DNA from: Streptomyces hyderabadensis
GTDB lineage: Bacteria > Actinomycetota > Actinomycetes > Streptomycetales > Streptomycetaceae
Reading direction: 5' to 3'
NCBI RefSeq assembly: GCF_020404845.1
Contig: NZ_JAIOJZ010000003.1
Coordinates: 186,001-250,000 of the forward strand
Length of the DNA: 64,000 nt
In this document: piece by piece, positions 1 through 64,000 of the stretch
Position numbering within the stretch: position 1 is the stretch's first letter
How the letters are laid out: each line of letters opens with the position of its first letter
Notes under the pieces: generated by a model
Seen by the model: only the letters and a program-made list of their open reading frames with translations
Databases searched by the model: none
Told to the model about the DNA's origin: nothing
Position numbers and translations under genes: made by a program

Positions 1-7
1 ACAACCA

Positions 8-646
8 GTGAGCGCGCGCATCCTCGTCGTCGACAACTACGACAGCTTCGTCTTCAACCTGGTCCAGTACCTCTACCAGCTCGGTGCCGAGTGCGAGGTG
101 CTGCGCAACGACGAGGTGTCGACGGCGCACGCCCAGGACGGCTTCGACGGCGTCCTGCTCTCGCCCGGCCCGGGCACGCCCGAGCAGGCGGGCGTCTGCG
201 TCGACATGGTCCGGCACTGCGCGGCGACCGGGGTGCCGGTCTTCGGCGTCTGCCTGGGCATGCAGTCGATGCAGGTGGCGTACGGCGGCGTGGTGGACCG
301 GGCGCCCGAGCTGCTGCACGGCAAGACCTCGCCGGTCGAGCACTCGGACAAGGGCGTCTTCGCGGGCCTGCCCTCGCCCTTCACGGCCACGCGGTACCAC
401 TCGCTGGCGGCGGAGCCGGCCACGGTCCCGGCGGAGCTGGAGGTGACGGCCCGCACCCCGGACGGGATCGTGATGGGCCTGCGCCACCGGGAACTGCCGG
501 TGGAGGGCGTGCAGTTCCACCCGGAGTCGGTGCTCACCGAGCACGGGCACCGGATGCTGGCCAACTGGCTGGTGGAGTGCGGCGACCAGGACGCGGTGGC
601 GAGGTCGGCGGGGCTCGCCCCGGTGGTGGGCAGGGCCACGGCGTGA
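8..646 (+). CDS. pabA: Glutamine amidotransferase, aminodeoxychorismate/anthranilate synthase component II
   Basis: A 212-residue class I glutamine amidotransferase. It releases ammonia from glutamine for the PabB/TrpE partner that makes aminodeoxychorismate (folate) or anthranilate (tryptophan). The catalytic triad is visible: Cys82 in GVCLGMQ, and His171 and Glu173 in QFHPES. The oxyanion region is near SPGPGTP (52-58). The start is GTG at 8, close to the window edge, so its ribosome site is barely visible. Its stop overlaps the sortase start by four bases (GTGA), suggesting coupled translation. In actinobacteria this gene commonly sits beside the pknB cluster. PabA versus TrpG cannot be separated by sequence alone, because many such subunits serve both pathways. 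Confidence 0.9.
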   Translation: MSARILVVDNYDSFVFNLVQYLYQLGAECEVLRNDEVSTAHAQDGFDGVLLSPGPGTPEQAGVCVDMVRHCAATGVPVFGVCLGMQSMQVAYGGVVDRAPELLHGKTSPVEHSDKGVFAGLPSPFTATRYHSLAAEPATVPAELEVTARTPDGIVMGLRHRELPVEGVQFHPESVLTEHGHRMLANWLVECGDQDAVARSAGLAPVVGRATA

Positions 647-1710
647 CCGCGCTGCGCCCCGAGCGCGACTCCGGCACGGCCGGTGACCAGGGATCCTCGT
701 ACGGGCAGCCGTACGGGGATTCCGGTGCGTTCGGGGGCGGTTGGTACGAGGAGCAGTACCCGCAGCCGCTCCTCGACGACGAGACGGTGGCGCTGCGGAT
801 CCCGGAGCCCCCGGCGCGCCCGACGGTCGCCGAGACGGGAGCCGAGACCGGAGCCGAAACCGGAGCCGCCGGGACCGGCCCCGTGGGCGGGGGGCGCGCG
901 GCCCGCCGGAAGGCCGCGAAACGGCGTCACGGGCGCCGTGGGGCGCCCCGGGACCAGTCGCCGGGGGAAGAGGCCGCGGAGACCGCGAAGGCGCCTCTGT
1001 CGCGCGTGGAGGCCCGTCGGCAGGCACGGGCGCGCAAGCCCGGCGCTGCGGTGATCGCCAGCCGGGCGATCGGTGAGATCTTCATCACGACCGGTGTGCT
1101 GATGCTGCTGTTCGTCACCTACCAGCTGTGGTGGACGAACGTGCGGGCGCACGCCCAGGCGAACCAGGCCGCCAGCAGCCTCCAGGACGACTGGGCGAGC
1201 GGCAAGCGCAGTCCGGGGACGTTCGAACCCGGTCAGGGCTTCGCGCTGCTGCACATTCCCAAGCTGGACGTGGTGGTGCCGATCGCGGAGGGCATCAGCA
1301 GCAAGAAGGTGCTGGACCGGGGCATGGTCGGGCACTACGCGGAGGAGGGGCTGAAGACCGCGATGCCGGACGCGAAGACCGGCAACTTCGGGCTCGCGGG
1401 CCACCGCAACACGCACGGCGAGCCGTTCCGGTACATCAACAAGCTGGAGCCGGGCGACCCGATCGTGGTGGAGACGCAGGACAAGTACTTCGTCTACAAG
1501 ATGGCCTCGATCCTGCCGGTGACGTCGCCCAGCAACGTGAGCGTGCTGGACCCGGTCCCGAAGCAGTCGGGCTTCAAGGGACCCGGCCGCTACATCACCC
1601 TCACCACCTGCACGCCCGAGTTCACCAGCAAGTACCGCATGATCGTGTGGGGCAAGATGGTCGAGGAACGGCCGCGCAGCAAGGGCAAGCCGGATGCGCT
1701 CGTCAGTTAA
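643..1710 (+). CDS. srtE1: Class E sortase (SrtE1-like)
   Basis: A 355-residue membrane-anchored transpeptidase that attaches surface proteins to peptidoglycan. The N-terminal ~140 residues are a cytoplasmic, low-complexity, basic region with three ETGA repeats (about 64-75). A transmembrane helix follows at ~141-163, then the sortase barrel. Catalytic residues are His254 (AGHRNTHG), Cys323 (TLTTCTPEF) and Arg332 (SKYRM). The start is the GTG that overlaps the pabA stop; an upstream open frame exists but lies inside pabA. Class E sortases of Streptomyces recognise LAXTG and anchor the long chaplins needed for aerial growth (family knowledge). Naming it SrtE1 rests on its long N-terminus and its place before the shorter paralogue. 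Confidence 0.9.
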   Translation: MTALRPERDSGTAGDQGSSYGQPYGDSGAFGGGWYEEQYPQPLLDDETVALRIPEPPARPTVAETGAETGAETGAAGTGPVGGGRAARRKAAKRRHGRRGAPRDQSPGEEAAETAKAPLSRVEARRQARARKPGAAVIASRAIGEIFITTGVLMLLFVTYQLWWTNVRAHAQANQAASSLQDDWASGKRSPGTFEPGQGFALLHIPKLDVVVPIAEGISSKKVLDRGMVGHYAEEGLKTAMPDAKTGNFGLAGHRNTHGEPFRYINKLEPGDPIVVETQDKYFVYKMASILPVTSPSNVSVLDPVPKQSGFKGPGRYITLTTCTPEFTSKYRMIVWGKMVEERPRSKGKPDALVS

Positions 1711-1723
1711 GGGCGGATGACCA

Positions 1724-2497
1724 GTGGCAGCGACCACCGACACGGAGCACCAGGAGCACGCCGGCGAGGACGGCCCACCGGATCCCGGGGCGGGCCGCCG
1801 CGGGCGCGGGCCCCGGCGGATCGTCGCGCAGACGGTGAGCGTCTTCGGCGAACTGCTCATCACCGCGGGCCTGGTGATGGGCCTGTTCGTCGTCTACTCG
1901 CTGTGGTGGACGAACGTGGTCGCCGACCGGGCCGCGGACAAGCAGGCCGAGAAGGTCCGTGACAACTGGGCCCAGGACCGGGTGGGCGGCGGCGGCCCGG
2001 GCGCGCTGGACACCAAGGCGGGCATCGGCTTCCTGCACGTCCCGGCGATGAGCGAGGGCGACATCCTGGTGGAGAAGGGCACGTCGATGAAGGTCCTCAA
2101 CGACGGCGTGGCCGGCTACTACACCGACCCGGTCAAGGCGACGCTGCCCACCTCGGACAAGGAGGGCAACTTCTCGCTCGCCGCCCACCGGGACGGGCAC
2201 GGCGCGAAGTTCCACAACATCGACAAGATCGACAAGGGCGATCCGATCGTCTTCGAGACGAAGGACACCTGGTACGTCTACAAGGCGTACGCCGTCCTGC
2301 CCGAGACCTCGAAGTTCAACGTCGACGTGCTCGACGGCATCCCCGAGGAGTCCGGCAAGAAGAAGGCCGGCCACTACATCACCCTGACGACCTGCACCCC
2401 GGTCTACACGAGCCGCTACCGGTACGTGGTCTGGGGCGAACTGGTCCGCACGGAGAAGGTGGACGGGGAGCGTACGCCGCCGGAGGAACTGCGCTGA
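1724..2497 (+). CDS. srtE2: Class E sortase (SrtE2-like)
   Basis: A 257-residue class E sortase, the tandem paralogue of the preceding gene and 13 bases downstream, so probably co-transcribed. A short basic N-terminus is followed by a transmembrane segment (~37-60) and the catalytic barrel with His155 (LAAHRDGHG), Cys224 (TLTTCTPVY) and Arg233 (SRYRYV). The start is GTG 1724; an ATG at 1717 is out of frame. The two sortases share the WWTNV motif just after the membrane helix and an identical TLTTCTP catalytic motif. In S. coelicolor loss of both homologues blocks aerial hyphae, as I recall. The operon ends at the strong hairpin at 2525-2562. Confidence 0.9.
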   Translation: MAATTDTEHQEHAGEDGPPDPGAGRRGRGPRRIVAQTVSVFGELLITAGLVMGLFVVYSLWWTNVVADRAADKQAEKVRDNWAQDRVGGGGPGALDTKAGIGFLHVPAMSEGDILVEKGTSMKVLNDGVAGYYTDPVKATLPTSDKEGNFSLAAHRDGHGAKFHNIDKIDKGDPIVFETKDTWYVYKAYAVLPETSKFNVDVLDGIPEESGKKKAGHYITLTTCTPVYTSRYRYVVWGELVRTEKVDGERTPPEELR

Positions 2498-2524
2498 GGT
2501 CCACCACGCCGGCGCCTTACGACG

Positions 2525-2562
2525 GAGCCCCGGCCCCCCGCTGAGCAGGGGGGCCGGGGCTC
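2525..2562. terminator. Bidirectional hairpin terminator between srtE2 and pknB
   Basis: A perfect 15-bp inverted repeat (arms 2525-2539 and 2548-2562, 8-base loop) lies between the convergent ends of srtE2 and pknB. It has no long T-run, as is usual in Streptomyces. Confidence 0.8.
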
Positions 2563-2590
2563 GGGTCGTCCGGTCGTCCGGGCGGGCGGG

Positions 2591-4618
<2,028 letters not shown>

Positions 4619-4808
4619 GGTTACCTACCAGCCCTCTCCGTCGGTCCCGACCGGCATGCTTGTACGGTCGGAGGCTGCCGTCCGGCCTACCGTACCCGGC
4701 TCGCTCCTGGCCCCTTGGCCGAGCCGGGCAGCCGATACAGGACCGGTATCGCAACGTGCGCCGATGTGAAGGGGACGTGACCGGAGTCACGCCCCGTTCA
4801 TGGCGCGG

Positions 4809-6281
4809 TCACTTCTTGCTGTCGATGACGGCCTCCATGACGTTCTTCGCGATCGGTGCCGCGAGGCCGCCGCCGGAGATGTCGTCACGGACGGCGTTCT
4901 CGTCCTCGATCACCACGGCCACGGCGACGGGCGAGCTGCCGTCCTCGGCCTTGGCGTACGAGATGAACCACGCGTAGGGGTTCTTGCTGTTGTTCTCGCC
5001 GTGCTGTGCGGTACCGGTCTTGCCGCCCACCTTGACGCCGTCGATCTTGGCGTTGGTTCCCGTGCCGTCCTCGACGACGGTCTCCATCATCGACTGGAGG
5101 ATCTGGGCGTTGTCCGCGGACAGCGGCTTGCTCATCTCCTCGGGGTCCGTCTTCTCGATGGTGTCGAGGTTGGGGGCCTGGAGCGCGTCGACCATGTACG
5201 GCTTCATCAGAGTGCCGTTGTTGGCGATGGCCGAGGTGACCATGGCCATCTGCAGCGGGGTGGCGGCGGTGTTGTACTGGCCGATGGAGGAGAGCGCGAC
5301 CTGCGAGTCGTTCATGCCGTCGGAGAAGACCGAGGCGCTGGAGCGGACCGGGACGAACTGCTCCTCGGTGAAGCCGAACTTCTTGGCCGTCTCCAGCATC
5401 TTGTCGTTGCCCAGGTCGTAGCCGAGCTTGCCGAAGACGGTGTTGCAGGAGACGCGCAGGGCCTCGCGGAGGGTGGCGTCCTTGCAGGGGATGTCGCCCT
5501 CGTTGTCCAGCTCGGTGGTGGTGCCGGGCATCGTCCAGGGCAGCGGGGAGTCGGTCTTCTCGTCGGCCGAGTCGTACTTCCCGTGTTCCAGGGCCGCGGC
5601 CGCGGTGACCACCTTGAAGGTGGAGCCGGGCGGATAGACCTCGCGCAGCGCGCGGTTGAGCATCGGGTCGTCGGGGTTGTTCTTCTTCTGGAGCTTGTTC
5701 CAGGCCTCGCCGGCCGCCTCGTTGCTGCCCGCGATGGAGGTGGGGTCGTACGAGGGGTAGGAGGCCATCGAGAGGATCTTGCCGGTGGACGGCTCGATCG
5801 CGACGACGGCGCCCTTGGCGCCCTGCTTCTTCAGACCGTCGTAGGCGGCCTTCTGGGCGGCGCTGTTGAGGGTGGTGACGACGTTGCCGCCCTCGCGCTT
5901 CTTGCCCGTGATCATGTCGAGGGTGTTGCGGAAGAAGAGCCGGTCGTCGTTGCCGGTGAGGATGCCGTCGTCGATGGACTCGAGCTGGGTGGCGCCGAAG
6001 GCCTGGGAGACGTACCCGGTGACGGGCGCCCACATGGCGCCGTCCTTGTAGGTGCGCTTGTACTTGAAGTCGCCCTCGGTGGTGGCGTGTCCGGTGATGG
6101 CCTTGCCGTCGACGATGATGTCGCCGCGCGGGGTGGCGTACCGCTCGATGGCGACCCGGCGGTTGTGCTCGTCGTCCTTCAGCTCGTCGGCCTGGACGTA
6201 CTGGATCCAGTTGTCCCGGATGAGCAGGGTGAGGACGAGGAGGCCGCAGAAGATCGCGATTCGGCGCAGTGGCTTGTTCAC
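4809..6281 (-). CDS. pbpA: Penicillin-binding protein PbpA (class B transpeptidase)
   Basis: A 490-residue class B penicillin-binding protein that cross-links peptidoglycan alongside the RodA-type glycosyltransferase. An N-terminal membrane anchor (~8-24) is followed by a dimerisation domain and the transpeptidase domain with SxxK (STFK in YPPGSTFKVV), SxN (SCN) and KTG (GGKTGTAQ). The start is GTG 6281, which overlaps the rodA stop (GTGA); the frame stays open upstream but only as a shadow of rodA. The coupling with rodA matches the SEDS/bPBP partnership of the family. In S. coelicolor this cluster gene has been linked to sporulation-stage wall synthesis, as I recall. Confidence 0.95.
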   Translation of the reverse strand: MNKPLRRIAIFCGLLVLTLLIRDNWIQYVQADELKDDEHNRRVAIERYATPRGDIIVDGKAITGHATTEGDFKYKRTYKDGAMWAPVTGYVSQAFGATQLESIDDGILTGNDDRLFFRNTLDMITGKKREGGNVVTTLNSAAQKAAYDGLKKQGAKGAVVAIEPSTGKILSMASYPSYDPTSIAGSNEAAGEAWNKLQKKNNPDDPMLNRALREVYPPGSTFKVVTAAAALEHGKYDSADEKTDSPLPWTMPGTTTELDNEGDIPCKDATLREALRVSCNTVFGKLGYDLGNDKMLETAKKFGFTEEQFVPVRSSASVFSDGMNDSQVALSSIGQYNTAATPLQMAMVTSAIANNGTLMKPYMVDALQAPNLDTIEKTDPEEMSKPLSADNAQILQSMMETVVEDGTGTNAKIDGVKVGGKTGTAQHGENNSKNPYAWFISYAKAEDGSSPVAVAVVIEDENAVRDDISGGGLAAPIAKNVMEAVIDSKK

Positions 6282-7717
6282 GGTCGGACCACCTGGGTCA
6301 TCTCGGCGTCGGGGTTGGCGGGCGCGGCGGGTGCCGGTCTGCGCGCGGTGTCGCTGATGCGCAGCAGAATGCCGATCAACGCCCAGTTGGCGATGACGGA
6401 GGAGCCGCCGTAGGCCAGGAAGGGCATCGTCATACCGGTGAGCGGGATGAGGCCCATGACACCGCCGGCGACGACGAAGACCTGGAGGGCGAAGGCGCCG
6501 GAGAGGCCGATGGCGAGGAGCTTGCCGAAGGGGTCGCGGGCGGCGAGGGCGGTGCGCACGCCGCGTTCCACGATCAGGGCGTACAGCAGCAGCAGGGCCA
6601 TCAGGCCGGCCAGGCCCAGTTCCTCGCCGAAGGTGGCGAGGATGAAGTCGGAGTTGGCGGCGAAGCCGATGAGGTCGGAGTTGCCCTGGCCCCAGCCGCT
6701 GCCGAGGGTGCCTCCGGAACCGAAGGCCCACAGGGCCTGCATGGACTGCTCGGTGTGGCCGACGACGCCCTGCCGGCTGAGCTCGAACTCGTGCATCGGG
6801 TCGAGCCAGGCCTGGACGCGCTGCTGTACGTGGGATTCGAAGGAGGCCACGCCGACGGCGCCGGCCGCGGACATCAGCAGGCCGAAGACGATCCAGCTGG
6901 TCCGCTCGGTGGCGACGTACAGCATGATCACGAACATGCCGAAGAAGAGCAGCGAGGTGCCCAGGTCGGTCTCGAAGACCAGGATCAGGATCGAGATGAT
7001 CCAGACGACGATGATCGGACCGAGGTCACGTCCGCGGGGCAGATAGAGGCCCATGAAGCGGCGGCTGGCGAGGGCCAGGGCGTCGCGTTTGACCATGAGG
7101 TACCCCGCGAAGAACACCGCGAGGATGATCTTGGCGAACTCGCCGGGCTGGAGGGTGCCGAGACCGGGGATCTTGATCCAGATCTTGGCACCGAAGGTGT
7201 TGTGCCCGAGGCCCGGAACCAGCGGCAGCAGCAACAGGACCAGCGCGCCGGCCATGGAGATGTAGGTGTAGCGCTGCAGGACGCGGTGGTCCCTGAGGAA
7301 GACAAGCACGGCGACGAACAGGGCGACGCCGAGTGCGGAGTACATGAGCTGGCGTGGCGCCGCCTCGACGAACAGCTTGCTCGACTGCAGACGCTCGGAC
7401 TGGTCCAGGCGCCAGATGGCGACGAGCCCGAGGCCGTTGAGCAGCGTGGCCAGCGGCAGCAGCAGCGGGTCCGCGTACGGGGCGAACTTGCGCACGACGA
7501 GGTGGCCGACGCCGGCCAGCAGGCCGAGGCCGAAGCCGTAGCTCAACAGGCCCGCGGGCACCTCGTCGTTGATGGCCAGTCCCACGTTGGCGTAGGCGAA
7601 GACCGGGATGAGGACGGCGAACACGAGCAGAGCCAGCTCGGTGTTGCGCCGGCTCGGGGCGCCGATGGCGCCGATCGTGGACGTGTGGTGCGTCGACGGG
7701 TTGGTAGTACTGCTCAT
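6278..7717 (-). CDS. rodA: SEDS family peptidoglycan polymerase (RodA/FtsW)
   Basis: A 479-residue polytopic membrane protein of the SEDS family, which polymerises lipid II into glycan strands. About ten to twelve hydrophobic segments are visible. Conserved SEDS features include a FETDLGTSLLFF-type motif, the large loop before a VVGHTEQS segment, and the late GMTMPFLAYGG motif. The start is ATG 7717, 27 bp after the phosphatase stop, and its own stop overlaps the pbpA start, so the two are likely translated together. The genomic link to PbpA favours a RodA-like role rather than FtsW, but the Streptomyces cluster member may act in sporulation. Confidence 0.93.
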   Translation of the reverse strand: MSSTTNPSTHHTSTIGAIGAPSRRNTELALLVFAVLIPVFAYANVGLAINDEVPAGLLSYGFGLGLLAGVGHLVVRKFAPYADPLLLPLATLLNGLGLVAIWRLDQSERLQSSKLFVEAAPRQLMYSALGVALFVAVLVFLRDHRVLQRYTYISMAGALVLLLLPLVPGLGHNTFGAKIWIKIPGLGTLQPGEFAKIILAVFFAGYLMVKRDALALASRRFMGLYLPRGRDLGPIIVVWIISILILVFETDLGTSLLFFGMFVIMLYVATERTSWIVFGLLMSAAGAVGVASFESHVQQRVQAWLDPMHEFELSRQGVVGHTEQSMQALWAFGSGGTLGSGWGQGNSDLIGFAANSDFILATFGEELGLAGLMALLLLYALIVERGVRTALAARDPFGKLLAIGLSGAFALQVFVVAGGVMGLIPLTGMTMPFLAYGGSSVIANWALIGILLRISDTARRPAPAAPANPDAEMTQVVRP

Positions 7718-7744
7718 CGTGTGACGGGGCCTCTCACGGCTTGC

Positions 7745-9292
7745 CTACTGCTTACCGCACAGCGAGACGACCTTCTGCTCTTCCTCCGAGAGGGTCGGTC
7801 CTGAGCCTGGAGTGGGTGCGGTCGTGGACGGGGACTCGGACGATTCGGGTGCCTCGGGCGAGCCCGACGGGTTCGGGCTGGGCGAGGCCTTGGACGTGAA
7901 GGAGGCGGGGCTGGTTCCCGTGGTGCCTCCGGCCTCGCCCTCGCCCGACTTCGCGTTCTTCTCGGTCTCCGCGGTGCGCCGGTCGGCCTGCTTCTTGCAG
8001 GCGGAGGCCTGTACCGCCAGTTCCTCGATCTTGGCCCGGGCGTCGTTGAGGTCGCCCTCGGGGATGGTGGCCTCGACCAGTTTCTGCTGGTAGGGCGGCA
8101 GGTACTTGAGTTCGATCTCGGGGTGGTCCTTCTGGACCTTGGAGAGCGAGACCCAGGCGAGGTCCTGGCTGATGCCCCGGTACAGCGCGAGGTGGTCGTC
8201 CTTGGTGCCGACGTAGTACTGGGTCTGGGTCCAGCGCCAGCCGCCGTAGCAGCCGCCGCCGATGACGGCGAGGGCGAGGGCGGTGTACAGGGACCGCTTG
8301 AGCCACTTGCGGTTCTTGCGGGGCTTGACGAAGTCGTCGGGGCCGTAGTCGTCGAAGCCGCCGGTGGGGATGAAGCCGGTGACGTCACCGCTGCCGGGCG
8401 GGCCGAACTCGCCGCCCCCGCCGCGCTGACCGCCGCCCCGGCCGAGGCCCGCGGCGCGCCCGGCCGGGGTCTGCATGATGCCGTTGTCGCCCATCTGGGC
8501 CTGGTTCTCGGCGACCGCGCCGACGACCACGGGGGTGTCGGAGAGCTGTCCGGCGAGGGTGTCGCCGGTGTCGAGGTCGAGGACGTCGGCGACGATGACG
8601 GTGATGTTGTCGGGGCCGCCGCCGCGCAGCGCGAGCTGGATCAGCTCCTGCACGGTCTCCTGCGGGCCCTGGTAGCTGGCGAGGGTGTCCTCCATCGTCT
8701 GGTGGGAGACGACGCCGGAGAGCCCGTCGGAGCAGATCAGGTAACGGTCGCCGGCCCGTACCTCGCGGATGGACAGGTCGGGCTCGACGTGGTCGCCGCT
8801 GCCGAGGGCGCGCATCAGCAGGGAGCGCTGCGGGTGGGTGCCCGCCTCCTCCTCGGTGATCCGTCCCTCGTCGACGAGGCGCTGCACCCAGGTGTGGTCC
8901 TGGGTGATCTGGGTGAGGACGCCGTCGCGCAGCAGGTAGGCGCGGGAGTCGCCGACGTGGACCATGCCCAGGCGCTGCCCGGTCCACAACAGGGCGGTGA
9001 GGGTGGTGCCCATGCCCTCCAGGGCGGGGTCCTCCTCGACCATCTGCCGCAGCTGGTCGTTGGCGCGCTGGACGGCGGCACCGAGGGAGGTGAGGACGTC
9101 GGAGCCGGGCACGTCGTCGTCGAGGGCGACGATGGTGGAGATCACCTCGGAGGAGGCGACCTCGCCGGCGGCCTGGCCGCCCATGCCGTCGGCGATGGCG
9201 AGCAGGCGCGGACCGGCGTAGCCGGAGTCCTCGTTGCCCTCCCGGATCATGCCCTTGTGGGAACCGGCGGCGAAGCGCAGTGACAGACTCAT
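7745..9292 (-). CDS. PP2C-family Ser/Thr protein phosphatase (PstP-like)
   Basis: A 515-residue metal-dependent phosphatase expected to reverse PknB-type phosphorylation. The catalytic domain (~1-240) shows the acidic metal sites in REGNEDS, IADGMGGQAAGE, CSDGLSGV and GGPDNITVIV. A disordered stretch, a single membrane helix (~330-350) and an extracellular Ser/Pro/Thr-rich tail follow. I chose ATG 9292 because GAGGTG lies just upstream and the protein then begins at the phosphatase fold; a GTG at 9340 would add 16 residues. Gene order fhaA-fhaB-phosphatase-rodA-pbpA-pknB is the standard actinobacterial cluster. Confidence 0.93.
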   Translation of the reverse strand: MSLSLRFAAGSHKGMIREGNEDSGYAGPRLLAIADGMGGQAAGEVASSEVISTIVALDDDVPGSDVLTSLGAAVQRANDQLRQMVEEDPALEGMGTTLTALLWTGQRLGMVHVGDSRAYLLRDGVLTQITQDHTWVQRLVDEGRITEEEAGTHPQRSLLMRALGSGDHVEPDLSIREVRAGDRYLICSDGLSGVVSHQTMEDTLASYQGPQETVQELIQLALRGGGPDNITVIVADVLDLDTGDTLAGQLSDTPVVVGAVAENQAQMGDNGIMQTPAGRAAGLGRGGGQRGGGGEFGPPGSGDVTGFIPTGGFDDYGPDDFVKPRKNRKWLKRSLYTALALAVIGGGCYGGWRWTQTQYYVGTKDDHLALYRGISQDLAWVSLSKVQKDHPEIELKYLPPYQQKLVEATIPEGDLNDARAKIEELAVQASACKKQADRRTAETEKNAKSGEGEAGGTTGTSPASFTSKASPSPNPSGSPEAPESSESPSTTAPTPGSGPTLSEEEQKVVSLCGKQ

Positions 9293-9433
9293 GCGCACCT
9301 CGCCCGTCGGCTCCGACTGCAGCCGGTCGTGTCGAGCCACACTGCCCACCCTCCGGTCGGGAGCGCGCCGGGGCCCGGGGTGCCGGCCGCCGCTGCGTGC
9401 TCGCTCCGCTCGCGCTCATTCATTGGTGTAGCA

Positions 9434-9952
9434 CTACTTCCGCAGCTCGATGACGGTCTTGCCGATGCGGATCGGCGCCCCGGGGCCAATCGGTGTGGGG
9501 GTCGTCAGCCGGGCCCGGTCCAGGTAGGTGCCGTTGGTGGAGCCCAGGTCCTCGACGATCCACTGGCCGTTCTGGTCCGGGTAGATCCTGGCATGGCGGC
9601 TGGAGGCGTAGTCGTCGTCCAGCACGATCGTCGAGTCGTGTGCCCGGCCGAGCGTGATGGTCTGGCCCTGGAGGGCAACGGTGGTGCCGGTGAGGGTGCC
9701 CTCCGTCACGACCAGCTTGGTGGGCGCGCCCCGGCGGCCGCGGCCGCCGCCGGACTGCTGGCGCTGCGGTGGCGGCGCCTGGCCCTGGCGCGTGGCGGTC
9801 TGCTGCGGTCGGGCGGCGTCGCGTCGCGCGCCGCGCTGGGTGACCCGCGTACCGAAGAGGTCGCTGCGGATGACCTGCACGGCCACGATCACGAACAGCC
9901 ACAGTACGGCGAGAAAACCCAGCCGCATGACCGTGAGGGTCAGCTCTGACAT
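9434..9952 (-). CDS. fhaB: FHA domain membrane protein (FhaB/FipA-like)
   Basis: A 172-residue protein with an N-terminal membrane helix (~5-27) and a C-terminal FHA domain (~80-165) that binds phosphothreonine. FHA residues visible are the TLGRAHDSTIVL segment, ASSRHARI, and the VEDLGSTNGTYL turn. The start ATG 9952 opens with a membrane segment; the frame continues upstream but only over fhaA. It lies 10 bp downstream of fhaA. In mycobacteria FhaB (FipA) links PknA/PknB signalling with division proteins (family knowledge). Confidence 0.92.
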   Translation of the reverse strand: MSELTLTVMRLGFLAVLWLFVIVAVQVIRSDLFGTRVTQRGARRDAARPQQTATRQGQAPPPQRQQSGGGRGRRGAPTKLVVTEGTLTGTTVALQGQTITLGRAHDSTIVLDDDYASSRHARIYPDQNGQWIVEDLGSTNGTYLDRARLTTPTPIGPGAPIRIGKTVIELRK

Positions 9953-9962
9953 TGCCCCCGGA

Positions 9963-10832
9963 TCACCCTTCGGCTTGCCTGTAGATAACGGTGGTGCTGC
10001 CCACGACGATCCGCGAGCCGTCGCGGAGCGTAGCGCGGGTGGTGTGCTGCCCGTCCACCACGATGCCGTTGGTGGACCCGAGATCCTGGATCGTCGAGGG
10101 CGTTCCGGTCCGGATCTCGCAGTGCCGGCGGGAGACGCCGGGGTCGTCGATCCGCACGTCGGCCTCGGTGCTGCGGCCCAGCACCAGCGTCGCGCGGGAG
10201 ATCTGGTGGCGGGTGCCGTTGATCTCGATCCAGTGGCGGGTGCGTCCGCCGGGTGCGGGTGCGGCCGGGGGCTGCTGACCGCCGGGCTGCGGGTAGCCGT
10301 AGCCGCCGGGGCGTCCGCCGGGCGGCGGCGCGGACGGCATGGGCGGGGCGCCCGCGGGGGCGGCGGCCGGCGGGTAGCCGTACCCACCGCCCGGTGCGGC
10401 GGGCCGCGCGGGCGGTGCCGGGGGTGCGGCGGCGCCCGGGCCCCCCTGGTGGCTGGTCGAGGAGGCGAGCGTGCGGCTGCGCACCCGGTACAGGCCGGTG
10501 TCGAGGTCGTCCGCCTTCTCCAGGTGGACCTTGATCGGTCCCATGAAGGTGTAGCGCTGCTGCTTGGCGTAGTCGCGGACCATGCCGGCCAGCTCGTCGC
10601 CGAGCTGCCCGGAGTAGGGGCTGAGGCGCTCGAAGTCGGGCGTGCTCAGCTCCACGATGAAGTCGTTGGGCACGACGGTGCGGTCGCGGTTCCAGATGGT
10701 CGCGTTGTTGTCGCATTCGCGCTGGAGCGCTCCCGCGATCTCCACGGGCTGCACCTCGGACTTGAACACCTTCGCGAAGGTGCCGTTGACCAGACCTTCG
10801 AGACGCTGCTCGAACTTCTTCAGGACTCCCAT
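9963..10832 (-). CDS. fhaA: FHA domain protein with DUF3662 (FhaA-like)
   Basis: A 289-residue cytoplasmic protein. The N-terminal DUF3662 domain (~1-125, starting GVLKKFEQRLEGLV) is followed by a Pro/Gly/Ala-rich linker (~130-195) and a C-terminal FHA domain (~200-285) with VLGRSTEADVRI, SRRHCEI and QDLGSTNGIVV. The ATG at 10832 has a strong GGAGGAGG site. In mycobacteria FhaA is a PknB substrate that binds the lipid II flippase MviN. It is the first gene of the kinase cluster; the 15-bp repeats at 10866-10925 lie in its leader. Confidence 0.93.
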   Translation of the reverse strand: MGVLKKFEQRLEGLVNGTFAKVFKSEVQPVEIAGALQRECDNNATIWNRDRTVVPNDFIVELSTPDFERLSPYSGQLGDELAGMVRDYAKQQRYTFMGPIKVHLEKADDLDTGLYRVRSRTLASSTSHQGGPGAAAPPAPPARPAAPGGGYGYPPAAAPAGAPPMPSAPPPGGRPGGYGYPQPGGQQPPAAPAPGGRTRHWIEINGTRHQISRATLVLGRSTEADVRIDDPGVSRRHCEIRTGTPSTIQDLGSTNGIVVDGQHTTRATLRDGSRIVVGSTTVIYRQAEG

Positions 10833-10865
10833 GGGGCACCTCCTCCGTCGCTGCCGTCCTGTCCG

Positions 10866-10925
10866 CTGCCTTGCGTACTGCTGCTCTGCGTACTGCTGCC
10901 TTGCCTACCGCTGCCTTGCGCCGTG
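10866..10925. repeat. Imperfect 15-bp tandem repeat in the fhaA leader
   Basis: Four consecutive 15-base units close to ctgccttgcgtactg start at 10866, 10881, 10896 and 10911. Two to three decayed units follow to about 10970. The array starts 33 bp upstream of the fhaA start codon. Confidence 0.7.
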
Positions 10926-11303
10926 CTGAGCCGTGTCGTGCCGCCTCGTGCAGTGCCGTGCGGTCCCGCACTGCCCACCTGGTACTGCTTACTGATCGTA
11001 TCCACGCGCCGGTCGATCGGCTGGTTCCCCCTGTCGGCCCGGTCGACGGGTGTCGACGCCTCTCGGAGTTCCCGCCGGAGTTCCCCTTCGAACTCCCGCG
11101 GACCTTCGGGATGTGCTCCCGCAGGTACTCATGCCCAGGATCGTAGAGGCGGCCGCAGACCAGTGTCCCGCACCTGACCGCGGTCCCCCACCGGCTCCTG
11201 GGGAGACGGGCCGGACCGGTACGAGGTTGATACGTGAACGGCCCAGGAACGGGACGAGTGCCCGAAGGAGGGCGGGCGCCCCGGTCCGCCGGGGGAAAGG
11301 GAT

Positions 11304-11333
11304 GTGAATCGACCCCTTCCAGCGTGCTAATGT
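11304..11333 (+). promoter_or_regulatory. Candidate promoter of tRNA-Leu
   Basis: An extended -10 (TGC then TAATGT, 11328-11333) lies 54 bp before the mature tRNA. A weak -35, GTGAAT (11304-11309), is 18 bp upstream. No transcript data were available. Confidence 0.45.
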
Positions 11334-11387
11334 TCTCGTGTCGGAAGGCGCCGGACCGCAAGGAAAGGCCCGGAAGACACACCCAAT

Positions 11388-11474
11388 GCGCGGGTGGCGG
11401 AATAGGCAGACGCGCTGGATTCAGGTTCCAGTGCCCGCAAGGGCGTGGGGGTTCAACTCCCCCCTCGCGCACCA
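11388..11474 (+). tRNA. tRNA-Leu (anticodon CAG)
   Basis: An 87-base tRNA with CCA encoded. The 7-bp acceptor stem pairs GCGCGGG with CTCGCGC (one G-U). The anticodon stem CTGGA/TCCAG encloses a loop with CAG at 11422-11424. A long variable arm (GCCCGCAAGGGCGT region) and GTTCAA in the T-loop mark a class II leucine tRNA. CAG reads CUG, a very common Leu codon in high-GC genomes. A strong hairpin follows three bases later. Confidence 0.97.
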
Positions 11475-11477
11475 GCC

Positions 11478-11512
11478 GGAAGCCCCCCAGGTCTCGGACC
11501 TGGGGGGCTTCC
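11478..11512 (+). terminator. tRNA-Leu terminator
   Basis: A perfect 16-bp stem (11478-11493 with 11497-11512) with a 3-base loop starts three bases after the tRNA CCA end. Confidence 0.85.
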
Positions 11513-11560
11513 GCATGTCCGGGCGCGGTGGCCCGCGATGCGTGCGTTGTGAGGAAGGTC

Positions 11561-12457
11561 TCAGGACTCCGACCGCCACAGCGCCGGCACGTTCGGCGGC
11601 TCCCAGCCCGTCATCGAGGTGTGCGCCTGGAGGCACCGGTAGGAGCGGCCGCCGTACGTCACCCGGTCACCGGCGGTGTAGGCGCGGCCGCTCGCCCAGG
11701 TGCCGCCCGGCGGGTCGGTGGGCGGGTCGGTGGGCGGGTCCGTGGGGCCGGTGTCGCCGTCCACGTTCAGGACGAAGTCGAAGGTGCCCTCCTTGCCGCC
11801 GCCGGCGCCGCGGACGTTCATCAGCAGCGCCGGGTCGAAGATCATGTCCGTGCTGTTGCGGGGCTCGCCGGGGAAGTAGAGCTGGGTGGTCAGCACGGGT
11901 TCGCCGGGGGCCTGCACCTTGACGTGGATGTGCCGGGTGCGGCCGGGGTAGAGGCCGGGCACGATCGTCTGCAGGGCGAAGGCGCCGGTGGCGTCGCTGA
12001 ACTGGTGGCCGCGGAAGGTGTAGCCGGCCATGTCGTAGTCGCCGTTGTCGTCGGCCTGCCAGAAGTCGAGGAGCACGCCGGACAGCGGGACGCAGTTCCG
12101 GCCGAAGACGTAGCCGCTGACGGTCAGCGGGGTGCCCGGGGTGCCGGGGGTGACCAGGTTGGTGCGCAGCGGGGAGTTCGGCTTGAAGTACGGCCCCTCC
12201 ATCTGGTCGGGGGTCAGGTCGTCGCCGTCGTCGCAGTACGGGGTCGGCGTCAGCTGCCGGCCGTCGGAGGAGCGGGCGGCGTCCCGGGCCAGCGCGACGC
12301 CGCCGGTGGCGAGCAGCGGGACGGCGGCCCCGGCGGCGACGGCGGCCCTGAGCAGCGTCTTGCGGCTGATGCCGCGCTCGGCGCCGGAGCCCGGGGCGGA
12401 TCCGGGCCTGGGCCCGGGCTTGGGCACGTCGGGGGTCGTGGGGGTGTCGGAGGTCAT
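11561..12457 (-). CDS. Secreted intradiol ring-cleavage dioxygenase with C-terminal carbohydrate-binding module
   Basis: A 298-residue exported enzyme. The N-terminus has a basic SRKTLLR segment and a hydrophobic stretch ending near ALA (~31-57), a signal peptide of uncertain pathway. The middle (~80-220) is an intradiol dioxygenase domain with EGPYFKP, a DYDMAGY tyrosine and the RHIHVKV histidines expected to bind non-haem iron. A Gly/Pro/Thr linker (PTDPPTDPP) leads to a ~45-residue CBM5/12-type module with the aromatic pattern WASGRAYTAGDRV and GWEPPNVPALW. Related Streptomyces enzymes open catechol rings and bind lignocellulose, as I recall. A role in aromatic breakdown on plant matter is inferred. 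Confidence 0.9.
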   Translation of the reverse strand: MTSDTPTTPDVPKPGPRPGSAPGSGAERGISRKTLLRAAVAAGAAVPLLATGGVALARDAARSSDGRQLTPTPYCDDGDDLTPDQMEGPYFKPNSPLRTNLVTPGTPGTPLTVSGYVFGRNCVPLSGVLLDFWQADDNGDYDMAGYTFRGHQFSDATGAFALQTIVPGLYPGRTRHIHVKVQAPGEPVLTTQLYFPGEPRNSTDMIFDPALLMNVRGAGGGKEGTFDFVLNVDGDTGPTDPPTDPPTDPPGGTWASGRAYTAGDRVTYGGRSYRCLQAHTSMTGWEPPNVPALWRSES

Positions 12458-12907
12458 GGCGGTTCCTCGGTCTCCTCGGTGGGTGGTCCCTTGGGGAAGC
12501 TGAACGGGACGTGCGACATCCGGGACGTCGGGGACAGGGAGCGCGCCCGCCGGCGCGGGGCAGGCTGCTGGAGGTGCTTCGACGGGCGCGCTCCGTGGTG
12601 ATCACTGGCAACCGTAGGCGCGCACCGGGGGGCGGGGGCACCTCCTGTTTCGCCCCCTGCCCGGCGTTATGAGGGCGGCGGGCGGGGGCCCGTGTACGGC
12701 AGGCGCGGCCGGGGGTACGGTCGTGGCGCCCCGGCGCCGGGACGGACCGACGGCACGCGGTACGCCGGCGCCGTACGAACGGGCCGGGTGCGACCGTCGT
12801 GCGCGAGTGCGGTACGACGAGGCGGTACGAGGCAGTGGTACGAGGCACAGGCACGGACGAGTCCGACGCGTACGACGAGTCCGACGAGCACGGGGAGGGT
12901 GGCCGGG
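12458..12907. other. Intergenic region between divergent dioxygenase and DUF2252 genes
   Basis: 450 bp upstream of both genes. I recognise no conserved gene or RNA. The right part (~12810-12895) is low-complexity, with repeated ggtacgaggca and gtccgacg words. Open frames here have no ribosome sites or family features. Confidence 0.5.
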
Positions 12908-14404
12908 ATGACCGGGGCGACGGCGGGGGCGGGCGCACAGGCGGTGACCGGAGGGGCGGCCGGGGCGGTGCCCGCGGCGCGCGGGACGACGGGGCGCGGG
13001 ACGGGCGGGCAGGCGCCGGGCGGACGGTTGCCGGTCGTGCCCGGGTTCGCGCGGTGGCCCGCGGCCGGTTCGCCGAAGGCGGAGGGCAAGGCGCTGCGCA
13101 CGCGCGTGCCGCGGTCCGCGCACGCCGCGCTCGATGCGGACGCCGCCCGGCCGGACGCGGTGAGCGCGGTCGAGGAGTCCAACCGCGGCCGGATACCGGG
13201 GCTCACCCCGATCCGGGCCGGGCGGATGGCGGCCACGCCGTTCGCCTTCCTGCGCGGGTCGGCGGGCCTGATGGCGTACGACCTGGCGCGCACGCCGGTG
13301 ACCGGCATCGGCGCCCAGATCTGCGGGGACGCGCACGCCGCCAACTTCGGTCTCTACGGCGACGCCCGCGGCGGCCTGGTCATCGACCTCAACGACTTCG
13401 ACGAGACGGTCCACGGCCCCTGGGAGTGGGACCTCAAGCGGCTCGCCGCCTCGCTGGTGCTCGCGGGCCGGGAGGCCGGCGCCGACGAGGACACCTGCCG
13501 CGCGGCCGCCCACGACGCGACCGGCGCCTACCGGCGCACCATGCGGCTGCTGGCGAGGCTCCCCGCGCTGGACGCCTGGAACGCCATCGCCGACGAGGAA
13601 CTGGTCTCCCACACCGACGCCCACGACCTGCTCGGCACCCTTGAGCGGGTCTCCGAGAAGGCGCGGGCCAACACCAGCGGGCGCTTCGCCGCGAAGTCGA
13701 CCGAGTCCACCGAGGACGGCGGGCGGCGCTTCGTGGACGCGGCGCCGGTGCTGCGCCGGGTGACGGACGCCGAGGCGGCGGCGGTCGCGGGCGCCCTGGA
13801 GGCGTACCTGGCCACCCTCTCCGAGGACCGGCTGCCGCTGCTGGCCCGGTACGCGGTGCACGACGTGGCCTTCCGGGTCGTCGGCACCGGCAGCGTGGGC
13901 ACGCGGTCCTACGTCGTGCTGCTCCTGGACCACCGGGGCGAACCGCTCGTGCTCCAGGTCAAGGAGGCCCGGCCCTCCGCGCTGCTGCCCCATCTGGCCA
14001 CCGCCGGTTTCGACGCCCCCGAGCCGGAGCACGAGGGCCGCCGGGTCGTCATGGGGCAGAAGCGGATGCAGGTGGTCAGCGACATCCTGCTCGGCTGGAC
14101 CTCGGTCGACGGGCGGCCCTTCCAGGTGCGGCAGTTCCGCAACCGCAAGGGCAGCGTCGACCCCGCGGCGCTGGCCGCCGACCAGCTGGACGACTACGGC
14201 CGGATGACCGGCGCGCTGCTGGCCCGGGCCCACGCGCACAGCGCCGACCCGCGGACGATCGCGGGCTACTGCGGCAAGAACGACGAGCTGGACGAGGCGG
14301 TGGCCGCCTTCGCCGTCGCCTACGCCGACCGCACCGAGGCGGACCACGCGGAACTGGTGGCCGCGGTGCGCACGGGGCGGGTCGCGGCGGAGCTGGGGGT
14401 GTGA
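12908..14404 (+). CDS. DUF2252 family protein
   Basis: A 498-residue cytoplasmic protein of the DUF2252 family, whose fold resembles aminoglycoside phosphotransferase/kinase-like enzymes; no reaction is established. Visible conserved parts are RAGRMAATPFAFLRGSA, the kinase-like GDAHAANFG, DLNDFDET and WEWDLKRLA, and a later QVKEARPS. The first ~55 residues are low-complexity Ala/Gly/Thr. I chose ATG 12908 because a GGGAGGG stretch lies just upstream; the frame stays open to 12692 with no better start. It has no obvious operon partner. Confidence 0.85.
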   Translation: MTGATAGAGAQAVTGGAAGAVPAARGTTGRGTGGQAPGGRLPVVPGFARWPAAGSPKAEGKALRTRVPRSAHAALDADAARPDAVSAVEESNRGRIPGLTPIRAGRMAATPFAFLRGSAGLMAYDLARTPVTGIGAQICGDAHAANFGLYGDARGGLVIDLNDFDETVHGPWEWDLKRLAASLVLAGREAGADEDTCRAAAHDATGAYRRTMRLLARLPALDAWNAIADEELVSHTDAHDLLGTLERVSEKARANTSGRFAAKSTESTEDGGRRFVDAAPVLRRVTDAEAAAVAGALEAYLATLSEDRLPLLARYAVHDVAFRVVGTGSVGTRSYVVLLLDHRGEPLVLQVKEARPSALLPHLATAGFDAPEPEHEGRRVVMGQKRMQVVSDILLGWTSVDGRPFQVRQFRNRKGSVDPAALAADQLDDYGRMTGALLARAHAHSADPRTIAGYCGKNDELDEAVAAFAVAYADRTEADHAELVAAVRTGRVAAELGV

Positions 14405-14465
14405 GGGGCGGGGGACGGGGACCGCGCGGGCGGCTCCCCGGGTCCGCAGGCCCTAGGCTGGTCGG

Positions 14466-15281
14466 GTGACGACGCCGCAAGCTGAGCCCGAGCAGGGGGG
14501 TGCGCCGCGTCCCGAGGAACGGCTGGAACAGGCCGTACGGGCCGCCGAGCAGGCACTCATCGAGTACGAGATCGCCCTGGAGACCTTCCGCGTGGAGGTC
14601 GAGAACTTCTCGCGGCTGCACGAGCAGCGGCTCGGCCCGGTGTACGCCCGGCTGGAGGAGCTGGAGGCGCAGATCCTGGAGGCCAAGGCGGCCCGCACCG
14701 GCGACGCCGACGACCTGCGCCGGGCCGACGAGGCGCGGGCCCGCCTGATGCCGATCCCCGGGGTCGAGGAGCTGCTGAACGGCTGGATGGACGGGGACGG
14801 GCTGTTCCCGGAGGCCACGGCGATGCTCACGGACCAGGCGGTACGGCCCCCGCAGCGGGTCCGGCCCAGCGAGGAGGCCCGCAGGCTCTACCGCGAGCTG
14901 GCCCGCAAGGCCCACCCCGACCTGGCGCAGGAGGAGGCCGAGCGGGTCCGGCGCGAGGAGTTCATCACCCGCGTCAACGCCGCCTACGCCCGCGGCGACG
15001 CGGCGGAGCTGCGCGAGCTGGCCGAGGAGTGGGCCGCCGGGCCGGTGCCCGAGCGGCGCCCGAGCCGCGGCGAGGAGCTGTACGCCCGCCTCGAATGGCT
15101 CGACCGGCGCAAGGAACTGCTCACCCTGCTCGCCAAGGAGCTGGAGGAGAGCGCGATCGGCGCCATGCTCCGGCTCGCCCCGGACGACCCCGACCGGCTG
15201 CTCGAGGAGATCGCCGAGCAGCTGGCGACCCAGGTCCGCGAGCGCGAGGCGGAGCTGGCGGGGGTGCTCGGCCAGGACTGA
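14466..15281 (+). CDS. J-domain-like coiled-coil protein
   Basis: A 271-residue soluble protein. Residues ~15-90 are a predicted coiled coil. Residues ~135-190 resemble a degenerate J-domain (RRLYRELARKAHPDLA, then RREEFITRVNAAYARGD), with an HPD motif intact. The C-terminal half is again helical and charged. A role as a chaperone cofactor is possible but unproven. GTG 14466 has no ribosome site; instead TAGGCT (14454-14459) ends six bases before it, so the mRNA is probably leaderless. The terminator at 15280-15299 overlaps its stop codon. Confidence 0.8.
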   Translation: MTTPQAEPEQGGAPRPEERLEQAVRAAEQALIEYEIALETFRVEVENFSRLHEQRLGPVYARLEELEAQILEAKAARTGDADDLRRADEARARLMPIPGVEELLNGWMDGDGLFPEATAMLTDQAVRPPQRVRPSEEARRLYRELARKAHPDLAQEEAERVRREEFITRVNAAYARGDAAELRELAEEWAAGPVPERRPSRGEELYARLEWLDRRKELLTLLAKELEESAIGAMLRLAPDDPDRLLEEIAEQLATQVREREAELAGVLGQD

Positions 15282-15299
15282 GCCGCCGGGTGGCGGCTC
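15280..15299 (+). terminator. Hairpin at the end of the J-like gene
   Basis: A perfect 8-bp stem (GAGCCGCC with GGCGGCTC) and 4-base loop overlap the stop codon. The rhodanese promoter begins 3 bases later. Confidence 0.6.
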
Positions 15300-15315
15300 G
15301 GGTAGCGTCTGGGGC

Positions 15316-15663
15316 ATGAGTTTCGGAGCTGGTGTGCCCACGGTCGGGATCGAGGACCTCGCGGACGGCGACTTCCTGCTGGACGTCCGCGAGGACGACG
15401 AGTGGCGGGCGGGCCATGCCGCCGGGGCGCTGCACATTCCGCTGAGCGAGTTCGTGGCCCGGTACGGTGAGCTGGCCGAGGCCGCGCCGCAGGACGGCCG
15501 GGTGCACGTGCTCTGCCGCGTCGGGGGCCGCTCGGCGCAGGTCACCATGTACCTGGTCCAGCAGGGCGTGGACGCGGTGAACGTCGACGGGGGCATGCAG
15601 GAATGGGCCGCGGCCGGGCGTCCGGTGGTGGACGACAACGGCGAGCCGGGGCACGTTCTCTAG
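15316..15663 (+). CDS. Single-domain rhodanese-like protein
   Basis: A 115-residue rhodanese-fold protein, about the usual length for a single-domain sulfurtransferase. The active-site Cys67 lies in the loop LCRVGGRS; LLDVRE and GALHIP are the other typical motifs. It probably moves sulfane sulfur or protects against cyanide or oxidants, but its substrate is unknown. TAGCGT (15303-15308) stands seven bases before the ATG and there is no ribosome site, so the transcript is probably leaderless. Confidence 0.9.
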   Translation: MSFGAGVPTVGIEDLADGDFLLDVREDDEWRAGHAAGALHIPLSEFVARYGELAEAAPQDGRVHVLCRVGGRSAQVTMYLVQQGVDAVNVDGGMQEWAAAGRPVVDDNGEPGHVL

Positions 15664-15840
15664 GCTGTCCCCGCCTTGATGTGGCGACGGCCACGGTGCG
15701 GCCGGTCCGCCGGGGGCTGTGCGGGCGGCGGGTCCTGAGTACCGTTCCCGTTCGAACGTCGCCGAGCGGCCGCACGGGTGGCGCGTGGGTGCCCCGGGGC
15801 GGGGCGGGCGGATGGACGGATCGGGACCGAACGGGGCGGA

Positions 15841-16893
15841 ATGGACGCGTACGACAAGGGCTCGGGCGCCCGGCATGGGCATGATGACCCGGGCGAGCCG
15901 GCCCGACCGGACGACGAAGCCGATTCGGCGGAGACCGCCGCCGTTCCGCCGGCAGCCGGTGCCCCGTCGGCAGCCCGTGCTCCGGAGGAAGCCGCCGCTT
16001 CGGCGGAGGCCGGTGTCCCGGAGGTAGCTGGTGTTCTGGAGGAAGCCGGTGCTCCGGAGGAAGCCGATGCCCCGCAGGAGGCCGGTGTCCCGGGGGCAGC
16101 TGGTGCTTCGGCGGAGGCCGGTGTTCCGGGGGCAGCCGGTGCTTCGGAGGAGGCCGGTGTCCCGGAGGGGGCCGGGGCCGCGCGGGCTGTGCCTGGCCCC
16201 GGGCAGCCCCCCGCCCCCCGTACCGGGGTCGCCGCGCTCTCCCCGCGTTATCAGGTCGGTGCCGTGGTCGCGCTCGCGGTGGTCGCGGTCGCCGTGTGCG
16301 CCCACATAGGTCTGGTGTTCCTGCACGTGGCCCCGTCCAACACCCTCACCAAGCAGCACGGTGACGTGGTGGACGAGTGGGTCTTCCCGGAGTTCGAGCA
16401 GAACTGGAAGCTCTTCGCGCCCAACCCGCTCCAGCAGAACGTCTCCGTCCAGGTCCGCGCGGAGGTCAGCACGGCCGGGGGCGAGATACGGACGACCGGC
16501 TGGTACGACCTGTCCGCCGAGGACGGCCGGGCCATCGACGGCAATCCGCTGCCGAGCCACACCCAGCAGAACGAACTGCGCCGGGCCTGGGACTTCTTCG
16601 TCGCCAGCCACGACTCCGACGACCGCCCGGTGGGCCTGCGGGGCACCCTCTCCGAGACGTATCTGCGGCGCATCGCGCTCCTGCGGCTTGACCGCGACGG
16701 CGCCGCCGGACCCGGCGGTGTCGTCGAGCGCGTGCAGTACCGTTCCCGGACCACGAACGTGGAGCCGCCCCCCTGGAGCGGTGAGAAGGTCTCCGACCGC
16801 CCGATCGTCCGCGAGCTGCCCTGGTGGTCGGTGTCCGCGGAGAACCGGGGCGCGAGCGCCGGACAGGCCGAGCGGGAAGGGGGCGCCGCGTGA
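15841..16893 (+). CDS. DUF5819 family membrane protein with twelve hexapeptide repeats
   Basis: A 350-residue protein. After a charged start, residues 38-109 are twelve six-residue repeats rich in Glu, Ala, Gly, Val and Pro (pattern xAGxPx), encoded by a near-perfect 18-bp tandem DNA repeat. One membrane helix (~140-162, GAVVALAVVAVAVCAHIG) follows, then the DUF5819 domain (~165-330) with WKLFAPNPLQQN. ATG 15841 follows a weak GGGGCGGA site; the frame is open upstream to 15778. Its stop overlaps the HTTM start (GTGA), so the two are very probably coupled and work together. Function is unknown. Confidence 0.85.
   Translation: MDAYDKGSGARHGHDDPGEPARPDDEADSAETAAVPPAAGAPSAARAPEEAAASAEAGVPEVAGVLEEAGAPEEADAPQEAGVPGAAGASAEAGVPGAAGASEEAGVPEGAGAARAVPGPGQPPAPRTGVAALSPRYQVGAVVALAVVAVAVCAHIGLVFLHVAPSNTLTKQHGDVVDEWVFPEFEQNWKLFAPNPLQQNVSVQVRAEVSTAGGEIRTTGWYDLSAEDGRAIDGNPLPSHTQQNELRRAWDFFVASHDSDDRPVGLRGTLSETYLRRIALLRLDRDGAAGPGGVVERVQYRSRTTNVEPPPWSGEKVSDRPIVRELPWWSVSAENRGASAGQAEREGGAA
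15952..16167 (+). repeat. Twelve tandem 18-bp repeats inside the DUF5819 gene
   Basis: Twelve in-frame units close to gaggccggtgtcccggag alternate with forms beginning gcagc or gaagc. They end exactly at 16167. Most variation is at third positions or swaps Glu for Ala, so the hexapeptide rhythm is kept. Confidence 0.9.
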
Positions 16894-18176
16894 ACGCCGC
16901 CGTCCTCTGCGTCTCCCGCGGCATCGCCCGCGTCACGGGCGCCGCGCTCGGCCCGTACCAGACGGCCGTGATCCGCATCGGCTTCAGCGCCACCTGGCTG
17001 CTCTTCCTGCTGCGCGAACTGCCGCACCGGGGCGAGCTGTACGGGCCGGACAGCCCCTGGAGCCACGACCTCGCCGAGCAACTGATCGCGGACAACGGCT
17101 CCTTCACGGCGCTGATGTGGTCGGACGGGCGGGCCTGGTTCGAGATCGTCTACGCGCTGGCCGTCCTGAGCAGCGTGCTGCTCCTGCTCGGCTGGCGCAC
17201 CCGGACCATGTCCGTGCTGTTCATGGTCGGGGTGCTCTCGCTGCAGAACCGCAGCGTCTTCATGGGGGACGGCGGCGACAACGTCATCCACCTGATGAGC
17301 ATCTACCTGGTCCTGACCCGGTGCGGCCAGGTGTGGTCGCTGGACGCGCGCCGGGCCCGGCGCGCGGCGGCGGCACGCGCGCGGGGCGAGCGCGTCGCGG
17401 ACCGGGTCGGGCCCGTGCTGTGGTGCGCCTCCGGGTTCCTGCTGCTCACGGTGACGCTGGCGGGCGGTCTCGACGGCGACTGGTTCGTCCCGGCGCTGCT
17501 GTGGGCGGTGTGGCTCGCGCTGGGTGTGTGGTGGGCCGTGGGGAGGAGCGCGGAGGGCAGCCAGCCGCGGATCCTGCTGGACGTGGTCACCAACGTCGTG
17601 CACAACGGCGCACTGGTCGTGATCATGGCCGAGGCGTGTCTGATCTACGCGACGGCCGGCTGGTACAAGATCCAGGGCTCGCGCTGGCAGGACGGCACGG
17701 CCGTCTACTACCCGCTGCACCTGGACTACTTCTCGCCGTGGCCCGCGCTCTCCGACGCGCTGGCCGCCAACGGCACGATGGTCATGCTCATCACGTACGG
17801 CACGGTCGCCGTGCAGGTCGCCTTCCCGTTCACGCTGTTCAACCGGCGGGTCAAGAACGTGCTGCTCGCCGCGATGATGATCGAGCACGCGGTGATCGCC
17901 GTGACGCTCGGACTGCCGTTCTTCTCGCTGGCGATGATCGCCGCCGACGCGGTCTTCCTGCCCACCTCGTTCCTGCGCCGGCTGGGCGGCTGGGCGGCCC
18001 GCGCGCGAGGCCGGCTGTCCGGCCGCGGACCCGCCGGGAACCCCGCGGACGGGCGCGCGACGGTGCCGGGTCCCAGGACCCGTGCGGGTACGGCCGGGGG
18101 AACGGCCGGAACGGCCGCAGCGGGCACGGCGGACGGGAAGGACCCCGAGCACACCCGCGTAGGCTTCCGGGCATGA
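16890..18176 (+). CDS. HTTM domain membrane protein
   Basis: A 428-residue polytopic membrane protein with several hydrophobic helices (for example ~95-115, ~180-200, ~230-250 and ~300-325). It belongs to the HTTM family, which is related to the membrane part of vitamin K-dependent gamma-glutamyl carboxylase. The family-typical stretch GWYKIQGSRWQDGTAVYY is present. Its reaction is unknown; a catalytic lysine equivalent cannot be assigned by eye. GTG 16890 overlaps the DUF5819 stop, and its own stop overlaps the SpoU start. The tail (~375-428) is Ala/Gly/Thr-rich and probably disordered. Confidence 0.87.
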   Translation: MNAAVLCVSRGIARVTGAALGPYQTAVIRIGFSATWLLFLLRELPHRGELYGPDSPWSHDLAEQLIADNGSFTALMWSDGRAWFEIVYALAVLSSVLLLLGWRTRTMSVLFMVGVLSLQNRSVFMGDGGDNVIHLMSIYLVLTRCGQVWSLDARRARRAAAARARGERVADRVGPVLWCASGFLLLTVTLAGGLDGDWFVPALLWAVWLALGVWWAVGRSAEGSQPRILLDVVTNVVHNGALVVIMAEACLIYATAGWYKIQGSRWQDGTAVYYPLHLDYFSPWPALSDALAANGTMVMLITYGTVAVQVAFPFTLFNRRVKNVLLAAMMIEHAVIAVTLGLPFFSLAMIAADAVFLPTSFLRRLGGWAARARGRLSGRGPAGNPADGRATVPGPRTRAGTAGGTAGTAAAGTADGKDPEHTRVGFRA

Positions 18177-18952
18177 CCTCCTCCGGCCCAGGCTCCGTCC
18201 CCGGCCCGCCGGCCGCCTGGCACCGGCACGCCGGCCGGTGCGTGCTGCTGGACGGCTTCCACGCCCTCAAACACGCCCTCCGCTTCGGCGCCGAGGTGCC
18301 GGTGGCGGTCACCAGCGACCGCGCGGGCGCCCTGGCCCTCGCCGACGAGCTGGCGCCGGACGTGCGCGAGGCGCTGGCCGGGCTGCTGACCGAGGTGCCG
18401 CACGCGACGTACGCGTCGCTGGTCGCGCGGCCGCACCCCACCGCGGTGGCCGCCCTGGCCGTACGGCCCTCCCGGGCGGCGGGGCTTGAGGCGCTGGCGC
18501 ACACGCCCCGCAGCGCCCCCGTCGTGGTCCTCGACCAGCCGCGCAACCTCGGCAACGCGGGGGCGGTGATCCGGCTGGCCGCCGGTTTCGGGGCGACCGG
18601 CGTGGTCACCACCGGCACGCTCGACCCCTGGCACCCCACCGTGGTGCGCGGCGGGGCGGGGCTGCACTTCGCGACCGTCGTGGAGCGGCTGGAGGTCGCC
18701 GCTCTGCCGCCGGGGCCGGTGTTCGCGCTGGACCCGGAGGGCGAGGACATCCGGGGGCTGAAGCTGCCGGACGAGGCGCTGCTCGCGTTCGGCTCCGAGC
18801 GCAGCGGGCTCTCTCCCGAACTGCGCGCGCGGGCCGACCATCTGGTGGCGCTGCCGATGCGCCCCCAGGTCTCCAGCTACAACCTCGCGACCAGTGTGGC
18901 CATGACGCTGTACCACTGGAGCGCCGGCGGGGGCGCACCGCAGGGGTTCTGA
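18173..18952 (+). CDS. SpoU/TrmH family RNA 2'-O-methyltransferase
   Basis: A 259-residue SPOUT methyltransferase that uses S-adenosylmethionine to methylate ribose in tRNA or rRNA; the target is not known. The three family motifs are visible: LDQPRNLGNAGAVIR (motif 1), FGSERSGLS (motif 2) and LPMRPQVSSYNLATSVAMTLY (motif 3). ATG 18173 overlaps the HTTM stop (ATGA), making a three-gene coupled unit with DUF5819 and HTTM. It converges on paaN with only 27 bp between and no clear terminator. Confidence 0.92.
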   Translation: MTSSGPGSVPGPPAAWHRHAGRCVLLDGFHALKHALRFGAEVPVAVTSDRAGALALADELAPDVREALAGLLTEVPHATYASLVARPHPTAVAALAVRPSRAAGLEALAHTPRSAPVVVLDQPRNLGNAGAVIRLAAGFGATGVVTTGTLDPWHPTVVRGGAGLHFATVVERLEVAALPPGPVFALDPEGEDIRGLKLPDEALLAFGSERSGLSPELRARADHLVALPMRPQVSSYNLATSVAMTLYHWSAGGGAPQGF

Positions 18953-18979
18953 CGGGCTCCGGTGGGGGTGCGGTCCGGC

Positions 18980-20671
18980 TCAGGCCGGGCGGCGGACCTC
19001 CACCACGCGGAAGCGGTTCGCGACGAACGCGCCGTCGCACAGGGCTGCGTTGGCCGCCGGGTTGCCGCCGGAGCCGTGGAAGTCGGAGAAGGCGGCCGTC
19101 TGGTTGACGTACACCCCGCCGGTGAGGTTCAGGGAGAGCTGGGCCGCCTCCTCCAGGCAGACCTCCTGGACGGCCTCCTCGACCTCCGGGTCGGTCGTGT
19201 AGGCGCCCACCGTCATCGCGCCCTTCTCGCGGACGCTGCGCCGCAGCAGCTCCACGGCGTGGCCGGCGGAGTCGACGGCGACGGCGAAGGAGACCGGGCC
19301 GAAGCACTCGCTGGTGTAGGCGGCCTCGTCCTCGGGCTTGGCGCCGTCCAGCTTGACGATCACCGGGGTGCGCACCACCGCGTCCGGGAAGTCCGGGTTG
19401 GTCACCTCGCGGGAGGCGAGCGCGACCTCGCCGAGACCGGCGGCGGCCTCCAGGCGGGCCTTGACGTCCGGGTTGACGATGGCGCCGAGCAGGGCGTTGG
19501 CGCGGGCGTCGTCGCCGAGGAGGCCGTCGACGGCGCGGGCCAGGTCGGCGGTGACCTCGTCGTAGGACTTGGCGCCCTGGTCGGTGCGGATGCCGTCGCG
19601 GGGGATCAGCAGGTTCTGCGGGGTGGTGCACATCTGGCCGCTGTAGAGCGAGAGCGAGAACGCCAGGTTGGCGAGCATGCCCCGATAGTCGTCGGTCGAC
19701 TCCACGATCACCGTGTTGACGCCGGCCTTCTCCGTGTACACCTGGGCCTGCCGGGCGTTGGCCTCCAGCCAGTCGCCGAAGGCGGTGGAGCCGGTGTAGT
19801 CGATGATCCGGATCTCCGGCCGGGTGGCCAGGGTCTTGGCGATGCCCTCGCCGGGGCGCTCGGCGGCCAGCGCGACCAGGTTCGGGTCGAAGCCCGCCGC
19901 GGTGAGGACCTCGCGGGCGACCTGGACGGTGAGCGCGAGCGGCAGCACCGCGCGCGGGTGGGGCTTGACCAGGACCGCGTTGCCGGTGGCGAGGGAGGCG
20001 AACAGGCCCGGGTAGCCGTTCCACGTCGGGAAGGTGTTGCAGCCGATGACCAGGCCGATGCCGCGCGGGACCGGGGTGAACCCCTTGGTGAGCGCGAGCG
20101 GGTCGCGCTTGCCCTGCGGCTTGGTCCACTCCGCCGTCTCCGGGGTGCGGGACTGCTCCACGTACGCGTAGGCCACGGCCTCCATGCCGCGGTCCTGGGC
20201 GTGCGGGCCGCCCGCCTGGAAGGCCATCATGAAGGCCTGCCCCGAGGTGTGCATGACCGCCTGGGCGAACTCCATGGTCCGGTCGGCGATCCGCTTCAGG
20301 ATCTCCAGGCAGACCATCGCGCGCAGCTCCGCGCCCGCGTCCCGCCAGGCCTTCTGGCCGGCCTTCATGGCGGGCAGCAGCACGTCGAGGTCCGCGTGCG
20401 GGTACTCCACGCCCAGCTCGATCCCGTACGGGGAGACCTCGCCGCCCACCCAGCCGTCGGTGCCGGGCTGGCCGAGGTCGAGGCGGGTGCCGGACAGGGC
20501 GTCGAAGGCGGCCTTGCCCGCGGCCGCGTCCAGGCTGCCGTTCTCCCCGTAGGCCTTGGGGTGCTCGGGGTGGGGGGACCAGTACGCGCGCGTGCGGATC
20601 GTCTCCAGCGCCAGGTCCAGGGTCGGCCGGTGCTGGGCGATCAGCTGGTGTGCGGTGAGTTCGGCGGCCAT
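18980..20671 (-). CDS. paaN: PaaN-type aldehyde dehydrogenase (phenylacetate degradation)
   Basis: A 563-residue protein of the PaaN aldehyde dehydrogenase type, which oxidises the semialdehyde after ring opening in aerobic phenylacetyl-CoA catabolism. Catalytic Cys is in SLYSGQMCTTPQN; the NAD site includes DYTGSTAFGDWLE. It lacks the C-terminal MaoC hydratase of long PaaZ/PaaN proteins. GAGGAG stands about ten bases before the ATG. It is divergent from the paaH-like gene across 173 bp holding a palindromic TetR-type operator, which points to shared control. Other ring-cleaving paa genes are not in the window. Confidence 0.88.
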   Translation of the reverse strand: MAAELTAHQLIAQHRPTLDLALETIRTRAYWSPHPEHPKAYGENGSLDAAAGKAAFDALSGTRLDLGQPGTDGWVGGEVSPYGIELGVEYPHADLDVLLPAMKAGQKAWRDAGAELRAMVCLEILKRIADRTMEFAQAVMHTSGQAFMMAFQAGGPHAQDRGMEAVAYAYVEQSRTPETAEWTKPQGKRDPLALTKGFTPVPRGIGLVIGCNTFPTWNGYPGLFASLATGNAVLVKPHPRAVLPLALTVQVAREVLTAAGFDPNLVALAAERPGEGIAKTLATRPEIRIIDYTGSTAFGDWLEANARQAQVYTEKAGVNTVIVESTDDYRGMLANLAFSLSLYSGQMCTTPQNLLIPRDGIRTDQGAKSYDEVTADLARAVDGLLGDDARANALLGAIVNPDVKARLEAAAGLGEVALASREVTNPDFPDAVVRTPVIVKLDGAKPEDEAAYTSECFGPVSFAVAVDSAGHAVELLRRSVREKGAMTVGAYTTDPEVEEAVQEVCLEEAAQLSLNLTGGVYVNQTAAFSDFHGSGGNPAANAALCDGAFVANRFRVVEVRRPA

Positions 20672-20774
20672 GCGGGACCAACTCCTCGTCTCTCACGGAC
20701 TCGCCGTCGACTCTCCGTCGAGTCCGTGGACCTGGGGGAAACCTGGGCAGGAACAGGCGGACACGGCTAGAGTA

Positions 20775-20788
20775 ACCGAACGATCGGT
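20775..20788. promoter_or_regulatory. TetR/PaaR-type operator between paaN and paaH
   Basis: ACCGAACGATCGGT fits the core ACCGNNCGNNCGGT that I recall for PaaR of Corynebacterium. It lies 56 bp before the paaH-like ATG. A near-identical site is at 23673. The TetR gene at 22356 is the natural candidate binder. Confidence 0.65.
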
Positions 20789-20844
20789 CGGGACAAGGGG
20801 GACCGCCGCATCTGTGGAAAACCCCGTGCGGGAGGATCGCGCAC

Positions 20845-22359
20845 ATGACAGCACTCGACCTCAGCAGCCCCGTGGCCGTCGTCGGCACCGGCACCATGGG
20901 CCAGGGCATCGCCCAGGTGGCGCTGGTCGCGGGCCATCCCGTGCGGCTGTACGACGCCGTCCCGGGCCGGGCCGGGGAAGTGGCCGGCGCGATCGGGGCC
21001 CGGCTCGACCGGCTCGTCGAGAAGGGCCGCCTCACCGGCGCCGAACGGGACGCCGCCCGGGCCCGGCTCACGCCCGCCGAGACCCTCGACGGGCTCGCCG
21101 GCTGCATGCTCGTCGTGGAGGCCGTCGTGGAGCGTCTCGACGTCAAGCAGGAGCTGTTCCGCGCGCTGGAGGACGTCGTCGGCGACGACTGCCTGCTCGC
21201 CACCAACACCTCCTCCCTGTCCGTCACCGCCGTCGGGGGCGCGCTGCGTGTGCCCGGCCGCTTCGTCGGCCTGCACTTCTTCAATCCGGCGCCGCTGCTC
21301 CCGCTGGTGGAGGTGGTCTCCGGGTTCGCCACCGACCCCGCGTCGGCCACGCGCGCGCACGAGACCGCCCGTGCCTGGGGCAAGACCCCGGTGGCCTGCG
21401 CCGACACCCCCGGTTTCGTCGTCAACCGCGTCGCCCGGCCCTTCTACGCCGAGGCTCTCGCCGTCCACGAGGCCCGGGGCGCGGACCCGGCCACCGTCGA
21501 CGCCGTGCTGCGCGAGTCGGGCGGTTTCCGGATGGGCGCCTTCGAGCTGACCGACCTGATCGGCCAGGACGTCAACGAGTCCGTCACGCGGTCCGTGTGG
21601 CAGTCGTTCTTCCAGGACGTGCGCTTCACCCCGTCCCTGGCCCAGCGCCGCCTGGTCGAGTCCGGCCGGCTAGGCCGCAAGAGCGGACAGGGCTGGTACG
21701 ACTACCGCGACGGCGCCGAGCGTCCCGAGCCGCACACCGCCGAACCGGCCGACCCGCCCGCGTACGTCGTCGTCGAGGGGCACCTGGGACCGGCGGCCGA
21801 ACTGGCCGGGCTGATCCGGGAGGCGGGCGTCGAGGTGCGTTCGCAGGACGGGTACGGCGCGGGACGGCTCGTCCTGCCCGACGGCGGCACGCTCTGCCTC
21901 ACCGACGGTGAGCTGCCCGTGTCGAGGGACCTCGTCCACTTCGACCTCGCCCTCGACTACCGCGCGGCCGGCCGGATCGCCCTGTCCGCGTCCCGAGGCG
22001 TCCGGCCGGGCCTCCTGTCCCAGGCCACCGGGCTGTTCCAGGCGCTCGGCAAGAAGGTCAGCGTCGTCGGCGACGTCCCCGGCGTGATCGTGGCCCGGAC
22101 CGTCGCCCGGATCATCGACCTGGCGTTCGATGCCGTGGCCAAGGGCGTGGCCACCCCGGAGGACGTCGACACGGCGATGCGGCTCGGTGTGAACTACCCC
22201 CTCGGCCCCTTCGAGTGGAGCCGTCGGCTCGGTGACACCTGGGCCCGCGACCTGCTGTCCCACGTCCACGCGTGGGAACCGTCCGGGCGCTGCGCGCCGT
22301 CCCTCGCGCTCCACCGCCACGCCGCCGCCGCCGAGGCCCGGGAGGACACCGACTCATGA
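20845..22359 (+). CDS. paaH: 3-hydroxyacyl-CoA dehydrogenase (PaaH-like)
   Basis: A 504-residue NAD-dependent dehydrogenase that oxidises 3-hydroxyacyl-CoA to 3-oxoacyl-CoA. The N-terminal Rossmann motif VVGTGTMGQGIAQ (~12-24), the catalytic HFFNPAP histidine (~140) and a 3HCDH C-domain (~185-285) are followed by a second, partial 3HCDH C-domain (~395-480, GVNYPLGPFEW). This two-repeat layout is that of PaaH/PaaC. A GGGAGGATC site precedes ATG 20845. Its stop overlaps the TetR start (ATGA). Beta-oxidation is an alternative role; divergence from paaN favours phenylacetate. Confidence 0.85.
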   Translation: MTALDLSSPVAVVGTGTMGQGIAQVALVAGHPVRLYDAVPGRAGEVAGAIGARLDRLVEKGRLTGAERDAARARLTPAETLDGLAGCMLVVEAVVERLDVKQELFRALEDVVGDDCLLATNTSSLSVTAVGGALRVPGRFVGLHFFNPAPLLPLVEVVSGFATDPASATRAHETARAWGKTPVACADTPGFVVNRVARPFYAEALAVHEARGADPATVDAVLRESGGFRMGAFELTDLIGQDVNESVTRSVWQSFFQDVRFTPSLAQRRLVESGRLGRKSGQGWYDYRDGAERPEPHTAEPADPPAYVVVEGHLGPAAELAGLIREAGVEVRSQDGYGAGRLVLPDGGTLCLTDGELPVSRDLVHFDLALDYRAAGRIALSASRGVRPGLLSQATGLFQALGKKVSVVGDVPGVIVARTVARIIDLAFDAVAKGVATPEDVDTAMRLGVNYPLGPFEWSRRLGDTWARDLLSHVHAWEPSGRCAPSLALHRHAAAAEAREDTDS

Positions 22360-22967
22360 CCACCGCCAAGCGCGACACGTACACGCCCGAGACGCTGCTG
22401 TCCGTCGCCGTGCAGGTCTTCATCGAGCGCGGCTACGACGGCACCTCCATGGAGCACCTGTCCAAGGCGGCGGGGATCTCCAAATCGTCGATATACCACC
22501 ACGTCACGGGCAAGGAGGAGCTGCTGCGCCGGGCCGTGAGCCGGGCCCTGGACGAGCTGTTCGGGATCCTCGACGAGGAGCACGCGCGCGTGGGCACCGC
22601 CGCCGAGCGGCTGGAGTACGTCGTGCGGCGCATGGTCGAGGTGCTCATGGCCGAGCTGCCCTACGTGACGCTGCTGCTGCGGGTGCGCGGCAACACCGGC
22701 ACCGAGCGGTGGGCGCTGGAGCGGCGGCGCGAGTTCGACCACCGGGTCGCCGCCCTGCTGAAGGACGCGGCGGCCGAGGGGGACGTGCGCGCCGACGTGG
22801 AGGTGCGGCTCGCCACCCGCCTCGTCTTCGGCATGATCAACTCGATCGTCGAGTGGTACCGGCCCGAGGGGCCCGACGGCCGGGGCGGCGCGGGCGGCAC
22901 CGGCGAGCGCGAGGTGGTCGACGCGGTGGTCCGGCTGGTGTTCGGGGGGCTGCGCAAGGCGTCCTGA
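22356..22967 (+). CDS. TetR family transcriptional regulator (candidate PaaR)
   Basis: A 203-residue repressor-type regulator. The N-terminal helix-turn-helix (~10-55) contains FIERGYDGTSMEHLSKAAG and ISKSSIYHHVTGKEELL. The C-terminal ligand domain (~60-200) is helical with no recognisable family label. ATG 22356 overlaps the paaH stop, so it is translated with paaH. Two 14-bp palindromes (20775 and 23673), one before paaH/paaN and one before bkdA, are good candidate operators. The effector is probably an acyl- or aryl-acyl-CoA, by analogy with PaaR and FadR-type regulators. Confidence 0.85.
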   Translation: MTTAKRDTYTPETLLSVAVQVFIERGYDGTSMEHLSKAAGISKSSIYHHVTGKEELLRRAVSRALDELFGILDEEHARVGTAAERLEYVVRRMVEVLMAELPYVTLLLRVRGNTGTERWALERRREFDHRVAALLKDAAAEGDVRADVEVRLATRLVFGMINSIVEWYRPEGPDGRGGAGGTGEREVVDAVVRLVFGGLRKAS

Positions 22968-22970
22968 GCG

Positions 22971-23048
22971 GCAGGGGGCCGGTCCGGGCGGCAGGGGGCC
23001 GGCCCGGGGCGCAGGCGGCCGGTCCGGGCGGTACCGGGCCCGGCCCCG
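22971..23048. repeat. 20-bp tandem repeats between tetR and bkdR
   Basis: Three 20-bp units begin gcagg (22971, 22991, 23011), with a decayed fourth to 23048. Each carries ggccgg, so the array can fold into several hairpins and may serve as the convergent terminator. Confidence 0.65.
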
Positions 23049-23052
23049 CAGG

Positions 23053-23571
23053 TCAGCTCTGCGGTTCCAGGTCCTCGGTCTCGAAGACCAGCAGGGTGCG
23101 GGTGCTGAGCACTTCCGGGATGGCCTGGAGGCGGCTGAGCACCAGCTCGCGCAGCGCCCGGTTGTCCGGGGTGTGCACCAGCAGCAGGACGTCGAAGTCG
23201 CCGCCCACCAGGGCGATGTGCGAGGCCCCGGGCAGCTGGCGCAGCTGGGCGCGGACCGTCCGCCAGGAGTTCTGGACGATCTTCAGGGTGATGTAGGCCG
23301 AGGTGCCGTGCCCGGCCCGCTCGTGGTCGACGCGGGCGCCGAAACCGCGGATGACACCGTCCTCGACGAGCCGGTTGATGCGCGCGTAGGCGTTCGCGCG
23401 CGAGACGTGCACCCGCTCCGCGACCGACCGTATCGAGGCCCGGCCGTCCGCCTGGAGCATGCGCAGGATGTCCTGGTCGATGGCGTCCAGCGGGCGCGGG
23501 GGCGGCGGGGCGCCGGCCTCGTCCGTGCCGCCGCCCTCCCCGGGGCGATCGGCCATTTGTTCAGCTGCCAC
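23053..23571 (-). CDS. bkdR: Lrp/AsnC family regulator BkdR
   Basis: A 172-residue Lrp-type regulator. Residues ~28-75 are the DNA-binding domain (LDAIDQDILRMLQADGRAS, then VHVSRANAYARINRLVEDGVI). Residues ~90-165 are the RAM effector domain (YITLKIV, VGGDFDVLLLVHT). GTG 23571 has a GGCGGGGG stretch nearby; ATG 23556 is an alternative. It is divergent from bkdABC. In S. coelicolor, BkdR regulates a bkd operon and affects development and antibiotics (published, from memory). Two inverted repeats just upstream (23590-23642) are candidate binding sites and could autoregulate it. Confidence 0.88.
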   Translation of the reverse strand: MAAEQMADRPGEGGGTDEAGAPPPPRPLDAIDQDILRMLQADGRASIRSVAERVHVSRANAYARINRLVEDGVIRGFGARVDHERAGHGTSAYITLKIVQNSWRTVRAQLRQLPGASHIALVGGDFDVLLLVHTPDNRALRELVLSRLQAIPEVLSTRTLLVFETEDLEPQS

Positions 23572-23589
23572 GTGCCCCCGCCTTCCCCT

Positions 23590-23610
23590 GATGGACGTAC
23601 TGCGTCCATC
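23590..23610. promoter_or_regulatory. Perfect 8-bp inverted repeat upstream of bkdR
   Basis: GATGGACG (23590-23597) and CGTCCATC (23603-23610) flank a 5-base spacer, 19 bp before the bkdR start. Its position suits an operator for BkdR. Confidence 0.55.
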
Positions 23611-23612
23611 TC

Positions 23613-23642
23613 AGGCTGTGGAGAACCGTTTGTCCACAGCCT
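23613..23642. promoter_or_regulatory. 10-bp inverted repeat containing two convergent DnaA-box matches
   Basis: AGGCTGTGGA (23613-23622) and TCCACAGCCT (23633-23642) are perfect arms around 10 bases. Within them TTGTCCACA (plus strand, 23630-23638) and TTCTCCACA (minus strand, 23617-23625) both fit the Streptomyces DnaA-box consensus YYVTCCACA. Confidence 0.55.
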
Positions 23643-23672
23643 GGGGCCGCATGTAGCCAAAATGTGCCGACG

Positions 23673-23686
23673 ACCGAACAATCGGT
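23673..23686. promoter_or_regulatory. Second TetR-type operator, upstream of bkdA
   Basis: ACCGAACAATCGGT is identical to the 20775 site at 13 of 14 bases. It lies 62 bp before the bkdA ATG, downstream of the bkdR-proximal repeats. Confidence 0.6.
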
Positions 23687-23748
23687 AGGTGAGGCCCGTC
23701 ACACCCGTGGCGAGCCCGAAGCCGCTCCCACGAGGAGGAGGTGCCGTC

Positions 23749-24909
23749 ATGACGGTCATGGAGCAGCGGGGCGCGTACCGGCCCACACCGCCGCCCGCCT
23801 GGCAGCCCCGAACCGACCCCGCGCCGCTGCTGCCCGACACCGAGCCCCACCGGGTCCTCGGCACCAAGGCCGCGGACCGCGCCGACACCGAGCTGCTGCG
23901 CACGCTGTACGCCCGGCTGGTGCGCGGCCGGCGGTACAACGCGCAGGCCACGGCGCTGACCAAGCAGGGCCGGCTGGCCGTCTACCCCTCCAGCACCGGC
24001 CAGGAGGCGTGCGAGATCGCCGCCGCGCTGGTCCTGGAGGAGCGCGACTGGCTCTTCCCCAGCTACCGCGACACCCTCGCGGTCGTCTCGCGCGGCGTCG
24101 ACCCCGTCGAGGCCCTCACCCTGCTGCGCGGCGACTGGCACACCGGCTACGACCCCTACGAGCACCGGGTCGCCCCGCTGTCGACGCCGCTGGCCACCCA
24201 GCTGCCGCACGCCGTGGGCCTCGCCCACGCCGCCCGCCTCAAGGGCGACGACGTTGTCGCGCTGGCCATGGTCGGCGACGGCGGCACCAGCGAGGGCGAC
24301 TTCCACGAGGCGCTGAACTTCGCCGCCGTCTGGCGCGCCCCGGTCGTCTTCCTCGTGCAGAACAACGGCTTCGCGATCTCCGTCCCGCTCGACAAGCAGA
24401 CCGCCGCCCCGTCGCTGGCCCACAAGGCCGTCGGCTACGGGATGCCCGGCCGCCTGGTCGACGGCAACGACGCCGCCGCGGTGCACGAGGTGCTGTCCGA
24501 GGCAGTGCGGCACGCGCGCGCGGGCGGCGGCCCCACGCTGGTGGAGGCGGTGACGTACCGCGTCGAGGCGCACACCAACGCCGACGACGCCACGCGCTAC
24601 CGGGGCGACGCCGAGGTGGAGACCTGGCGCCGGCACGACCCGGTCGAGCTGCTGGAGCGGGAGCTGACCGAGCGCGGCCTGCTCGACGAGGACGGCATCC
24701 GTGCCGCCCGCGAGGACGCCGAGGCCATGGCCGCCGACCTGCGCGCCCGCATGAACCAGGACCCGGCGCTGGACCCGCTGGACCTGTTCGCCCACGTCTA
24801 CGCGGAGCCCACACCGCAACTGCGCGAGCAGCGGGACCAGCTCCGCGCGGAGCTGGCGGCCGAGGCCGAGGCGGATGCCGCGTCCGCACCACAGGGGGGA
24901 CACCGATGA
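23749..24909 (+). CDS. bkdA: Branched-chain 2-oxoacid dehydrogenase E1 alpha subunit
   Basis: A 386-residue thiamine diphosphate enzyme subunit that decarboxylates the 2-oxoacids of valine, leucine and isoleucine. It has SSTGQEACEIAAAL, the ThDP motif GDGGTSEGDFHEALNFA with NNGFAIS, and a YRVEAHTNADD phosphorylation-loop region. ATG 23749 has a very strong GGAGGAGG site. Its stop overlaps bkdB (ATGA). It is the first gene of bkdABC, divergent from bkdR. It pairs with the second cluster at 41-45 kb, whose E1 alpha has a different N-terminus. Confidence 0.93.
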   Translation: MTVMEQRGAYRPTPPPAWQPRTDPAPLLPDTEPHRVLGTKAADRADTELLRTLYARLVRGRRYNAQATALTKQGRLAVYPSSTGQEACEIAAALVLEERDWLFPSYRDTLAVVSRGVDPVEALTLLRGDWHTGYDPYEHRVAPLSTPLATQLPHAVGLAHAARLKGDDVVALAMVGDGGTSEGDFHEALNFAAVWRAPVVFLVQNNGFAISVPLDKQTAAPSLAHKAVGYGMPGRLVDGNDAAAVHEVLSEAVRHARAGGGPTLVEAVTYRVEAHTNADDATRYRGDAEVETWRRHDPVELLERELTERGLLDEDGIRAAREDAEAMAADLRARMNQDPALDPLDLFAHVYAEPTPQLREQRDQLRAELAAEAEADAASAPQGGHR

Positions 24910-25910
24910 CCACCGTCGCCGCCAAGCCGGCCACCATGGCGCAGGCCCTCACGCGCGCGCTGCGCGACGCCATGGCCGCCGACCCGGGCGTGCACGTCCT
25001 CGGCGAGGACGTGGGCACCCTCGGCGGTGTCTTCCGGGTCACCGACGGGCTTGCCGCGGAGTTCGGCGAGGATCGCTGCACGGACACCCCGCTCGCCGAG
25101 GCCGGCATCCTCGGCACCGCCGTCGGCATGGCGATGTACGGGCTGCGCCCGGTCGTCGAGATGCAGTTCGACGCCTTCGCCTACCCGGCGTTCGAGCAGG
25201 TCGTCAGCCACGTCACCAAGATGCGCAACCGCACCCGCGGAAAGATGCCCCTCCCGCTGACCATCCGGATCCCCTACGGCGGCGGCATCGGCGGCGTCGA
25301 GCACCACAGCGACTCGTCCGAGGCGTACTACATGGCGACTCCGGGGCTCCATGTCGTCACGCCCGCGACGGTCGCCGACGCCTACGGGCTGCTGCGCGCG
25401 TCCATCGCCTCCGACGACCCGGTGGTCTTCCTCGAACCGAAACGGCTGTACTGGTCGAAGGACACGTGGAACCCGGAGGAACCGGCGTCCGTTGAACCGG
25501 TGGGCCGCGCGGTGGTGCGGCGTTCCGGCCGGAGCGCCACACTCATCACGTACGGACCGTCGCTGGCCGTCTGCATGGAGGCGGCCGAGGCGGCCCGGGC
25601 CGAGGGCTGGGACCTCGAAGTCGTCGATCTGCGCTCCCTGGTGCCGTTCGACGACGAGACGGTGTGCGCTTCGGTGCGGCGGACGGGACGCGCGGTCGTC
25701 GTCCACGAGTCGGGTTCCTTCGGGGGCCCGGGCGGGGAGATCGCGGCCCGGGTCACGGAGCGCTGCTTCCACCACCTGGAGGCGCCGGTGCTGCGTGTGG
25801 CCGGGTTCGACATCCCGTATCCTCCGCCGATGCTGGAGCGTCACCACCTGCCTGGTGTGGACCGGATCCTGGACGTCGTGGGGCGCCTGCAGTGGGAGGC
25901 CGAGAGCTGA
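24906..25910 (+). CDS. bkdB: Branched-chain 2-oxoacid dehydrogenase E1 beta subunit
   Basis: A 334-residue E1 beta subunit that forms the heterotetramer with BkdA. Typical parts are VLGEDVGTLGGVFRVT, DTPLAEAGILGTAVGMA, RIPYGGGIGGVEHHSDSSEA and the C-terminal transketolase domain with DLRSLVPFDDETV and VHESGSFGGPG. ATG 24906 overlaps the bkdA stop, and its own stop shares a base with the bkdC start (TGATG). These overlaps suggest tight translational coupling and equal subunit output. Confidence 0.93.
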   Translation: MTTVAAKPATMAQALTRALRDAMAADPGVHVLGEDVGTLGGVFRVTDGLAAEFGEDRCTDTPLAEAGILGTAVGMAMYGLRPVVEMQFDAFAYPAFEQVVSHVTKMRNRTRGKMPLPLTIRIPYGGGIGGVEHHSDSSEAYYMATPGLHVVTPATVADAYGLLRASIASDDPVVFLEPKRLYWSKDTWNPEEPASVEPVGRAVVRRSGRSATLITYGPSLAVCMEAAEAARAEGWDLEVVDLRSLVPFDDETVCASVRRTGRAVVVHESGSFGGPGGEIAARVTERCFHHLEAPVLRVAGFDIPYPPPMLERHHLPGVDRILDVVGRLQWEAES

Positions 25911-27397
25911 TGGCACACGCTTCTGACGGGGGCGCCCTGGAGTTCAGGCTGCCCGACCTCGGTGAGGGGCTCACCGAGGCCGAGATCGTGCGCTGGCTGG
26001 TCGAGGTCGGCGACGTGGTCGCCGTGGACCAGCCGGTCGTCGAGGTCGAGACGGCCAAGGCGATGGTCGAGGTGCCCTGTCCCTACGCCGGTGTGGTCAC
26101 CGCCCGCTTCGGCGAGGAGGGCACGGAGCTGCCCGTCGGGGCGCCGCTGGTGACCGTGGCGGTGGGCGAGGGCGCGGGCGACGCGGCACCGGTCGCCGAG
26201 GCACCCGCCGGGGAGCGGAAGACGGAGGGCTCCGGCAACGTCCTGGTCGGCTACGGCACCTCCGAGCCGCCCGCGCGGCGGCGCCGGGTGCGGCCCGACC
26301 GTCCGGTGGCCACCGGCGTCTCCGGGCGGGCGAACGGCCGGGTCCCCGGCGCCGCGCCGGCCGACGGTCCGGTCCGGGCCGCGGAGCCGCCGGTGCACAG
26401 CCCGGTCCGGGCCGCGGAGCCGGTGGACGGACCGGTTCCCGTCATCTCCCCGCTGGTGCGCAGGCTGGCCCGGCAGAACGACCTGGACCTGCGCGAGCTG
26501 ACCGGCTCGGGGCCGGACGGGCTGATCCTGCGGGCGGACGTGGAGTACGCGCTGCGTGCCGCCGCCGCGCACGGCGGCCGTGCGGCGGACCAGGGGGCCG
26601 TGACGAGCCGGGTGCCTGACACCGCACCCGCCGCCTCCGCCCCGGCCTCTTCCGCGACGCCCTCTTCCGCGACGTCCTCCTCCGCTTCCTCCGCCGTTTC
26701 GCGCTCCGACGGCGTCCGCGTGCCCCTCAAGGGCGTGCGCGGCGCCGTCGCCGACAAGCTCTCCCGCAGTCGGCGCGAGATCCCGGACGCGACCTGCTGG
26801 GTGGACGCCGACGCGACCGAGCTGATGCGGGCGCGCACCGCGATGAACGCCTCCGGCGGGCCCAGGATCTCCCTGGTCGCCCTGCTGGCCCGGATCTGCA
26901 CGGCCGCCCTGGCCCGTTTCCCGGAGCTGAACTCGACGGTGGACACGGAGGCCCGGGAGATCGTCCGGCTCGAACAGGTCCACCTCGGCTTCGCCGCGCA
27001 GACGGACCGGGGGCTGGTCGTGCCGGTCGTCCGGGACGCGCACGCGCGGGACGCCGAGGGGCTCACCGCGGAGTTCGCCCGGCTGACCGAGGCGGCCCGC
27101 GCGGGGCAGCTGACACCGGGCGACCTGACCGGCGGCACCTTCACGCTGAACAACTACGGCGTGTTCGGCGTCGACGGCTCCACGCCGATCATCAACCACC
27201 CGGAGGCGGCCATGCTCGGCGTCGGCCGCATCGTCCCCAAGCCCTGGGTGCACGAGGGCGAGCTGGCGGTGCGCCAGGTGGTGCAGCTCTCGCTCACCTT
27301 CGACCACCGGGTGTGCGACGGCGGCACGGCGGGCGGCTTCCTGCGGTACGTGGCGGACTGCGTGGAACAGCCGGCGGTGCTGCTGCGGACCCTGTGA
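25910..27397 (+). CDS. bkdC: Dihydrolipoyl acyltransferase E2 of the bkdABC complex
   Basis: A 495-residue E2 core enzyme that moves the acyl group to CoA. A single lipoyl domain (~10-85) carries Lys50 in VETAKAMVEV. A Pro/Ala linker, an E3-binding domain (~180-215, VISPLVRRLARQNDLDLREL), a second Ala/Ser-rich linker (~235-260) and the catalytic domain with FDHRVCDGG (His and Asp) follow. No E3 (lipoamide dehydrogenase) gene is in the window, so a shared E3 is expected elsewhere. An ~100-bp gap separates it from mobA. Confidence 0.93.
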   Translation: MAHASDGGALEFRLPDLGEGLTEAEIVRWLVEVGDVVAVDQPVVEVETAKAMVEVPCPYAGVVTARFGEEGTELPVGAPLVTVAVGEGAGDAAPVAEAPAGERKTEGSGNVLVGYGTSEPPARRRRVRPDRPVATGVSGRANGRVPGAAPADGPVRAAEPPVHSPVRAAEPVDGPVPVISPLVRRLARQNDLDLRELTGSGPDGLILRADVEYALRAAAAHGGRAADQGAVTSRVPDTAPAASAPASSATPSSATSSSASSAVSRSDGVRVPLKGVRGAVADKLSRSRREIPDATCWVDADATELMRARTAMNASGGPRISLVALLARICTAALARFPELNSTVDTEAREIVRLEQVHLGFAAQTDRGLVVPVVRDAHARDAEGLTAEFARLTEAARAGQLTPGDLTGGTFTLNNYGVFGVDGSTPIINHPEAAMLGVGRIVPKPWVHEGELAVRQVVQLSLTFDHRVCDGGTAGGFLRYVADCVEQPAVLLRTL

Positions 27398-27500
27398 CCG
27401 GGGCGCTGACGCCCGCAAGGTGACGGTGTGTCCGCACACCCTTCGATCGCGCGGGCTCCCGCGCGTTCCCTGTGATCGCCCAGGGCCCCATACTCGGGGG

Positions 27501-28517
27501 GTGACCGCGTACGAGCCCCCCGGCGACCCAGGCGCCGGCACCGAACCCGCGCCGGGCCCCGGGCCGACGGGACCCGGCGGCGCCGGGTACGACGCCGTCG
27601 TGCTCGCGGGCGGGGCCGCCCGGCGGCTCGGGGGCGTGGACAAGCCCGGTCTGCGGGTGGGCGGACGCGCGCTCCTCGACCGGGTGCTCGCCGCCTGCGC
27701 CGGAGCCGCGACCACCGTCGTCGTCGCCGAGCCCCGGCCCACGGCCCGCCCGGTGACCTGGGCGCGCGAGGACCCGCCCGGCGGTGGACCGCTCGCCGCC
27801 CTCGCCGCCGGACTGCGGCACACCGCAGCGGAGCACGTCGTGGTGGTCTCCGCCGACCTGCCGTTCCTCGCCGGGCCGACCGTCGGGCGGCTGCTGTCGG
27901 CCCTCGCCGCGAGCGACGCCGACGGGGCGCTGCTCACCGACGCCGACGGCCGCGACCAGCCCCTCGTCGCCGCCTACCGGGCGCCCGCGCTGCGCCGCGA
28001 GCTGGCCGCGCTCGCCCGCGACCGGGCAGCGCCGGACGGGCGGCCGGACCTCGCCGGGCTGCCGCTGCGCCGCCTGACCGGCGCTCTGCGCCTCACTCGC
28101 GTCCCGGACGCCGTCGCCTCCTTCGACTGCGACACCTGGGACGACCTCGCCACCGCAAGGGCACGCATCAGGGAGCATGGTCACGTGTTGGATGAATGGA
28201 TTTCCGCAGCGAAGGACGAGTTGGGCATCGACCTGGACGTCGACACCAAGGTCCTGCTCGATCTCGCGCGTGACGCCGCCCACGGGGTGGCCAGGCCGGC
28301 CGCCCCGCTGACCACCTTCCTCGTCGGCTACGCGGCCGGACGGGCCCAGGGAGGCCCCGAGGCCGTCGCCGAGGCCGCCCGCAAGGCCGCGGACCTCGCC
28401 CTGCGCTGGGCCGAGGAGGCCGCCGACGCCGGGGCCGCCGACGCCGGGGCCGCCCCCGGGAGGGGCAAGCCCGACGTGGCTCCCGACGCCACCCCCGACA
28501 CCCGCCCGGACGCGTGA
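27501..28517 (+). CDS. mobA: Molybdenum cofactor guanylyltransferase-like protein fused to a DUF6457 domain
   Basis: A 338-residue protein. The N-terminal nucleotidyltransferase (~30-225) has VVLAGGAARRLGGVDKPGL and the metal-binding SADLPFL, as in MobA, which adds GMP to molybdopterin. The C-terminal ~75 residues (LDEWISAAKDELGIDLDVDTKVLLDLA) match the actinobacterial DUF6457 domain. A CATACT -10-like hexamer ends six bases before GTG 27501, with no ribosome site, so it is probably leaderless. Its stop overlaps the moeA-like start. Guanylyl versus cytidylyl specificity cannot be decided by eye. Confidence 0.82.
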   Translation: MTAYEPPGDPGAGTEPAPGPGPTGPGGAGYDAVVLAGGAARRLGGVDKPGLRVGGRALLDRVLAACAGAATTVVVAEPRPTARPVTWAREDPPGGGPLAALAAGLRHTAAEHVVVVSADLPFLAGPTVGRLLSALAASDADGALLTDADGRDQPLVAAYRAPALRRELAALARDRAAPDGRPDLAGLPLRRLTGALRLTRVPDAVASFDCDTWDDLATARARIREHGHVLDEWISAAKDELGIDLDVDTKVLLDLARDAAHGVARPAAPLTTFLVGYAAGRAQGGPEAVAEAARKAADLALRWAEEAADAGAADAGAAPGRGKPDVAPDATPDTRPDA

Positions 28518-29920
28518 TGACCACCCCCGGCACGCGGGCCGACGCGGAGGCCGAGGACCTCGACGTCGAGGAGGCGCTCGCCCTCGTGAAGGAGAACCCC
28601 GGCCCCGCCCGTTCCGGTTCCGGCCATCCCGGTTCCGCCCACTCCGCCTCCTCCCGCGCCCGCGGCGGAGACGGCTCGCCCGCGCCGCACCACCCGGCGG
28701 ACTCCCACCACCGCGCGACCCCCTGGCCCGAGGCCCGGACGACCGCCGAGCGCGCCGCCCGCGCCGCGGCCCGTGCCGCCCGCCGCACCCCGGTCGCGGT
28801 GCCCCTCGACGCGGCCCTGGGACTCACCCTGGCCGCGCCCCTGGCCGCCCTCACCGACCTGCCCTCCTTCGACAGTTCCGCGATGGACGGCTGGGCCCTC
28901 GCCGGTCCGGGCCCCTGGACGGTGCGCGACGAGGGCGTCCTGGCCGGACACGCGGAACCCGCGCCCCTCGGCGACGGCGAGGCCGTCCGCATCGCCACCG
29001 GCGCGCGGATCCCCCCGGAGGCCACCGCCGTGCTGCGCACCGAGCACGGCCGCACCGACGAACGCGGGCGCCTGCATCCCACCCGCGAGGTCGTCCACGG
29101 CCAGGACATCCGCCCGCGCGGTCAGGAGTGCCGCAGCGGCGACCAGTTGCTGCCCGTCGGCACCCTCGCGACCCCGGCGGTCCTCGGCCTCGCCGCCGCC
29201 GCCGGGTACGACACGCTCACCGCGGTCCCCCGCCCCCGCGTCGACGTCCTCGTCCTCGGCGACGAACTGCTCACCGAGGGCCTCCCGCACGACGGCCTCA
29301 TCCGGGACGCGCTCGGCCCGATGCTGCCGCCCTGGCTGCGCGCGCTGGGCGCCGAGGTCCGCGCCGTACGCCGGATCGGCGACGACGCCAAGGCGCTGCA
29401 CCGCGCCGTCACGACCTCCGACGCCGACCTGATCGTCACGACCGGCGGCACCGCCGCGGGCCCCGTCGACCACGTCCACCCGACCCTGCGCCGCATCGGC
29501 GCCGAACTCCTCGTGGACGGCGTCAAGGCACGCCCCGGCCACCCCATGCTGCTGGCCCGCCTCAAGGACGACCAGCACCTCGTCGGGCTGCCCGGCAACC
29601 CCCTCGCCGCCGTCTCCGGCCTGCTCACCCTCGCCGAGCCGCTGCTGCGCACCCTCGCCGCCCGCCCGGCGCCCGAGCCGTACACGCTGCCGCTGCGGGA
29701 CGCGGTGCACGGGCACCCGTACGACACCCGGCTCGTGCCGGTCGTGCTGCGCGAGGAGGGGGCCGTGCCGCTGCACTACAACGGCCCGGCGATGCTGCGC
29801 GGCATCGCCGCCGCCGATGCGCTGGCCGTCGTGCCTCCGGGCGGTGCGCGGCCGGGACAGGAGGCAGAGCTGCTGGACCTGCCCTGGGCGACCGGCGGAA
29901 TCGGGGTGTGTTTCACGTGA
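28514..29920 (+). CDS. moeA: MoeA-like molybdopterin molybdenumtransferase
   Basis: A 468-residue protein of the MoeA/gephyrin family, which inserts molybdate into adenylylated molybdopterin. An N-terminal ~80-residue Ser/His/Ala-rich extension precedes the MoeA domains (SSAMDGWAL, ATGARIPPEA, then the MoCF-binding TTGGTAAGPVDHVHP). The usual GGVSVGDYD-type motif and RPGKP are altered here to GGTAAGPVD and RPGHP, so it is a divergent branch. The start is GTG 28514 or ATG 28517. Its last codons and stop lie inside a parS site, and its stop overlaps the channel gene (GTGA). Confidence 0.8.
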   Translation: MMTTPGTRADAEAEDLDVEEALALVKENPGPARSGSGHPGSAHSASSRARGGDGSPAPHHPADSHHRATPWPEARTTAERAARAAARAARRTPVAVPLDAALGLTLAAPLAALTDLPSFDSSAMDGWALAGPGPWTVRDEGVLAGHAEPAPLGDGEAVRIATGARIPPEATAVLRTEHGRTDERGRLHPTREVVHGQDIRPRGQECRSGDQLLPVGTLATPAVLGLAAAAGYDTLTAVPRPRVDVLVLGDELLTEGLPHDGLIRDALGPMLPPWLRALGAEVRAVRRIGDDAKALHRAVTTSDADLIVTTGGTAAGPVDHVHPTLRRIGAELLVDGVKARPGHPMLLARLKDDQHLVGLPGNPLAAVSGLLTLAEPLLRTLAARPAPEPYTLPLRDAVHGHPYDTRLVPVVLREEGAVPLHYNGPAMLRGIAAADALAVVPPGGARPGQEAELLDLPWATGGIGVCFT

Positions 29921-29923
29921 AAC
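29910..29923. other. parS site (chromosome partition) at the moeA/kch junction
   Basis: GTTTCACGTGAAAC is the exact 14-bp Streptomyces parS core, bound by ParB near oriC. It carries the last codons and stop of moeA and the GTG start of the channel. An identical site is at 62335. Confidence 0.9.
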
Positions 29924-31014
29924 TTCCGGGCCAGGACGCGATCGCGCGGCAGGCGGACGAGCACTTCGTGACCCACAAGGTGAAACTCCCCAGGAAACTG
30001 GTGGAGCACCCGTTCCGCCAGGTCGCCAAGCGGTTGTCCATCGCCCTGGTGGTCCTCGTGGTGACGGCCGTCATCGTGTACGCGGACCACGACGGCTACA
30101 CCGACAACTCCGACGGCTCCGTCGACCTCCTCGACTCCTTCTACTACGCCACCGTCACCCTCTCCACCACCGGATACGGCGACATCACGCCCGTCAGCGA
30201 CGCCGCCCGGCTGACCAACATCTTCGTCATCACGCCGCTGCGCGTGCTCTTCCTGATCATCCTGGTCGGCACCACGCTGGAAGCCCTCACCGAGCGCACT
30301 CGGGAGGAGTGGCGCCTGAACCGCTGGAGGTCCGCCTTGCGCGATCACACCGTCGTCGTCGGCTTCGGAACCAAGGGGCGGTCGGCGATCCAGACCGTCT
30401 GCGCGACCGGGCTGCGCAAGGACCAGGTGGTGGTGGTCGACCCCAGCGGAAAGGCCATCGAGGCCGCGACGGCCCACGGTTACGCGGGCGTGGTCGGCGA
30501 CGCCACCCGCAGCGACGTGCTCAACCGGGCCGAGGCCTACCGGGCGAAGCAGATCATCATCGCCACCCAGCGCGACGACACGGCCGTGCTGGTCACCCTG
30601 ACCGCCCGGCAGCTCAACCGCGGGGCGAAGATCGTGGTCGCGGTCCGCGAGGAGGAGAACGCGCCGCTGCTGAAGCAGTCCGGCGCCGACGCCGTGATCA
30701 CCAGCGCCAGCGCCGCCGGCCGGTTGCTCGGGCTCTCCGTGCTCAGCCCCGCCGCCGGCATGGTCATGGAGGACCTGATCAGTCAGGGCAGCGGACTCGA
30801 CCTCATCGAACGGCCCGTCATAAAGTCCGAGGTGGGCAAGAACCCACGAGAGATGGACGACCTGGTGGTGAGCGTGCTGCGCGGGCACCGGGTCCTGGGC
30901 TACGACGACCCGGCCGTCGGCGGGCTGGAGCTGACCGACCGCCTGATCACGATCGTACGGGCGACGCCGGCCACCCATGTGACCCCCGACGCCCGCCCGC
31001 TCCCCCGCGACTGA
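29917..31014 (+). CDS. Potassium channel with RCK (TrkA-N/TrkA-C) domain
   Basis: A 365-residue two-helix K+ channel subunit. Membrane helices are at ~37-56 and ~105-127, with the selectivity filter STTGYGD (~85-91) between. A cytoplasmic RCK domain starts with the Rossmann motif VVVGFGTKGRSAI (~145) and continues into a TrkA-C region (~285-350). It would form a tetrameric, ligand-gated K+ pore. GTG 29917 is set by the 4-base overlap with moeA and lies within parS. The final codons and stop are repeated 30 bp later (31031-31047). Confidence 0.9.
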   Translation: MKLPGQDAIARQADEHFVTHKVKLPRKLVEHPFRQVAKRLSIALVVLVVTAVIVYADHDGYTDNSDGSVDLLDSFYYATVTLSTTGYGDITPVSDAARLTNIFVITPLRVLFLIILVGTTLEALTERTREEWRLNRWRSALRDHTVVVGFGTKGRSAIQTVCATGLRKDQVVVVDPSGKAIEAATAHGYAGVVGDATRSDVLNRAEAYRAKQIIIATQRDDTAVLVTLTARQLNRGAKIVVAVREEENAPLLKQSGADAVITSASAAGRLLGLSVLSPAAGMVMEDLISQGSGLDLIERPVIKSEVGKNPREMDDLVVSVLRGHRVLGYDDPAVGGLELTDRLITIVRATPATHVTPDARPLPRD

Positions 31015-31047
31015 GCCCGCCACGGCCGAGTCCCCCGCGACTGAGCC
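31001..31047. repeat. 17-bp direct repeat at the channel gene 3' end
   Basis: TCCCCCGCGACTGAGCC occurs at 31001-31017 and 31031-31047, a 30-bp step. The first copy includes the last codons and stop of the channel gene, so this looks like a small tandem duplication. Confidence 0.7.
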
Positions 31048-31062
31048 GCTTTTCCCGCCCTG

Positions 31063-31911
31063 CTACTTGCGGTTGTAGAGCCGCATCGTGACCGGGCCGA
31101 ACACCAGCAGGAACAGGCCCGCCCAGCCCAGCGTCCAGGCGATCTCGACGCCCGGCCAGTCGCCCGCCATCAGTCCGCGCACCGCGGACGCCACGTGGGT
31201 GATCGGGCTGTTGTTGACGAAGGCCTGCAGCCAGCCCGGCATGGTCTTCGGGTCGACGAAGACGTTGGACAGGAAGGTGAGCGGGAAGATCACCATCATG
31301 CTGACGCTCATCACCGACTTCTCGGTACGCAGCATCAGCCCGAACATCGTCCAGATCCACGAGAAGGCGAACGAGAAGAGCAGCAGCAGCGCGATCCCGG
31401 CGACCACACCGACGAACCCGCCGTCGGGCCGGTAGCCGAGCAGCAGGCCGACGGCGAGCATGACGACCGACGCGATCGTGTAGCGCAGCGCGTCGCCCAG
31501 GAGATAGCCGACCATCGCCGAGGGCCGCCAGATCGGCAGCGAGCGGATGCGGTCGAAGACGCCCTTCTCGATGTCGATGTTCACCGAGACCCCGGTGTAC
31601 ATCGTGATCATCACGACCGACATCACGAGGATGCCCGGCAGCACGAACTGGATGTAGTCACCGGGCGAACCCGCCAGCGCACCGCCGAAGAGGTACGTGA
31701 ACATCAGCAGGTTCATGATCGGGAAGGCGGTGACGTCGAAGAGCTGCTCCGGCACGTGCTTGATCTTGAGGATCGCGCGCCAGCCGAAGGTCAGGGACGT
31801 GGACCAGGCGCTGGGCCGCGGCGGCCGCTCCCGGGTGACCAGCAGGGCCGCCAGTGACTCGGTGCTGACCGGGGAGAGATCCTTGTTCTCCGTGCTCGTG
31901 GCCGTGCTCAT
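31063..31911 (-). CDS. ABC-2 type transporter permease (DrrB-like)
   Basis: A 282-residue permease with six hydrophobic segments and an ABC-2 membrane domain ([35 protein letters not shown]). With the adjacent ATPase it forms a DrrAB-type exporter for drugs or lipids; the substrate is unknown. ATG 31911 overlaps the ATPase stop (ATGA). No regulator or biosynthetic genes lie beside it, so housekeeping lipid export or drug resistance are both possible. Confidence 0.88.
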
Positions 31912-32930
31912 GCCGCCACCTCGCCCTTCGTGTCGGTGCCGGAGTCGCCGTCGGTGCTCTGGCCGGTGTCGTGCCCGGTCAGCGCCAGGAAGACCTCGTC
32001 GAGGCTGGGCTGTCCCAGGGAGAAGCTGTCGACGGTGATGCCGGCCCGGGCCAGCTCACCGAGCGCCTTGGCGGCCTGGTCGGCCGCGGTGTCACTGGCC
32101 GCCGCCCCGAGGCGCGCGGTCAGCGCCACCGGGTCGGGCTCCCGCTGCACCTCGGCCACCAGCAGGTTCCGCAGGACCCGCTCGGCCTCGGGCCGCTCCT
32201 CGGCGTCCCGCAGCCGCAGATGGACCGAGCCGGCGCCGACGGAGGCCTTCAGCTCGCCCTTGGTGCCCTCGGCGATTACCCGCCCCTTGTCGATGACGGC
32301 GATCCGGGACGCGAGCTGGTCGGCCTCGTCCAGGTACTGCGTGGTCAGCAGCACCGTCGTGCCCTGGGCGACGACCGCGCGCACGATGTCCCACACCTGG
32401 TTGCGGCTGCGCGGGTCGAGGCCGGTGGTGGGCTCGTCGAGGAAGAGCAGGTCGGGGGTGTTGAGGATGGAGGCGGCGATGTCGATGCGCCGCCGCATGC
32501 CGCCCGAGTAGTGCTTGACCTGCTTGCCCGCGGCGTCCGTCAGCCCGAAGGCCGCCAGCAGCTGGTCGCCGCGCTCCCGCGCGGCCGCCTTGCCGTGCCC
32601 GAGGAGCCGGCCCAGCAGCACCAGGTTCTCGGTGCCGGTGAGGTCCTCGTCCACGGACGCGTACTGCCCGGTCAGGCTCACCCGGCCGCGCACCTCGTCC
32701 GCCTCGTGCACCACGTCGTGACCGAAGACACGGGCGTGGCCGTCGTCCGGCCGCAGGAGGGTTGCGAGCATCTTCACCGTGGTGGTCTTGCCGGCGCCGT
32801 TCGGGCCGAGAACGCCGTAGACCGTGCCGGCGGGCACCGCGAGGTCCACCCCGTCCACGGCCCGGGTCTCACCGAACGTCTTCACCAGCCCCGAGGTCTC
32901 GATGGCGAGTCCGGAGGTGTGCGTGCTCAT
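31908..32930 (-). CDS. ABC transporter ATP-binding protein (DrrA-like)
   Basis: A 340-residue ATPase. Walker A is [10 protein letters not shown], the signature is HYSGGMRRR, and Walker B is [12 protein letters not shown]. The ~100-residue C-terminal extension ([16 protein letters not shown], ending [17 protein letters not shown]) is typical of the DrrA subgroup. AAGGAC stands upstream of ATG 32930; a longer open frame lies upstream but only in reverse of the quinone oxidoreductase. It is divergent from that gene, with a 15-bp-period direct repeat (32950-32979) between. Confidence 0.9.
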
Positions 32931-32949
32931 GCTGGGGGTCCTTCCGCGT

Positions 32950-32979
32950 CTTGGCCTACGCGTTCTTGGGCTACGCATG
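32950..32979. repeat. Short direct repeat in the drrA/qor divergent promoter region
   Basis: cttggcctacgcgtt (32950) is followed 15 bp later by cttgggctacgcatg. It lies 20-49 bp upstream of the ATPase start and could be a regulator site. Confidence 0.4.
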
Positions 32980-33071
32980 GGAAGACCTTTACCGTCGCGC
33001 AAACTCATCGCCGACGCACGGGGATTTTCCAGCGGGCGAGGACCGGGGGCCACAGGAGTAGCGTCGCCCCC

Positions 33072-34052
33072 ATGCATGCGATCACGATTCCCGAACCCGG
33101 AGGCCCCGAGGCGCTGGTCTGGACCGAGGTCCCCGACCCGCAGCCCGGCGAGGGCGAGGTCCTGGTCGAGGTGGCGGCCAGCGCCGTCAACCGCGCCGAC
33201 ATCATGCAGCGCCAGGGCTTCTACGACCCCCCGCCCGGGGCCTCCCCCTACCCGGGCCTGGAGTGCTCCGGACGTGTGGCCGCCCTCGGCTCCGGCGTCT
33301 CCGGCTGGGCCGTCGGCGACGAGGTGTGCGCGCTGCTCGCGGGCGGCGGCTACGCCGAGAAGGTCGTCGTCCCGGCCGGACAGCTGCTGCCGGTGCCGCA
33401 GGGTGTCGGCCTGACGTCGGCGGCGGCACTGCCCGAGGTGGTGTGCACCGTCTGGTCGAACGTCTTCATGGTCGCCCATCTGCGCCCCGGCGAGACGCTG
33501 CTGGTGCACGGCGGCTCCAGCGGCATCGGCACCATGGCGATCCAGCTCGCCAAGGCAGTCGGCGCGAAGGTCGCGGTGACGGCGGGCAGCAAGGAGAAGC
33601 TGGAGCGCTGCGCCGAGCTGGGCGCGGACGTCCTGATCAACTACCGGGAGCAGGACTTCGTCGCCGAGGTGAAGGACGCCACGGGCGGAGCGGGCGCGGA
33701 CGTCATCCTCGACAACATGGGCGCGAAGTACCTGGACCGCAACGTCCAGGCCCTCGCCGTGAACGGCCGGCTCGCGATCATCGGCATGCAGGGCGGCCGC
33801 AAGGGCGAGCTGAACATCGGCACGCTCCTCGCCAAGCGCGCCGCCGTCAGCGCCACCTCGCTGCGGGCCCGGCCCCTGGAGGAGAAGGCGGCCATCGTGG
33901 CGGCCGTGCGGGAGCACGTCTGGCCGCTGTTCACCGGGGGACACGTCCGTCCGGTCGTCGACCGCGAGATGCCGATGAGCGAGGCCGCCGAGGGCCACCG
34001 GGTGGTGGAGGAGAGCGGGCACATCGGCAAGGTGCTGCTGGTCGCCCCGTAG
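33072..34052 (+). CDS. NAD(P)H-quinone oxidoreductase (zeta-crystallin type)
   Basis: A 326-residue zinc-free medium-chain reductase. It has the quinone-oxidoreductase AAAL-PEV segment and the NADP-binding loop [22 protein letters not shown]. It probably reduces quinones or enoyl substrates using NADPH. There is no ribosome site; TAGCGT (33059-33064) ends seven bases before ATG 33072, so the mRNA is probably leaderless. It converges on the secreted-protein gene with 51 bp between. Confidence 0.9.
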
Positions 34053-34103
34053 CCGGCGCACGGTCGGCGCGGGCCCGGGCGCGGGCGCGGGGGCGGTTGG
34101 GTG

Positions 34104-34997
34104 TTACCCCCGGCGCAGGCGCAGCCCCACGAGGCCCAGGGCCAGGCCGAGGCCGATGAGCACCAGCCCGCTGCCCAGCGGGAGGACCCGCAGTACGGGC
34201 TCGGCGGCCGCCCGGGTGGGCGTGCCGCTCTGCGCCGGGGACCGGGACGGGGCGGGGGCCGAGGGCACCCCGGCGGCCTCGGTGGCCCCGGGCGGCAGGA
34301 CGGTGCCCGGGTCCTCGGAGAAGACGCCGTCCCCGTCGCCGTCGTCCCGGTACCGGCCGCCGTTCCCGTTCCCGTCCCTGCCGTCCCGCTCCGCGTCACG
34401 TTCCTCGGCGCGGCCGGGCCGCTGCCTGCCCTCGCCCGGGACGGTCCCGTCCCGGGAGGACCCGGGGTCGGCCGTGGTGCCGGACACCGACGGCGAAGCG
34501 GGGGAGGGCGAGGCGGAGGCCCCGGGCGACCGGCGCCCCGCGCCGTCGGAGGGGCCGGAGTTCTCGGCGTCCTCGGCGTCTTCGGACGGCCGGGAGGCGG
34601 GTCCGGTGTCCGGTCGCTCCGTGCGGTCCCGGCCTTCGGGGCGCCGGGGACGTTCGTGCCCGCCCCGCCCGTCGGGCGTGCCGGAGCCGTCCGGCACGGC
34701 GTCCGCCCCCGGCCCGGAGGGCCCCGGCGGCGACACCGCCGAGACGGCGCCGGGCGCGCCCTTCCCCGCGTGCGGTGCCGCGGGTGCCGCGCCGGGTGCC
34801 GGCTGGATCGTGAAGGACGCCGTCTTCCCTGCGAGAGCCGCCGCAGGCGTCGTGACGGGCGTGCTCGCCGCCGTGAACCGTGCCGTCGGTGACACGGCGC
34901 CGTGGGCCGGGGCCGCCCCGTACGGTGTGATCACCGCGCCGGCCGCCAGGGCACCCGCCAGCCCCGTCGCCCGCAGGGTGCGCAGCCATGGAGTCAC
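34104..34997 (-). CDS. Secreted, C-terminally membrane-anchored Pro/Ser/Gly-rich protein
   Basis: A 297-residue unrecognised protein. An N-terminal signal peptide (~1-34, ending near PAHGAV) is followed by ~230 residues of low complexity, rich in Pro, Ser, Gly, Arg and Asp. The C-terminus (~270-297, LPLGSGLVLIGLGLALGLVG then LRLRRG) is a membrane helix with a basic tail. It resembles a wall-anchored surface protein but lacks LPXTG or LAXTG before the helix. GTG 34997 has a GGGAGGGGG site. Its membrane position could put it near the sortases, but no motif supports that. Confidence 0.6.
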   Translation of the reverse strand: MTPWLRTLRATGLAGALAAGAVITPYGAAPAHGAVSPTARFTAASTPVTTPAAALAGKTASFTIQPAPGAAPAAPHAGKGAPGAVSAVSPPGPSGPGADAVPDGSGTPDGRGGHERPRRPEGRDRTERPDTGPASRPSEDAEDAENSGPSDGAGRRSPGASASPSPASPSVSGTTADPGSSRDGTVPGEGRQRPGRAEERDAERDGRDGNGNGGRYRDDGDGDGVFSEDPGTVLPPGATEAAGVPSAPAPSRSPAQSGTPTRAAAEPVLRVLPLGSGLVLIGLGLALGLVGLRLRRG

Positions 34998-35156
34998 GTT
35001 CGTGACCCCCTCCCGGTGGTGAGCGGTCGTGGAAATCGACGGAACAAGCCTCACACCGGTCGTCGACCCCGGCATTCCGGGCGCCGCCGAACGCGTCGCG
35101 GCGGTTTGCCCGGGGCACCACCCGGCCGGGGTCCCCGGGTGCGCGACAATGGCGGC

Positions 35157-35696
35157 ATGGAGATGCCGAGGAACGACAGGTCGCCGGAGAACCCCCAGAT
35201 CCTGGTCGTCGGCCAGGACGGAATGGCGCTCAGCGGCGGCGGGGACGACGACTCCCGCGAGATTCCGGTGACCGAGCAGGTGGAGCAGCCCGCCAAGGTC
35301 ATGCGGATCGGCAGCATGATCAAGCAGCTGCTCGAAGAGGTGCGGGTCGCGCCGCTGGACGAGGCGAGCCGGGTCCGGCTCAAGGAGATCCACGCCAGCT
35401 CGGTCAAGGAGCTGGAGGACGGTCTGGCCCCGGAGCTGGTGGAGGAGCTGGAGCGGCTCTCGCTGCCCTTCACGGACGACGGCACCCCGACCGACGCCGA
35501 ACTGCGGATCGCGCAGGCGCAGCTGGTCGGCTGGCTGGAGGGCCTCTTCCACGGCATCCAGACCACGCTGTTCGCCCAGCAGATGGCCGCGCGGGCCCAG
35601 CTGGAGCAGATGCGCCGCGCGCTTCCGCCGGGCACCGTCCCGGAGGGCGAGGAGCCCCCGCACCCGGGCGGCCGTTCCGGCGGCCCCTACCTGTAG
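35157..35696 (+). CDS. bpa: Bacterial proteasome activator Bpa (PafE)
   Basis: A 179-residue ATP-independent activator that docks on the 20S proteasome and admits unfolded substrates. It forms a four-helix dodecamer; the helical core here spans ~35-165 (KVMRIGSMIKQLLEEVRV, TLFAQQMAARAQLEQMRR). The C-terminal GGPYL corresponds to the GQYL docking tail of mycobacteria. The proteasome subunit genes are not in the window. No ribosome site is seen; GACAAT (35145-35150) ends six bases before ATG 35157, so a leaderless mRNA is likely. ATG 35163 is an alternative start. Confidence 0.9.
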   Translation: MEMPRNDRSPENPQILVVGQDGMALSGGGDDDSREIPVTEQVEQPAKVMRIGSMIKQLLEEVRVAPLDEASRVRLKEIHASSVKELEDGLAPELVEELERLSLPFTDDGTPTDAELRIAQAQLVGWLEGLFHGIQTTLFAQQMAARAQLEQMRRALPPGTVPEGEEPPHPGGRSGGPYL

Positions 35697-35729
35697 CCCC
35701 GTAGGCACGCACGGCGTCCACCGACATGA

Positions 35730-35765
35730 CGAAGGGCCCGGCAGCACACGCTGCCGGGCCCTTCG
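35730..35765. terminator. Bidirectional terminator between bpa and a Ser/Thr kinase gene
   Basis: A perfect 16-bp stem (35730-35745 with 35750-35765) has loop acac and lies between convergent gene ends. Confidence 0.85.
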
Positions 35766-35807
35766 GCGACAGTCGGCGGTGTCAGCCGCCGGTCACGCCG
35801 TCACGGC

Positions 35808-37478
35808 TCACTCGGTCGGCGGGTTGCCCGTGGAGACCTTGAGCTGGATCTCCGGCATGTTCTCCGGGTCGACGTCCGTGCCGGCGGTGGGGAACTGGTC
35901 CCGGACCGAGCCCTCGCCGTAGGTGTTCTCGTCGACCTCGACGACCTTCATCCGCCAGCCCGCGGCGTTGAAGCACTCCTTGACCGAGCCGATGTACTTG
36001 AACGTGAAGTCCGGCACCTTGATCTTGTCGGGGTCGTTGTACGACTCCTCCGGCTCGGTGCACTCGTCCTTCTCGATCGTCTTCGTCTTGTCCGGCCCGC
36101 GGTAGCCCGCCGCCTTCGACGGCGACGCGGACACGCTCGCCGTGCCGCCCCCGCCGGCCTCCGGGTCCTCGTCCCCGCCGCCGTTCATCAGCAGCGCGGC
36201 GACCAGGGCGCCGACGGCCACGACGGCGACCACGACCGAGCCGATGATCACCGGCTTGTTGTTCCGGCCGCCGCCCGAGGAGCCGGAGCCCTGGGCCGGG
36301 GGCGTCAGGTTGTAGGGCGGCGGCGTCGCCGCGCCGCCCTGCTGCTGCCCGTACGGCGACGGAGCCGGCGTCTGGTAGCCGCCGCCCTGCTGCGGGTAGC
36401 CGTACGCCGGCGAGTGCGCCGCCGGGGCCGGGGTGCCGTACGGGTTCGGGCCGGGGGGCGGCGTCGGCTGGTACGGCGTCTGGACCGGGCCCGTGGGCGC
36501 CGGGGCGCTCTGGTCGACCGGCGGGAAGACCGCGGAGCCGACGCCCGCGCCGTTCGACGTCTGGGCGCCGGGCACGATGCTGGGCGGTGCCGCCTGGAAG
36601 GAGGCCGCCACCCGCAGGCACTCGTCACGCATGGCCTCGGCGCTGGGGAAGCGTTCGTTGGGGTTCTTCTTCAGCGCGCGGGCGACCAGCGCGTCCACCG
36701 CCGGGGGCAGCGCGCGGTTCACGGAGGACGGGGCGACCGGCTCCTCCTGCACGTGCGCGTACGCGATCGCGAGCGGCGAGTCGGCGTCGAACGGCAGGCG
36801 CCCGGTCACCAGTTGGAACAGCATGATGCCGACCGAGTACAGGTCGGAACGGGCATCGACGCCGCGGCCGAGGGCCTGCTCCGGCGAGAGGTACTGCGGG
36901 GTGCCGACGACCATGCCGGTCTGCGTCATCGAGGTCACGCCGGACTGCATGGCGCGGGCGATGCCGAAGTCCATCACCTTGACCACGCCGCGCTTGGTCA
37001 TCATCACGTTGCCCGGCTTGATGTCGCGGTGGACCAGGCCCATCTCGTGGCTGATCTCCAGCGCCGCCAGCACGTCCGCGGTGATCTTCAGCGCCTTGTC
37101 GGCGGGCATCGCGCCCTGCTGCCGCACGTCCTCGTCGAGCACGGAGCCCAGCGGCCGGCCCTCGACGTACTCCATGACGATGTACGGCGTCGTCATGCCG
37201 TCCAGATCGTCCTCGCCGGTGTCGAAGACCGAGACGATGTTGGTGTGCGTGAGCTTGGCCACGGCCTGGGCCTCGCGGCGGAAGCGCTCGCGGAAGGCCT
37301 GCTCGCGCCCCAGCTCGGTGTGCAGCGTCTTGATCGCGACCTGCCGGTCGAGCACCGAGTCGTACGCCAGGTGCACGGAGGCCATGCCGCCCTCGCCGAG
37401 CAAGTCGCGCAGCTGGTAACGGCCGCCGGCGAGCGCCCGCCCCGCGTACCGTCCCTGTCCGGCGGCGTCCTGGCTCAT
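35808..37478 (-). CDS. Ser/Thr protein kinase with one PASTA domain
   Basis: A 556-residue membrane receptor kinase. The kinase domain (~20-285) has GEGGMASV, Lys in VAIKTLH, HRDIKPGN, DFGIARAM and TSMTQTGMVVGTPQYLSPEQ. A Pro/Gly/Tyr-rich linker leads to a membrane helix (~410-430), then a single C-terminal PASTA-like domain (~490-550). ATG 37478 is preceded by a purine-rich site. In mycobacteria PknA sits in the pknB cluster; here that cluster lacks it and this kinase, 35 kb away, may fill the role. It is divergent from another kinase. Confidence 0.9.
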   Translation of the reverse strand: MSQDAAGQGRYAGRALAGGRYQLRDLLGEGGMASVHLAYDSVLDRQVAIKTLHTELGREQAFRERFRREAQAVAKLTHTNIVSVFDTGEDDLDGMTTPYIVMEYVEGRPLGSVLDEDVRQQGAMPADKALKITADVLAALEISHEMGLVHRDIKPGNVMMTKRGVVKVMDFGIARAMQSGVTSMTQTGMVVGTPQYLSPEQALGRGVDARSDLYSVGIMLFQLVTGRLPFDADSPLAIAYAHVQEEPVAPSSVNRALPPAVDALVARALKKNPNERFPSAEAMRDECLRVAASFQAAPPSIVPGAQTSNGAGVGSAVFPPVDQSAPAPTGPVQTPYQPTPPPGPNPYGTPAPAAHSPAYGYPQQGGGYQTPAPSPYGQQQGGAATPPPYNLTPPAQGSGSSGGGRNNKPVIIGSVVVAVVAVGALVAALLMNGGGDEDPEAGGGGTASVSASPSKAAGYRGPDKTKTIEKDECTEPEESYNDPDKIKVPDFTFKYIGSVKECFNAAGWRMKVVEVDENTYGEGSVRDQFPTAGTDVDPENMPEIQLKVSTGNPPTE

Positions 37479-37824
37479 GTCTCTGCGTCCCCCATAGACG
37501 GCGGGCGCCGGTGGCAGCGGCACGCGCGCTCGTGATCGAAAGTGCTATTCCCGGCCAAGTCTGCCCCAGGGCACTGACACGTCAAGCGCGGTGCCCGTTC
37601 CGTGACCGTACGCGAAAGAAGCGTCGCGGAAGCGTTACAGCCGGCGTACCGCCGGTACACGGAATTTGCACGAGAGTACGGAACCAGGGTTTCATGACCG
37701 GTCCGTCTCATGTCCGGTCCCGGCGCCCATCTCGGACCGGAGGCCCCCGCGAAGGCTGTAGCGTGGCCGACGGAGACCGTAACAACACCGCGCGTACCGC
37801 GGGCAGAAACGACGGCGAGGACTG
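37479..37824. other. Divergent promoter region between two kinase genes
   Basis: 346 bp, less GC-rich than its neighbours. It contains a 13-bp palindrome GTACCGCCGGTAC (37646-37658) and a wider pair GACCGG/CCGGTC (37696-37719). No gene is seen. Confidence 0.45.
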
Positions 37825-39459
<1,635 letters not shown>

Positions 39460-39462
39460 GCC

Positions 39463-39492
39463 GCGACCGGCCCGTCACAGGGGGCCGGTCGC
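39463..39492. terminator. Convergent terminator between the kinase and PNPOx-like genes
   Basis: An 11-bp perfect stem (39463-39473 with 39482-39492), 8-base loop; it overlaps the last codons of the PNPOx-like gene. Confidence 0.65.
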
Positions 39493-39882
39493 CCCGTCCG
39501 TGAAGTGCACCGTGCCGAACTGCGGTTCGACACGCAGATAGGCGGGCTCGAACGGCTCGCCGTCCACCCGGTCCGGCGCCGGGCCGAACCGCGCCAGCTC
39601 GGCGGTGCTCGGCTCGTGCGCCTCGCACCGGCCCACGACCTGCACGGTCCACAGGCTCTCGCCGGGCCGCGCGGAGGTCAGGTTGTCCGCCCCGTACGCG
39701 ACGACGCTCCCGGCGCACACCCGGTGGTACCCCCAGCTCCTGGGCATCCGCAGCAGCACCCGGCCGTCGGCCACGATGTGCCGCGCGTGGGCGAGGAAGG
39801 GCAGGGCGCGCAGGGTGGTGGCCGCCCGGCCGTAGGCGGTACGGCCGAGCAGGCCGACGGCGAGCTGTTCGTCGGAGGGCAT
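39475..39882 (-). CDS. Pyridoxamine 5'-phosphate oxidase-like protein
   Basis: A 135-residue split-barrel flavin-binding-type protein. The pattern LGRTAYGRAATTLRALPFL, then VLLRMPR and SVVAYGADNL, resembles the PNPOx-like family; such proteins bind FMN, F420 or haem and their reactions vary. ATG 39882 begins the fold; upstream codons are not conserved in feel. It is 20 bp from the kinase end, converging on it, and an 11-bp tandem repeat separates it from the response regulator upstream. Function not assigned. Confidence 0.72.
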   Translation of the reverse strand: MPSDEQLAVGLLGRTAYGRAATTLRALPFLAHARHIVADGRVLLRMPRSWGYHRVCAGSVVAYGADNLTSARPGESLWTVQVVGRCEAHEPSTAELARFGPAPDRVDGEPFEPAYLRVEPQFGTVHFTDGATGPL

Positions 39883-39946
39883 GGACTCACTGTGCGGGAG
39901 CGCGGGGCCAGGGACCAGGGTCGGCCGCCCCGGCAGGAGGGGACGT

Positions 39947-40033
39947 AAGTCCCGAGTAAGTCCCGGCAAGTGGGAAGCAAGTCCCGGGCAAGCCCGGAGC
40001 AACTCCCGGGCAAGTCCCCGGCAGGCCCGGAGC
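39947..40033. repeat. Imperfect 11-bp tandem repeat upstream of the PNPOx-like gene
   Basis: Eight units close to aagtcccgggc (39947, 39958, 39968, 39979, 39990, 40001, 40012, 40023) fill most of the gap between the PNPOx-like gene and the response regulator. Confidence 0.8.
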
Positions 40034-40053
40034 AGCGGCCGGGGGCCCGCCCG

Positions 40054-40728
40054 TCAGCGGTTCTCGGCCTCCAGCCGGGCCACGAAGGCCGCCGCCTGGG
40101 AGCGCCGCTGCATGCCGAGCTTGCCCAGCAGGCTCGACACGTAGTTCTTGATCGTCTTCTCCGCCAGGTGCAGCCGTTCGCCGATCGCGCGGTTGGTCAG
40201 TCCCTCGCCGATCAGCTCCAGGATGCGGCGCTCCTGCTCGGTGAGCCGGGCCAGCCGGTCGTCGGGCTTGGCCCCGCCGTCGCGCAGCCGCTCCAGCACG
40301 CGCGCGGTGGCCGCCGGATCCAGCAGCGACTTCCCGGCCGCCACCTCCCGTACCGCGCCGAGCAGCTCGGCGCCGCGGATGTCCTTGAGGACGTACCCGG
40401 AGGCGCCCGCCATGATCGCGTCGAAGAGGGCCTCGTCGTCGGCGAAGGAGGTCAGCATCAGACAGCGCACGGACTCGTCCCGGGACCGGATGTCGCGGCA
40501 GACCTCCACCCCGCTGCCGTCCGGCAGCCGTACGTCCAGTACGGCGACGTCCGGACGGGTGGCCGTGACCCGGGCCTGCGCCTCGGCGGCGGTACCGGCC
40601 TCGCCCACCACCTCGATGTCGGCCTCGCCGGCGAGCAGATCGTGCACCCCGCGCCGGACCACCTCGTGGTCGTCGAGGAGGAATACCCGGATTTTTCCGT
40701 CTTCGCGCACGCGGTCAGTGTCACACAC
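40054..40728 (-). CDS. NarL/LuxR-type response regulator (orphan, DevR-like)
   Basis: A 224-residue response regulator. The receiver domain (~13-130) has the DD pair at 19-20 and phosphorylatable Asp65 in VLDVRLPDG; Lys near SGYVLKD. The C-terminal HTH (~155-215, [25 protein letters not shown]) is LuxR-type, similar to DevR/DosR. No sensor kinase lies beside it, so it is an orphan. GTG 40728 is used here; GTG 40710 would also keep the receiver domain whole. It is divergent from bkdFGH, sharing a 305-bp region with an AT-rich palindrome. Confidence 0.88.
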
Positions 40729-41033
40729 CGGCTCTTCCCGTGCCCGGGGTGGCCGGGATAACGTGCCGTTGTTCCGGCCCCCTGCAAGGCTGTGACCAGT
40801 AAAACTTCCGCCTCTCGCCGATTTACTTGGAAATCCGAGTAAAAACGCAGGTCAGGAGGGGTTTCACAGAAATGTGGAGCACTGGGTAACGTGCTGTTCG
40901 CAGGGCGCTCGCCGGGGCACCTGTCACGCCTGTTCCCGATCGGGCCGCACCCACCCTTGTGCGTCCGCCGGGCCGCAGGTGAGCCGCACTGGCTTCCGGC
41001 GAACCCGGGGGTCGGACCGACGGAGGAGCACAC
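40729..41033. other. Divergent promoter region between the response regulator and bkdF
   Basis: 305 bp. The part from 40795 to 40880 is clearly less GC-rich than the genes and carries a palindrome (see next entry). No gene is seen. The end holds the GGAGGAG site of bkdF. Confidence 0.6.
40822..40843. promoter_or_regulatory. AT-rich operator-like palindrome
   Basis: Arms TTTACT (40822-40827) and AGTAAA (40838-40843), with inner GGA (40829-40831) and TCC (40834-40836). Nine of eleven base pairs match around a centre at 40832/40833. It lies 93 bp from the regulator start and 190 bp from bkdF. Confidence 0.6.
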
Positions 41034-42311
41034 GTGACCGAGAGCACTGCCGCGCGCAAGCCGCGACGCAGCGCCGGAAGCAAGGCGGCCGGGACCACCG
41101 GCACCAAGGCGGCCGGGACCACCGGCACCAAGGCGGCCGGGACCACCGGCACCAAGGCCGGCACCGGCAAGCGCACCACTCGCACCACCAGCACCACCCG
41201 TACCGCTGCCAAGAAGGGCTCCGAGCCGGAGCTGGTGCAGCTGCTGACGCCCGAGGGCGAGCGGGTCGAGGACGCCGCTCACGCCGAGTACGCCTCGTAC
41301 GTCGCCGACATCACCCCCGACGAGCTGCGCGGTCTGTACCGCGACATGGTGCTCACCCGGCGCTTCGACGCCGAGGCCACCGCCCTGCAGCGCCAGGGCG
41401 AGCTGGGCCTGTGGGCCTCGCTGCTCGGCCAGGAGGCCGCCCAGATCGGCTCGGGCCGGGCCACCCGCGAGGACGACTACGTCTTCCCGACCTACCGCGA
41501 GCACGGCGTCGCCTGGTGCCGCGGGGTGGACCCGACCAACCTGCTCGGCATGTTCCGCGGCGTCAACAACGGCGGCTGGGACCCCAACAGCAACAACTTC
41601 CACCTGTACACCATCGTCATCGGCTCGCAGGCCCTGCACGCCACGGGCTACGCGATGGGCGTGGCCAAGGACGGCGCCGACTCGGGCGTGATCGCGTACT
41701 TCGGCGACGGCGCCTCCAGCCAGGGCGACGTCAGCGAGGCGTTCAACTTCGCCGCCGTCTACAACGCCCCCGTGGTGTTCTTCTGCCAGAACAACCAGTG
41801 GGCGATCTCCGAGTCCAACGAGAAGCAGACCCGGGTGCCGCTCTACCAGCGCGCCCAGGGCTTCGGCTTCCCCGGCGTCCGCGTCGACGGCAACGACGTG
41901 CTGGCCTCCCTCGCGGTCACCCGCTGGGCCCTGGACCGCGCCCGGCGCGGCGAGGGACCGGCGCTGATCGAGGCGTACACCTACCGCATGGGCGCCCACA
42001 CCACCTCGGACGACCCCACCCGCTACCGCCACGACGACGAGCGGGCCGCCTGGGAGGCCAAGGACCCGATCCTGCGCCTTCGCCGCTTCCTGGAGTCCGC
42101 AAACCACGCGGACGAGGGATTCTTCGCGGAACTGGAGGCCGAGAGCGAGACGTTGGGCAAACGAGTGCGCGAAGTGGTCCGTGCCATGCCGGACCCGGAC
42201 CGGTTCGCCATCTTCGAGAACGTGTACGCGGACGGACACGCGCTCGTGGACGAGGAGCGGGCGCAGTTCGCCGCGTACCAGGCATCGTTCGCAGACGCAG
42301 AGGGGGTCTGA
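41034..42311 (+). CDS. bkdF: Branched-chain 2-oxoacid dehydrogenase E1 alpha (second operon), with Lys/Thr-rich N-terminal tail
   Basis: A 425-residue E1 alpha subunit. Residues ~1-62 are an unusual basic tail rich in Lys, Ala, Thr and Gly, with three KAAGTTGT repeats encoded by three perfect 24-bp DNA copies. The enzyme proper follows (MVLTRRFDAEATALQRQGELG, SLLGQEAAQIGSG, YFGDGASSQGDVSEAFNFAAV, NNQWAIS). GTG 41034 has a GGAGGAG site. The bkdF name follows the S. avermitilis bkdFGH cluster, located downstream of bkdABC, as I recall. The tail resembles those of DNA-binding histone-like proteins but is not needed for E1 chemistry. Confidence 0.9.
   Translation: MTESTAARKPRRSAGSKAAGTTGTKAAGTTGTKAAGTTGTKAGTGKRTTRTTSTTRTAAKKGSEPELVQLLTPEGERVEDAAHAEYASYVADITPDELRGLYRDMVLTRRFDAEATALQRQGELGLWASLLGQEAAQIGSGRATREDDYVFPTYREHGVAWCRGVDPTNLLGMFRGVNNGGWDPNSNNFHLYTIVIGSQALHATGYAMGVAKDGADSGVIAYFGDGASSQGDVSEAFNFAAVYNAPVVFFCQNNQWAISESNEKQTRVPLYQRAQGFGFPGVRVDGNDVLASLAVTRWALDRARRGEGPALIEAYTYRMGAHTTSDDPTRYRHDDERAAWEAKDPILRLRRFLESANHADEGFFAELEAESETLGKRVREVVRAMPDPDRFAIFENVYADGHALVDEERAQFAAYQASFADAEGV
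41082..41153 (+). repeat. Three perfect 24-bp tandem repeats in bkdF
   Basis: Copies at 41082, 41106 and 41130 are identical and in frame, encoding KAAGTTGT, with a partial fourth. Perfect identity suggests recent or unstable copy number. Confidence 0.9.
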
Positions 42312-42312
42312 C

Positions 42313-43293
<981 letters not shown>

Positions 43294-43303
43294 GGAGGGG
43301 AGC

Positions 43304-44746
43304 GTGACGACGATGACGGACAGCTCCGTGCGTGAGTTCAAGATGCCCGACGTGGGCGAGGGGCTCACCGAGGCCGAGATCCTCAAGTGGTACGTACAGC
43401 CCGGTGACACGGTCACCGACGGGCAGGTGGTGTGCGAGGTCGAGACGGCCAAGGCCGCCGTCGAACTGCCCATCCCCTACGACGGGGTGGTCCGCGAGCT
43501 GCACTTCCCCGAGGGCACGACGGTCGACGTGGGTACGTCGATCATCGCGGTGGCCGTCGGCGACGGCGCGGCGGCGGCCGCGGAGCCGGTGCAGGAGGCG
43601 GTGGCGGACACCCCGGCCGCCGCCGAGGCGGAGGAGCCCAAGCCCGAGGGCCGCCAGCCGGTCCTGGTCGGCTACGGGGTCTCCACCTCCTCGACCAAGC
43701 GCCGCCCCCGCAAGGGCGCCGAGGCCCCGGCCGCCCCGGAGGGCCCGGCGGCCGCGATCCAGGCCGAGCTGAACGGCCACGGACCCGCGGCACCGGCCGC
43801 ACCGGCGGCCTCCGCCGCGCCGGTCACCGGCGACCGCCCGCTGGCCAAGCCCCCGGTCCGCAAGCTCGCCAAGGACCTCGGCGTCGACCTGGCGACCGTG
43901 GTCCCCTCCGGCCCGGACGGCATCATCACCCGCGAGGACGTCCACGCGGCGGTGGCGGCGCCCGAGCCGGCCCAGGCGGCCCCGCGCGCCGAACCCACCG
44001 CCCCCGCCCCGTCCGCGCCGGCGGCGCCGACGTCGTACGACACGGCGCGCGAGACCCGCATCCCGGTCAAGGGCGTGCGCAAGGCGACGGCGGCGGCGAT
44101 GGTCGGCTCGGCGTTCACGGCGCCGCACGTCACCGAGTTCGTGACGGTCGACGTGACGCGCACGATGAAGCTGGTCGAGGAGCTGAAGCAGGACAAGGAG
44201 TACACGGGCCTGCGCGTCAACCCGCTGCTCCTGATCGCCAAGGCCCTCCTGGTCGCGATCAAGCGCAACCCGGACATCAACGCGTCCTGGGACGAGGCCG
44301 CCCAGGAGATCGTGGTCAAGCACTACGTCAACCTGGGCATCGCCGCCGCCACCCCGCGGGGCCTGATCGTCCCGAACATCAAGGACGCCCACGCCAAGAC
44401 GCTGCCGCAGCTGGCGGGGTCCCTGGGCGAGCTGGTCTCCACGGCGCGGGAGGGCAAGACCTCCCCGGCCGCCATGCAGGGCGGCACGGTGACCATCACC
44501 AACGTCGGCGTCTTCGGCGTCGACACCGGCACGCCGATCCTCAACCCGGGCGAGTCCGCGATCCTCGCGGTCGGCGCGATCAAGCTCCAGCCGTGGGTCC
44601 ACAAGGGCAAGGTGAAGCCGCGTCAGGTCACCACCCTCGCCCTGAGCTTCGACCACCGCCTGGTCGACGGCGAGCTGGGCTCCAAGGTCCTCGCCGACGT
44701 GGCGGCGGTCCTGGAACAGCCGAAGCGGTTGATCAGCTGGGCATGA
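43304..44746 (+). CDS. bkdH: Dihydrolipoyl acyltransferase E2 (second operon)
   Basis: A 480-residue E2. One lipoyl domain with Lys50 (VETAKAAVELP), an Ala/Pro/Glu linker, an E3-binding domain (~182-215, KPPVRKLAKDLGVDLATV), a second linker and the catalytic domain with FDHRLVDGE. GTG 43304 follows GGAGGGGAGC closely; ATG 43313 is an alternative, giving 477 residues. The last gene of the operon; a hairpin follows at 44776. Confidence 0.92.
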   Translation: MTTMTDSSVREFKMPDVGEGLTEAEILKWYVQPGDTVTDGQVVCEVETAKAAVELPIPYDGVVRELHFPEGTTVDVGTSIIAVAVGDGAAAAAEPVQEAVADTPAAAEAEEPKPEGRQPVLVGYGVSTSSTKRRPRKGAEAPAAPEGPAAAIQAELNGHGPAAPAAPAASAAPVTGDRPLAKPPVRKLAKDLGVDLATVVPSGPDGIITREDVHAAVAAPEPAQAAPRAEPTAPAPSAPAAPTSYDTARETRIPVKGVRKATAAAMVGSAFTAPHVTEFVTVDVTRTMKLVEELKQDKEYTGLRVNPLLLIAKALLVAIKRNPDINASWDEAAQEIVVKHYVNLGIAAATPRGLIVPNIKDAHAKTLPQLAGSLGELVSTAREGKTSPAAMQGGTVTITNVGVFGVDTGTPILNPGESAILAVGAIKLQPWVHKGKVKPRQVTTLALSFDHRLVDGELGSKVLADVAAVLEQPKRLISWA

Positions 44747-44775
44747 GAGCCGCGAGCCGGGTAGGTTCATGAGGG

Positions 44776-44808
44776 AGGGGCGCCGCAAGCTCGAGTTGCG
44801 ACGCCCCT
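44776..44808. terminator. Convergent terminator after bkdH
   Basis: A 13-bp stem with one mismatch (44776-44788 with 44796-44808) around a 7-base loop, between bkdH and the Bro-N gene ends. Confidence 0.7.
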
Positions 44809-44823
44809 TCTGCCGTACCGGGC

Positions 44824-45801
44824 TCAGCCCTGGTGCAGCACGTACACCGGGGCCCCGTCCTCGGCCCCGCCCCGCGAGCGGATGCAGGCGTGGGTGCGCA
44901 GCAGCCGCAGGCACTCGTTGACCCGGCGCACGGAGAGCCCCGTACGGGCGGCGATCGACTCCAGCGGCTCCCGCAGCTCACCCTTCTCGACCAGCACCGG
45001 TGCGATGACCAGCGCGACCGTCCACACGTCCTCCGTCACGGACAGCCGCTGCCGCCAGTCGGCCAGTACGGACTCCGTGGTCGGTACCGGGGCGAGGTGC
45101 CAGCGGGGCGCCCCCTGGTGGAGCACCAGGGTGTCGAACCGGTCCGCGATGCGCTCCAAGGCGTGCACCATGGCCTGCTGCACGGCGAGGGTGGCCTGTT
45201 GGGCGGCGAGGGTGGCCTGCTGCGTGGCCAGCATCTCCCGCTGCAGCGCGATCGACGTGCGCTGGCCTTCGGCCAACTCCTCGTCCAGCTTCAGGTTGTG
45301 CGCCTCCAGCCGGACGATCGCCTCGGCCACCTGGTCCGGCATGGCGTAGGCGATGGGGGCGCCGGGTTCGGCGGGCTGCACCTCTGCCTCGTCCAGAGAG
45401 TACGAACCCTCGCGCTGCACGGTCTCGATGACCTCGGCGACCCACTGCTTGAAGGGGGCGCAGGCCGGTTTGGTGCAGGCGTTGACGAGGAGGATGAGAC
45501 CTTGCAGAGAGATCAGTTGCAAGTCTCGACGCCACTCCCTACCTGCGGGAACGCTGAGACCGTAACTTCCAGTTACGGTCTCGAGCAATTCTCGGTGCTC
45601 GTCGGGAACGTGATCTGCCAGTGCCTTTCGAGAGTTGCTGTGCCCGAGTTCCTTGCACACGTCCACCGCCGGAAACCAGTGGCCTCCGTCCGGCATGGTC
45701 AGCCTTCGCACCCGGGCGCCGGTCGCCGCGTAGACGAAGTCGCTGACGTCGATCGCGTTGTCCTGCTTGGCGAAGTTCTTTCGTTCGCTCGGTTCGTTCA
45801 T
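44824..45801 (-). CDS. Bro-N domain protein (phage antirepressor-like)
   Basis: A 325-residue protein. The N-terminal ~120 residues match the Bro-N fold (VRRLTMPDGGHWFPAVDVCKELGHSNSRKAL, and LQLISLQGLILLVNACTKPACAPFKQWV). A helical middle with repeats of QQATLA (~195-215) may be a coiled coil. The C-terminus (~245-325) looks like a winged-helix (IAARTGLSVRRVNECLRLLRTHACI). GGAGGTGG precedes ATG 45801. Phage antirepressors and baculovirus BRO proteins share this N-domain; here it lies between housekeeping genes, and the DNA is lower in GC than its neighbours. Likely a DNA-binding regulator of mobile-element origin, now conserved. Confidence 0.82.
   Translation of the reverse strand: MNEPSERKNFAKQDNAIDVSDFVYAATGARVRRLTMPDGGHWFPAVDVCKELGHSNSRKALADHVPDEHRELLETVTGSYGLSVPAGREWRRDLQLISLQGLILLVNACTKPACAPFKQWVAEVIETVQREGSYSLDEAEVQPAEPGAPIAYAMPDQVAEAIVRLEAHNLKLDEELAEGQRTSIALQREMLATQQATLAAQQATLAVQQAMVHALERIADRFDTLVLHQGAPRWHLAPVPTTESVLADWRQRLSVTEDVWTVALVIAPVLVEKGELREPLESIAARTGLSVRRVNECLRLLRTHACIRSRGGAEDGAPVYVLHQG
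45556..45582. repeat. Perfect 12-bp inverted repeat inside the Bro-N gene
   Basis: GAGACCGTAACT (45556-45567) and AGTTACGGTCTC (45571-45582) with a 3-base loop. It encodes part of ETVTGSYGL. It could be an RNA hairpin or an operator. Confidence 0.75.
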
Positions 45802-45840
45802 GTGAACCACCTCCGTTGCGGAACGTAGGGCGCAGCCAGG

Positions 45841-45850
45841 GGCATATGCC
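45841..45850. promoter_or_regulatory. Palindrome upstream of the Bro-N gene
   Basis: GGCATATGCC is a perfect 10-bp palindrome 39 bp upstream of the Bro-N start. It may be a binding site; no promoter is clear. Confidence 0.3.
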
Positions 45851-45933
45851 ACTTGGGCCCATGGAAGTTCACGACTGCGAGCGAAGATGATCGAAAGAGC
45901 TGCGGCGGCCGTCGAGGGGCGTGTATCAGGGCC

Positions 45934-45960
45934 CCCGGGGTCGCTGTGTTCAACCCCGGG
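45934..45960. terminator. Hairpin at the end of the DUF1648 gene
   Basis: CCCGGGGT (45934-45941) pairs with ACCCCGGG (45953-45960), an 8-bp stem and 11-base loop overlapping the last codons. Confidence 0.5.
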
Positions 45961-46933
45961 TCGGGCCCGGGCGGAGGGCGTTGAGGAGGGCCGCGCCGCG
46001 TTCGGCGTCGTCGATGCTGATCGCGAAGTCGGTACGGCGGCCGCGGGGGCGGATGACCAGGCACTCGCCGGCGCGCAGCATCACCGTGGTGCCGAGGCCG
46101 CTGAGGCGGTAGCCCCAGCCGCCGACCTGGGAGGGTCGGCGGACCTCCATCCGCGCCGTGTCGATGTCGCCGGGCGCCCAGCGGCGGCCGGGCCAGCCGA
46201 GGGGGCCGAAGGAGACCTCCAGGCCCCGTTCGGAGACGCGGGCCTGGACGGAGGAGAACACGCCGCAGGCGAGGGACCCGGCCGCACACCCGGCGAACAG
46301 CGCCCACAGGCCGCCCGGGTCGGCCAGGCCGCCGACCAGGGCGACGAGCGCGCCCGCGGCCCCCAGGCCGATCGCGGCCGCCAGCGACTGGAGCCAGGGG
46401 TTGGCGGTGCGGGAGAACCAGACCAGGCGCCGGCCCTGGGGGATGTCCAGCGCCGGGGCGGCTTTTTCGGGCGTGGTGTCGTCGAGCGGAGTGCCGCGGC
46501 GCCGGGTGACGAGCAGCCATCCGGCCACTCCCGCGAGGACGGCCGCGACCAGGATCGCGACGACCCAGGCGGTGGGCTGCCGGGCCTCGTGCCAGTCCGC
46601 GCGGTCCAGGTTGGCCCGGATGACCGAGGCCTGGGCGCCGGTGAGGACGATGCCCATGGGGAGCAGCGTCACGGCGGTCCACGGGCGGGCCACCGGACCC
46701 GCCCGCATCAGCGGGACGGTGACCGCGGCCGCCGTCACCAGCCAGATCAGCGCGGGGACCAGGGACGCCGCCCACAGGGGCATCGAACCGTCGGGGGCCT
46801 CGCCGTTCAGGCCCCAGTGGGTCGCCAGCCGGTCGGGCAGCCGGTCCCGCGCCAGGAGCGGCATCCCCGCCAGCACCGCCGTCACCCCGGCCGTCCAGAC
46901 CACCGCCGTGGTACGCCGCGCCGTGTCCCTCAT
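45950..46933 (-). CDS. DUF1648 domain membrane protein
   Basis: A 327-residue protein with about six membrane segments. The N-terminus matches DUF1648 (LPDRLATHWGLNGEAPDGSMP), common in proteins coupled to YtrA-type GntR regulators. The C-terminal ~100 residues form a soluble domain (VSERGLEVSFGPLGWPGRRW). ATG 46933 overlaps the GntR stop (ATGA). Function unknown; envelope stress is a guess from context. Confidence 0.82.
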   Translation of the reverse strand: MRDTARRTTAVVWTAGVTAVLAGMPLLARDRLPDRLATHWGLNGEAPDGSMPLWAASLVPALIWLVTAAAVTVPLMRAGPVARPWTAVTLLPMGIVLTGAQASVIRANLDRADWHEARQPTAWVVAILVAAVLAGVAGWLLVTRRRGTPLDDTTPEKAAPALDIPQGRRLVWFSRTANPWLQSLAAAIGLGAAGALVALVGGLADPGGLWALFAGCAAGSLACGVFSSVQARVSERGLEVSFGPLGWPGRRWAPGDIDTARMEVRRPSQVGGWGYRLSGLGTTVMLRAGECLVIRPRGRRTDFAISIDDAERGAALLNALRPGPTRG

Positions 46934-47277
46934 GGCATCCCCCTGATCATGTCGACGAGATCGGTCCTGCTGTAGCCCAGCCGAGCCGCCTCGGCGAGCA
47001 GCTCCCTGACCCGGATCTGCAGTTCGGAGTGAGGCCGGGCGCCCTCGGCCACCGTCACCCCCCGGCCCCGGCGGAACTCCAGCAGGCCCTCGTCCCGCAG
47101 CCCGCGCAGCGCGCGCAGCACGGTGTTGACGTTGACGTCCAGGGCCTCGGAGAGGTCGCGGGCCGAGGGCAGGCGGTCCCCCGGGGCGCACTCCCCCTCG
47201 GCGATGGCGCGCCGGACGGCGCCGGCGACCTGTTCGTGCAGGGGCCGGGTGTCGGTCTTGTCCAGACTCAGCAGCAT
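46930..47277 (-). CDS. GntR family regulator, YtrA subfamily
   Basis: A 115-residue regulator, the length of the YtrA branch with a small C-terminal dimer domain. The winged HTH (~10-75) has GECAPGDRLPSARDLSEAL and NVNTVLRALRGL. The start codon lies within a near-palindromic operator (47276-47300), so it very likely represses its own operon with the DUF1648 membrane gene. There is no ribosome site. TAGTGT on the minus strand (47293-47288) gives a near-leaderless mRNA. Confidence 0.85.
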   Translation of the reverse strand: MLLSLDKTDTRPLHEQVAGAVRRAIAEGECAPGDRLPSARDLSEALDVNVNTVLRALRGLRDEGLLEFRRGRGVTVAEGARPHSELQIRVRELLAEAARLGYSRTDLVDMIRGMP

Positions 47278-47300
47278 GGTGCTAATGACACTATCACCAT
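47276..47300. promoter_or_regulatory. Operator overlapping the ytrA-type regulator start codon
   Basis: Twelve-base arms about A47288: the left begins ATGGTG, the right ends CACCAT, and ten of twelve pairs match. It covers the -10-like TAGTGT and start codon. Confidence 0.65.
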
Positions 47301-47326
47301 CGGTTCCATCCGGGCAGGGAGATCAA

Positions 47327-47354
47327 CCGCGTGCGAGAAGCCGCGTGCGAGAAG
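47327..47354. repeat. 14-bp perfect tandem duplication
   Basis: ccgcgtgcgagaag occurs twice in a row (47327-47340, 47341-47354) between the gntR operator and the DD-peptidase terminator. Confidence 0.6.
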
Positions 47355-47367
47355 CCCGCATGAAAGA

Positions 47368-47397
47368 AGGGGCCCGTCGCGTCGGCGACGGGCCCCT
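47368..47397 (-). terminator. DD-peptidase gene terminator
   Basis: A 13-bp perfect stem (47368-47380 with 47385-47397), 4-base loop. On the minus strand the stem is followed by TTCTTTC, a short T-rich tail. Confidence 0.8.
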
Positions 47398-47423
47398 GGG
47401 CGGTGCGGTGTCCGGTGTCGGAG

Positions 47424-48359
47424 CTACTTCTTGAAGCCGTAGTCCATGAGCTTCTTGGCGTCCGTGGCGCGCTGCGTCGCCGACGAGGACGCCAGTACCG
47501 TGCCGATGACGGTCTTTCCCTTCCGGGTCGCGGCGAAGACCAGGCAGTACTTGGCCTCCGGCCCCGAACCGGTCTTCACGCCGATCGCACCGCTGTAACT
47601 GCCCAGCAGCGTGTTGGTGTTGGTCCAGGGCGCCATCGTGCGGGTGCCGCCCTTCTTGGTCCGCGTCTTCGCCGTGTACTTCTTCGTCTTGACGATGGTG
47701 CGGAAGGTGGAGTTCTTCATCGCGTTGCTCGCGAGTTTCGTGAGGTCGCGCGGCGTGGAGTAGTTCTTGCCGTTGCCGATGCCGTCGAAGGAATCGAAGT
47801 GCGTGTTCTTCAGGCCGAGGCTCTTGGCGGTCGAGTTCATCTTGCCGATGAACGACTTCACCCGCGCCGCCCGCGTCTTGCCCGAGCCGAACTTGTCGGC
47901 CAGCGCGTACGCGGCGTCGCAGCCGGACGGCAGCATCAGCCCGTACAGCAGCTGGCGGACCGTCACCTGGTCGCCGACGATCAGGCGGGCGGAGGAGGCG
48001 TTCTTCGACACGATGTAGTCGCTGTACGCCATCTGGATCGTGACCTTGGCGTCCAGGTTCAGCTTCGGCTGGGAGAGCACGACCTTGGCGGTCATGATCT
48101 TCGTCGTGGAGCCGGTGGAGCGCTTGGTGTCGGCGGCCTTGGTGTAGAGCGACCTGCCGGTCGCGTTGTTCATCACGAAGCCGCCCTTGGCGGCGATCGA
48201 GGGTGCGGCGGGTGCCCGCACGGCGGCGGCGGATACGGCGCGCTCGGGTGCCGCGGCCTGGGCGGGTGCGGTGGCGAGGGCACCGGTGGTGAGGACGGCG
48301 CCGCTGGTCAGGACGACGGCGAGGGTCCGGTGCAGCCGGCCACCCGAAATGGTGTTCAT
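47424..48359 (-). CDS. D-alanyl-D-alanine carboxypeptidase/transpeptidase, K15 type
   Basis: A 311-residue secreted low-molecular-mass penicillin-binding protein (S11 family). A signal peptide (~1-36, cut near AQA) is followed by the catalytic domain with SxxK at 84-87 (STTK), a second motif at 145-147 that is SGC rather than SxN, and KTG at 262-264. SGC is known from the Streptomyces K15 DD-transpeptidase. It trims or cross-links pentapeptides. ATG 48359 has no clear ribosome site. Terminator at 47368-47397. Confidence 0.92.
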   Translation of the reverse strand: MNTISGGRLHRTLAVVLTSGAVLTTGALATAPAQAAAPERAVSAAAVRAPAAPSIAAKGGFVMNNATGRSLYTKAADTKRSTGSTTKIMTAKVVLSQPKLNLDAKVTIQMAYSDYIVSKNASSARLIVGDQVTVRQLLYGLMLPSGCDAAYALADKFGSGKTRAARVKSFIGKMNSTAKSLGLKNTHFDSFDGIGNGKNYSTPRDLTKLASNAMKNSTFRTIVKTKKYTAKTRTKKGGTRTMAPWTNTNTLLGSYSGAIGVKTGSGPEAKYCLVFAATRKGKTVIGTVLASSSATQRATDAKKLMDYGFKK

Positions 48360-48593
48360 TGAGTCGATTACCCCGATTGTGGTGAATTCCCCTGGGATGC
48401 GGCCGAGTTGTGGTCGGTGCAGCGGTGGCCGCGTCAGTGCGACACGCGAAGGGGGTGAATGGTTGCACGGCGGGGTGGAGTGGATTGGGCGTTCCCTCTG
48501 AAGGGTGATTGGGGGGAAGGGTGAGAAGGGAGGGCGGCGTCCGGATGCTGGACCGGATCCCTCTTGTGTCCCTGTTGTATCTATCCTGTCGGC

Positions 48594-49244
48594 ATGACCA
48601 CGGCAGTGAAGCAACCCCCCGCGGCGGACCGCGTCTACACCCACGTCAAGCAGGGCGTCCTGGAGCGCCGTTACGAGGGCGGGACGCTGCTCACCGAGGG
48701 CGAGCTGGCCGAGGCGGTGGGTGTCTCCCGCACGCCGGTGCGCGAGGCGCTGCTGCGGCTGGAGGTCGAGGGGCTGATCCGGCTCTACCCCAAGAAGGGC
48801 GCGCTGGTCCTGCCGGTCTCCGCGCAGGAGATCGCGGACGTGGTGGAGACCCGGCTGCTGGTCGAGGAGCACGCGGCCAGGAAGGCCGTACCCGCCCCGC
48901 CCGGGCTGGTCGAACGGCTGGAGGAACTGCTCGCCCGGCAGAAGGAGCAGGCCGCCGCCGGTGACTTCACCGCCGCCTCCGTCACCGACCGCTGCTTCCA
49001 CGCCGAGATCGTCCGCAGCGGCGGCAACGAGATCCTCTCCCGCCTCTACGACCAGCTCCGCGACCGCCAGCTGCGCATGGGCGTCGCCGTCATGCACTCC
49101 CACCCCGACCGGATCGCCCACACCCTGGCCGAGCACGAGGAGCTCCTCGACGCGCTGCGCGCCGGGGACGCGGAGGCGGCCGTCGGCGTGGTGAGCCGGC
49201 ACGTGGGCTGGTTCTCGAACCTGGCGCGGGGGGAGGTCCGATGA
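48594..49244 (+). CDS. GntR family regulator, FCD (FadR-type) domain
   Basis: A 216-residue regulator. The winged HTH (~12-75) has LTEGELAEAVGVSRTPVREALLRLEVEGLI. The FCD ligand domain (~80-205) carries the metal-binding histidines in CFHAEIV and SHPDR and near HEELLDALRAGD. TATCCT (48582-48587) ends six bases before ATG 48594, with no ribosome site: probably leaderless. Its stop overlaps the MFS start, so it likely controls that transporter. Confidence 0.88.
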   Translation: MTTAVKQPPAADRVYTHVKQGVLERRYEGGTLLTEGELAEAVGVSRTPVREALLRLEVEGLIRLYPKKGALVLPVSAQEIADVVETRLLVEEHAARKAVPAPPGLVERLEELLARQKEQAAAGDFTAASVTDRCFHAEIVRSGGNEILSRLYDQLRDRQLRMGVAVMHSHPDRIAHTLAEHEELLDALRAGDAEAAVGVVSRHVGWFSNLARGEVR

Positions 49245-50554
49245 GTACCGCCACCTCGCCCGGCGGCCGGGCCCTGCCCGGCGATCCCCCGGGCGGCCGG
49301 CGTGCCGTGGCCGTGTGGAGCGTCGGCGTCTCCGTCTACTTCGTCGCCGTCATCTTCCGTACGTCCCTGGGTGTCGCCGGCCTCGACGCCGCCGACCGCT
49401 TCCACGTCAACGCCTCCGCCCTGTCCACCTTCTCCATCCTCCAGCTGCTGGTCTACGCCGGCATGCAGATACCCGTCGGCCTGCTGGTCGACCGGCTGGG
49501 CACCAAGAAGGTGCTGGGCCTCGGCGTCGTGCTGTTCACGGTGGGGCAGCTGGGCTTCGCCTTCTCCCCGTCGTACGGCATGGCGCTGGCCTCGCGGGCG
49601 CTGCTGGGCTGCGGGGACGCGCTGACCTTCATCAGCGTGCTGCGGCTGGGCACCCGCTGGTTCCCGGCCCGGCGCGGGCCGATGGTCGCCCAGCTGGCCG
49701 GTCTCGTCGGGATGGCGGGCAACCTGGTCTCCACCCTGGTCCTGGCCAGGCTGCTGCACGGCATCGGCTGGACGGCGGCGTTCGCGGGCAGCGCGCTGGC
49801 GGGCGTGGTCGTCTTCGTCCTGCTGCTGCTCTTCCTCAAGGACCACCCCGAGGGCCACGAGCCGGAGCCGCTGCCGCACCAGGGGGCCGCGTACGTGCGG
49901 CGGCAGATCGCGACGTCCTGGCGGGAGCCGGGGACGCGGCTCGGGCTGTGGGTGCACTTCACCACCCAGTTCCCGGCGATGGTGTTCCTGCTGCTGTGGG
50001 GGATGCCGTTCCTGGTCGAGGCGCAGGGGCTGTCCCGGGCCACGGCCGGCACGCTGCTCACCCTGGTCGTCCTGTCCAACATGGCGGTCGGCCTGGTCTA
50101 CGGCCAGATCATCGCCCGGCACCACGCGGCGCGGCTGCCGCTGGCGCTGGGCACGGTGGGGGCGACGGCGCTGCTCTGGGCGGCAACGCTCGCCTACCCG
50201 GCCGAGCATGCGCCGATGTGGCTGCTGGTCGTGCTGTGCACGGTGCTGGGGGCGTGCGGGCCGGCGTCGATGATCGGCTTCGACTTCGCGCGGCCGGCGA
50301 ATCCGCCGGAGCGGCAGGGGACGGCGTCCGGGATCACGAACATGGGGGGCTTCGTGGCGTCGATGACCACGTTGCTCGCGGTGGGGGTGCTGCTGGACGC
50401 GACGGGGGACGACTACGCGGTGGCGTTCTCGTCGGTGTTCGTGCTGCAGGCGCTCGGGGTCACGCAGATTCTCAGGCTGCGTAAGCGGGCCGCGCTGCGG
50501 GAGCGGGAGCGGTTGGTGGCGAGCCGGGTGGAGACGGTGCACGTGCCCGTGTAG
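49241..50554 (+). CDS. Major facilitator superfamily transporter
   Basis: A 437-residue MFS permease with about twelve membrane segments. The loop 2-3 signature is LVDRLGTKKVLG. It resembles the nitrate/oxalate or sugar-acid:H+ groups but I cannot name the substrate. ATG 49241 overlaps the FCD regulator stop (ATGA), so regulator and transporter form an operon, typical of uptake of organic acids. No catabolic genes are adjacent. Confidence 0.88.
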   Translation: MSTATSPGGRALPGDPPGGRRAVAVWSVGVSVYFVAVIFRTSLGVAGLDAADRFHVNASALSTFSILQLLVYAGMQIPVGLLVDRLGTKKVLGLGVVLFTVGQLGFAFSPSYGMALASRALLGCGDALTFISVLRLGTRWFPARRGPMVAQLAGLVGMAGNLVSTLVLARLLHGIGWTAAFAGSALAGVVVFVLLLLFLKDHPEGHEPEPLPHQGAAYVRRQIATSWREPGTRLGLWVHFTTQFPAMVFLLLWGMPFLVEAQGLSRATAGTLLTLVVLSNMAVGLVYGQIIARHHAARLPLALGTVGATALLWAATLAYPAEHAPMWLLVVLCTVLGACGPASMIGFDFARPANPPERQGTASGITNMGGFVASMTTLLAVGVLLDATGDDYAVAFSSVFVLQALGVTQILRLRKRAALRERERLVASRVETVHVPV

Positions 50555-50579
50555 GCACCCGGCGCGGGTGCGGGCCGGG

Positions 50580-50648
50580 CTGGGGGCTGTCGCCCCCAGA
50601 CCCCCGCTTCGGCCTGAACGGCCTCGTCCTCAGACGCCGGACGGGCTG
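50580..50648. repeat. Streptomyces intergenic repeat with hairpin
   Basis: The segment starts with the hairpin CTGGGGGC/GCCCCCAG (50580-50599) and continues through cttcggcctgaacggcctcg and gccggacgggctgg. I recall this motif from many Streptomyces intergenic regions. No second copy is in this window. It may terminate both the MFS and convergent genes. Confidence 0.55.
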
Positions 50649-50653
50649 GAAAC

Positions 50654-51478
50654 TCAGGGCGTGACGGTGAAGTTGCGCAGGATCGCCGCCGTCAGGTCCT
50701 GGTCGCCCTCCGTCTTGATGCGGTCCTTGACCGCCTCCGGGGTCACCCGGCCGCAGGCCAGGCGGACGTACGTCTCCCAGTCGAGGGTGAGGGTGGCGGC
50801 GGGGCCGAGGGCCGGGGACGATTCGAGGGTGCCGCGGCCCTGGATGTCGACGCGGATGGTGCGCAGGAACTCGACCGGGCCGTGCACGTCGAAGACGACG
50901 GCCGAGCTGCGCGGCGCGTCCGACCGCTCGGCGACCACGGCGGGCAGCTCGCCGAGCAGCACGTCACGGGCGACGTGCGCGCCGGGGGAGTCGAGGTTGC
51001 CGGGGCGGCCGAGGGCCGTGCGCAGGTCCTGCTCGTGCGCCCACACGTCGAAGGCGTGCCGGCGCATCGCCTCCTCCAGGGTCAGCTCGGTGCCGAGCGG
51101 GCCGCGCACCTTCGTGCCGGGGTCCCGCGACTCGTTCCGCAGCTGGCGGTTGCGCCGGATGATCATGTACTCCAGCTCGGACGTCATCTCCGGCGCCGTG
51201 TGGTGGCGGCGGACGTCGACCTGCATCTCCATGTACCGCTGGTGGTCGCCCGTGACGTGGTAGAGGTCGCGCGGCAGGGTGTGGATGGGGCGGGGGTCGC
51301 CGAGCATCTCGGAGTCCAGGCCCATCACGTGCGAGACGATGTCGCGCACCGACCACCCCGGGCAGGGGGTCCGGCGGTTCCACTCTGCCTCCACAAGCGG
51401 CTGGACCAGCTCGGATATCGCCTCGATGGAGTGAGTCCAGGCGTCGGCGTAGGGCTGGAGGGTGGGATGCAGACTCAC
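50654..51478 (-). CDS. Mycothiol-dependent maleylpyruvate isomerase-like (DinB fold) protein
   Basis: A 274-residue protein. The N-terminal ~150 residues match the MDMPI-N/DinB-like fold, with the usual metal site His in CPGWSVRDIVSHVMGLD and RHAFDVWAHEQDLR. The C-terminal part resembles the SCP2-like/MDMPI C domain (PAATLTLDWETYVRLACGR). The family includes mycothiol S-transferases; no substrate is known. GTG 51478 follows GAGGGG by nine bases. Confidence 0.82.
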   Translation of the reverse strand: MSLHPTLQPYADAWTHSIEAISELVQPLVEAEWNRRTPCPGWSVRDIVSHVMGLDSEMLGDPRPIHTLPRDLYHVTGDHQRYMEMQVDVRRHHTAPEMTSELEYMIIRRNRQLRNESRDPGTKVRGPLGTELTLEEAMRRHAFDVWAHEQDLRTALGRPGNLDSPGAHVARDVLLGELPAVVAERSDAPRSSAVVFDVHGPVEFLRTIRVDIQGRGTLESSPALGPAATLTLDWETYVRLACGRVTPEAVKDRIKTEGDQDLTAAILRNFTVTP

Positions 51479-51659
51479 GGAACGGGACCCCTCGGCGGTC
51501 GGTACACGGGCGGTTGGCGGCAGCGGTGCCAGTGGCGGCGGCGGCAGTCGGCGGGCGTCTTGGGAGGCTAAGTTACGCTGCTGTGCGGCACCCCGGCAGT
51601 GCTTTCGTGTGACGATCGTAGGCCCGTGTGGACGGCTCGAATGCCAGGACGGTGGTAGT

Positions 51660-52457
51660 GTGCGCGCCTCTTTGCTTCAAATCGCTGTGAACGAGGACGA
51701 AACGGTCGAAGCGCGTCGCCTCCGGGTGGCGGCTCTGGTGCGGGAGCAGGCGGGCGCCGACCTCGTCGTGCTGCCGGAGCTGTGGACCACGGGCGCGTTC
51801 GCCTTCGAGGCGTTCGACGCGGCGGCCGAGCCGCTGCGCGGCCCGACGTACGAGGCGATGGCGAAGGCGGCGAGCGACGCGGGCGTGTGGCTGCACGCGG
51901 GGTCGGTGCCCGAGCGCGACCCGGACGGACGGCTCTACAACACCTCTCTCGTCTTCTCCCCCGCCGGCGACCTGGCCGCCTCCTACCGCAAGATCCACCG
52001 CTTCGGCTTCGACAAGGGCGAGGCCGTGCTGATGGGCGCGGGGCGGGAGCCGGTGACGGTCCGGCTGCCGGACACCGCCACCCTCGGCGTGGCGACCTGC
52101 TACGACCTGCGCTTCCCGGAACTCTTCCGCGCCCTCGTCGACGCCGGTGCCGAGATCCTCGTCGTCCCGGCGGGCTGGCCGGAGCGCCGCCGGGCCCACT
52201 GGACGCTGCTGGCCCAGGCCCGGGCCGTGGAGAACCAGGCGTTCGTCCTCGCCTGCGGAACGGCCGGGACGCACGCCGGGGTTCCGCAGGCCGGTCACTC
52301 GATCGTGGTGGACCCCTGGGGCGAGGTGCTCGCGGAGGCCGGCCCGGACGAGGAGATCCTCACGGTGGAGTTCGACCCGGCGAAGGTGGCGCGCACCCGG
52401 GAGCAGTTCCCGGCCCTGAAGGACCGGGTGCTGGGGCTTGAGCCGCCGCGCGGCTGA
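51660..52457 (+). CDS. Carbon-nitrogen hydrolase (nitrilase superfamily)
   Basis: A 265-residue nitrilase-fold amidase. The triad is Glu40 (VVLPELW), Lys111 (YRKIHRFGF) and Cys147 (ATCYDLRFPEL), placed as in omega-amidase/Nit2-like proteins. The substrate is unknown; deaminated glutathione or omega-amidic acids are possible. The start is GTG 51660 with only a weak purine stretch before it; TTG 51672 is less likely. It is divergent from the DinB-like gene across 181 bp. Confidence 0.88.
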   Translation: MRASLLQIAVNEDETVEARRLRVAALVREQAGADLVVLPELWTTGAFAFEAFDAAAEPLRGPTYEAMAKAASDAGVWLHAGSVPERDPDGRLYNTSLVFSPAGDLAASYRKIHRFGFDKGEAVLMGAGREPVTVRLPDTATLGVATCYDLRFPELFRALVDAGAEILVVPAGWPERRRAHWTLLAQARAVENQAFVLACGTAGTHAGVPQAGHSIVVDPWGEVLAEAGPDEEILTVEFDPAKVARTREQFPALKDRVLGLEPPRG

Positions 52458-52523
52458 GCGCGGAACGTGAGGAGCTGTGACACCGCGTGTTTGACGCGGC
52501 GTCACGCTGCCCAGTATGTCGGC

Positions 52524-52988
52524 ATGAAACGGACGCGTACCGGTACCTCCGCCATTCGCCGGGTGTGGGTGGACCCCCTCGGTGCCCCTTTCGCGACGGC
52601 CTTCGAGCTTCCGACCGCGGGACTTCCCCCGCGGGCGCCCGAGGAATGGGTGCGCGCCAGCTTCGAGGACGTCCCGGTGATAGTGCGTGAGCTGATCCGG
52701 ACGGGCTGGGCGGGCGTGCTGGGGCTGCGACTGGGGCCGCGCACCTCGCGACGGCACGTGGTGGGCTGGCGCGTGCTGGAGACCGGGCCGGCCAGGATCG
52801 CCCTGGAGGCCCGCGCGCCGTCGCTGACCGTGCGCAACGTCGTGACCGTCGACGACGCGCGGCTGCTCTGGGCGACGTACGCCTGCTACGAGCGCCGGGC
52901 CGGCCGGGTGCTGTGGGCCTTGGCGGCGCCCGTGCACCACCTGCTCGTGCCGCTGCTCCTCGGCCGCGCCGTCCGCCGCACGGCGTGA
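52524..52988 (+). CDS. Conserved hypothetical protein
   Basis: A 154-residue protein of unknown function, possibly of a DUF2867-like fold (FEDVPVIVRELIRTGWAGVLGLRLG, HVVGWRVLETG, APVHHLLVPLLLGRAVRR). The C-terminus is hydrophobic. CAGTAT (52512-52517) ends six bases before ATG 52524 and no ribosome site is present, so it is probably leaderless. It converges on the LOR gene with 24 bp between. Confidence 0.65.
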   Translation: MKRTRTGTSAIRRVWVDPLGAPFATAFELPTAGLPPRAPEEWVRASFEDVPVIVRELIRTGWAGVLGLRLGPRTSRRHVVGWRVLETGPARIALEARAPSLTVRNVVTVDDARLLWATYACYERRAGRVLWALAAPVHHLLVPLLLGRAVRRTA

Positions 52989-53012
52989 GGCGCCGCCGGG
53001 GGCCGCCGCGGC

Positions 53013-53507
53013 TCAGTCGTCCGCCCGCTCCTTCTCCGCCAGGTGGATCACGCACACCGCCAGGGCGATCAGCAGCGCCGGGTCCGCGTCGTCCCGTACG
53101 ACGTCCACGCCGTAGGTGTCCCGGAGGGTCAGCCAGCGCCGGGAGACCACGGCCAGCAGTTCGCCGTCGTACTCGACGGCGAACTCCCGGTCGAGGATCT
53201 TGCCGCTGACGTCCAGTTCGGTGCCGTCGGCCAGGGTGACCCGGTAGTGGTTGCGCAGCAGGGAGAGGCGTTTGCGCTTGATGCGCGCCAGGGGTTCGCC
53301 GGCCCGTTCGATCACCATCGTGTCGCGCAGGGCGAACATCTTCTGGTGGATGTCGATCAGCACGCGTCCCTGGGCGTCCTTCAGCTCCCAGGTGTCCCGC
53401 AGCCGCATCGCCTTGCCGTCGACGAGGAAGACCTTGTTGCCGCGGTCGTCCTCGATCCAGTAGTCGTCGCCGATGCCGAGGAGCCGGTCGTACACGAGGA
53501 ATCTCAT
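53013..53507 (-). CDS. LURP-one-related (LOR/tubby-like) protein
   Basis: A 164-residue protein of the LOR family, with a tubby-like beta-barrel. Typical repeats are YWIEDDRGNKVFLVDGKAMRL and LIDIHQKMFALRDTMVIERAG, then RNHYRVTLADGTELDV. The C-terminus is a hydrophobic helix (ALLIALAVCVIHLA). Role unknown; plant homologues act in defence and some bind lipid. Confidence 0.82.
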   Translation of the reverse strand: MRFLVYDRLLGIGDDYWIEDDRGNKVFLVDGKAMRLRDTWELKDAQGRVLIDIHQKMFALRDTMVIERAGEPLARIKRKRLSLLRNHYRVTLADGTELDVSGKILDREFAVEYDGELLAVVSRRWLTLRDTYGVDVVRDDADPALLIALAVCVIHLAEKERADD

Positions 53508-53583
53508 GCTTGGACCGCTTCCCCGCCGGGCGCCGCGGAACGCGGCCGGTAGGCCGACAGGCTGACTGCCGGGCCCGGCCGGG

Positions 53584-53835
53584 TCAGGAGCCGTAGCCGT
53601 TCTGGTAGCCGTCCTGCGTGTGGTGGTGGGGCCGTTCCTCGACGACCGGGGTCGACGGCGGCATCACGACGCGGCGGCGCCGGGCGATGCTGCTGAACGT
53701 CGCGACGCCGATCAGGCCGACGACCATGAAGATCACACCGACCAGGTCGAGGTTGACGCCCTGCATGTCCCAGTCGGTCGCGAACGTGAGGATGGCTCCC
53801 ACGGCGATGAGGATGATGCACCCGCCGAGGCCCAT
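53584..53835 (-). CDS. Small membrane protein, DUF6458-like
   Basis: An 83-residue protein with two membrane helices (~4-20 and ~28-47) and a basic stretch (RRRR), then a polar His/Gln/Tyr tail. It fits the DUF6458 family of small actinobacterial membrane proteins; function unknown. The M18 peptidase lies upstream on the same strand. Confidence 0.7.
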   Translation of the reverse strand: MGLGGCIILIAVGAILTFATDWDMQGVNLDLVGVIFMVVGLIGVATFSSIARRRRVVMPPSTPVVEERPHHHTQDGYQNGYGS

Positions 53836-53950
53836 GAGTGTTGCCTCCCTGTCAGATCCGGTCGGTTCCGGGTTTCCGGCCGATCCGGTTCCGTGCGGGT
53901 ACCCCCAGGGCCAACCCTCATGCCGTGGAGCCCTGTTGCGCGCCCCGGCC

Positions 53951-55249
53951 CTACGGCTGGAGGAACGCCACCAGCGCGTTGGCCAGCAGGTACGGGTCGT
54001 CGGCGCCGCACAACTCCCGGGCGCTGTGCATCGACAGGATGGCCACGCCGATGTCGACGGTGCTGATCCCGTGCCGGGCCGCGGTGATGGGGCCGATGGT
54101 GGTGCCGCACGGCATGGAGTTGTTGGAGACGAAGGTCTGGAACGGGATGCCCGCCTTCTCGCAGGCGGCGGCGAACACCGCGCGGCCCGAACCGTCGGTG
54201 GCGTAGCGGTTGTTGACGTTGACCTTGAGGATGGGGCCGCCGTTGACCCGCGGGTGGTGCGTCGGGTCGTGCCGTTCCGCGTAGTTGGGGTGGACGGCGT
54301 GGCCCGTGTCGGAGGACAGGCAGACCGTGCCGGCGAAGGCGCGGGCGCGGTCCTCGTACGTGCCGCCGCGCGCGAACACCGAGCGCTCCAGGACGCCGCC
54401 GAGCAGCGGGCCGTCGGCGCCGGTGTCCGACTGGGAGCCGGTCTCCTCGTGGTCGAAGGCGGCCAGCACGGGGATGTACGGGAGGTCGGCCCCGGAGGTC
54501 GCGACCGCGGCCAGCGCGGCCGTCCCGGCGTGCACGGACAGCAGGTTGTCCATCCGCGGGCCCGCCACCAGCTCCCGGTCGCGGCCCAGGTACGCCGGGG
54601 GCTCCACCGAGTGCGTCATCAGGTCCCAGCCGGTGACCTCGCCGCGGGCCAGGCCCGCCTCGTCCTCCAGGAAGGCGATCAGGTCGCCGTCGCGCACGGT
54701 GTCGCCGAGGCCCCAGACGGGCTGGAGGTGGCGCTGCTTGTCGAGCTTGAGGCCGTCCGTGGAGACGGCGCGGTCCATGTGGATGGCGAGCTGCGGCACG
54801 CGCAGCAGCGGGCGGTCGACGTTCACCAGGCGGGTCGAGCCGTCGCGCAGCGAGAGCCGGCCGGCCAGGCCCAGGTCGCGGTCCAGCCAGGAGTTCATCA
54901 GCGGGCCGCCGTAGATCTCCACGGCGACCTGGCGCCAGCCGTGCGCCCCGGTGTCCGGGCGGGGCTTGACGCGCAGGTTGGGGGAGTCGGTGTGGGCGCC
55001 GACGATGCGGAAGGGGGTGTGGGCCGCGGCGCCCTCCGGGACGTACCAGGCGATGATCGCGCCGCCGCGCAGCACGTACTTGCCGCCGCTCGTCGCCTCC
55101 CAGGCGTCGGTCTCCGCGACCTGGCGGAAGCCGGCCTTCTCCAGCCGCTCGGCGGCACTGGCCACGGCGTGGTACGGGGTCGGGCTCGCCGACAGGAAGG
55201 TCATCAGGTCGTCGGTGTGGCCGCGGTCGAAGCGGGAGGGTGCGCTCAT
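53951..55249 (-). CDS. M18 family aminopeptidase (aspartyl aminopeptidase-like)
   Basis: A 432-residue metallo-aminopeptidase of the M18 family, which removes N-terminal acidic residues. Motifs include GAHTDSPNLRVKP (metal His/Asp), the catalytic DHEETGS pair, SSDTGHAVHPNY and SMHSARELCG. AAGGTG stands six bases before ATG 55249; a GTG at 55258 would put the start inside that site. The usual M18 length is ~430 residues, so it is full-length. Confidence 0.93.
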   Translation of the reverse strand: MSAPSRFDRGHTDDLMTFLSASPTPYHAVASAAERLEKAGFRQVAETDAWEATSGGKYVLRGGAIIAWYVPEGAAAHTPFRIVGAHTDSPNLRVKPRPDTGAHGWRQVAVEIYGGPLMNSWLDRDLGLAGRLSLRDGSTRLVNVDRPLLRVPQLAIHMDRAVSTDGLKLDKQRHLQPVWGLGDTVRDGDLIAFLEDEAGLARGEVTGWDLMTHSVEPPAYLGRDRELVAGPRMDNLLSVHAGTAALAAVATSGADLPYIPVLAAFDHEETGSQSDTGADGPLLGGVLERSVFARGGTYEDRARAFAGTVCLSSDTGHAVHPNYAERHDPTHHPRVNGGPILKVNVNNRYATDGSGRAVFAAACEKAGIPFQTFVSNNSMPCGTTIGPITAARHGISTVDIGVAILSMHSARELCGADDPYLLANALVAFLQP

Positions 55250-55271
55250 GGGGTTCACCTTAACGACGTAC

Positions 55272-55307
55272 GAGGGCCCGCTTCCCGTCTGGCGGGAGCG
55301 GGCCCTC
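55272..55307 (-). terminator. Terminator of the acyl-CoA dehydrogenase gene
   Basis: A 15-bp stem with a single bulged T (55272-55287 with 55293-55307) lies 36 bp after the dehydrogenase stop. Confidence 0.75.
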
Positions 55308-55343
55308 GGGGGGTGCGGAACGGGCTCGGGCGCGGGACCGGTC

Positions 55344-57170
55344 CTAGAACGCGGCCTCGTCCAGCTCCATCAGGTCCAGCTCGACGCCCTGGGCGACCTT
55401 GCGGGCCAGGGTCACGCCGGGCAGGACGTTCGCGGCGAAGAACTTCGCGGCGGCGATCTTGCCGGTGTAGAAGGCCTTGTCCTTCGCGGACGCGGTCGGC
55501 AGCTTCTCGGCGGCGACGGCAGCGCCCTTGAGCAGCAGGTAGCCAACGATCACGTCGCCGGAGGCGAGCAGCAGGCGGGTGGTGTTGAGGCCCACCTTGT
55601 AGATGTTCTTGACGTCCTGCTCGGTGGCCGCGAGGTCGGTGAGCATCAGGCCGACGATGGCCTCCAGCTCGACGGCGGCCTTGGCCAGGTGCTCGCGGGC
55701 GCCGGACAGCTCCTCGCCGCCGGTGGCCAGCGCCAGGAACTTCTTGATGTCCTCGGCGAGCGAGTTCAGCGCGGCGCCCTGGTTGCGGACGATCTTCCGG
55801 AAGAAGTAGTCCTGGCCCTGGATCGCGGTGGTGCCCTCGTACAGGGTGTCGATCTTGGCGTCGCGGATGTACTGCTCGATCGGGTACTCCTGGAGGAACC
55901 CGGAGCCGCCGAAGGTCTGCAGCGACTGGGCGAGCTGCTCGTAGGCCTTCTCCGAGCCGTAGCCCTTGACGATCGGCAGGAGCAGGTCGTTGAGGGCGTG
56001 CTCGGTGGCGGCGTCCTCGCCGTTCGCCTCCTTGATCTGGATCTCGTCCTGCACCGAGGCGGTGTACATGACCAGGGCGCGCATGCCCTCGGCGTACGCC
56101 TTCTGCGTCATCAGCGAGCGGCGCACGTCCGGGTGGTGCGTGATGGTGACCTTGGGGGCCGACTTGTCCATGAAGTTGGCCAGGTCGGGGCCCTGGACGC
56201 GCTCCTTGGCGTACTCCAGGGCGTTGAGGTAGCCCGTGGAGAGGGTGGAGATCGCCTTCGTGCCGACCATCATGCGGGCGAACTCGATGATCCGGAACAT
56301 CTGGCGGATGCCGTCGTGCTTGTCGCCGACCAGCCAGCCCTTGGCGGGGTGGCGGTCGCCGAAGGTCATCTCGCAGGTGTTGGAGGCCTTCAGGCCCATC
56401 TTGTGCTCGACGTTGGTGGCGTAGACGCCGTTGCGCTCGCCCAGCTCGCCGGTCTCGAAGTCGAACTCGTACTTCGGGACCAGGAAGAGGGACAGGCCCT
56501 TGGTGCCGGGTCCGGCGCCCTCGGGGCGGGCGAGGACGTAGTGGAGGATGTTCTCCGACATGTCGTGCTCGCCGGAGGTGATGAAGCGCTTCACGCCCTC
56601 GATGTGCCAGGAGCCGTCCTCCTGCTGGACCGCCTTGGTGCGGCCCGCGCCGACGTCCGAACCGGCGTCCGGCTCGGTGAGGACCATGGTGGAGCCCCAC
56701 TGCTTCTCGACGGCGATCGAGGCGATGTGCTTCTGGACCTCGTTGCCCTCCTCGAAGAGGATGCCGGCGAACGCCGGGCCGGAGGAGTACATCCACACGG
56801 CCGGGTTGGCGCCGAGGATCAGCTCCGCGTACGCCCAGATGAGCGAGCGCGGCGAGGTGGTGCCGCCGATCTCCTCGGGCAGGCCGAGCCGCCAGTACTC
56901 GGAGTCCATGAAGGCCTGGTAGCTCTTCTTGAAGGACGCCGGGACCGGCGCGGTGTTGGTCTCCGGGTCGAAGACCGGCGGGTTGCGGTCGGCGTCGGCG
57001 AAGGACTCGGCCAGCTCGTTCTCGGAGAGGCGGGTCAGCTCCTCCAGCACGCTCTTGGCGGTGTCCGTGTCCATCTCCGCGAACGGGCCGCTGCCGTAGA
57101 CCTTGTCGCGGCCGAGCACCTCGAAGAGGTTGAACTCGATGTCCCGGAGATTCGGCTTGTAGTGCCCCAT
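55344..57170 (-). CDS. Acyl-CoA dehydrogenase (long-chain type)
   Basis: A 608-residue FAD acyl-CoA dehydrogenase with an extra C-terminal domain, as in the ~600-residue bacterial family. It catalyses the first step of beta-oxidation. Motifs are [18 protein letters not shown] (FAD contact), [14 protein letters not shown] and the catalytic base region [12 protein letters not shown] (probably Glu in YEGTT). ATG 57170 follows CGGAGC; the frame is open to 57224. A small inverted repeat at 57235 may be its operator. It lies near the pirin gene at 57945. Confidence 0.92.
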
Positions 57171-57234
57171 GGCGACGGCTCCGTTGAGAGATCGGCGAGG
57201 CACTCGCTCCTCGCATCCGTACACATACCAACTA

Positions 57235-57253
57235 GTAGCTCCGATGATGCTAC
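57235..57253. promoter_or_regulatory. Inverted repeat upstream of the acyl-CoA dehydrogenase
   Basis: GTAGC (57235-57239) and GCTAC (57249-57253), nine bases apart, 65 bp from the start codon in an AT-richer patch. Weak operator candidate. Confidence 0.35.
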
Positions 57254-57319
57254 CCGTCGGTAATAAGAAGCAACCCCGAGCCGCCCATCTGTGACTCGTT
57301 ACTCGTTACTCTGTGCTGC

Positions 57320-57787
57320 ATGTACGGCTACGACCAGACCGCGGGCCAACAGCAGCAGCAGTACGCCCCGCCGCAGCAGCCGATGGGCGGCGGATACGGG
57401 CAGCAGCCGCCGCTGTACCCCGAGCCGTCCCCGCCCTCGCTCGCGGACGCGGTGCGCGCCTTCACCACCGGGCAGATGTCCGCCGAGGACTTCCAGCAGA
57501 TCTTCGCGACCTCGAAGGTCTACTGCCCGCGCGGCGACAACCCCGGCTTCCTCGCGCTGCACAACACCCAGCAGCCGGTGATCCCGATGTTCACCGGTCT
57601 GAAGGAGCTGCGCAGGTACGCGGGCAAGGAGTCGAAGTACTTCGTGATCACCGGGGCGGAGGTGATCGACCTGCTGCCGACCGGCTACGGCTTCGTCCTG
57701 GACATGGAGGGCGAGCACCGGATGGTGTTCGACGCGAAGGCCGTCGAACAGATGGTCGATTTCGCCATGCGCCGCATGTACGGCTAG
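57320..57787 (+). CDS. SseB-like protein
   Basis: A 155-residue protein. A Gln/Pro/Gly-rich N-terminus (~1-38) precedes a domain like SseB N-terminal (QQPVIPMFTGLKELRRYAGKESKYFVITGAEVIDLLP, then GYGFVLDMEGEHRMVFD). Family function is unclear. TACTCT (57307-57312) ends seven bases before the ATG and no ribosome site is seen, so it is probably leaderless. ACTCGTT is repeated just upstream (57294 and 57301). Confidence 0.78.
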   Translation: MYGYDQTAGQQQQQYAPPQQPMGGGYGQQPPLYPEPSPPSLADAVRAFTTGQMSAEDFQQIFATSKVYCPRGDNPGFLALHNTQQPVIPMFTGLKELRRYAGKESKYFVITGAEVIDLLPTGYGFVLDMEGEHRMVFDAKAVEQMVDFAMRRMYG

Positions 57788-57848
57788 GCGGTGCGCGTAC
57801 GGCTGGATGCCGCATGTGCGGCTGGGTGCCGCCGAACGGATGCTCGTG

Positions 57849-57874
57849 AGCCCGGAGGGAATGACCTCCGGGCT
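57849..57874 (+). terminator. SseB-like gene terminator
   Basis: AGCCCGGAGG pairs with CCTCCGGGCT (10 bp, 6-base loop), followed by TT. Confidence 0.75.
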
Positions 57875-57896
57875 TTCGTGGTTCCAGGTGGCAAGA

Positions 57897-57912
57897 AGTT
57901 CAATGCTCAACT
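57897..57912. promoter_or_regulatory. MarR-like inverted repeat before pirin
   Basis: AGTTCA (57897-57902) and TCAACT (57907-57912), five of six pairs, in an AT-rich patch 32 bp before the pirin ATG. Confidence 0.4.
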
Positions 57913-57944
57913 AAAGTGGGCGTACGCCGCCCGAGGAGGTCGAC

Positions 57945-58922
57945 ATGCCCGCCGTGACCGTCGAGAACCCGTTGACGCTGCCCCGCGTATCCGCGCCCGC
58001 CGACGCCGTCGCGCGTCCCGTGCTCACCGTCACGACCGCGCCCAGCGGTTTCGAGGGCGAGGGCTTCCCGGTGCGCCGCGCATTTGCCGGGATCAACTAC
58101 CGCCACCTCGACCCGTTCATCATGATGGACCAGATGGGTGAGGTGGAGTACGCGCCCGGCGAGCCCAAGGGCACCCCCTGGCACCCGCACCGCGGCTTCG
58201 AGACCGTCACCTACATCGTCGACGGGATCTTCGACCACCAGGACTCCAACGGTGGCGGCGGCACCATCACCAACGGCGACACCCAGTGGATGACGGCGGG
58301 CTCCGGCCTGCTGCACATCGAGGCGCCGCCGGAGCAGCTGGTCATGTCCGGCGGGCTCTTCCACGGACTCCAGCTGTGGGTGAACCTGCCGGCCAAGGAC
58401 AAGATGATGGCCCCCCGCTACCAGGACATCCGCAGCGGCAGCGTCCAGCTGCTCACCTCCCCGGACGGCGGCGCGCTGCTGCGCGTCATCGCCGGTGAGC
58501 TGGGCGGGCACGAGGGCCCCGGCATCACGCACACCCCGATCACGATGGTGCACGCGACGCTGGCGCCGGGCGCCGAGGTCACCCTGCCCTGGCGGGAGGA
58601 CTTCAACGGCCTGGCGTACGTCATGGCCGGACGCGGGTCGGTGGGCGCCGAGCGGCGTCCGGTGCACCTCGGGCAGACCGCCGTCTTCGGCGCCGGGGGC
58701 TCGCTGACCGTCCGCGCGGACGAGAAGCAGGACTCGCACACCCCGGACCTGGAGGTCGTGCTGCTCGGCGGCCGGCCGATCCGGGAGCCGATGGCCCACT
58801 ACGGCCCGTTCGTGATGAACACCAAGGACGAGCTGATGCAGGCCTTCGAGGACTTCCAGAAGGGCCGCCTCGGCACCGTCCCGGCGGTGCACGGCATGTC
58901 GGACGAGGGCCCCGGCGCCTGA
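57945..58922 (+). CDS. Pirin family protein
   Basis: A 325-residue two-cupin protein. The N-terminal cupin has the metal ligands in HPHRGFETVTYI and LLHIEAPPEQ; the C-terminal pirin domain spans ~190-300. Some pirins are quercetinases, others redox-sensing regulators; in Streptomyces ambofaciens a pirin is reported, as I recall, to bind an acyl-CoA dehydrogenase and alter beta-oxidation. GAGGAGGT precedes ATG 57945. An acyl-CoA dehydrogenase gene lies 775 bp away on the other strand. Confidence 0.92.
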   Translation: MPAVTVENPLTLPRVSAPADAVARPVLTVTTAPSGFEGEGFPVRRAFAGINYRHLDPFIMMDQMGEVEYAPGEPKGTPWHPHRGFETVTYIVDGIFDHQDSNGGGGTITNGDTQWMTAGSGLLHIEAPPEQLVMSGGLFHGLQLWVNLPAKDKMMAPRYQDIRSGSVQLLTSPDGGALLRVIAGELGGHEGPGITHTPITMVHATLAPGAEVTLPWREDFNGLAYVMAGRGSVGAERRPVHLGQTAVFGAGGSLTVRADEKQDSHTPDLEVVLLGGRPIREPMAHYGPFVMNTKDELMQAFEDFQKGRLGTVPAVHGMSDEGPGA

Positions 58923-58933
58923 CACCGCGTCAC

Positions 58934-58968
58934 CCGGGCGGGCCGTCCGCGCAGGACAGCCCGCCCGG
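58934..58968 (+). terminator. Pirin terminator
   Basis: CCGGGCGGGC (58934-58943) pairs with GCCCGCCCGG (58959-58968); an inner GTCC/GGAC extends the stem. Confidence 0.7.
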
Positions 58969-58987
58969 TGCGTGATCGGGTGGAGGC

Positions 58988-60088
58988 GTGCAGCTGCTCC
59001 CCGGTCCGGTGCGCCGGTTCGCCGCCTGGTGCGCCGTCATCCTGCTCGCCAGCGGTGTCGGCTACGTCGCGATCCGGCTCTGCGTCGAGTTCCGCACCGC
59101 GGTGACCCCGGCGCTGCTCGCCCTGCTGGGCACCGCCCTGCTGAGGCCGCTGCACGCACGGCTGGTGAAGGCCCATGTGCAGCGGTCGCTGGCCGCCGGG
59201 CTGACCTGTGCGGCCGTGCTGGCCGTGGTCGGCGGGGCCGTGTACATCGTGGTCTCCGCGCTCGTCGAGACCGGCGACCAGATCGTCGCCTCGCTGCGGG
59301 ACGCGGCCCAGGGCATCGCCGACCACTTCGGCGCCGCCGGGACCTCGCTGGAGGACGTGGCCTCCAACGCCCGCGAGCTGCTGGGCAAGTTCGGCGGCAC
59401 GGCCGCCTCCGGCGTGGTGACCGGGATCAGCGTCGTCGGCGAGATGATCGCCATGGCCGTGCTCGCGCTGCTGCTCGTCTTCTTCTTCCTGCGCGACTCC
59501 GACCGGGCCGTGGGCACCGTGCGCGCGCTCGCCCCGCCCGGCGCCGCCGACACGGTGGAGGCCATGGCCCGGCGGGCCTTCGGGGCCGTCGAGGGCTTCA
59601 TGCGGGGGACCACCCTGATCGCGCTCATCGACGCGCTGTGCATCACCGTCGGGCTGCTCGTGCTGCGCGTCCCCGGCGCGGTCGGGCTCGGGGCGCTGGT
59701 CTTCGTGGGCGCCTACATCCCGTATCTGGGCGCGTTCATCTCCGGTGCCGTGGCCGTGCTGGTGGCGCTGGCCGACCGGGGGTTCGTCATCGCGCTGTGG
59801 GCGCTGGGCGTGGTGCTGGCCGTGCAGGTGCTGGAGGGACACGTGCTCCAGCCGATGGTCCAGAGCCGGACGGTGCAGATGCACCCGGCGGTCGTGCTGC
59901 TGGCGCTCACCGCGGGCGCCTCGGTGGCGGGCATCCTGGGGATGCTCCTCGCCGTGCCCCTGACCGCGGCGGCGTTCGGGATCGTGCACGAGCTGCAGGG
60001 CCGCTACGGGGCCGCGGGTTCCGGCGCGTCGGGGGCGTCCGGGAAGGCCGCGGGGCCCGGGTCGTCCTCCGGGGCGGCGGACTCGTAG
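58988..60088 (+). CDS. AI-2E family transporter (TqsA/PerM-like)
   Basis: A 366-residue membrane protein with about eight helices in the AI-2E/UPF0118 pattern; the conserved FVGAYIPYLGAFISG and LEGHVLQPMVQSR are visible. Members export small molecules or act as Na+/H+ antiporters; AI-2 itself is unlikely here. GTG 58988 has GGTGGAGG very close. Its 3' end overlaps the SpoIIE-type gene by 85 bp in opposite orientation. Confidence 0.88.
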   Translation: MQLLPGPVRRFAAWCAVILLASGVGYVAIRLCVEFRTAVTPALLALLGTALLRPLHARLVKAHVQRSLAAGLTCAAVLAVVGGAVYIVVSALVETGDQIVASLRDAAQGIADHFGAAGTSLEDVASNARELLGKFGGTAASGVVTGISVVGEMIAMAVLALLLVFFFLRDSDRAVGTVRALAPPGAADTVEAMARRAFGAVEGFMRGTTLIALIDALCITVGLLVLRVPGAVGLGALVFVGAYIPYLGAFISGAVAVLVALADRGFVIALWALGVVLAVQVLEGHVLQPMVQSRTVQMHPAVVLLALTAGASVAGILGMLLAVPLTAAAFGIVHELQGRYGAAGSGASGASGKAAGPGSSSGAADS

Positions 60089-62184
60089 AGCTCGTACCAG
60101 ATGCTCTTGCCCTCGCCGCGCGGCGCGACGCCCCACGCGTCCGCGAGCAGCTCGACCAGCATCAGCCCGCGCCCGGAGGACGCCATCTCCCCCGGCCTGC
60201 GCTTGTGCGGGAGGTCGTCGCCGTTGTCGGTGACCTCCACCCGGATCCGCCGCTCGCCCGGCTCCCCGGCGACCTCGGCGACCAGCAGCGCGTCGGTGTC
60301 GGTGTGCACCAGGACGTTGGTCAGCATCTCGGAGAGCAGCAGCACCGCCGCGTCCCGCTGCTCCTCGACCGGCCAGTCGTGCAGCAGGTCGCGCAGGTGC
60401 TGCCGGGCGGTGGCGATCCGGTCGGGCTCGGACTGGGCGACCGACAGCATCGTGCGCCGCACCGGGGCCCGGGTCGCGGTGGACTCACCGCAGCCGCAGC
60501 CCTCGCCCTGCCGGCACAGCAGCAACAGCGCGATGTCGTCCTCCCGGCGGTCGGACAGCGGGCCGACGGTGTGGTGCGAGGAGGGACCGTGCACGGCCTG
60601 GACCAGCGCGTCGGCCAGCTCCTCCAGGCCCCCGGTGTGCTCCTCCAGGATCACCCGCAGCCGGTGCCAGCCGCTCTGCAGATCGTGCCCGCCCGTCTCG
60701 ACCAGGCCGTCCGTGCACAGCATCAGGGTGTCCCCGGGTTCCAGGGCGAGCCGCGTCGTCGGGTAGTCGGAGTCCGGGTCGATGCCCAGGGGCAGCCCGC
60801 CGTCCGTGGCCAGGATCAGCGCCGTGCCGTCCGCCATGCGCACCACCGGGTCCAGGTGGCCCGCACGGGCGCTCTCCACGGTGCCGGTGGCGGGGTCGAC
60901 CTCGGCGTAGTAGCAGGTCGCGAAGCGCAGGTCGCCCGGGTCGTCCTCGGACGTGGCGAGGCCGTGGAAGAAGTGCGAGGCGCGGGCGAGCACCGCGTCG
61001 GGCCGGTGGCCCTCGGAGGCGTAGGCGCGCAGGGCGATGCGCAGCTGGCCCATCAGCCCGGCGGCGCGCACGTCGTGCCCCTGGACGTCGCCGATCACCA
61101 CGGCGAAGCGGTCCCCGGGCAGCGGGATCATGTCGTACCAGTCGCCGCCGACCTGGAGGCCGCCGCCGGTGGGGACGTAGCGGGCGGCGATGTCCATGCC
61201 GGGGATCTGCGGGCCGAGCATGGGCAGCATCGAGCGCTGCAGCCCCTCGGTCAGCTCCCGCTGGTTCTCCGCGGCACCGGCCCGGGACAGGGCCTGGGCC
61301 AGCATCCGCGCCACCGTGGTCAGCACCGAGCGCTCGTCCGGGGTGAACGCGACCGGATAGGCGAAGGCGGCCATCCAGGCGCCCATCGTGCGGCCCGCCA
61401 CGGTCAGCGGCAGATAGGCCCAGGAGCGGCGGCCGAAGCGCTCGGCGAGCGACCAGGTCATGGGGTAGCGGGACCGGTACTGCTGCGGGGAGGAGAGGTA
61501 GACCGCGCGGCCGGTGCGGACCACCTCGGCGGCCGGGTAGTCGGTGTCCAGGGCCATGTCCACGAACGGGTTGGCCTCGTTCTCCGGCTGCCCGTGGTGG
61601 CCGATGACGGTGAGGCGGTCGCCCGAGAGCCCGAACACCGCGAGGCCGTCCGGGGAGAAGCCCGGCATCGACAGCCCCGCCGCGACCCGCAGCACCTCCT
61701 CGGTGGACCGGGCCTCGGCCAGCGCCCGGCCCGCGTCCAGCAGGAAGGCCTCCCGGGAGCGGCGCCACTCGCCGGTGACCGCGCTGCGCCCGGCGGGCGT
61801 GCCGGGCCGTGGTTCGGCGACCTCCTGAAGGGTGCCGATCAGGTCGTACGCCCGGCGTTCGGGGTCGAACGAGGGCTTGGAGCGGCTGCGTACCACCCGG
61901 ACCACATGGCCGTACTCGTCCATGATCCGGATCCGGACCTCGGCGAGGGTGCCCTCGGCGACGGCGAGCTGGACCACGCCGGTGATCTCGTTCCAGTCCA
62001 CCGGGTGCAGCCGGGCCCTCACCTGCGCCTCGGTGAGGCACGCCCGTTCCGCGGGCAGCCCGAGCAGGCGGGCGGCCTCCGCGTCCACCGCGACCTCACC
62101 CGTGGCGGTGTCCCAGTGCCACAGTCCGGTCGCGAGGTCGGCGAGGACGCCCCCCACGTCCGGCAGGGGGTCACCAGTGCGCAT
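60004..62184 (-). CDS. SpoIIE-type PP2C phosphatase fused to an anti-sigma kinase-like ATPase, with PAS and GAF sensors
   Basis: A 726-residue cytoplasmic multidomain protein. In order: PAS-like (~10-115), GAF (~140-295), SpoIIE/PP2C phosphatase (~310-530; GDVQGHDVRAAG, LCTDGLVE and REDDIALLLL), and an RsbW-like HATPase (~590-700; LLSEMLTNVLVHTDTDALLV, VTDNGDDLP, SSGRGLMLVELLADAWG). This layout combines the phosphatase and kinase of the anti-anti-sigma partner-switch in one chain, and is common in Streptomyces. No sigma factor or anti-anti-sigma factor is nearby. ATG 62184. It overlaps AI-2E (convergent) by 85 bp. Confidence 0.9.
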   Translation of the reverse strand: MRTGDPLPDVGGVLADLATGLWHWDTATGEVAVDAEAARLLGLPAERACLTEAQVRARLHPVDWNEITGVVQLAVAEGTLAEVRIRIMDEYGHVVRVVRSRSKPSFDPERRAYDLIGTLQEVAEPRPGTPAGRSAVTGEWRRSREAFLLDAGRALAEARSTEEVLRVAAGLSMPGFSPDGLAVFGLSGDRLTVIGHHGQPENEANPFVDMALDTDYPAAEVVRTGRAVYLSSPQQYRSRYPMTWSLAERFGRRSWAYLPLTVAGRTMGAWMAAFAYPVAFTPDERSVLTTVARMLAQALSRAGAAENQRELTEGLQRSMLPMLGPQIPGMDIAARYVPTGGGLQVGGDWYDMIPLPGDRFAVVIGDVQGHDVRAAGLMGQLRIALRAYASEGHRPDAVLARASHFFHGLATSEDDPGDLRFATCYYAEVDPATGTVESARAGHLDPVVRMADGTALILATDGGLPLGIDPDSDYPTTRLALEPGDTLMLCTDGLVETGGHDLQSGWHRLRVILEEHTGGLEELADALVQAVHGPSSHHTVGPLSDRREDDIALLLLCRQGEGCGCGESTATRAPVRRTMLSVAQSEPDRIATARQHLRDLLHDWPVEEQRDAAVLLLSEMLTNVLVHTDTDALLVAEVAGEPGERRIRVEVTDNGDDLPHKRRPGEMASSGRGLMLVELLADAWGVAPRGEGKSIWYELYESAAPEDDPGPAAFPDAPDAPEPAAP

Positions 62185-62303
62185 TGCCCCACTTTAAGAA
62201 GAGGTGATCGGACGCTGCCACCGCTCGCCGGGGCGCTGGGGCGGGCCGAGGGCGGCCCCGGAGCGGGCCTGTGGTGGGCTCGTCGCGCGTCAATGGGGAG
62301 GAA

Positions 62304-62319
62304 GGCAGCCGTGGCTGCC
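62304..62319. promoter_or_regulatory. Hairpin and candidate promoter upstream of aspS
   Basis: A perfect 7-bp inverted repeat (GGCAGCC, then GGCTGCC) just precedes a possible -10, TACGCT (62322-62327). The leader to ATG 62391 would be about 57 bases. No T-box pattern is seen. Confidence 0.4.
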
Positions 62320-62334
62320 CGGTACGCTGGGGTT

Positions 62335-62348
62335 GTTTCACGTGAAAC
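62335..62348. other. parS site in the aspS leader
   Basis: GTTTCACGTGAAAC is a perfect parS core, preceded by T. It overlaps a second pair, GTTGTTTC (62332-62339) and GAAACAAC (62351-62358). ParB binding near the aspS promoter is expected. Confidence 0.9.
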
Positions 62349-62390
62349 GCGAAACAACTTCCCCGATCCGCGAAGGCTGGATGAACGACG

Positions 62391-64000
62391 ATGCATCGGT
62401 ACAGGTCCCACACCTGCGGCGAGCTCCGCTCCTCTGACGTCGGCACCGACGTCCGACTGAGTGGCTGGCTGCACAATCGGCGCGACCTGGGCGGCATCCT
62501 CTTCATCGATCTGCGCGATCACTACGGCATCACGCAGCTCGTCGCCCGTCCGGGCACCGAGGCCTACGAGGCGCTGGACAAGCTGACCAAGGAATCGACC
62601 GTTCGGGTCGACGGCCGGGTCGTCTCCCGCGGCGCCGAGAACATCAACCCCGACCTGCCCACCGGCGAGGTCGAGGTCGAGGTGGGCGAGGTGGAGCTGC
62701 TGGGCGCCGCCCAGCCGCTGCCCTTCACCATCAACACCGAGGACGGGGTCAACGAGGAGCGGCGCCTGGAGTACCGCTTCCTCGACCTGCGCCGCGAGCG
62801 CATGCACCGCAACATCATGCTGCGCACCTCGGTCATCTCCTCGATCCGCAGCAAGATGGTCGCTCTCGGCTTCAACGAGATGGCCACGCCCATCCTCACC
62901 GCCACCTCCCCCGAGGGCGCGCGGGACTTCGTGGTCCCCTCCCGGCTGCACGCGGGCCGCTTCTACGCCCTGCCGCAGGCGCCGCAGCAGTTCAAGCAGC
63001 TGCTGATGATCTCCGGCTTCGACCGGTACTTCCAGATCGCGCCCTGCTTCCGCGACGAGGACGCCCGCGCCGACCGCTCGCCGGGCGAGTTCTACCAGCT
63101 CGACGTCGAGATGAGCTTCGTCGAGCAGGAGGACGTCTTCCGCCCGATCGAGCAGCTGATGACGGAGCTGTTCACGGAGTTCGGCAACGGCCGTGAGGTC
63201 ACCTCGCCCTTCCCGCGCATCCCGTTCCGCGAGGCGATGCTGAAGTACGGCTCCGACAAGCCGGACCTGCGCGCCCAGCTGGAGCTGGTCGACATCACCG
63301 ACGTCTTCGAGGGCTCGGAGTTCAAGGCCTTCGCCGGCAAGCACGTGCGCGCGCTGCCCGTCCCGGACGTCTCGGCGCAGCCCCGCAAGTTCTTCGACCA
63401 GCTCGGCGACTACGCCGTCGCGCAGGGCGCCAAGGGCCTGGCCTGGGTCCGCGTCGGCGAGGACGGCAAGCTGTCCGGCCCGATCGCGAAGTTCCTCACC
63501 GAGGAGAACGTGGCGGAGCTGACCAAGCGGCTCTCCCTGGCCCCCGGACACGCGGTGTTCTTCGGCGCGGGCGAGTTCGACGAGGTCTCGAAGATCATGG
63601 GCGCGGTCCGGGTCGAGGCCGCCCGGCGCGCCGGGCACTTCGAGGAGAACGTCTTCCGGTTCTGCTGGATCGTGGACTTCCCGATGTACGAGAAGGACGA
63701 GGAGACGGGGAAGATCGACTTCTCCCACAACCCCTTCTCGATGCCGCAGGGCGGCATGGACGCCCTGGAGAACCAGGACCCGCTGGACATCCTGGCCTGG
63801 CAGTACGACATCGTCTGCAACGGCGTCGAGCTGTCCTCCGGCGCCATCCGGAACCACGAGCCGGAGATCATGCTCAAGGCCTTCGAGATCGCGGGCTACG
63901 ACGCGGAGACCGTCGAGCGCGAGTTCGCCGGCATGCTGCGCGCGCTGCGCTTCGGCGCCCCGCCGCACGGTGGCATCGCCCCCGGCGTCGACCGCATCGT
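62391..64000 (+). CDS. aspS: Aspartyl-tRNA synthetase (3' end beyond window)
   Basis: A class IIb synthetase that charges tRNA-Asp; the frame stays open to the window end (~536 residues seen of ~590). The N-terminal anticodon-binding OB domain (~15-105, [23 protein letters not shown]) precedes the catalytic core: motif 1 ([18 protein letters not shown]), motif 2 ([10 protein letters not shown]), the GAD insertion (~290-400) and the start of motif 3 ([15 protein letters not shown]). ATG 62391; upstream ATG 62381 is out of frame. The gene is transcribed away from the SpoIIE-type gene. Confidence 0.96.

What the first reader, a model, noticed from the sequence alone, without database searches (positions are those of the whole stretch)
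15841..18176. DUF5819-HTTM coupled pair with twelve Glu/Ala hexapeptide repeats
An HTTM protein (related to gamma-glutamyl carboxylase) starts inside the stop of a DUF5819 protein that carries twelve in-frame 18-bp repeats. Several repeats contain Glu-Glu or Glu-Ala pairs. A substrate-enzyme pair is conceivable, although the repeats may lie on the cytoplasmic side. The pair and the SpoU gene are translationally coupled.
Basis: partly seen in the sequence, partly recalled or inferred. Interest (0 to 1): 0.6.

Follow-up and report, generated by a model that had tools for sequence, protein, structure and literature searches.

The report
Split vitamin-K-carboxylase-like membrane enzyme pair
Nearly every Streptomyces carries two overlapping genes that look like one membrane enzyme cut in two, related to the human enzyme that uses vitamin K to activate clotting factors; the eye-catching repeats in the first protein are only a variable tail and probably not the enzyme's substrate.

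Summary
A DUF5819 gene (15841-16893) carries about twelve in-frame 18-bp repeats, and an HTTM gene (16890-18176) starts inside its stop codon. The substrate reading does not hold: orthologues have tails of about 15 to over 150 residues, unrelated repeats or none, and sometimes no Glu. SpoU is not a constant neighbour.

The pair is a real unit. DUF5819 occurs in 148 of 150 Streptomyces, and in a phylum sample all 21 DUF5819 places lie beside an HTTM gene.

The HTTM model matches human vitamin-K carboxylase GGCX (Z 15.2, GGCX residues 45-339) and keeps catalytic Lys218 as Lys260. GGCX's Glu-binding Asn159-His160 is replaced by an almost constant Gly-Asp. DUF5819 appears to supply the missing part: ninth helix, pocket linker (NWKLFAPNP) and outer domain. 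Natural HTTM-WxMFAP fusions support this; the direct DUF5819-GGCX fold match is weak (Z 3.5). SdpA/SdpB looks like the same design.

Most likely it is a two-subunit, quinone-using membrane enzyme that modifies secreted proteins, probably not by Glu carboxylation. A paralogous pair sits directly after a secreted ice-binding-like protein in 9 of 9 loci examined. Chemistry and substrate are inferred.

The parts
15841..16893 (+). DUF5819 protein, 350 aa: disordered repeat tail, one membrane helix, extracytoplasmic domain (putative second subunit)
   Evidence: PF19136 1.1e-66; AF2 model of aa 128-350, mean pLDDT 84.8
15954..16168 (+). about 12 in-frame copies of an 18-bp unit in the N-terminal tail; lineage-specific, not conserved
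   Evidence: variation among orthologues
16243..16329 (+). single membrane helix of DUF5819 (aa 135-163), proposed equivalent of GGCX TM9
   Evidence: AF2 helix 8-36 of the model; hydropathy peak 2.75
16402..16428 (+). NWKLFAPNP motif (aa 188-196), proposed equivalent of the GGCX pocket linker S398-W399-D-M401-M402
   Evidence: N, W, K, L, F, A, P and the final P invariant in 59 Streptomyces sequences, the second N nearly so; N/S/G-W-x-L/M/F-F pattern shared with distant partners, SdpA and natural fusions
16429..16857 (+). extracytoplasmic alpha/beta domain of DUF5819 (aa 197-339)
   Evidence: AF2; weak match to GGCX 404-493, Z 3.5
16890..16893 (+). GTGA start/stop overlap coupling HTTM to DUF5819
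   Evidence: the same RTGA overlap in most orthologous and several non-Streptomyces pairs
16890..18176 (+). HTTM protein, 428 aa, equivalent of GGCX TM1-TM8 (proposed catalytic subunit)
   Evidence: PF05090; TIGR04033 SdpB family 5.2e-15, below cut-off; 16 GGCX chains top the fold comparison, Z 10.3-15.2
17274..17279 (+). Gly129-Asp130, replacing GGCX Asn159-His160
   Evidence: alignment of DUF5819-linked, SdpB, fused and VKGC HTTMs
17667..17669 (+). Lys260, equivalent of the GGCX catalytic base Lys218
   Evidence: role of K218 from PMC12589487
18173..18952 (+). SpoU-family methyltransferase gene, overlapping neighbour, not judged part of the system
   Evidence: PF00588; detected in 40 of 72 full-length orthologous loci

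Best explanation
DUF5819 and HTTM are the two subunits of one membrane enzyme of the vitamin-K-carboxylase (VKGC/GGCX) superfamily. HTTM supplies TM1-TM8, the quinone pocket and the catalytic lysine (K260 = K218). DUF5819 supplies in trans the ninth helix, the pocket-lining linker (NWKLFAPNP) and the outer substrate-binding domain, which in VKGC are fused to the HTTM part. Translational overlap keeps the two in step. Shown by computation: gene pairing, the HTTM fold and the conserved lysine. Inferred with moderate support: that DUF5819 is the missing GGCX part. Inferred only: that the pair oxidises menaquinol and uses the resulting strong base to take a proton from a secreted protein. Because the Glu-binding Asn-His is replaced by Gly-Asp, the modification is probably not Glu gamma-carboxylation. 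The hexapeptide repeats are a fast-changing, probably dispensable cytoplasmic tail.
For: Pairing: 148 of 150 Streptomyces have DUF5819. All 21 DUF5819 places in a 296-genome phylum sample lie beside an HTTM gene, and all 16 DUF5819 genomes have HTTM (P 1.4e-13). HTTM follows directly in 79 of 80 named Streptomyces loci, the 80th contig ending just downstream. Distances of the two proteins correlate across 16 diverse pairs, Mantel r 0.95, 0 of 5000 permutations as high. HTTM = GGCX TM1-8: only GGCX sequences are hit in the PDB, Foldseek ranks 1-16 are all GGCX, Z 10.3-15.2 against 7.0 for the next. K260 is invariant in A3 and lies on K218. DUF5819 = remainder: natural fusions HTTM-TM-WxMFAP (L071, L074, L075) align with VKGC over full length at E 3e-16, driven by the HTTM part, with WxMFAP falling near VKGC's WxMM. 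The C-terminal part of the fusions matches distant DUF5819-like partners (E 1e-8) and DUF5819 (E 3.5e-5). The DUF5819 model's comparison lists GGCX 404-493, right after its linker, as rank 2. Secreted substrate: an ice-binding-like secreted protein lies just upstream on the same strand in 9 of 9 paralogous loci; genome-level association P 9e-12.
Against: Direct sequence-profile comparison of DUF5819 with the VKGC lumenal region is not significant. The fold match is weak (Z 3.5, rmsd 4.5 over 88 residues, tied with unrelated beta proteins) and Foldseek alone found nothing significant. No complex was predicted. Quinone binding, catalysis and any modification are untested. Mantel and pairing statistics partly reflect shared ancestry. 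The one fetched Streptomyces locus of the L022 type (L194) shows no obvious secreted partner, and no substrate is known for the core pair in the window.
Confidence: 0.66

Rival explanations
1. One reading: HTTM gamma-carboxylates the Glu residues of the DUF5819 hexapeptide repeats in cis (substrate-enzyme pair).
For: HTTM is a GGCX relative with the base lysine; the repeats hold Glu; the genes are coupled.
Against: Repeat tails vary from about 15 residues upward, with unrelated units in 34 of 93 orthologues and no Glu in several. The tail precedes the membrane helix, so it should be cytoplasmic, opposite GGCX's active site. The Glu-binding Asn-His is replaced by Gly-Asp. The conserved part of DUF5819 is the helix, motif and outer domain.
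Confidence: 0.03
2. DUF5819 is a separate chaperone, anchor or regulator of HTTM, not the structural equivalent of GGCX TM9 and lumenal domain; HTTM alone forms the active site.
For: Direct DUF5819-VKGC homology is not significant; HTTM alone already covers GGCX TM1-8 with the base lysine.
Against: GGCX's vitamin K and Glu pockets are lined by the TMD-PBD linker (M401, M402; PMC12589487), and HTTM here has no counterpart of it. Natural fusions place the DUF5819-like part at that position.
Confidence: 0.2
3. Bacteriocin-type maturation or export pair like SdpA/SdpB, with transport or processing rather than quinone chemistry as its role.
For: HTTM scores 5.2e-15 with the SdpB model. Streptomyces SdpA/SdpB pairs have the same order and overlapping genes and a similar TM plus GWAFFTKSP motif. 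SdpA is the best weak profile partner (E 0.003-0.025).
Against: The SdpB score is below the curated cut-off and no SdpA is found in this genome. The pair is near-universal in Streptomyces and no conserved small precursor gene was seen next to the core pair (open frames of 80 aa or more). SdpB itself keeps the GGCX base lysine, so this is not exclusive of the best explanation.
Confidence: 0.11

Closest known systems
Vitamin K-dependent gamma-glutamyl carboxylase (GGCX/VKGC)
   Same: HTTM fold with Z up to 15.2; K218 equivalent kept as K260, W223 as W266, A214 as A256, F299 as F345; a W-x-hydrophobic-hydrophobic motif in the partner comparable with S398-W399-x-M401-M402.
   Different: Two chains instead of one; Asn159-His160 replaced by Gly129-Asp130; K217 replaced by Tyr259; no PF22777 lumenal domain found in this genome; outer domain much diverged.
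SdpA/SdpB (Bacillus subtilis sdpABC; PF17418 and TIGR04033)
   Same: Small single-TM partner gene followed by an overlapping HTTM gene; Gly-Asp and Lys positions shared.
   Different: SdpB model score far below cut-off; no SdpA family match in this genome; core pair not tied to a small toxin precursor.
DUF5819 (PF19136) and HTTM (PF05090) families
   Same: Both proteins pass the curated cut-offs in hmmscan.
   Different: I found no paper in the open-access library that mentions DUF5819, nor one that proposes the two families as a split enzyme.

Membership tests
VKGC/GGCX gamma-glutamyl carboxylase | HTTM transmembrane fold | tested here: met
   Foldseek ranks 1-16 all GGCX; Z 10.3-15.2, model 6-396 on GGCX 45-339
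VKGC/GGCX gamma-glutamyl carboxylase | catalytic base Lys218 | tested here: met
   K260, invariant in 40 Streptomyces HTTMs and aligned on K218
VKGC/GGCX gamma-glutamyl carboxylase | Glu-binding Asn159-His160 | tested here: not met
   Gly129-Asp130 here, Gly-Asp in nearly all DUF5819-linked, SdpB and fused HTTMs; Asn-His in all ten bacterial VKGCs compared
VKGC/GGCX gamma-glutamyl carboxylase | lumenal domain (PF22777) in the same chain | tested here: not met
   HTTM ends after TM8 plus a low-confidence tail; no PF22777 match in this genome
VKGC/GGCX gamma-glutamyl carboxylase | lumenal-domain fold supplied by DUF5819 | tested here: inconclusive
   Z 3.5 to GGCX 404-493; profile comparison not significant; bridged by natural fusions
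VKGC/GGCX gamma-glutamyl carboxylase | Glu carboxylation coupled to vitamin K epoxidation | not testable with these tools
   needs biochemistry
HTTM (PF05090) | score above Pfam cut-off | tested here: met
   35.4 bits against 27.7
DUF5819 (PF19136) | score above Pfam cut-off | tested here: met
   225 bits against 27.1
SdpB (TIGR04033) | score above NCBIfam cut-off | tested here: not met
   55.8 bits against 178.4
SdpA (PF17418) | partner belongs to the SdpA family | tested here: not met
   DUF5819 protein hits only PF19136; no PF17418 match in this genome

The most novel reading that the evidence does not exclude
HTTM proteins in general are two-part quinone-dependent enzymes. A small single-helix partner with a W-x-L/M/F-F motif (DUF5819, SdpA, fused WxMFAP domains, the VKGC lumenal part) completes the pocket and selects a secreted substrate. 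Nearly all Streptomyces run such a non-carboxylating, quinone-powered modification of secreted proteins, and SdpA/SdpB toxin maturation works the same way.
Probability: 0.35. Interest if true: 0.82.

Novelty: new variant of a known kind. Interest (0 to 1): 0.62.

Why it matters
GGCX is, to my knowledge, the only well-understood member of the HTTM superfamily. If the partner subunit is its missing half, a near-universal but uncharacterised gene pair of Streptomyces becomes a concrete enzyme hypothesis with named residues to mutate, and the unexplained need for SdpA and SdpB in making the SDP toxin gains a testable mechanism. The paralogous three-gene cassette (secreted ice-binding-like protein, DUF5819, HTTM) offers a natural substrate candidate for mass spectrometry.

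Tried and rejected
Glu-repeat substrate model: rejected on repeat and tail variability, expected topology and loss of the Asn-His pair. SpoU as third member: found in only 40 of 72 loci. The rhodanese and J-domain genes upstream in the window appear in only 4 of 72. Direct hhalign of DUF5819 with the VKGC lumenal region: forward E 0.05-0.13, reversed controls 0.10-0.59, so no signal; with SdpA: forward 0.003-0.025, reversed 0.05-0.52, so weak. Foldseek of the DUF5819 model: no significant match. Positive-inside count around the DUF5819 helix: mean 1.07 K+R before and 1.51 after, no clear orientation signal, so topology rests on the GGCX analogy. Ice-binding-like protein as substrate of the window's own pair: none found in this genome, though none of the 14 control genomes rang either. 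Papers: none mentions DUF5819.

Full report
What is there. The window lies in a Streptomyces genome: the genome search draws its same-genus set from a group whose member L010 is 99% identical at this protein to a named Streptomyces record. DUF5819 occupies 15841-16893 and HTTM 16890-18176 in a GTGA overlap; SpoU follows at 18173 in an ATGA overlap. The repeat array at 15954-16168 has 11.9 copies of 18 bp and is far from chance.

The repeats are not the point. In 107 Streptomyces sequences the tail before the membrane helix has a median of 46 residues and a minimum of 15; lengths above about 200 are unreliable because the start codon was chosen by a simple rule. Of 93 tails long enough to test, 34 carry tandem arrays (this one included), with unrelated units such as APGPS, PHGYRT or PAEPGG. 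Four of the 107 have no Glu, and several more are under 3% Glu. What is conserved is the helix, the NWKLFAPNP motif and the domain after it.

The pair is a unit. DUF5819 was found in 148 of 150 Streptomyces and in 16 of 296 genomes across the phylum. All 21 DUF5819 places in the phylum sample have an HTTM gene next to them: 20 were seen from coordinates or neighbouring frames. The last, G263, has an HTTM gene directly before it in reversed order (E 3.4e-18). In most pairs the HTTM start overlaps the DUF5819 stop as ATGA or GTGA, including pairs outside Streptomyces. In 80 named Streptomyces loci HTTM is adjacent in 79; the 80th contig ends about 230 bases after the DUF5819 gene. Protein distances correlate strongly, although shared ancestry contributes to that.

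HTTM is the GGCX membrane domain. phmmer against the whole PDB returns only GGCX, with weak E-values of 0.07 and above. The AF2 model (mean pLDDT 72.9) has GGCX chains as Foldseek ranks 1-16 (best E 1.2e-3, probability 1.00). In the structural realignment the GGCX chains give Z 10.3-15.2 over model residues 6-396 and GGCX 45-339, against 7.0 for the best other chain. In the alignments K260 falls on K218, W266 on W223, A256 on A214 and F345 on F299. K218 is the base that deprotonates vitamin K hydroquinone, and W223, A214 and F299 line its pocket (PMC12589487). K260 is kept in DUF5819-linked, SdpB-type, fused and VKGC HTTMs, with one Arg (L018). GGCX N159-H160, which hold the substrate Glu (PMC12589487), are Asn-His in the bacterial VKGCs but Gly-Asp in almost every split or WxMFAP-fused HTTM; L075 reads otherwise. 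This is the main reason to doubt carboxylation.

DUF5819 as the missing part. GGCX has nine helices; after TM9 a linker with S398, M401 and M402 lines the pocket, followed by the lumenal domain. HTTM here ends after the TM8 equivalent. DUF5819 has one helix, then NWKLFAPNP, then an alpha/beta domain. Three lines link them. First, natural fusions L071, L074 and L075 continue from HTTM through one more helix into WxMFAP. Against VKGC they align with E 3e-16, mostly from the HTTM part, and the WxMFAP region falls near VKGC's WxMM; their C-terminal parts match distant DUF5819-like proteins (E 1e-8) and DUF5819 (E 3.5e-5). Second, the realignment of the DUF5819 model lists GGCX 404-493 as rank 2, the part expected, but with Z 3.5, tied with tissue factor and others, so only suggestive. 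Third, several other HTTM loci carry an adjacent or fused protein with a similar motif. Direct profile comparison of DUF5819 with the VKGC lumenal region is not significant. I therefore call this likely, not shown.

Relation to SdpA/SdpB. Nine of 150 Streptomyces carry SdpA-family proteins; their order, overlap and motif (GWAFFTKSP) mirror DUF5819-HTTM. Profile similarity SdpA-DUF5819 is weak but above reversed controls. yitPOM and sdpABC make secreted peptide toxins, and a YitP/YitO-dependent processing step has been suggested (PMC6818787). Linaridin peptide clusters also carry an HTTM protein of unclear role (PMC9927463). These precedents point to secreted peptides or proteins as substrates.

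A substrate lead. In nine Streptomyces loci with a second, divergent DUF5819-HTTM pair, the gene before it on the same strand encodes a secreted ice-binding-like domain (PF11999, E 2.6e-56) with a long Gly/Thr/Asn/His-rich tail; domain-to-domain gaps are 680-973 bp. In the three such loci read in detail (L185, L186, L188) hardly any other neighbour was shared with the rest. Ice-binding domains occur in 34 of 150 Streptomyces, and 28 of those 34 have two or more DUF5819 copies, against 49 of all 150 (P 9e-12). In G214 a choice-of-anchor G surface protein lies between two pairs. The window's genome shows no ice-binding match, so the core pair's substrate is unknown.

Mechanism and confidence. 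I commit to a two-subunit quinone-dependent enzyme acting on secreted proteins (0.66), with the exact chemistry open. A VKOR homologue, which could in principle recycle an oxidised quinone, is present in this genome, but many bacteria have one for disulfide formation. The finding is ordinary as a repeat and interesting as a split enzyme.

Noticed in passing
L185-L193 (Streptomyces, second DUF5819-HTTM pair): A secreted ice-binding-like protein with a repetitive Gly/Thr/Asn/His-rich tail lies directly upstream of the paralogous pair in 9 of 9 loci, making a three-gene cassette.
   Followed up: partly
L071, L074, L075: HTTM proteins fused to an extra helix and a WxMFAP domain, natural single-chain versions of the pair.
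   Followed up: partly
L195 (G214:C1): Two DUF5819-HTTM pairs flank a 594-aa choice-of-anchor G surface protein with an LPSTG signal.
   Followed up: no
L184 (G263:C36): DUF5819-like gene with reversed order, lying after its HTTM gene.
   Followed up: yes
L183 (G000:C143:14129-14536): VKOR homologue in the window's genome, unlinked to the pair.
   Followed up: no
L080: HTTM protein whose C-terminal part resembles a DCC-type thiol-disulfide domain, next to a small protein with a WYMFSHVEP motif (recognised by eye, not tested).
   Followed up: no
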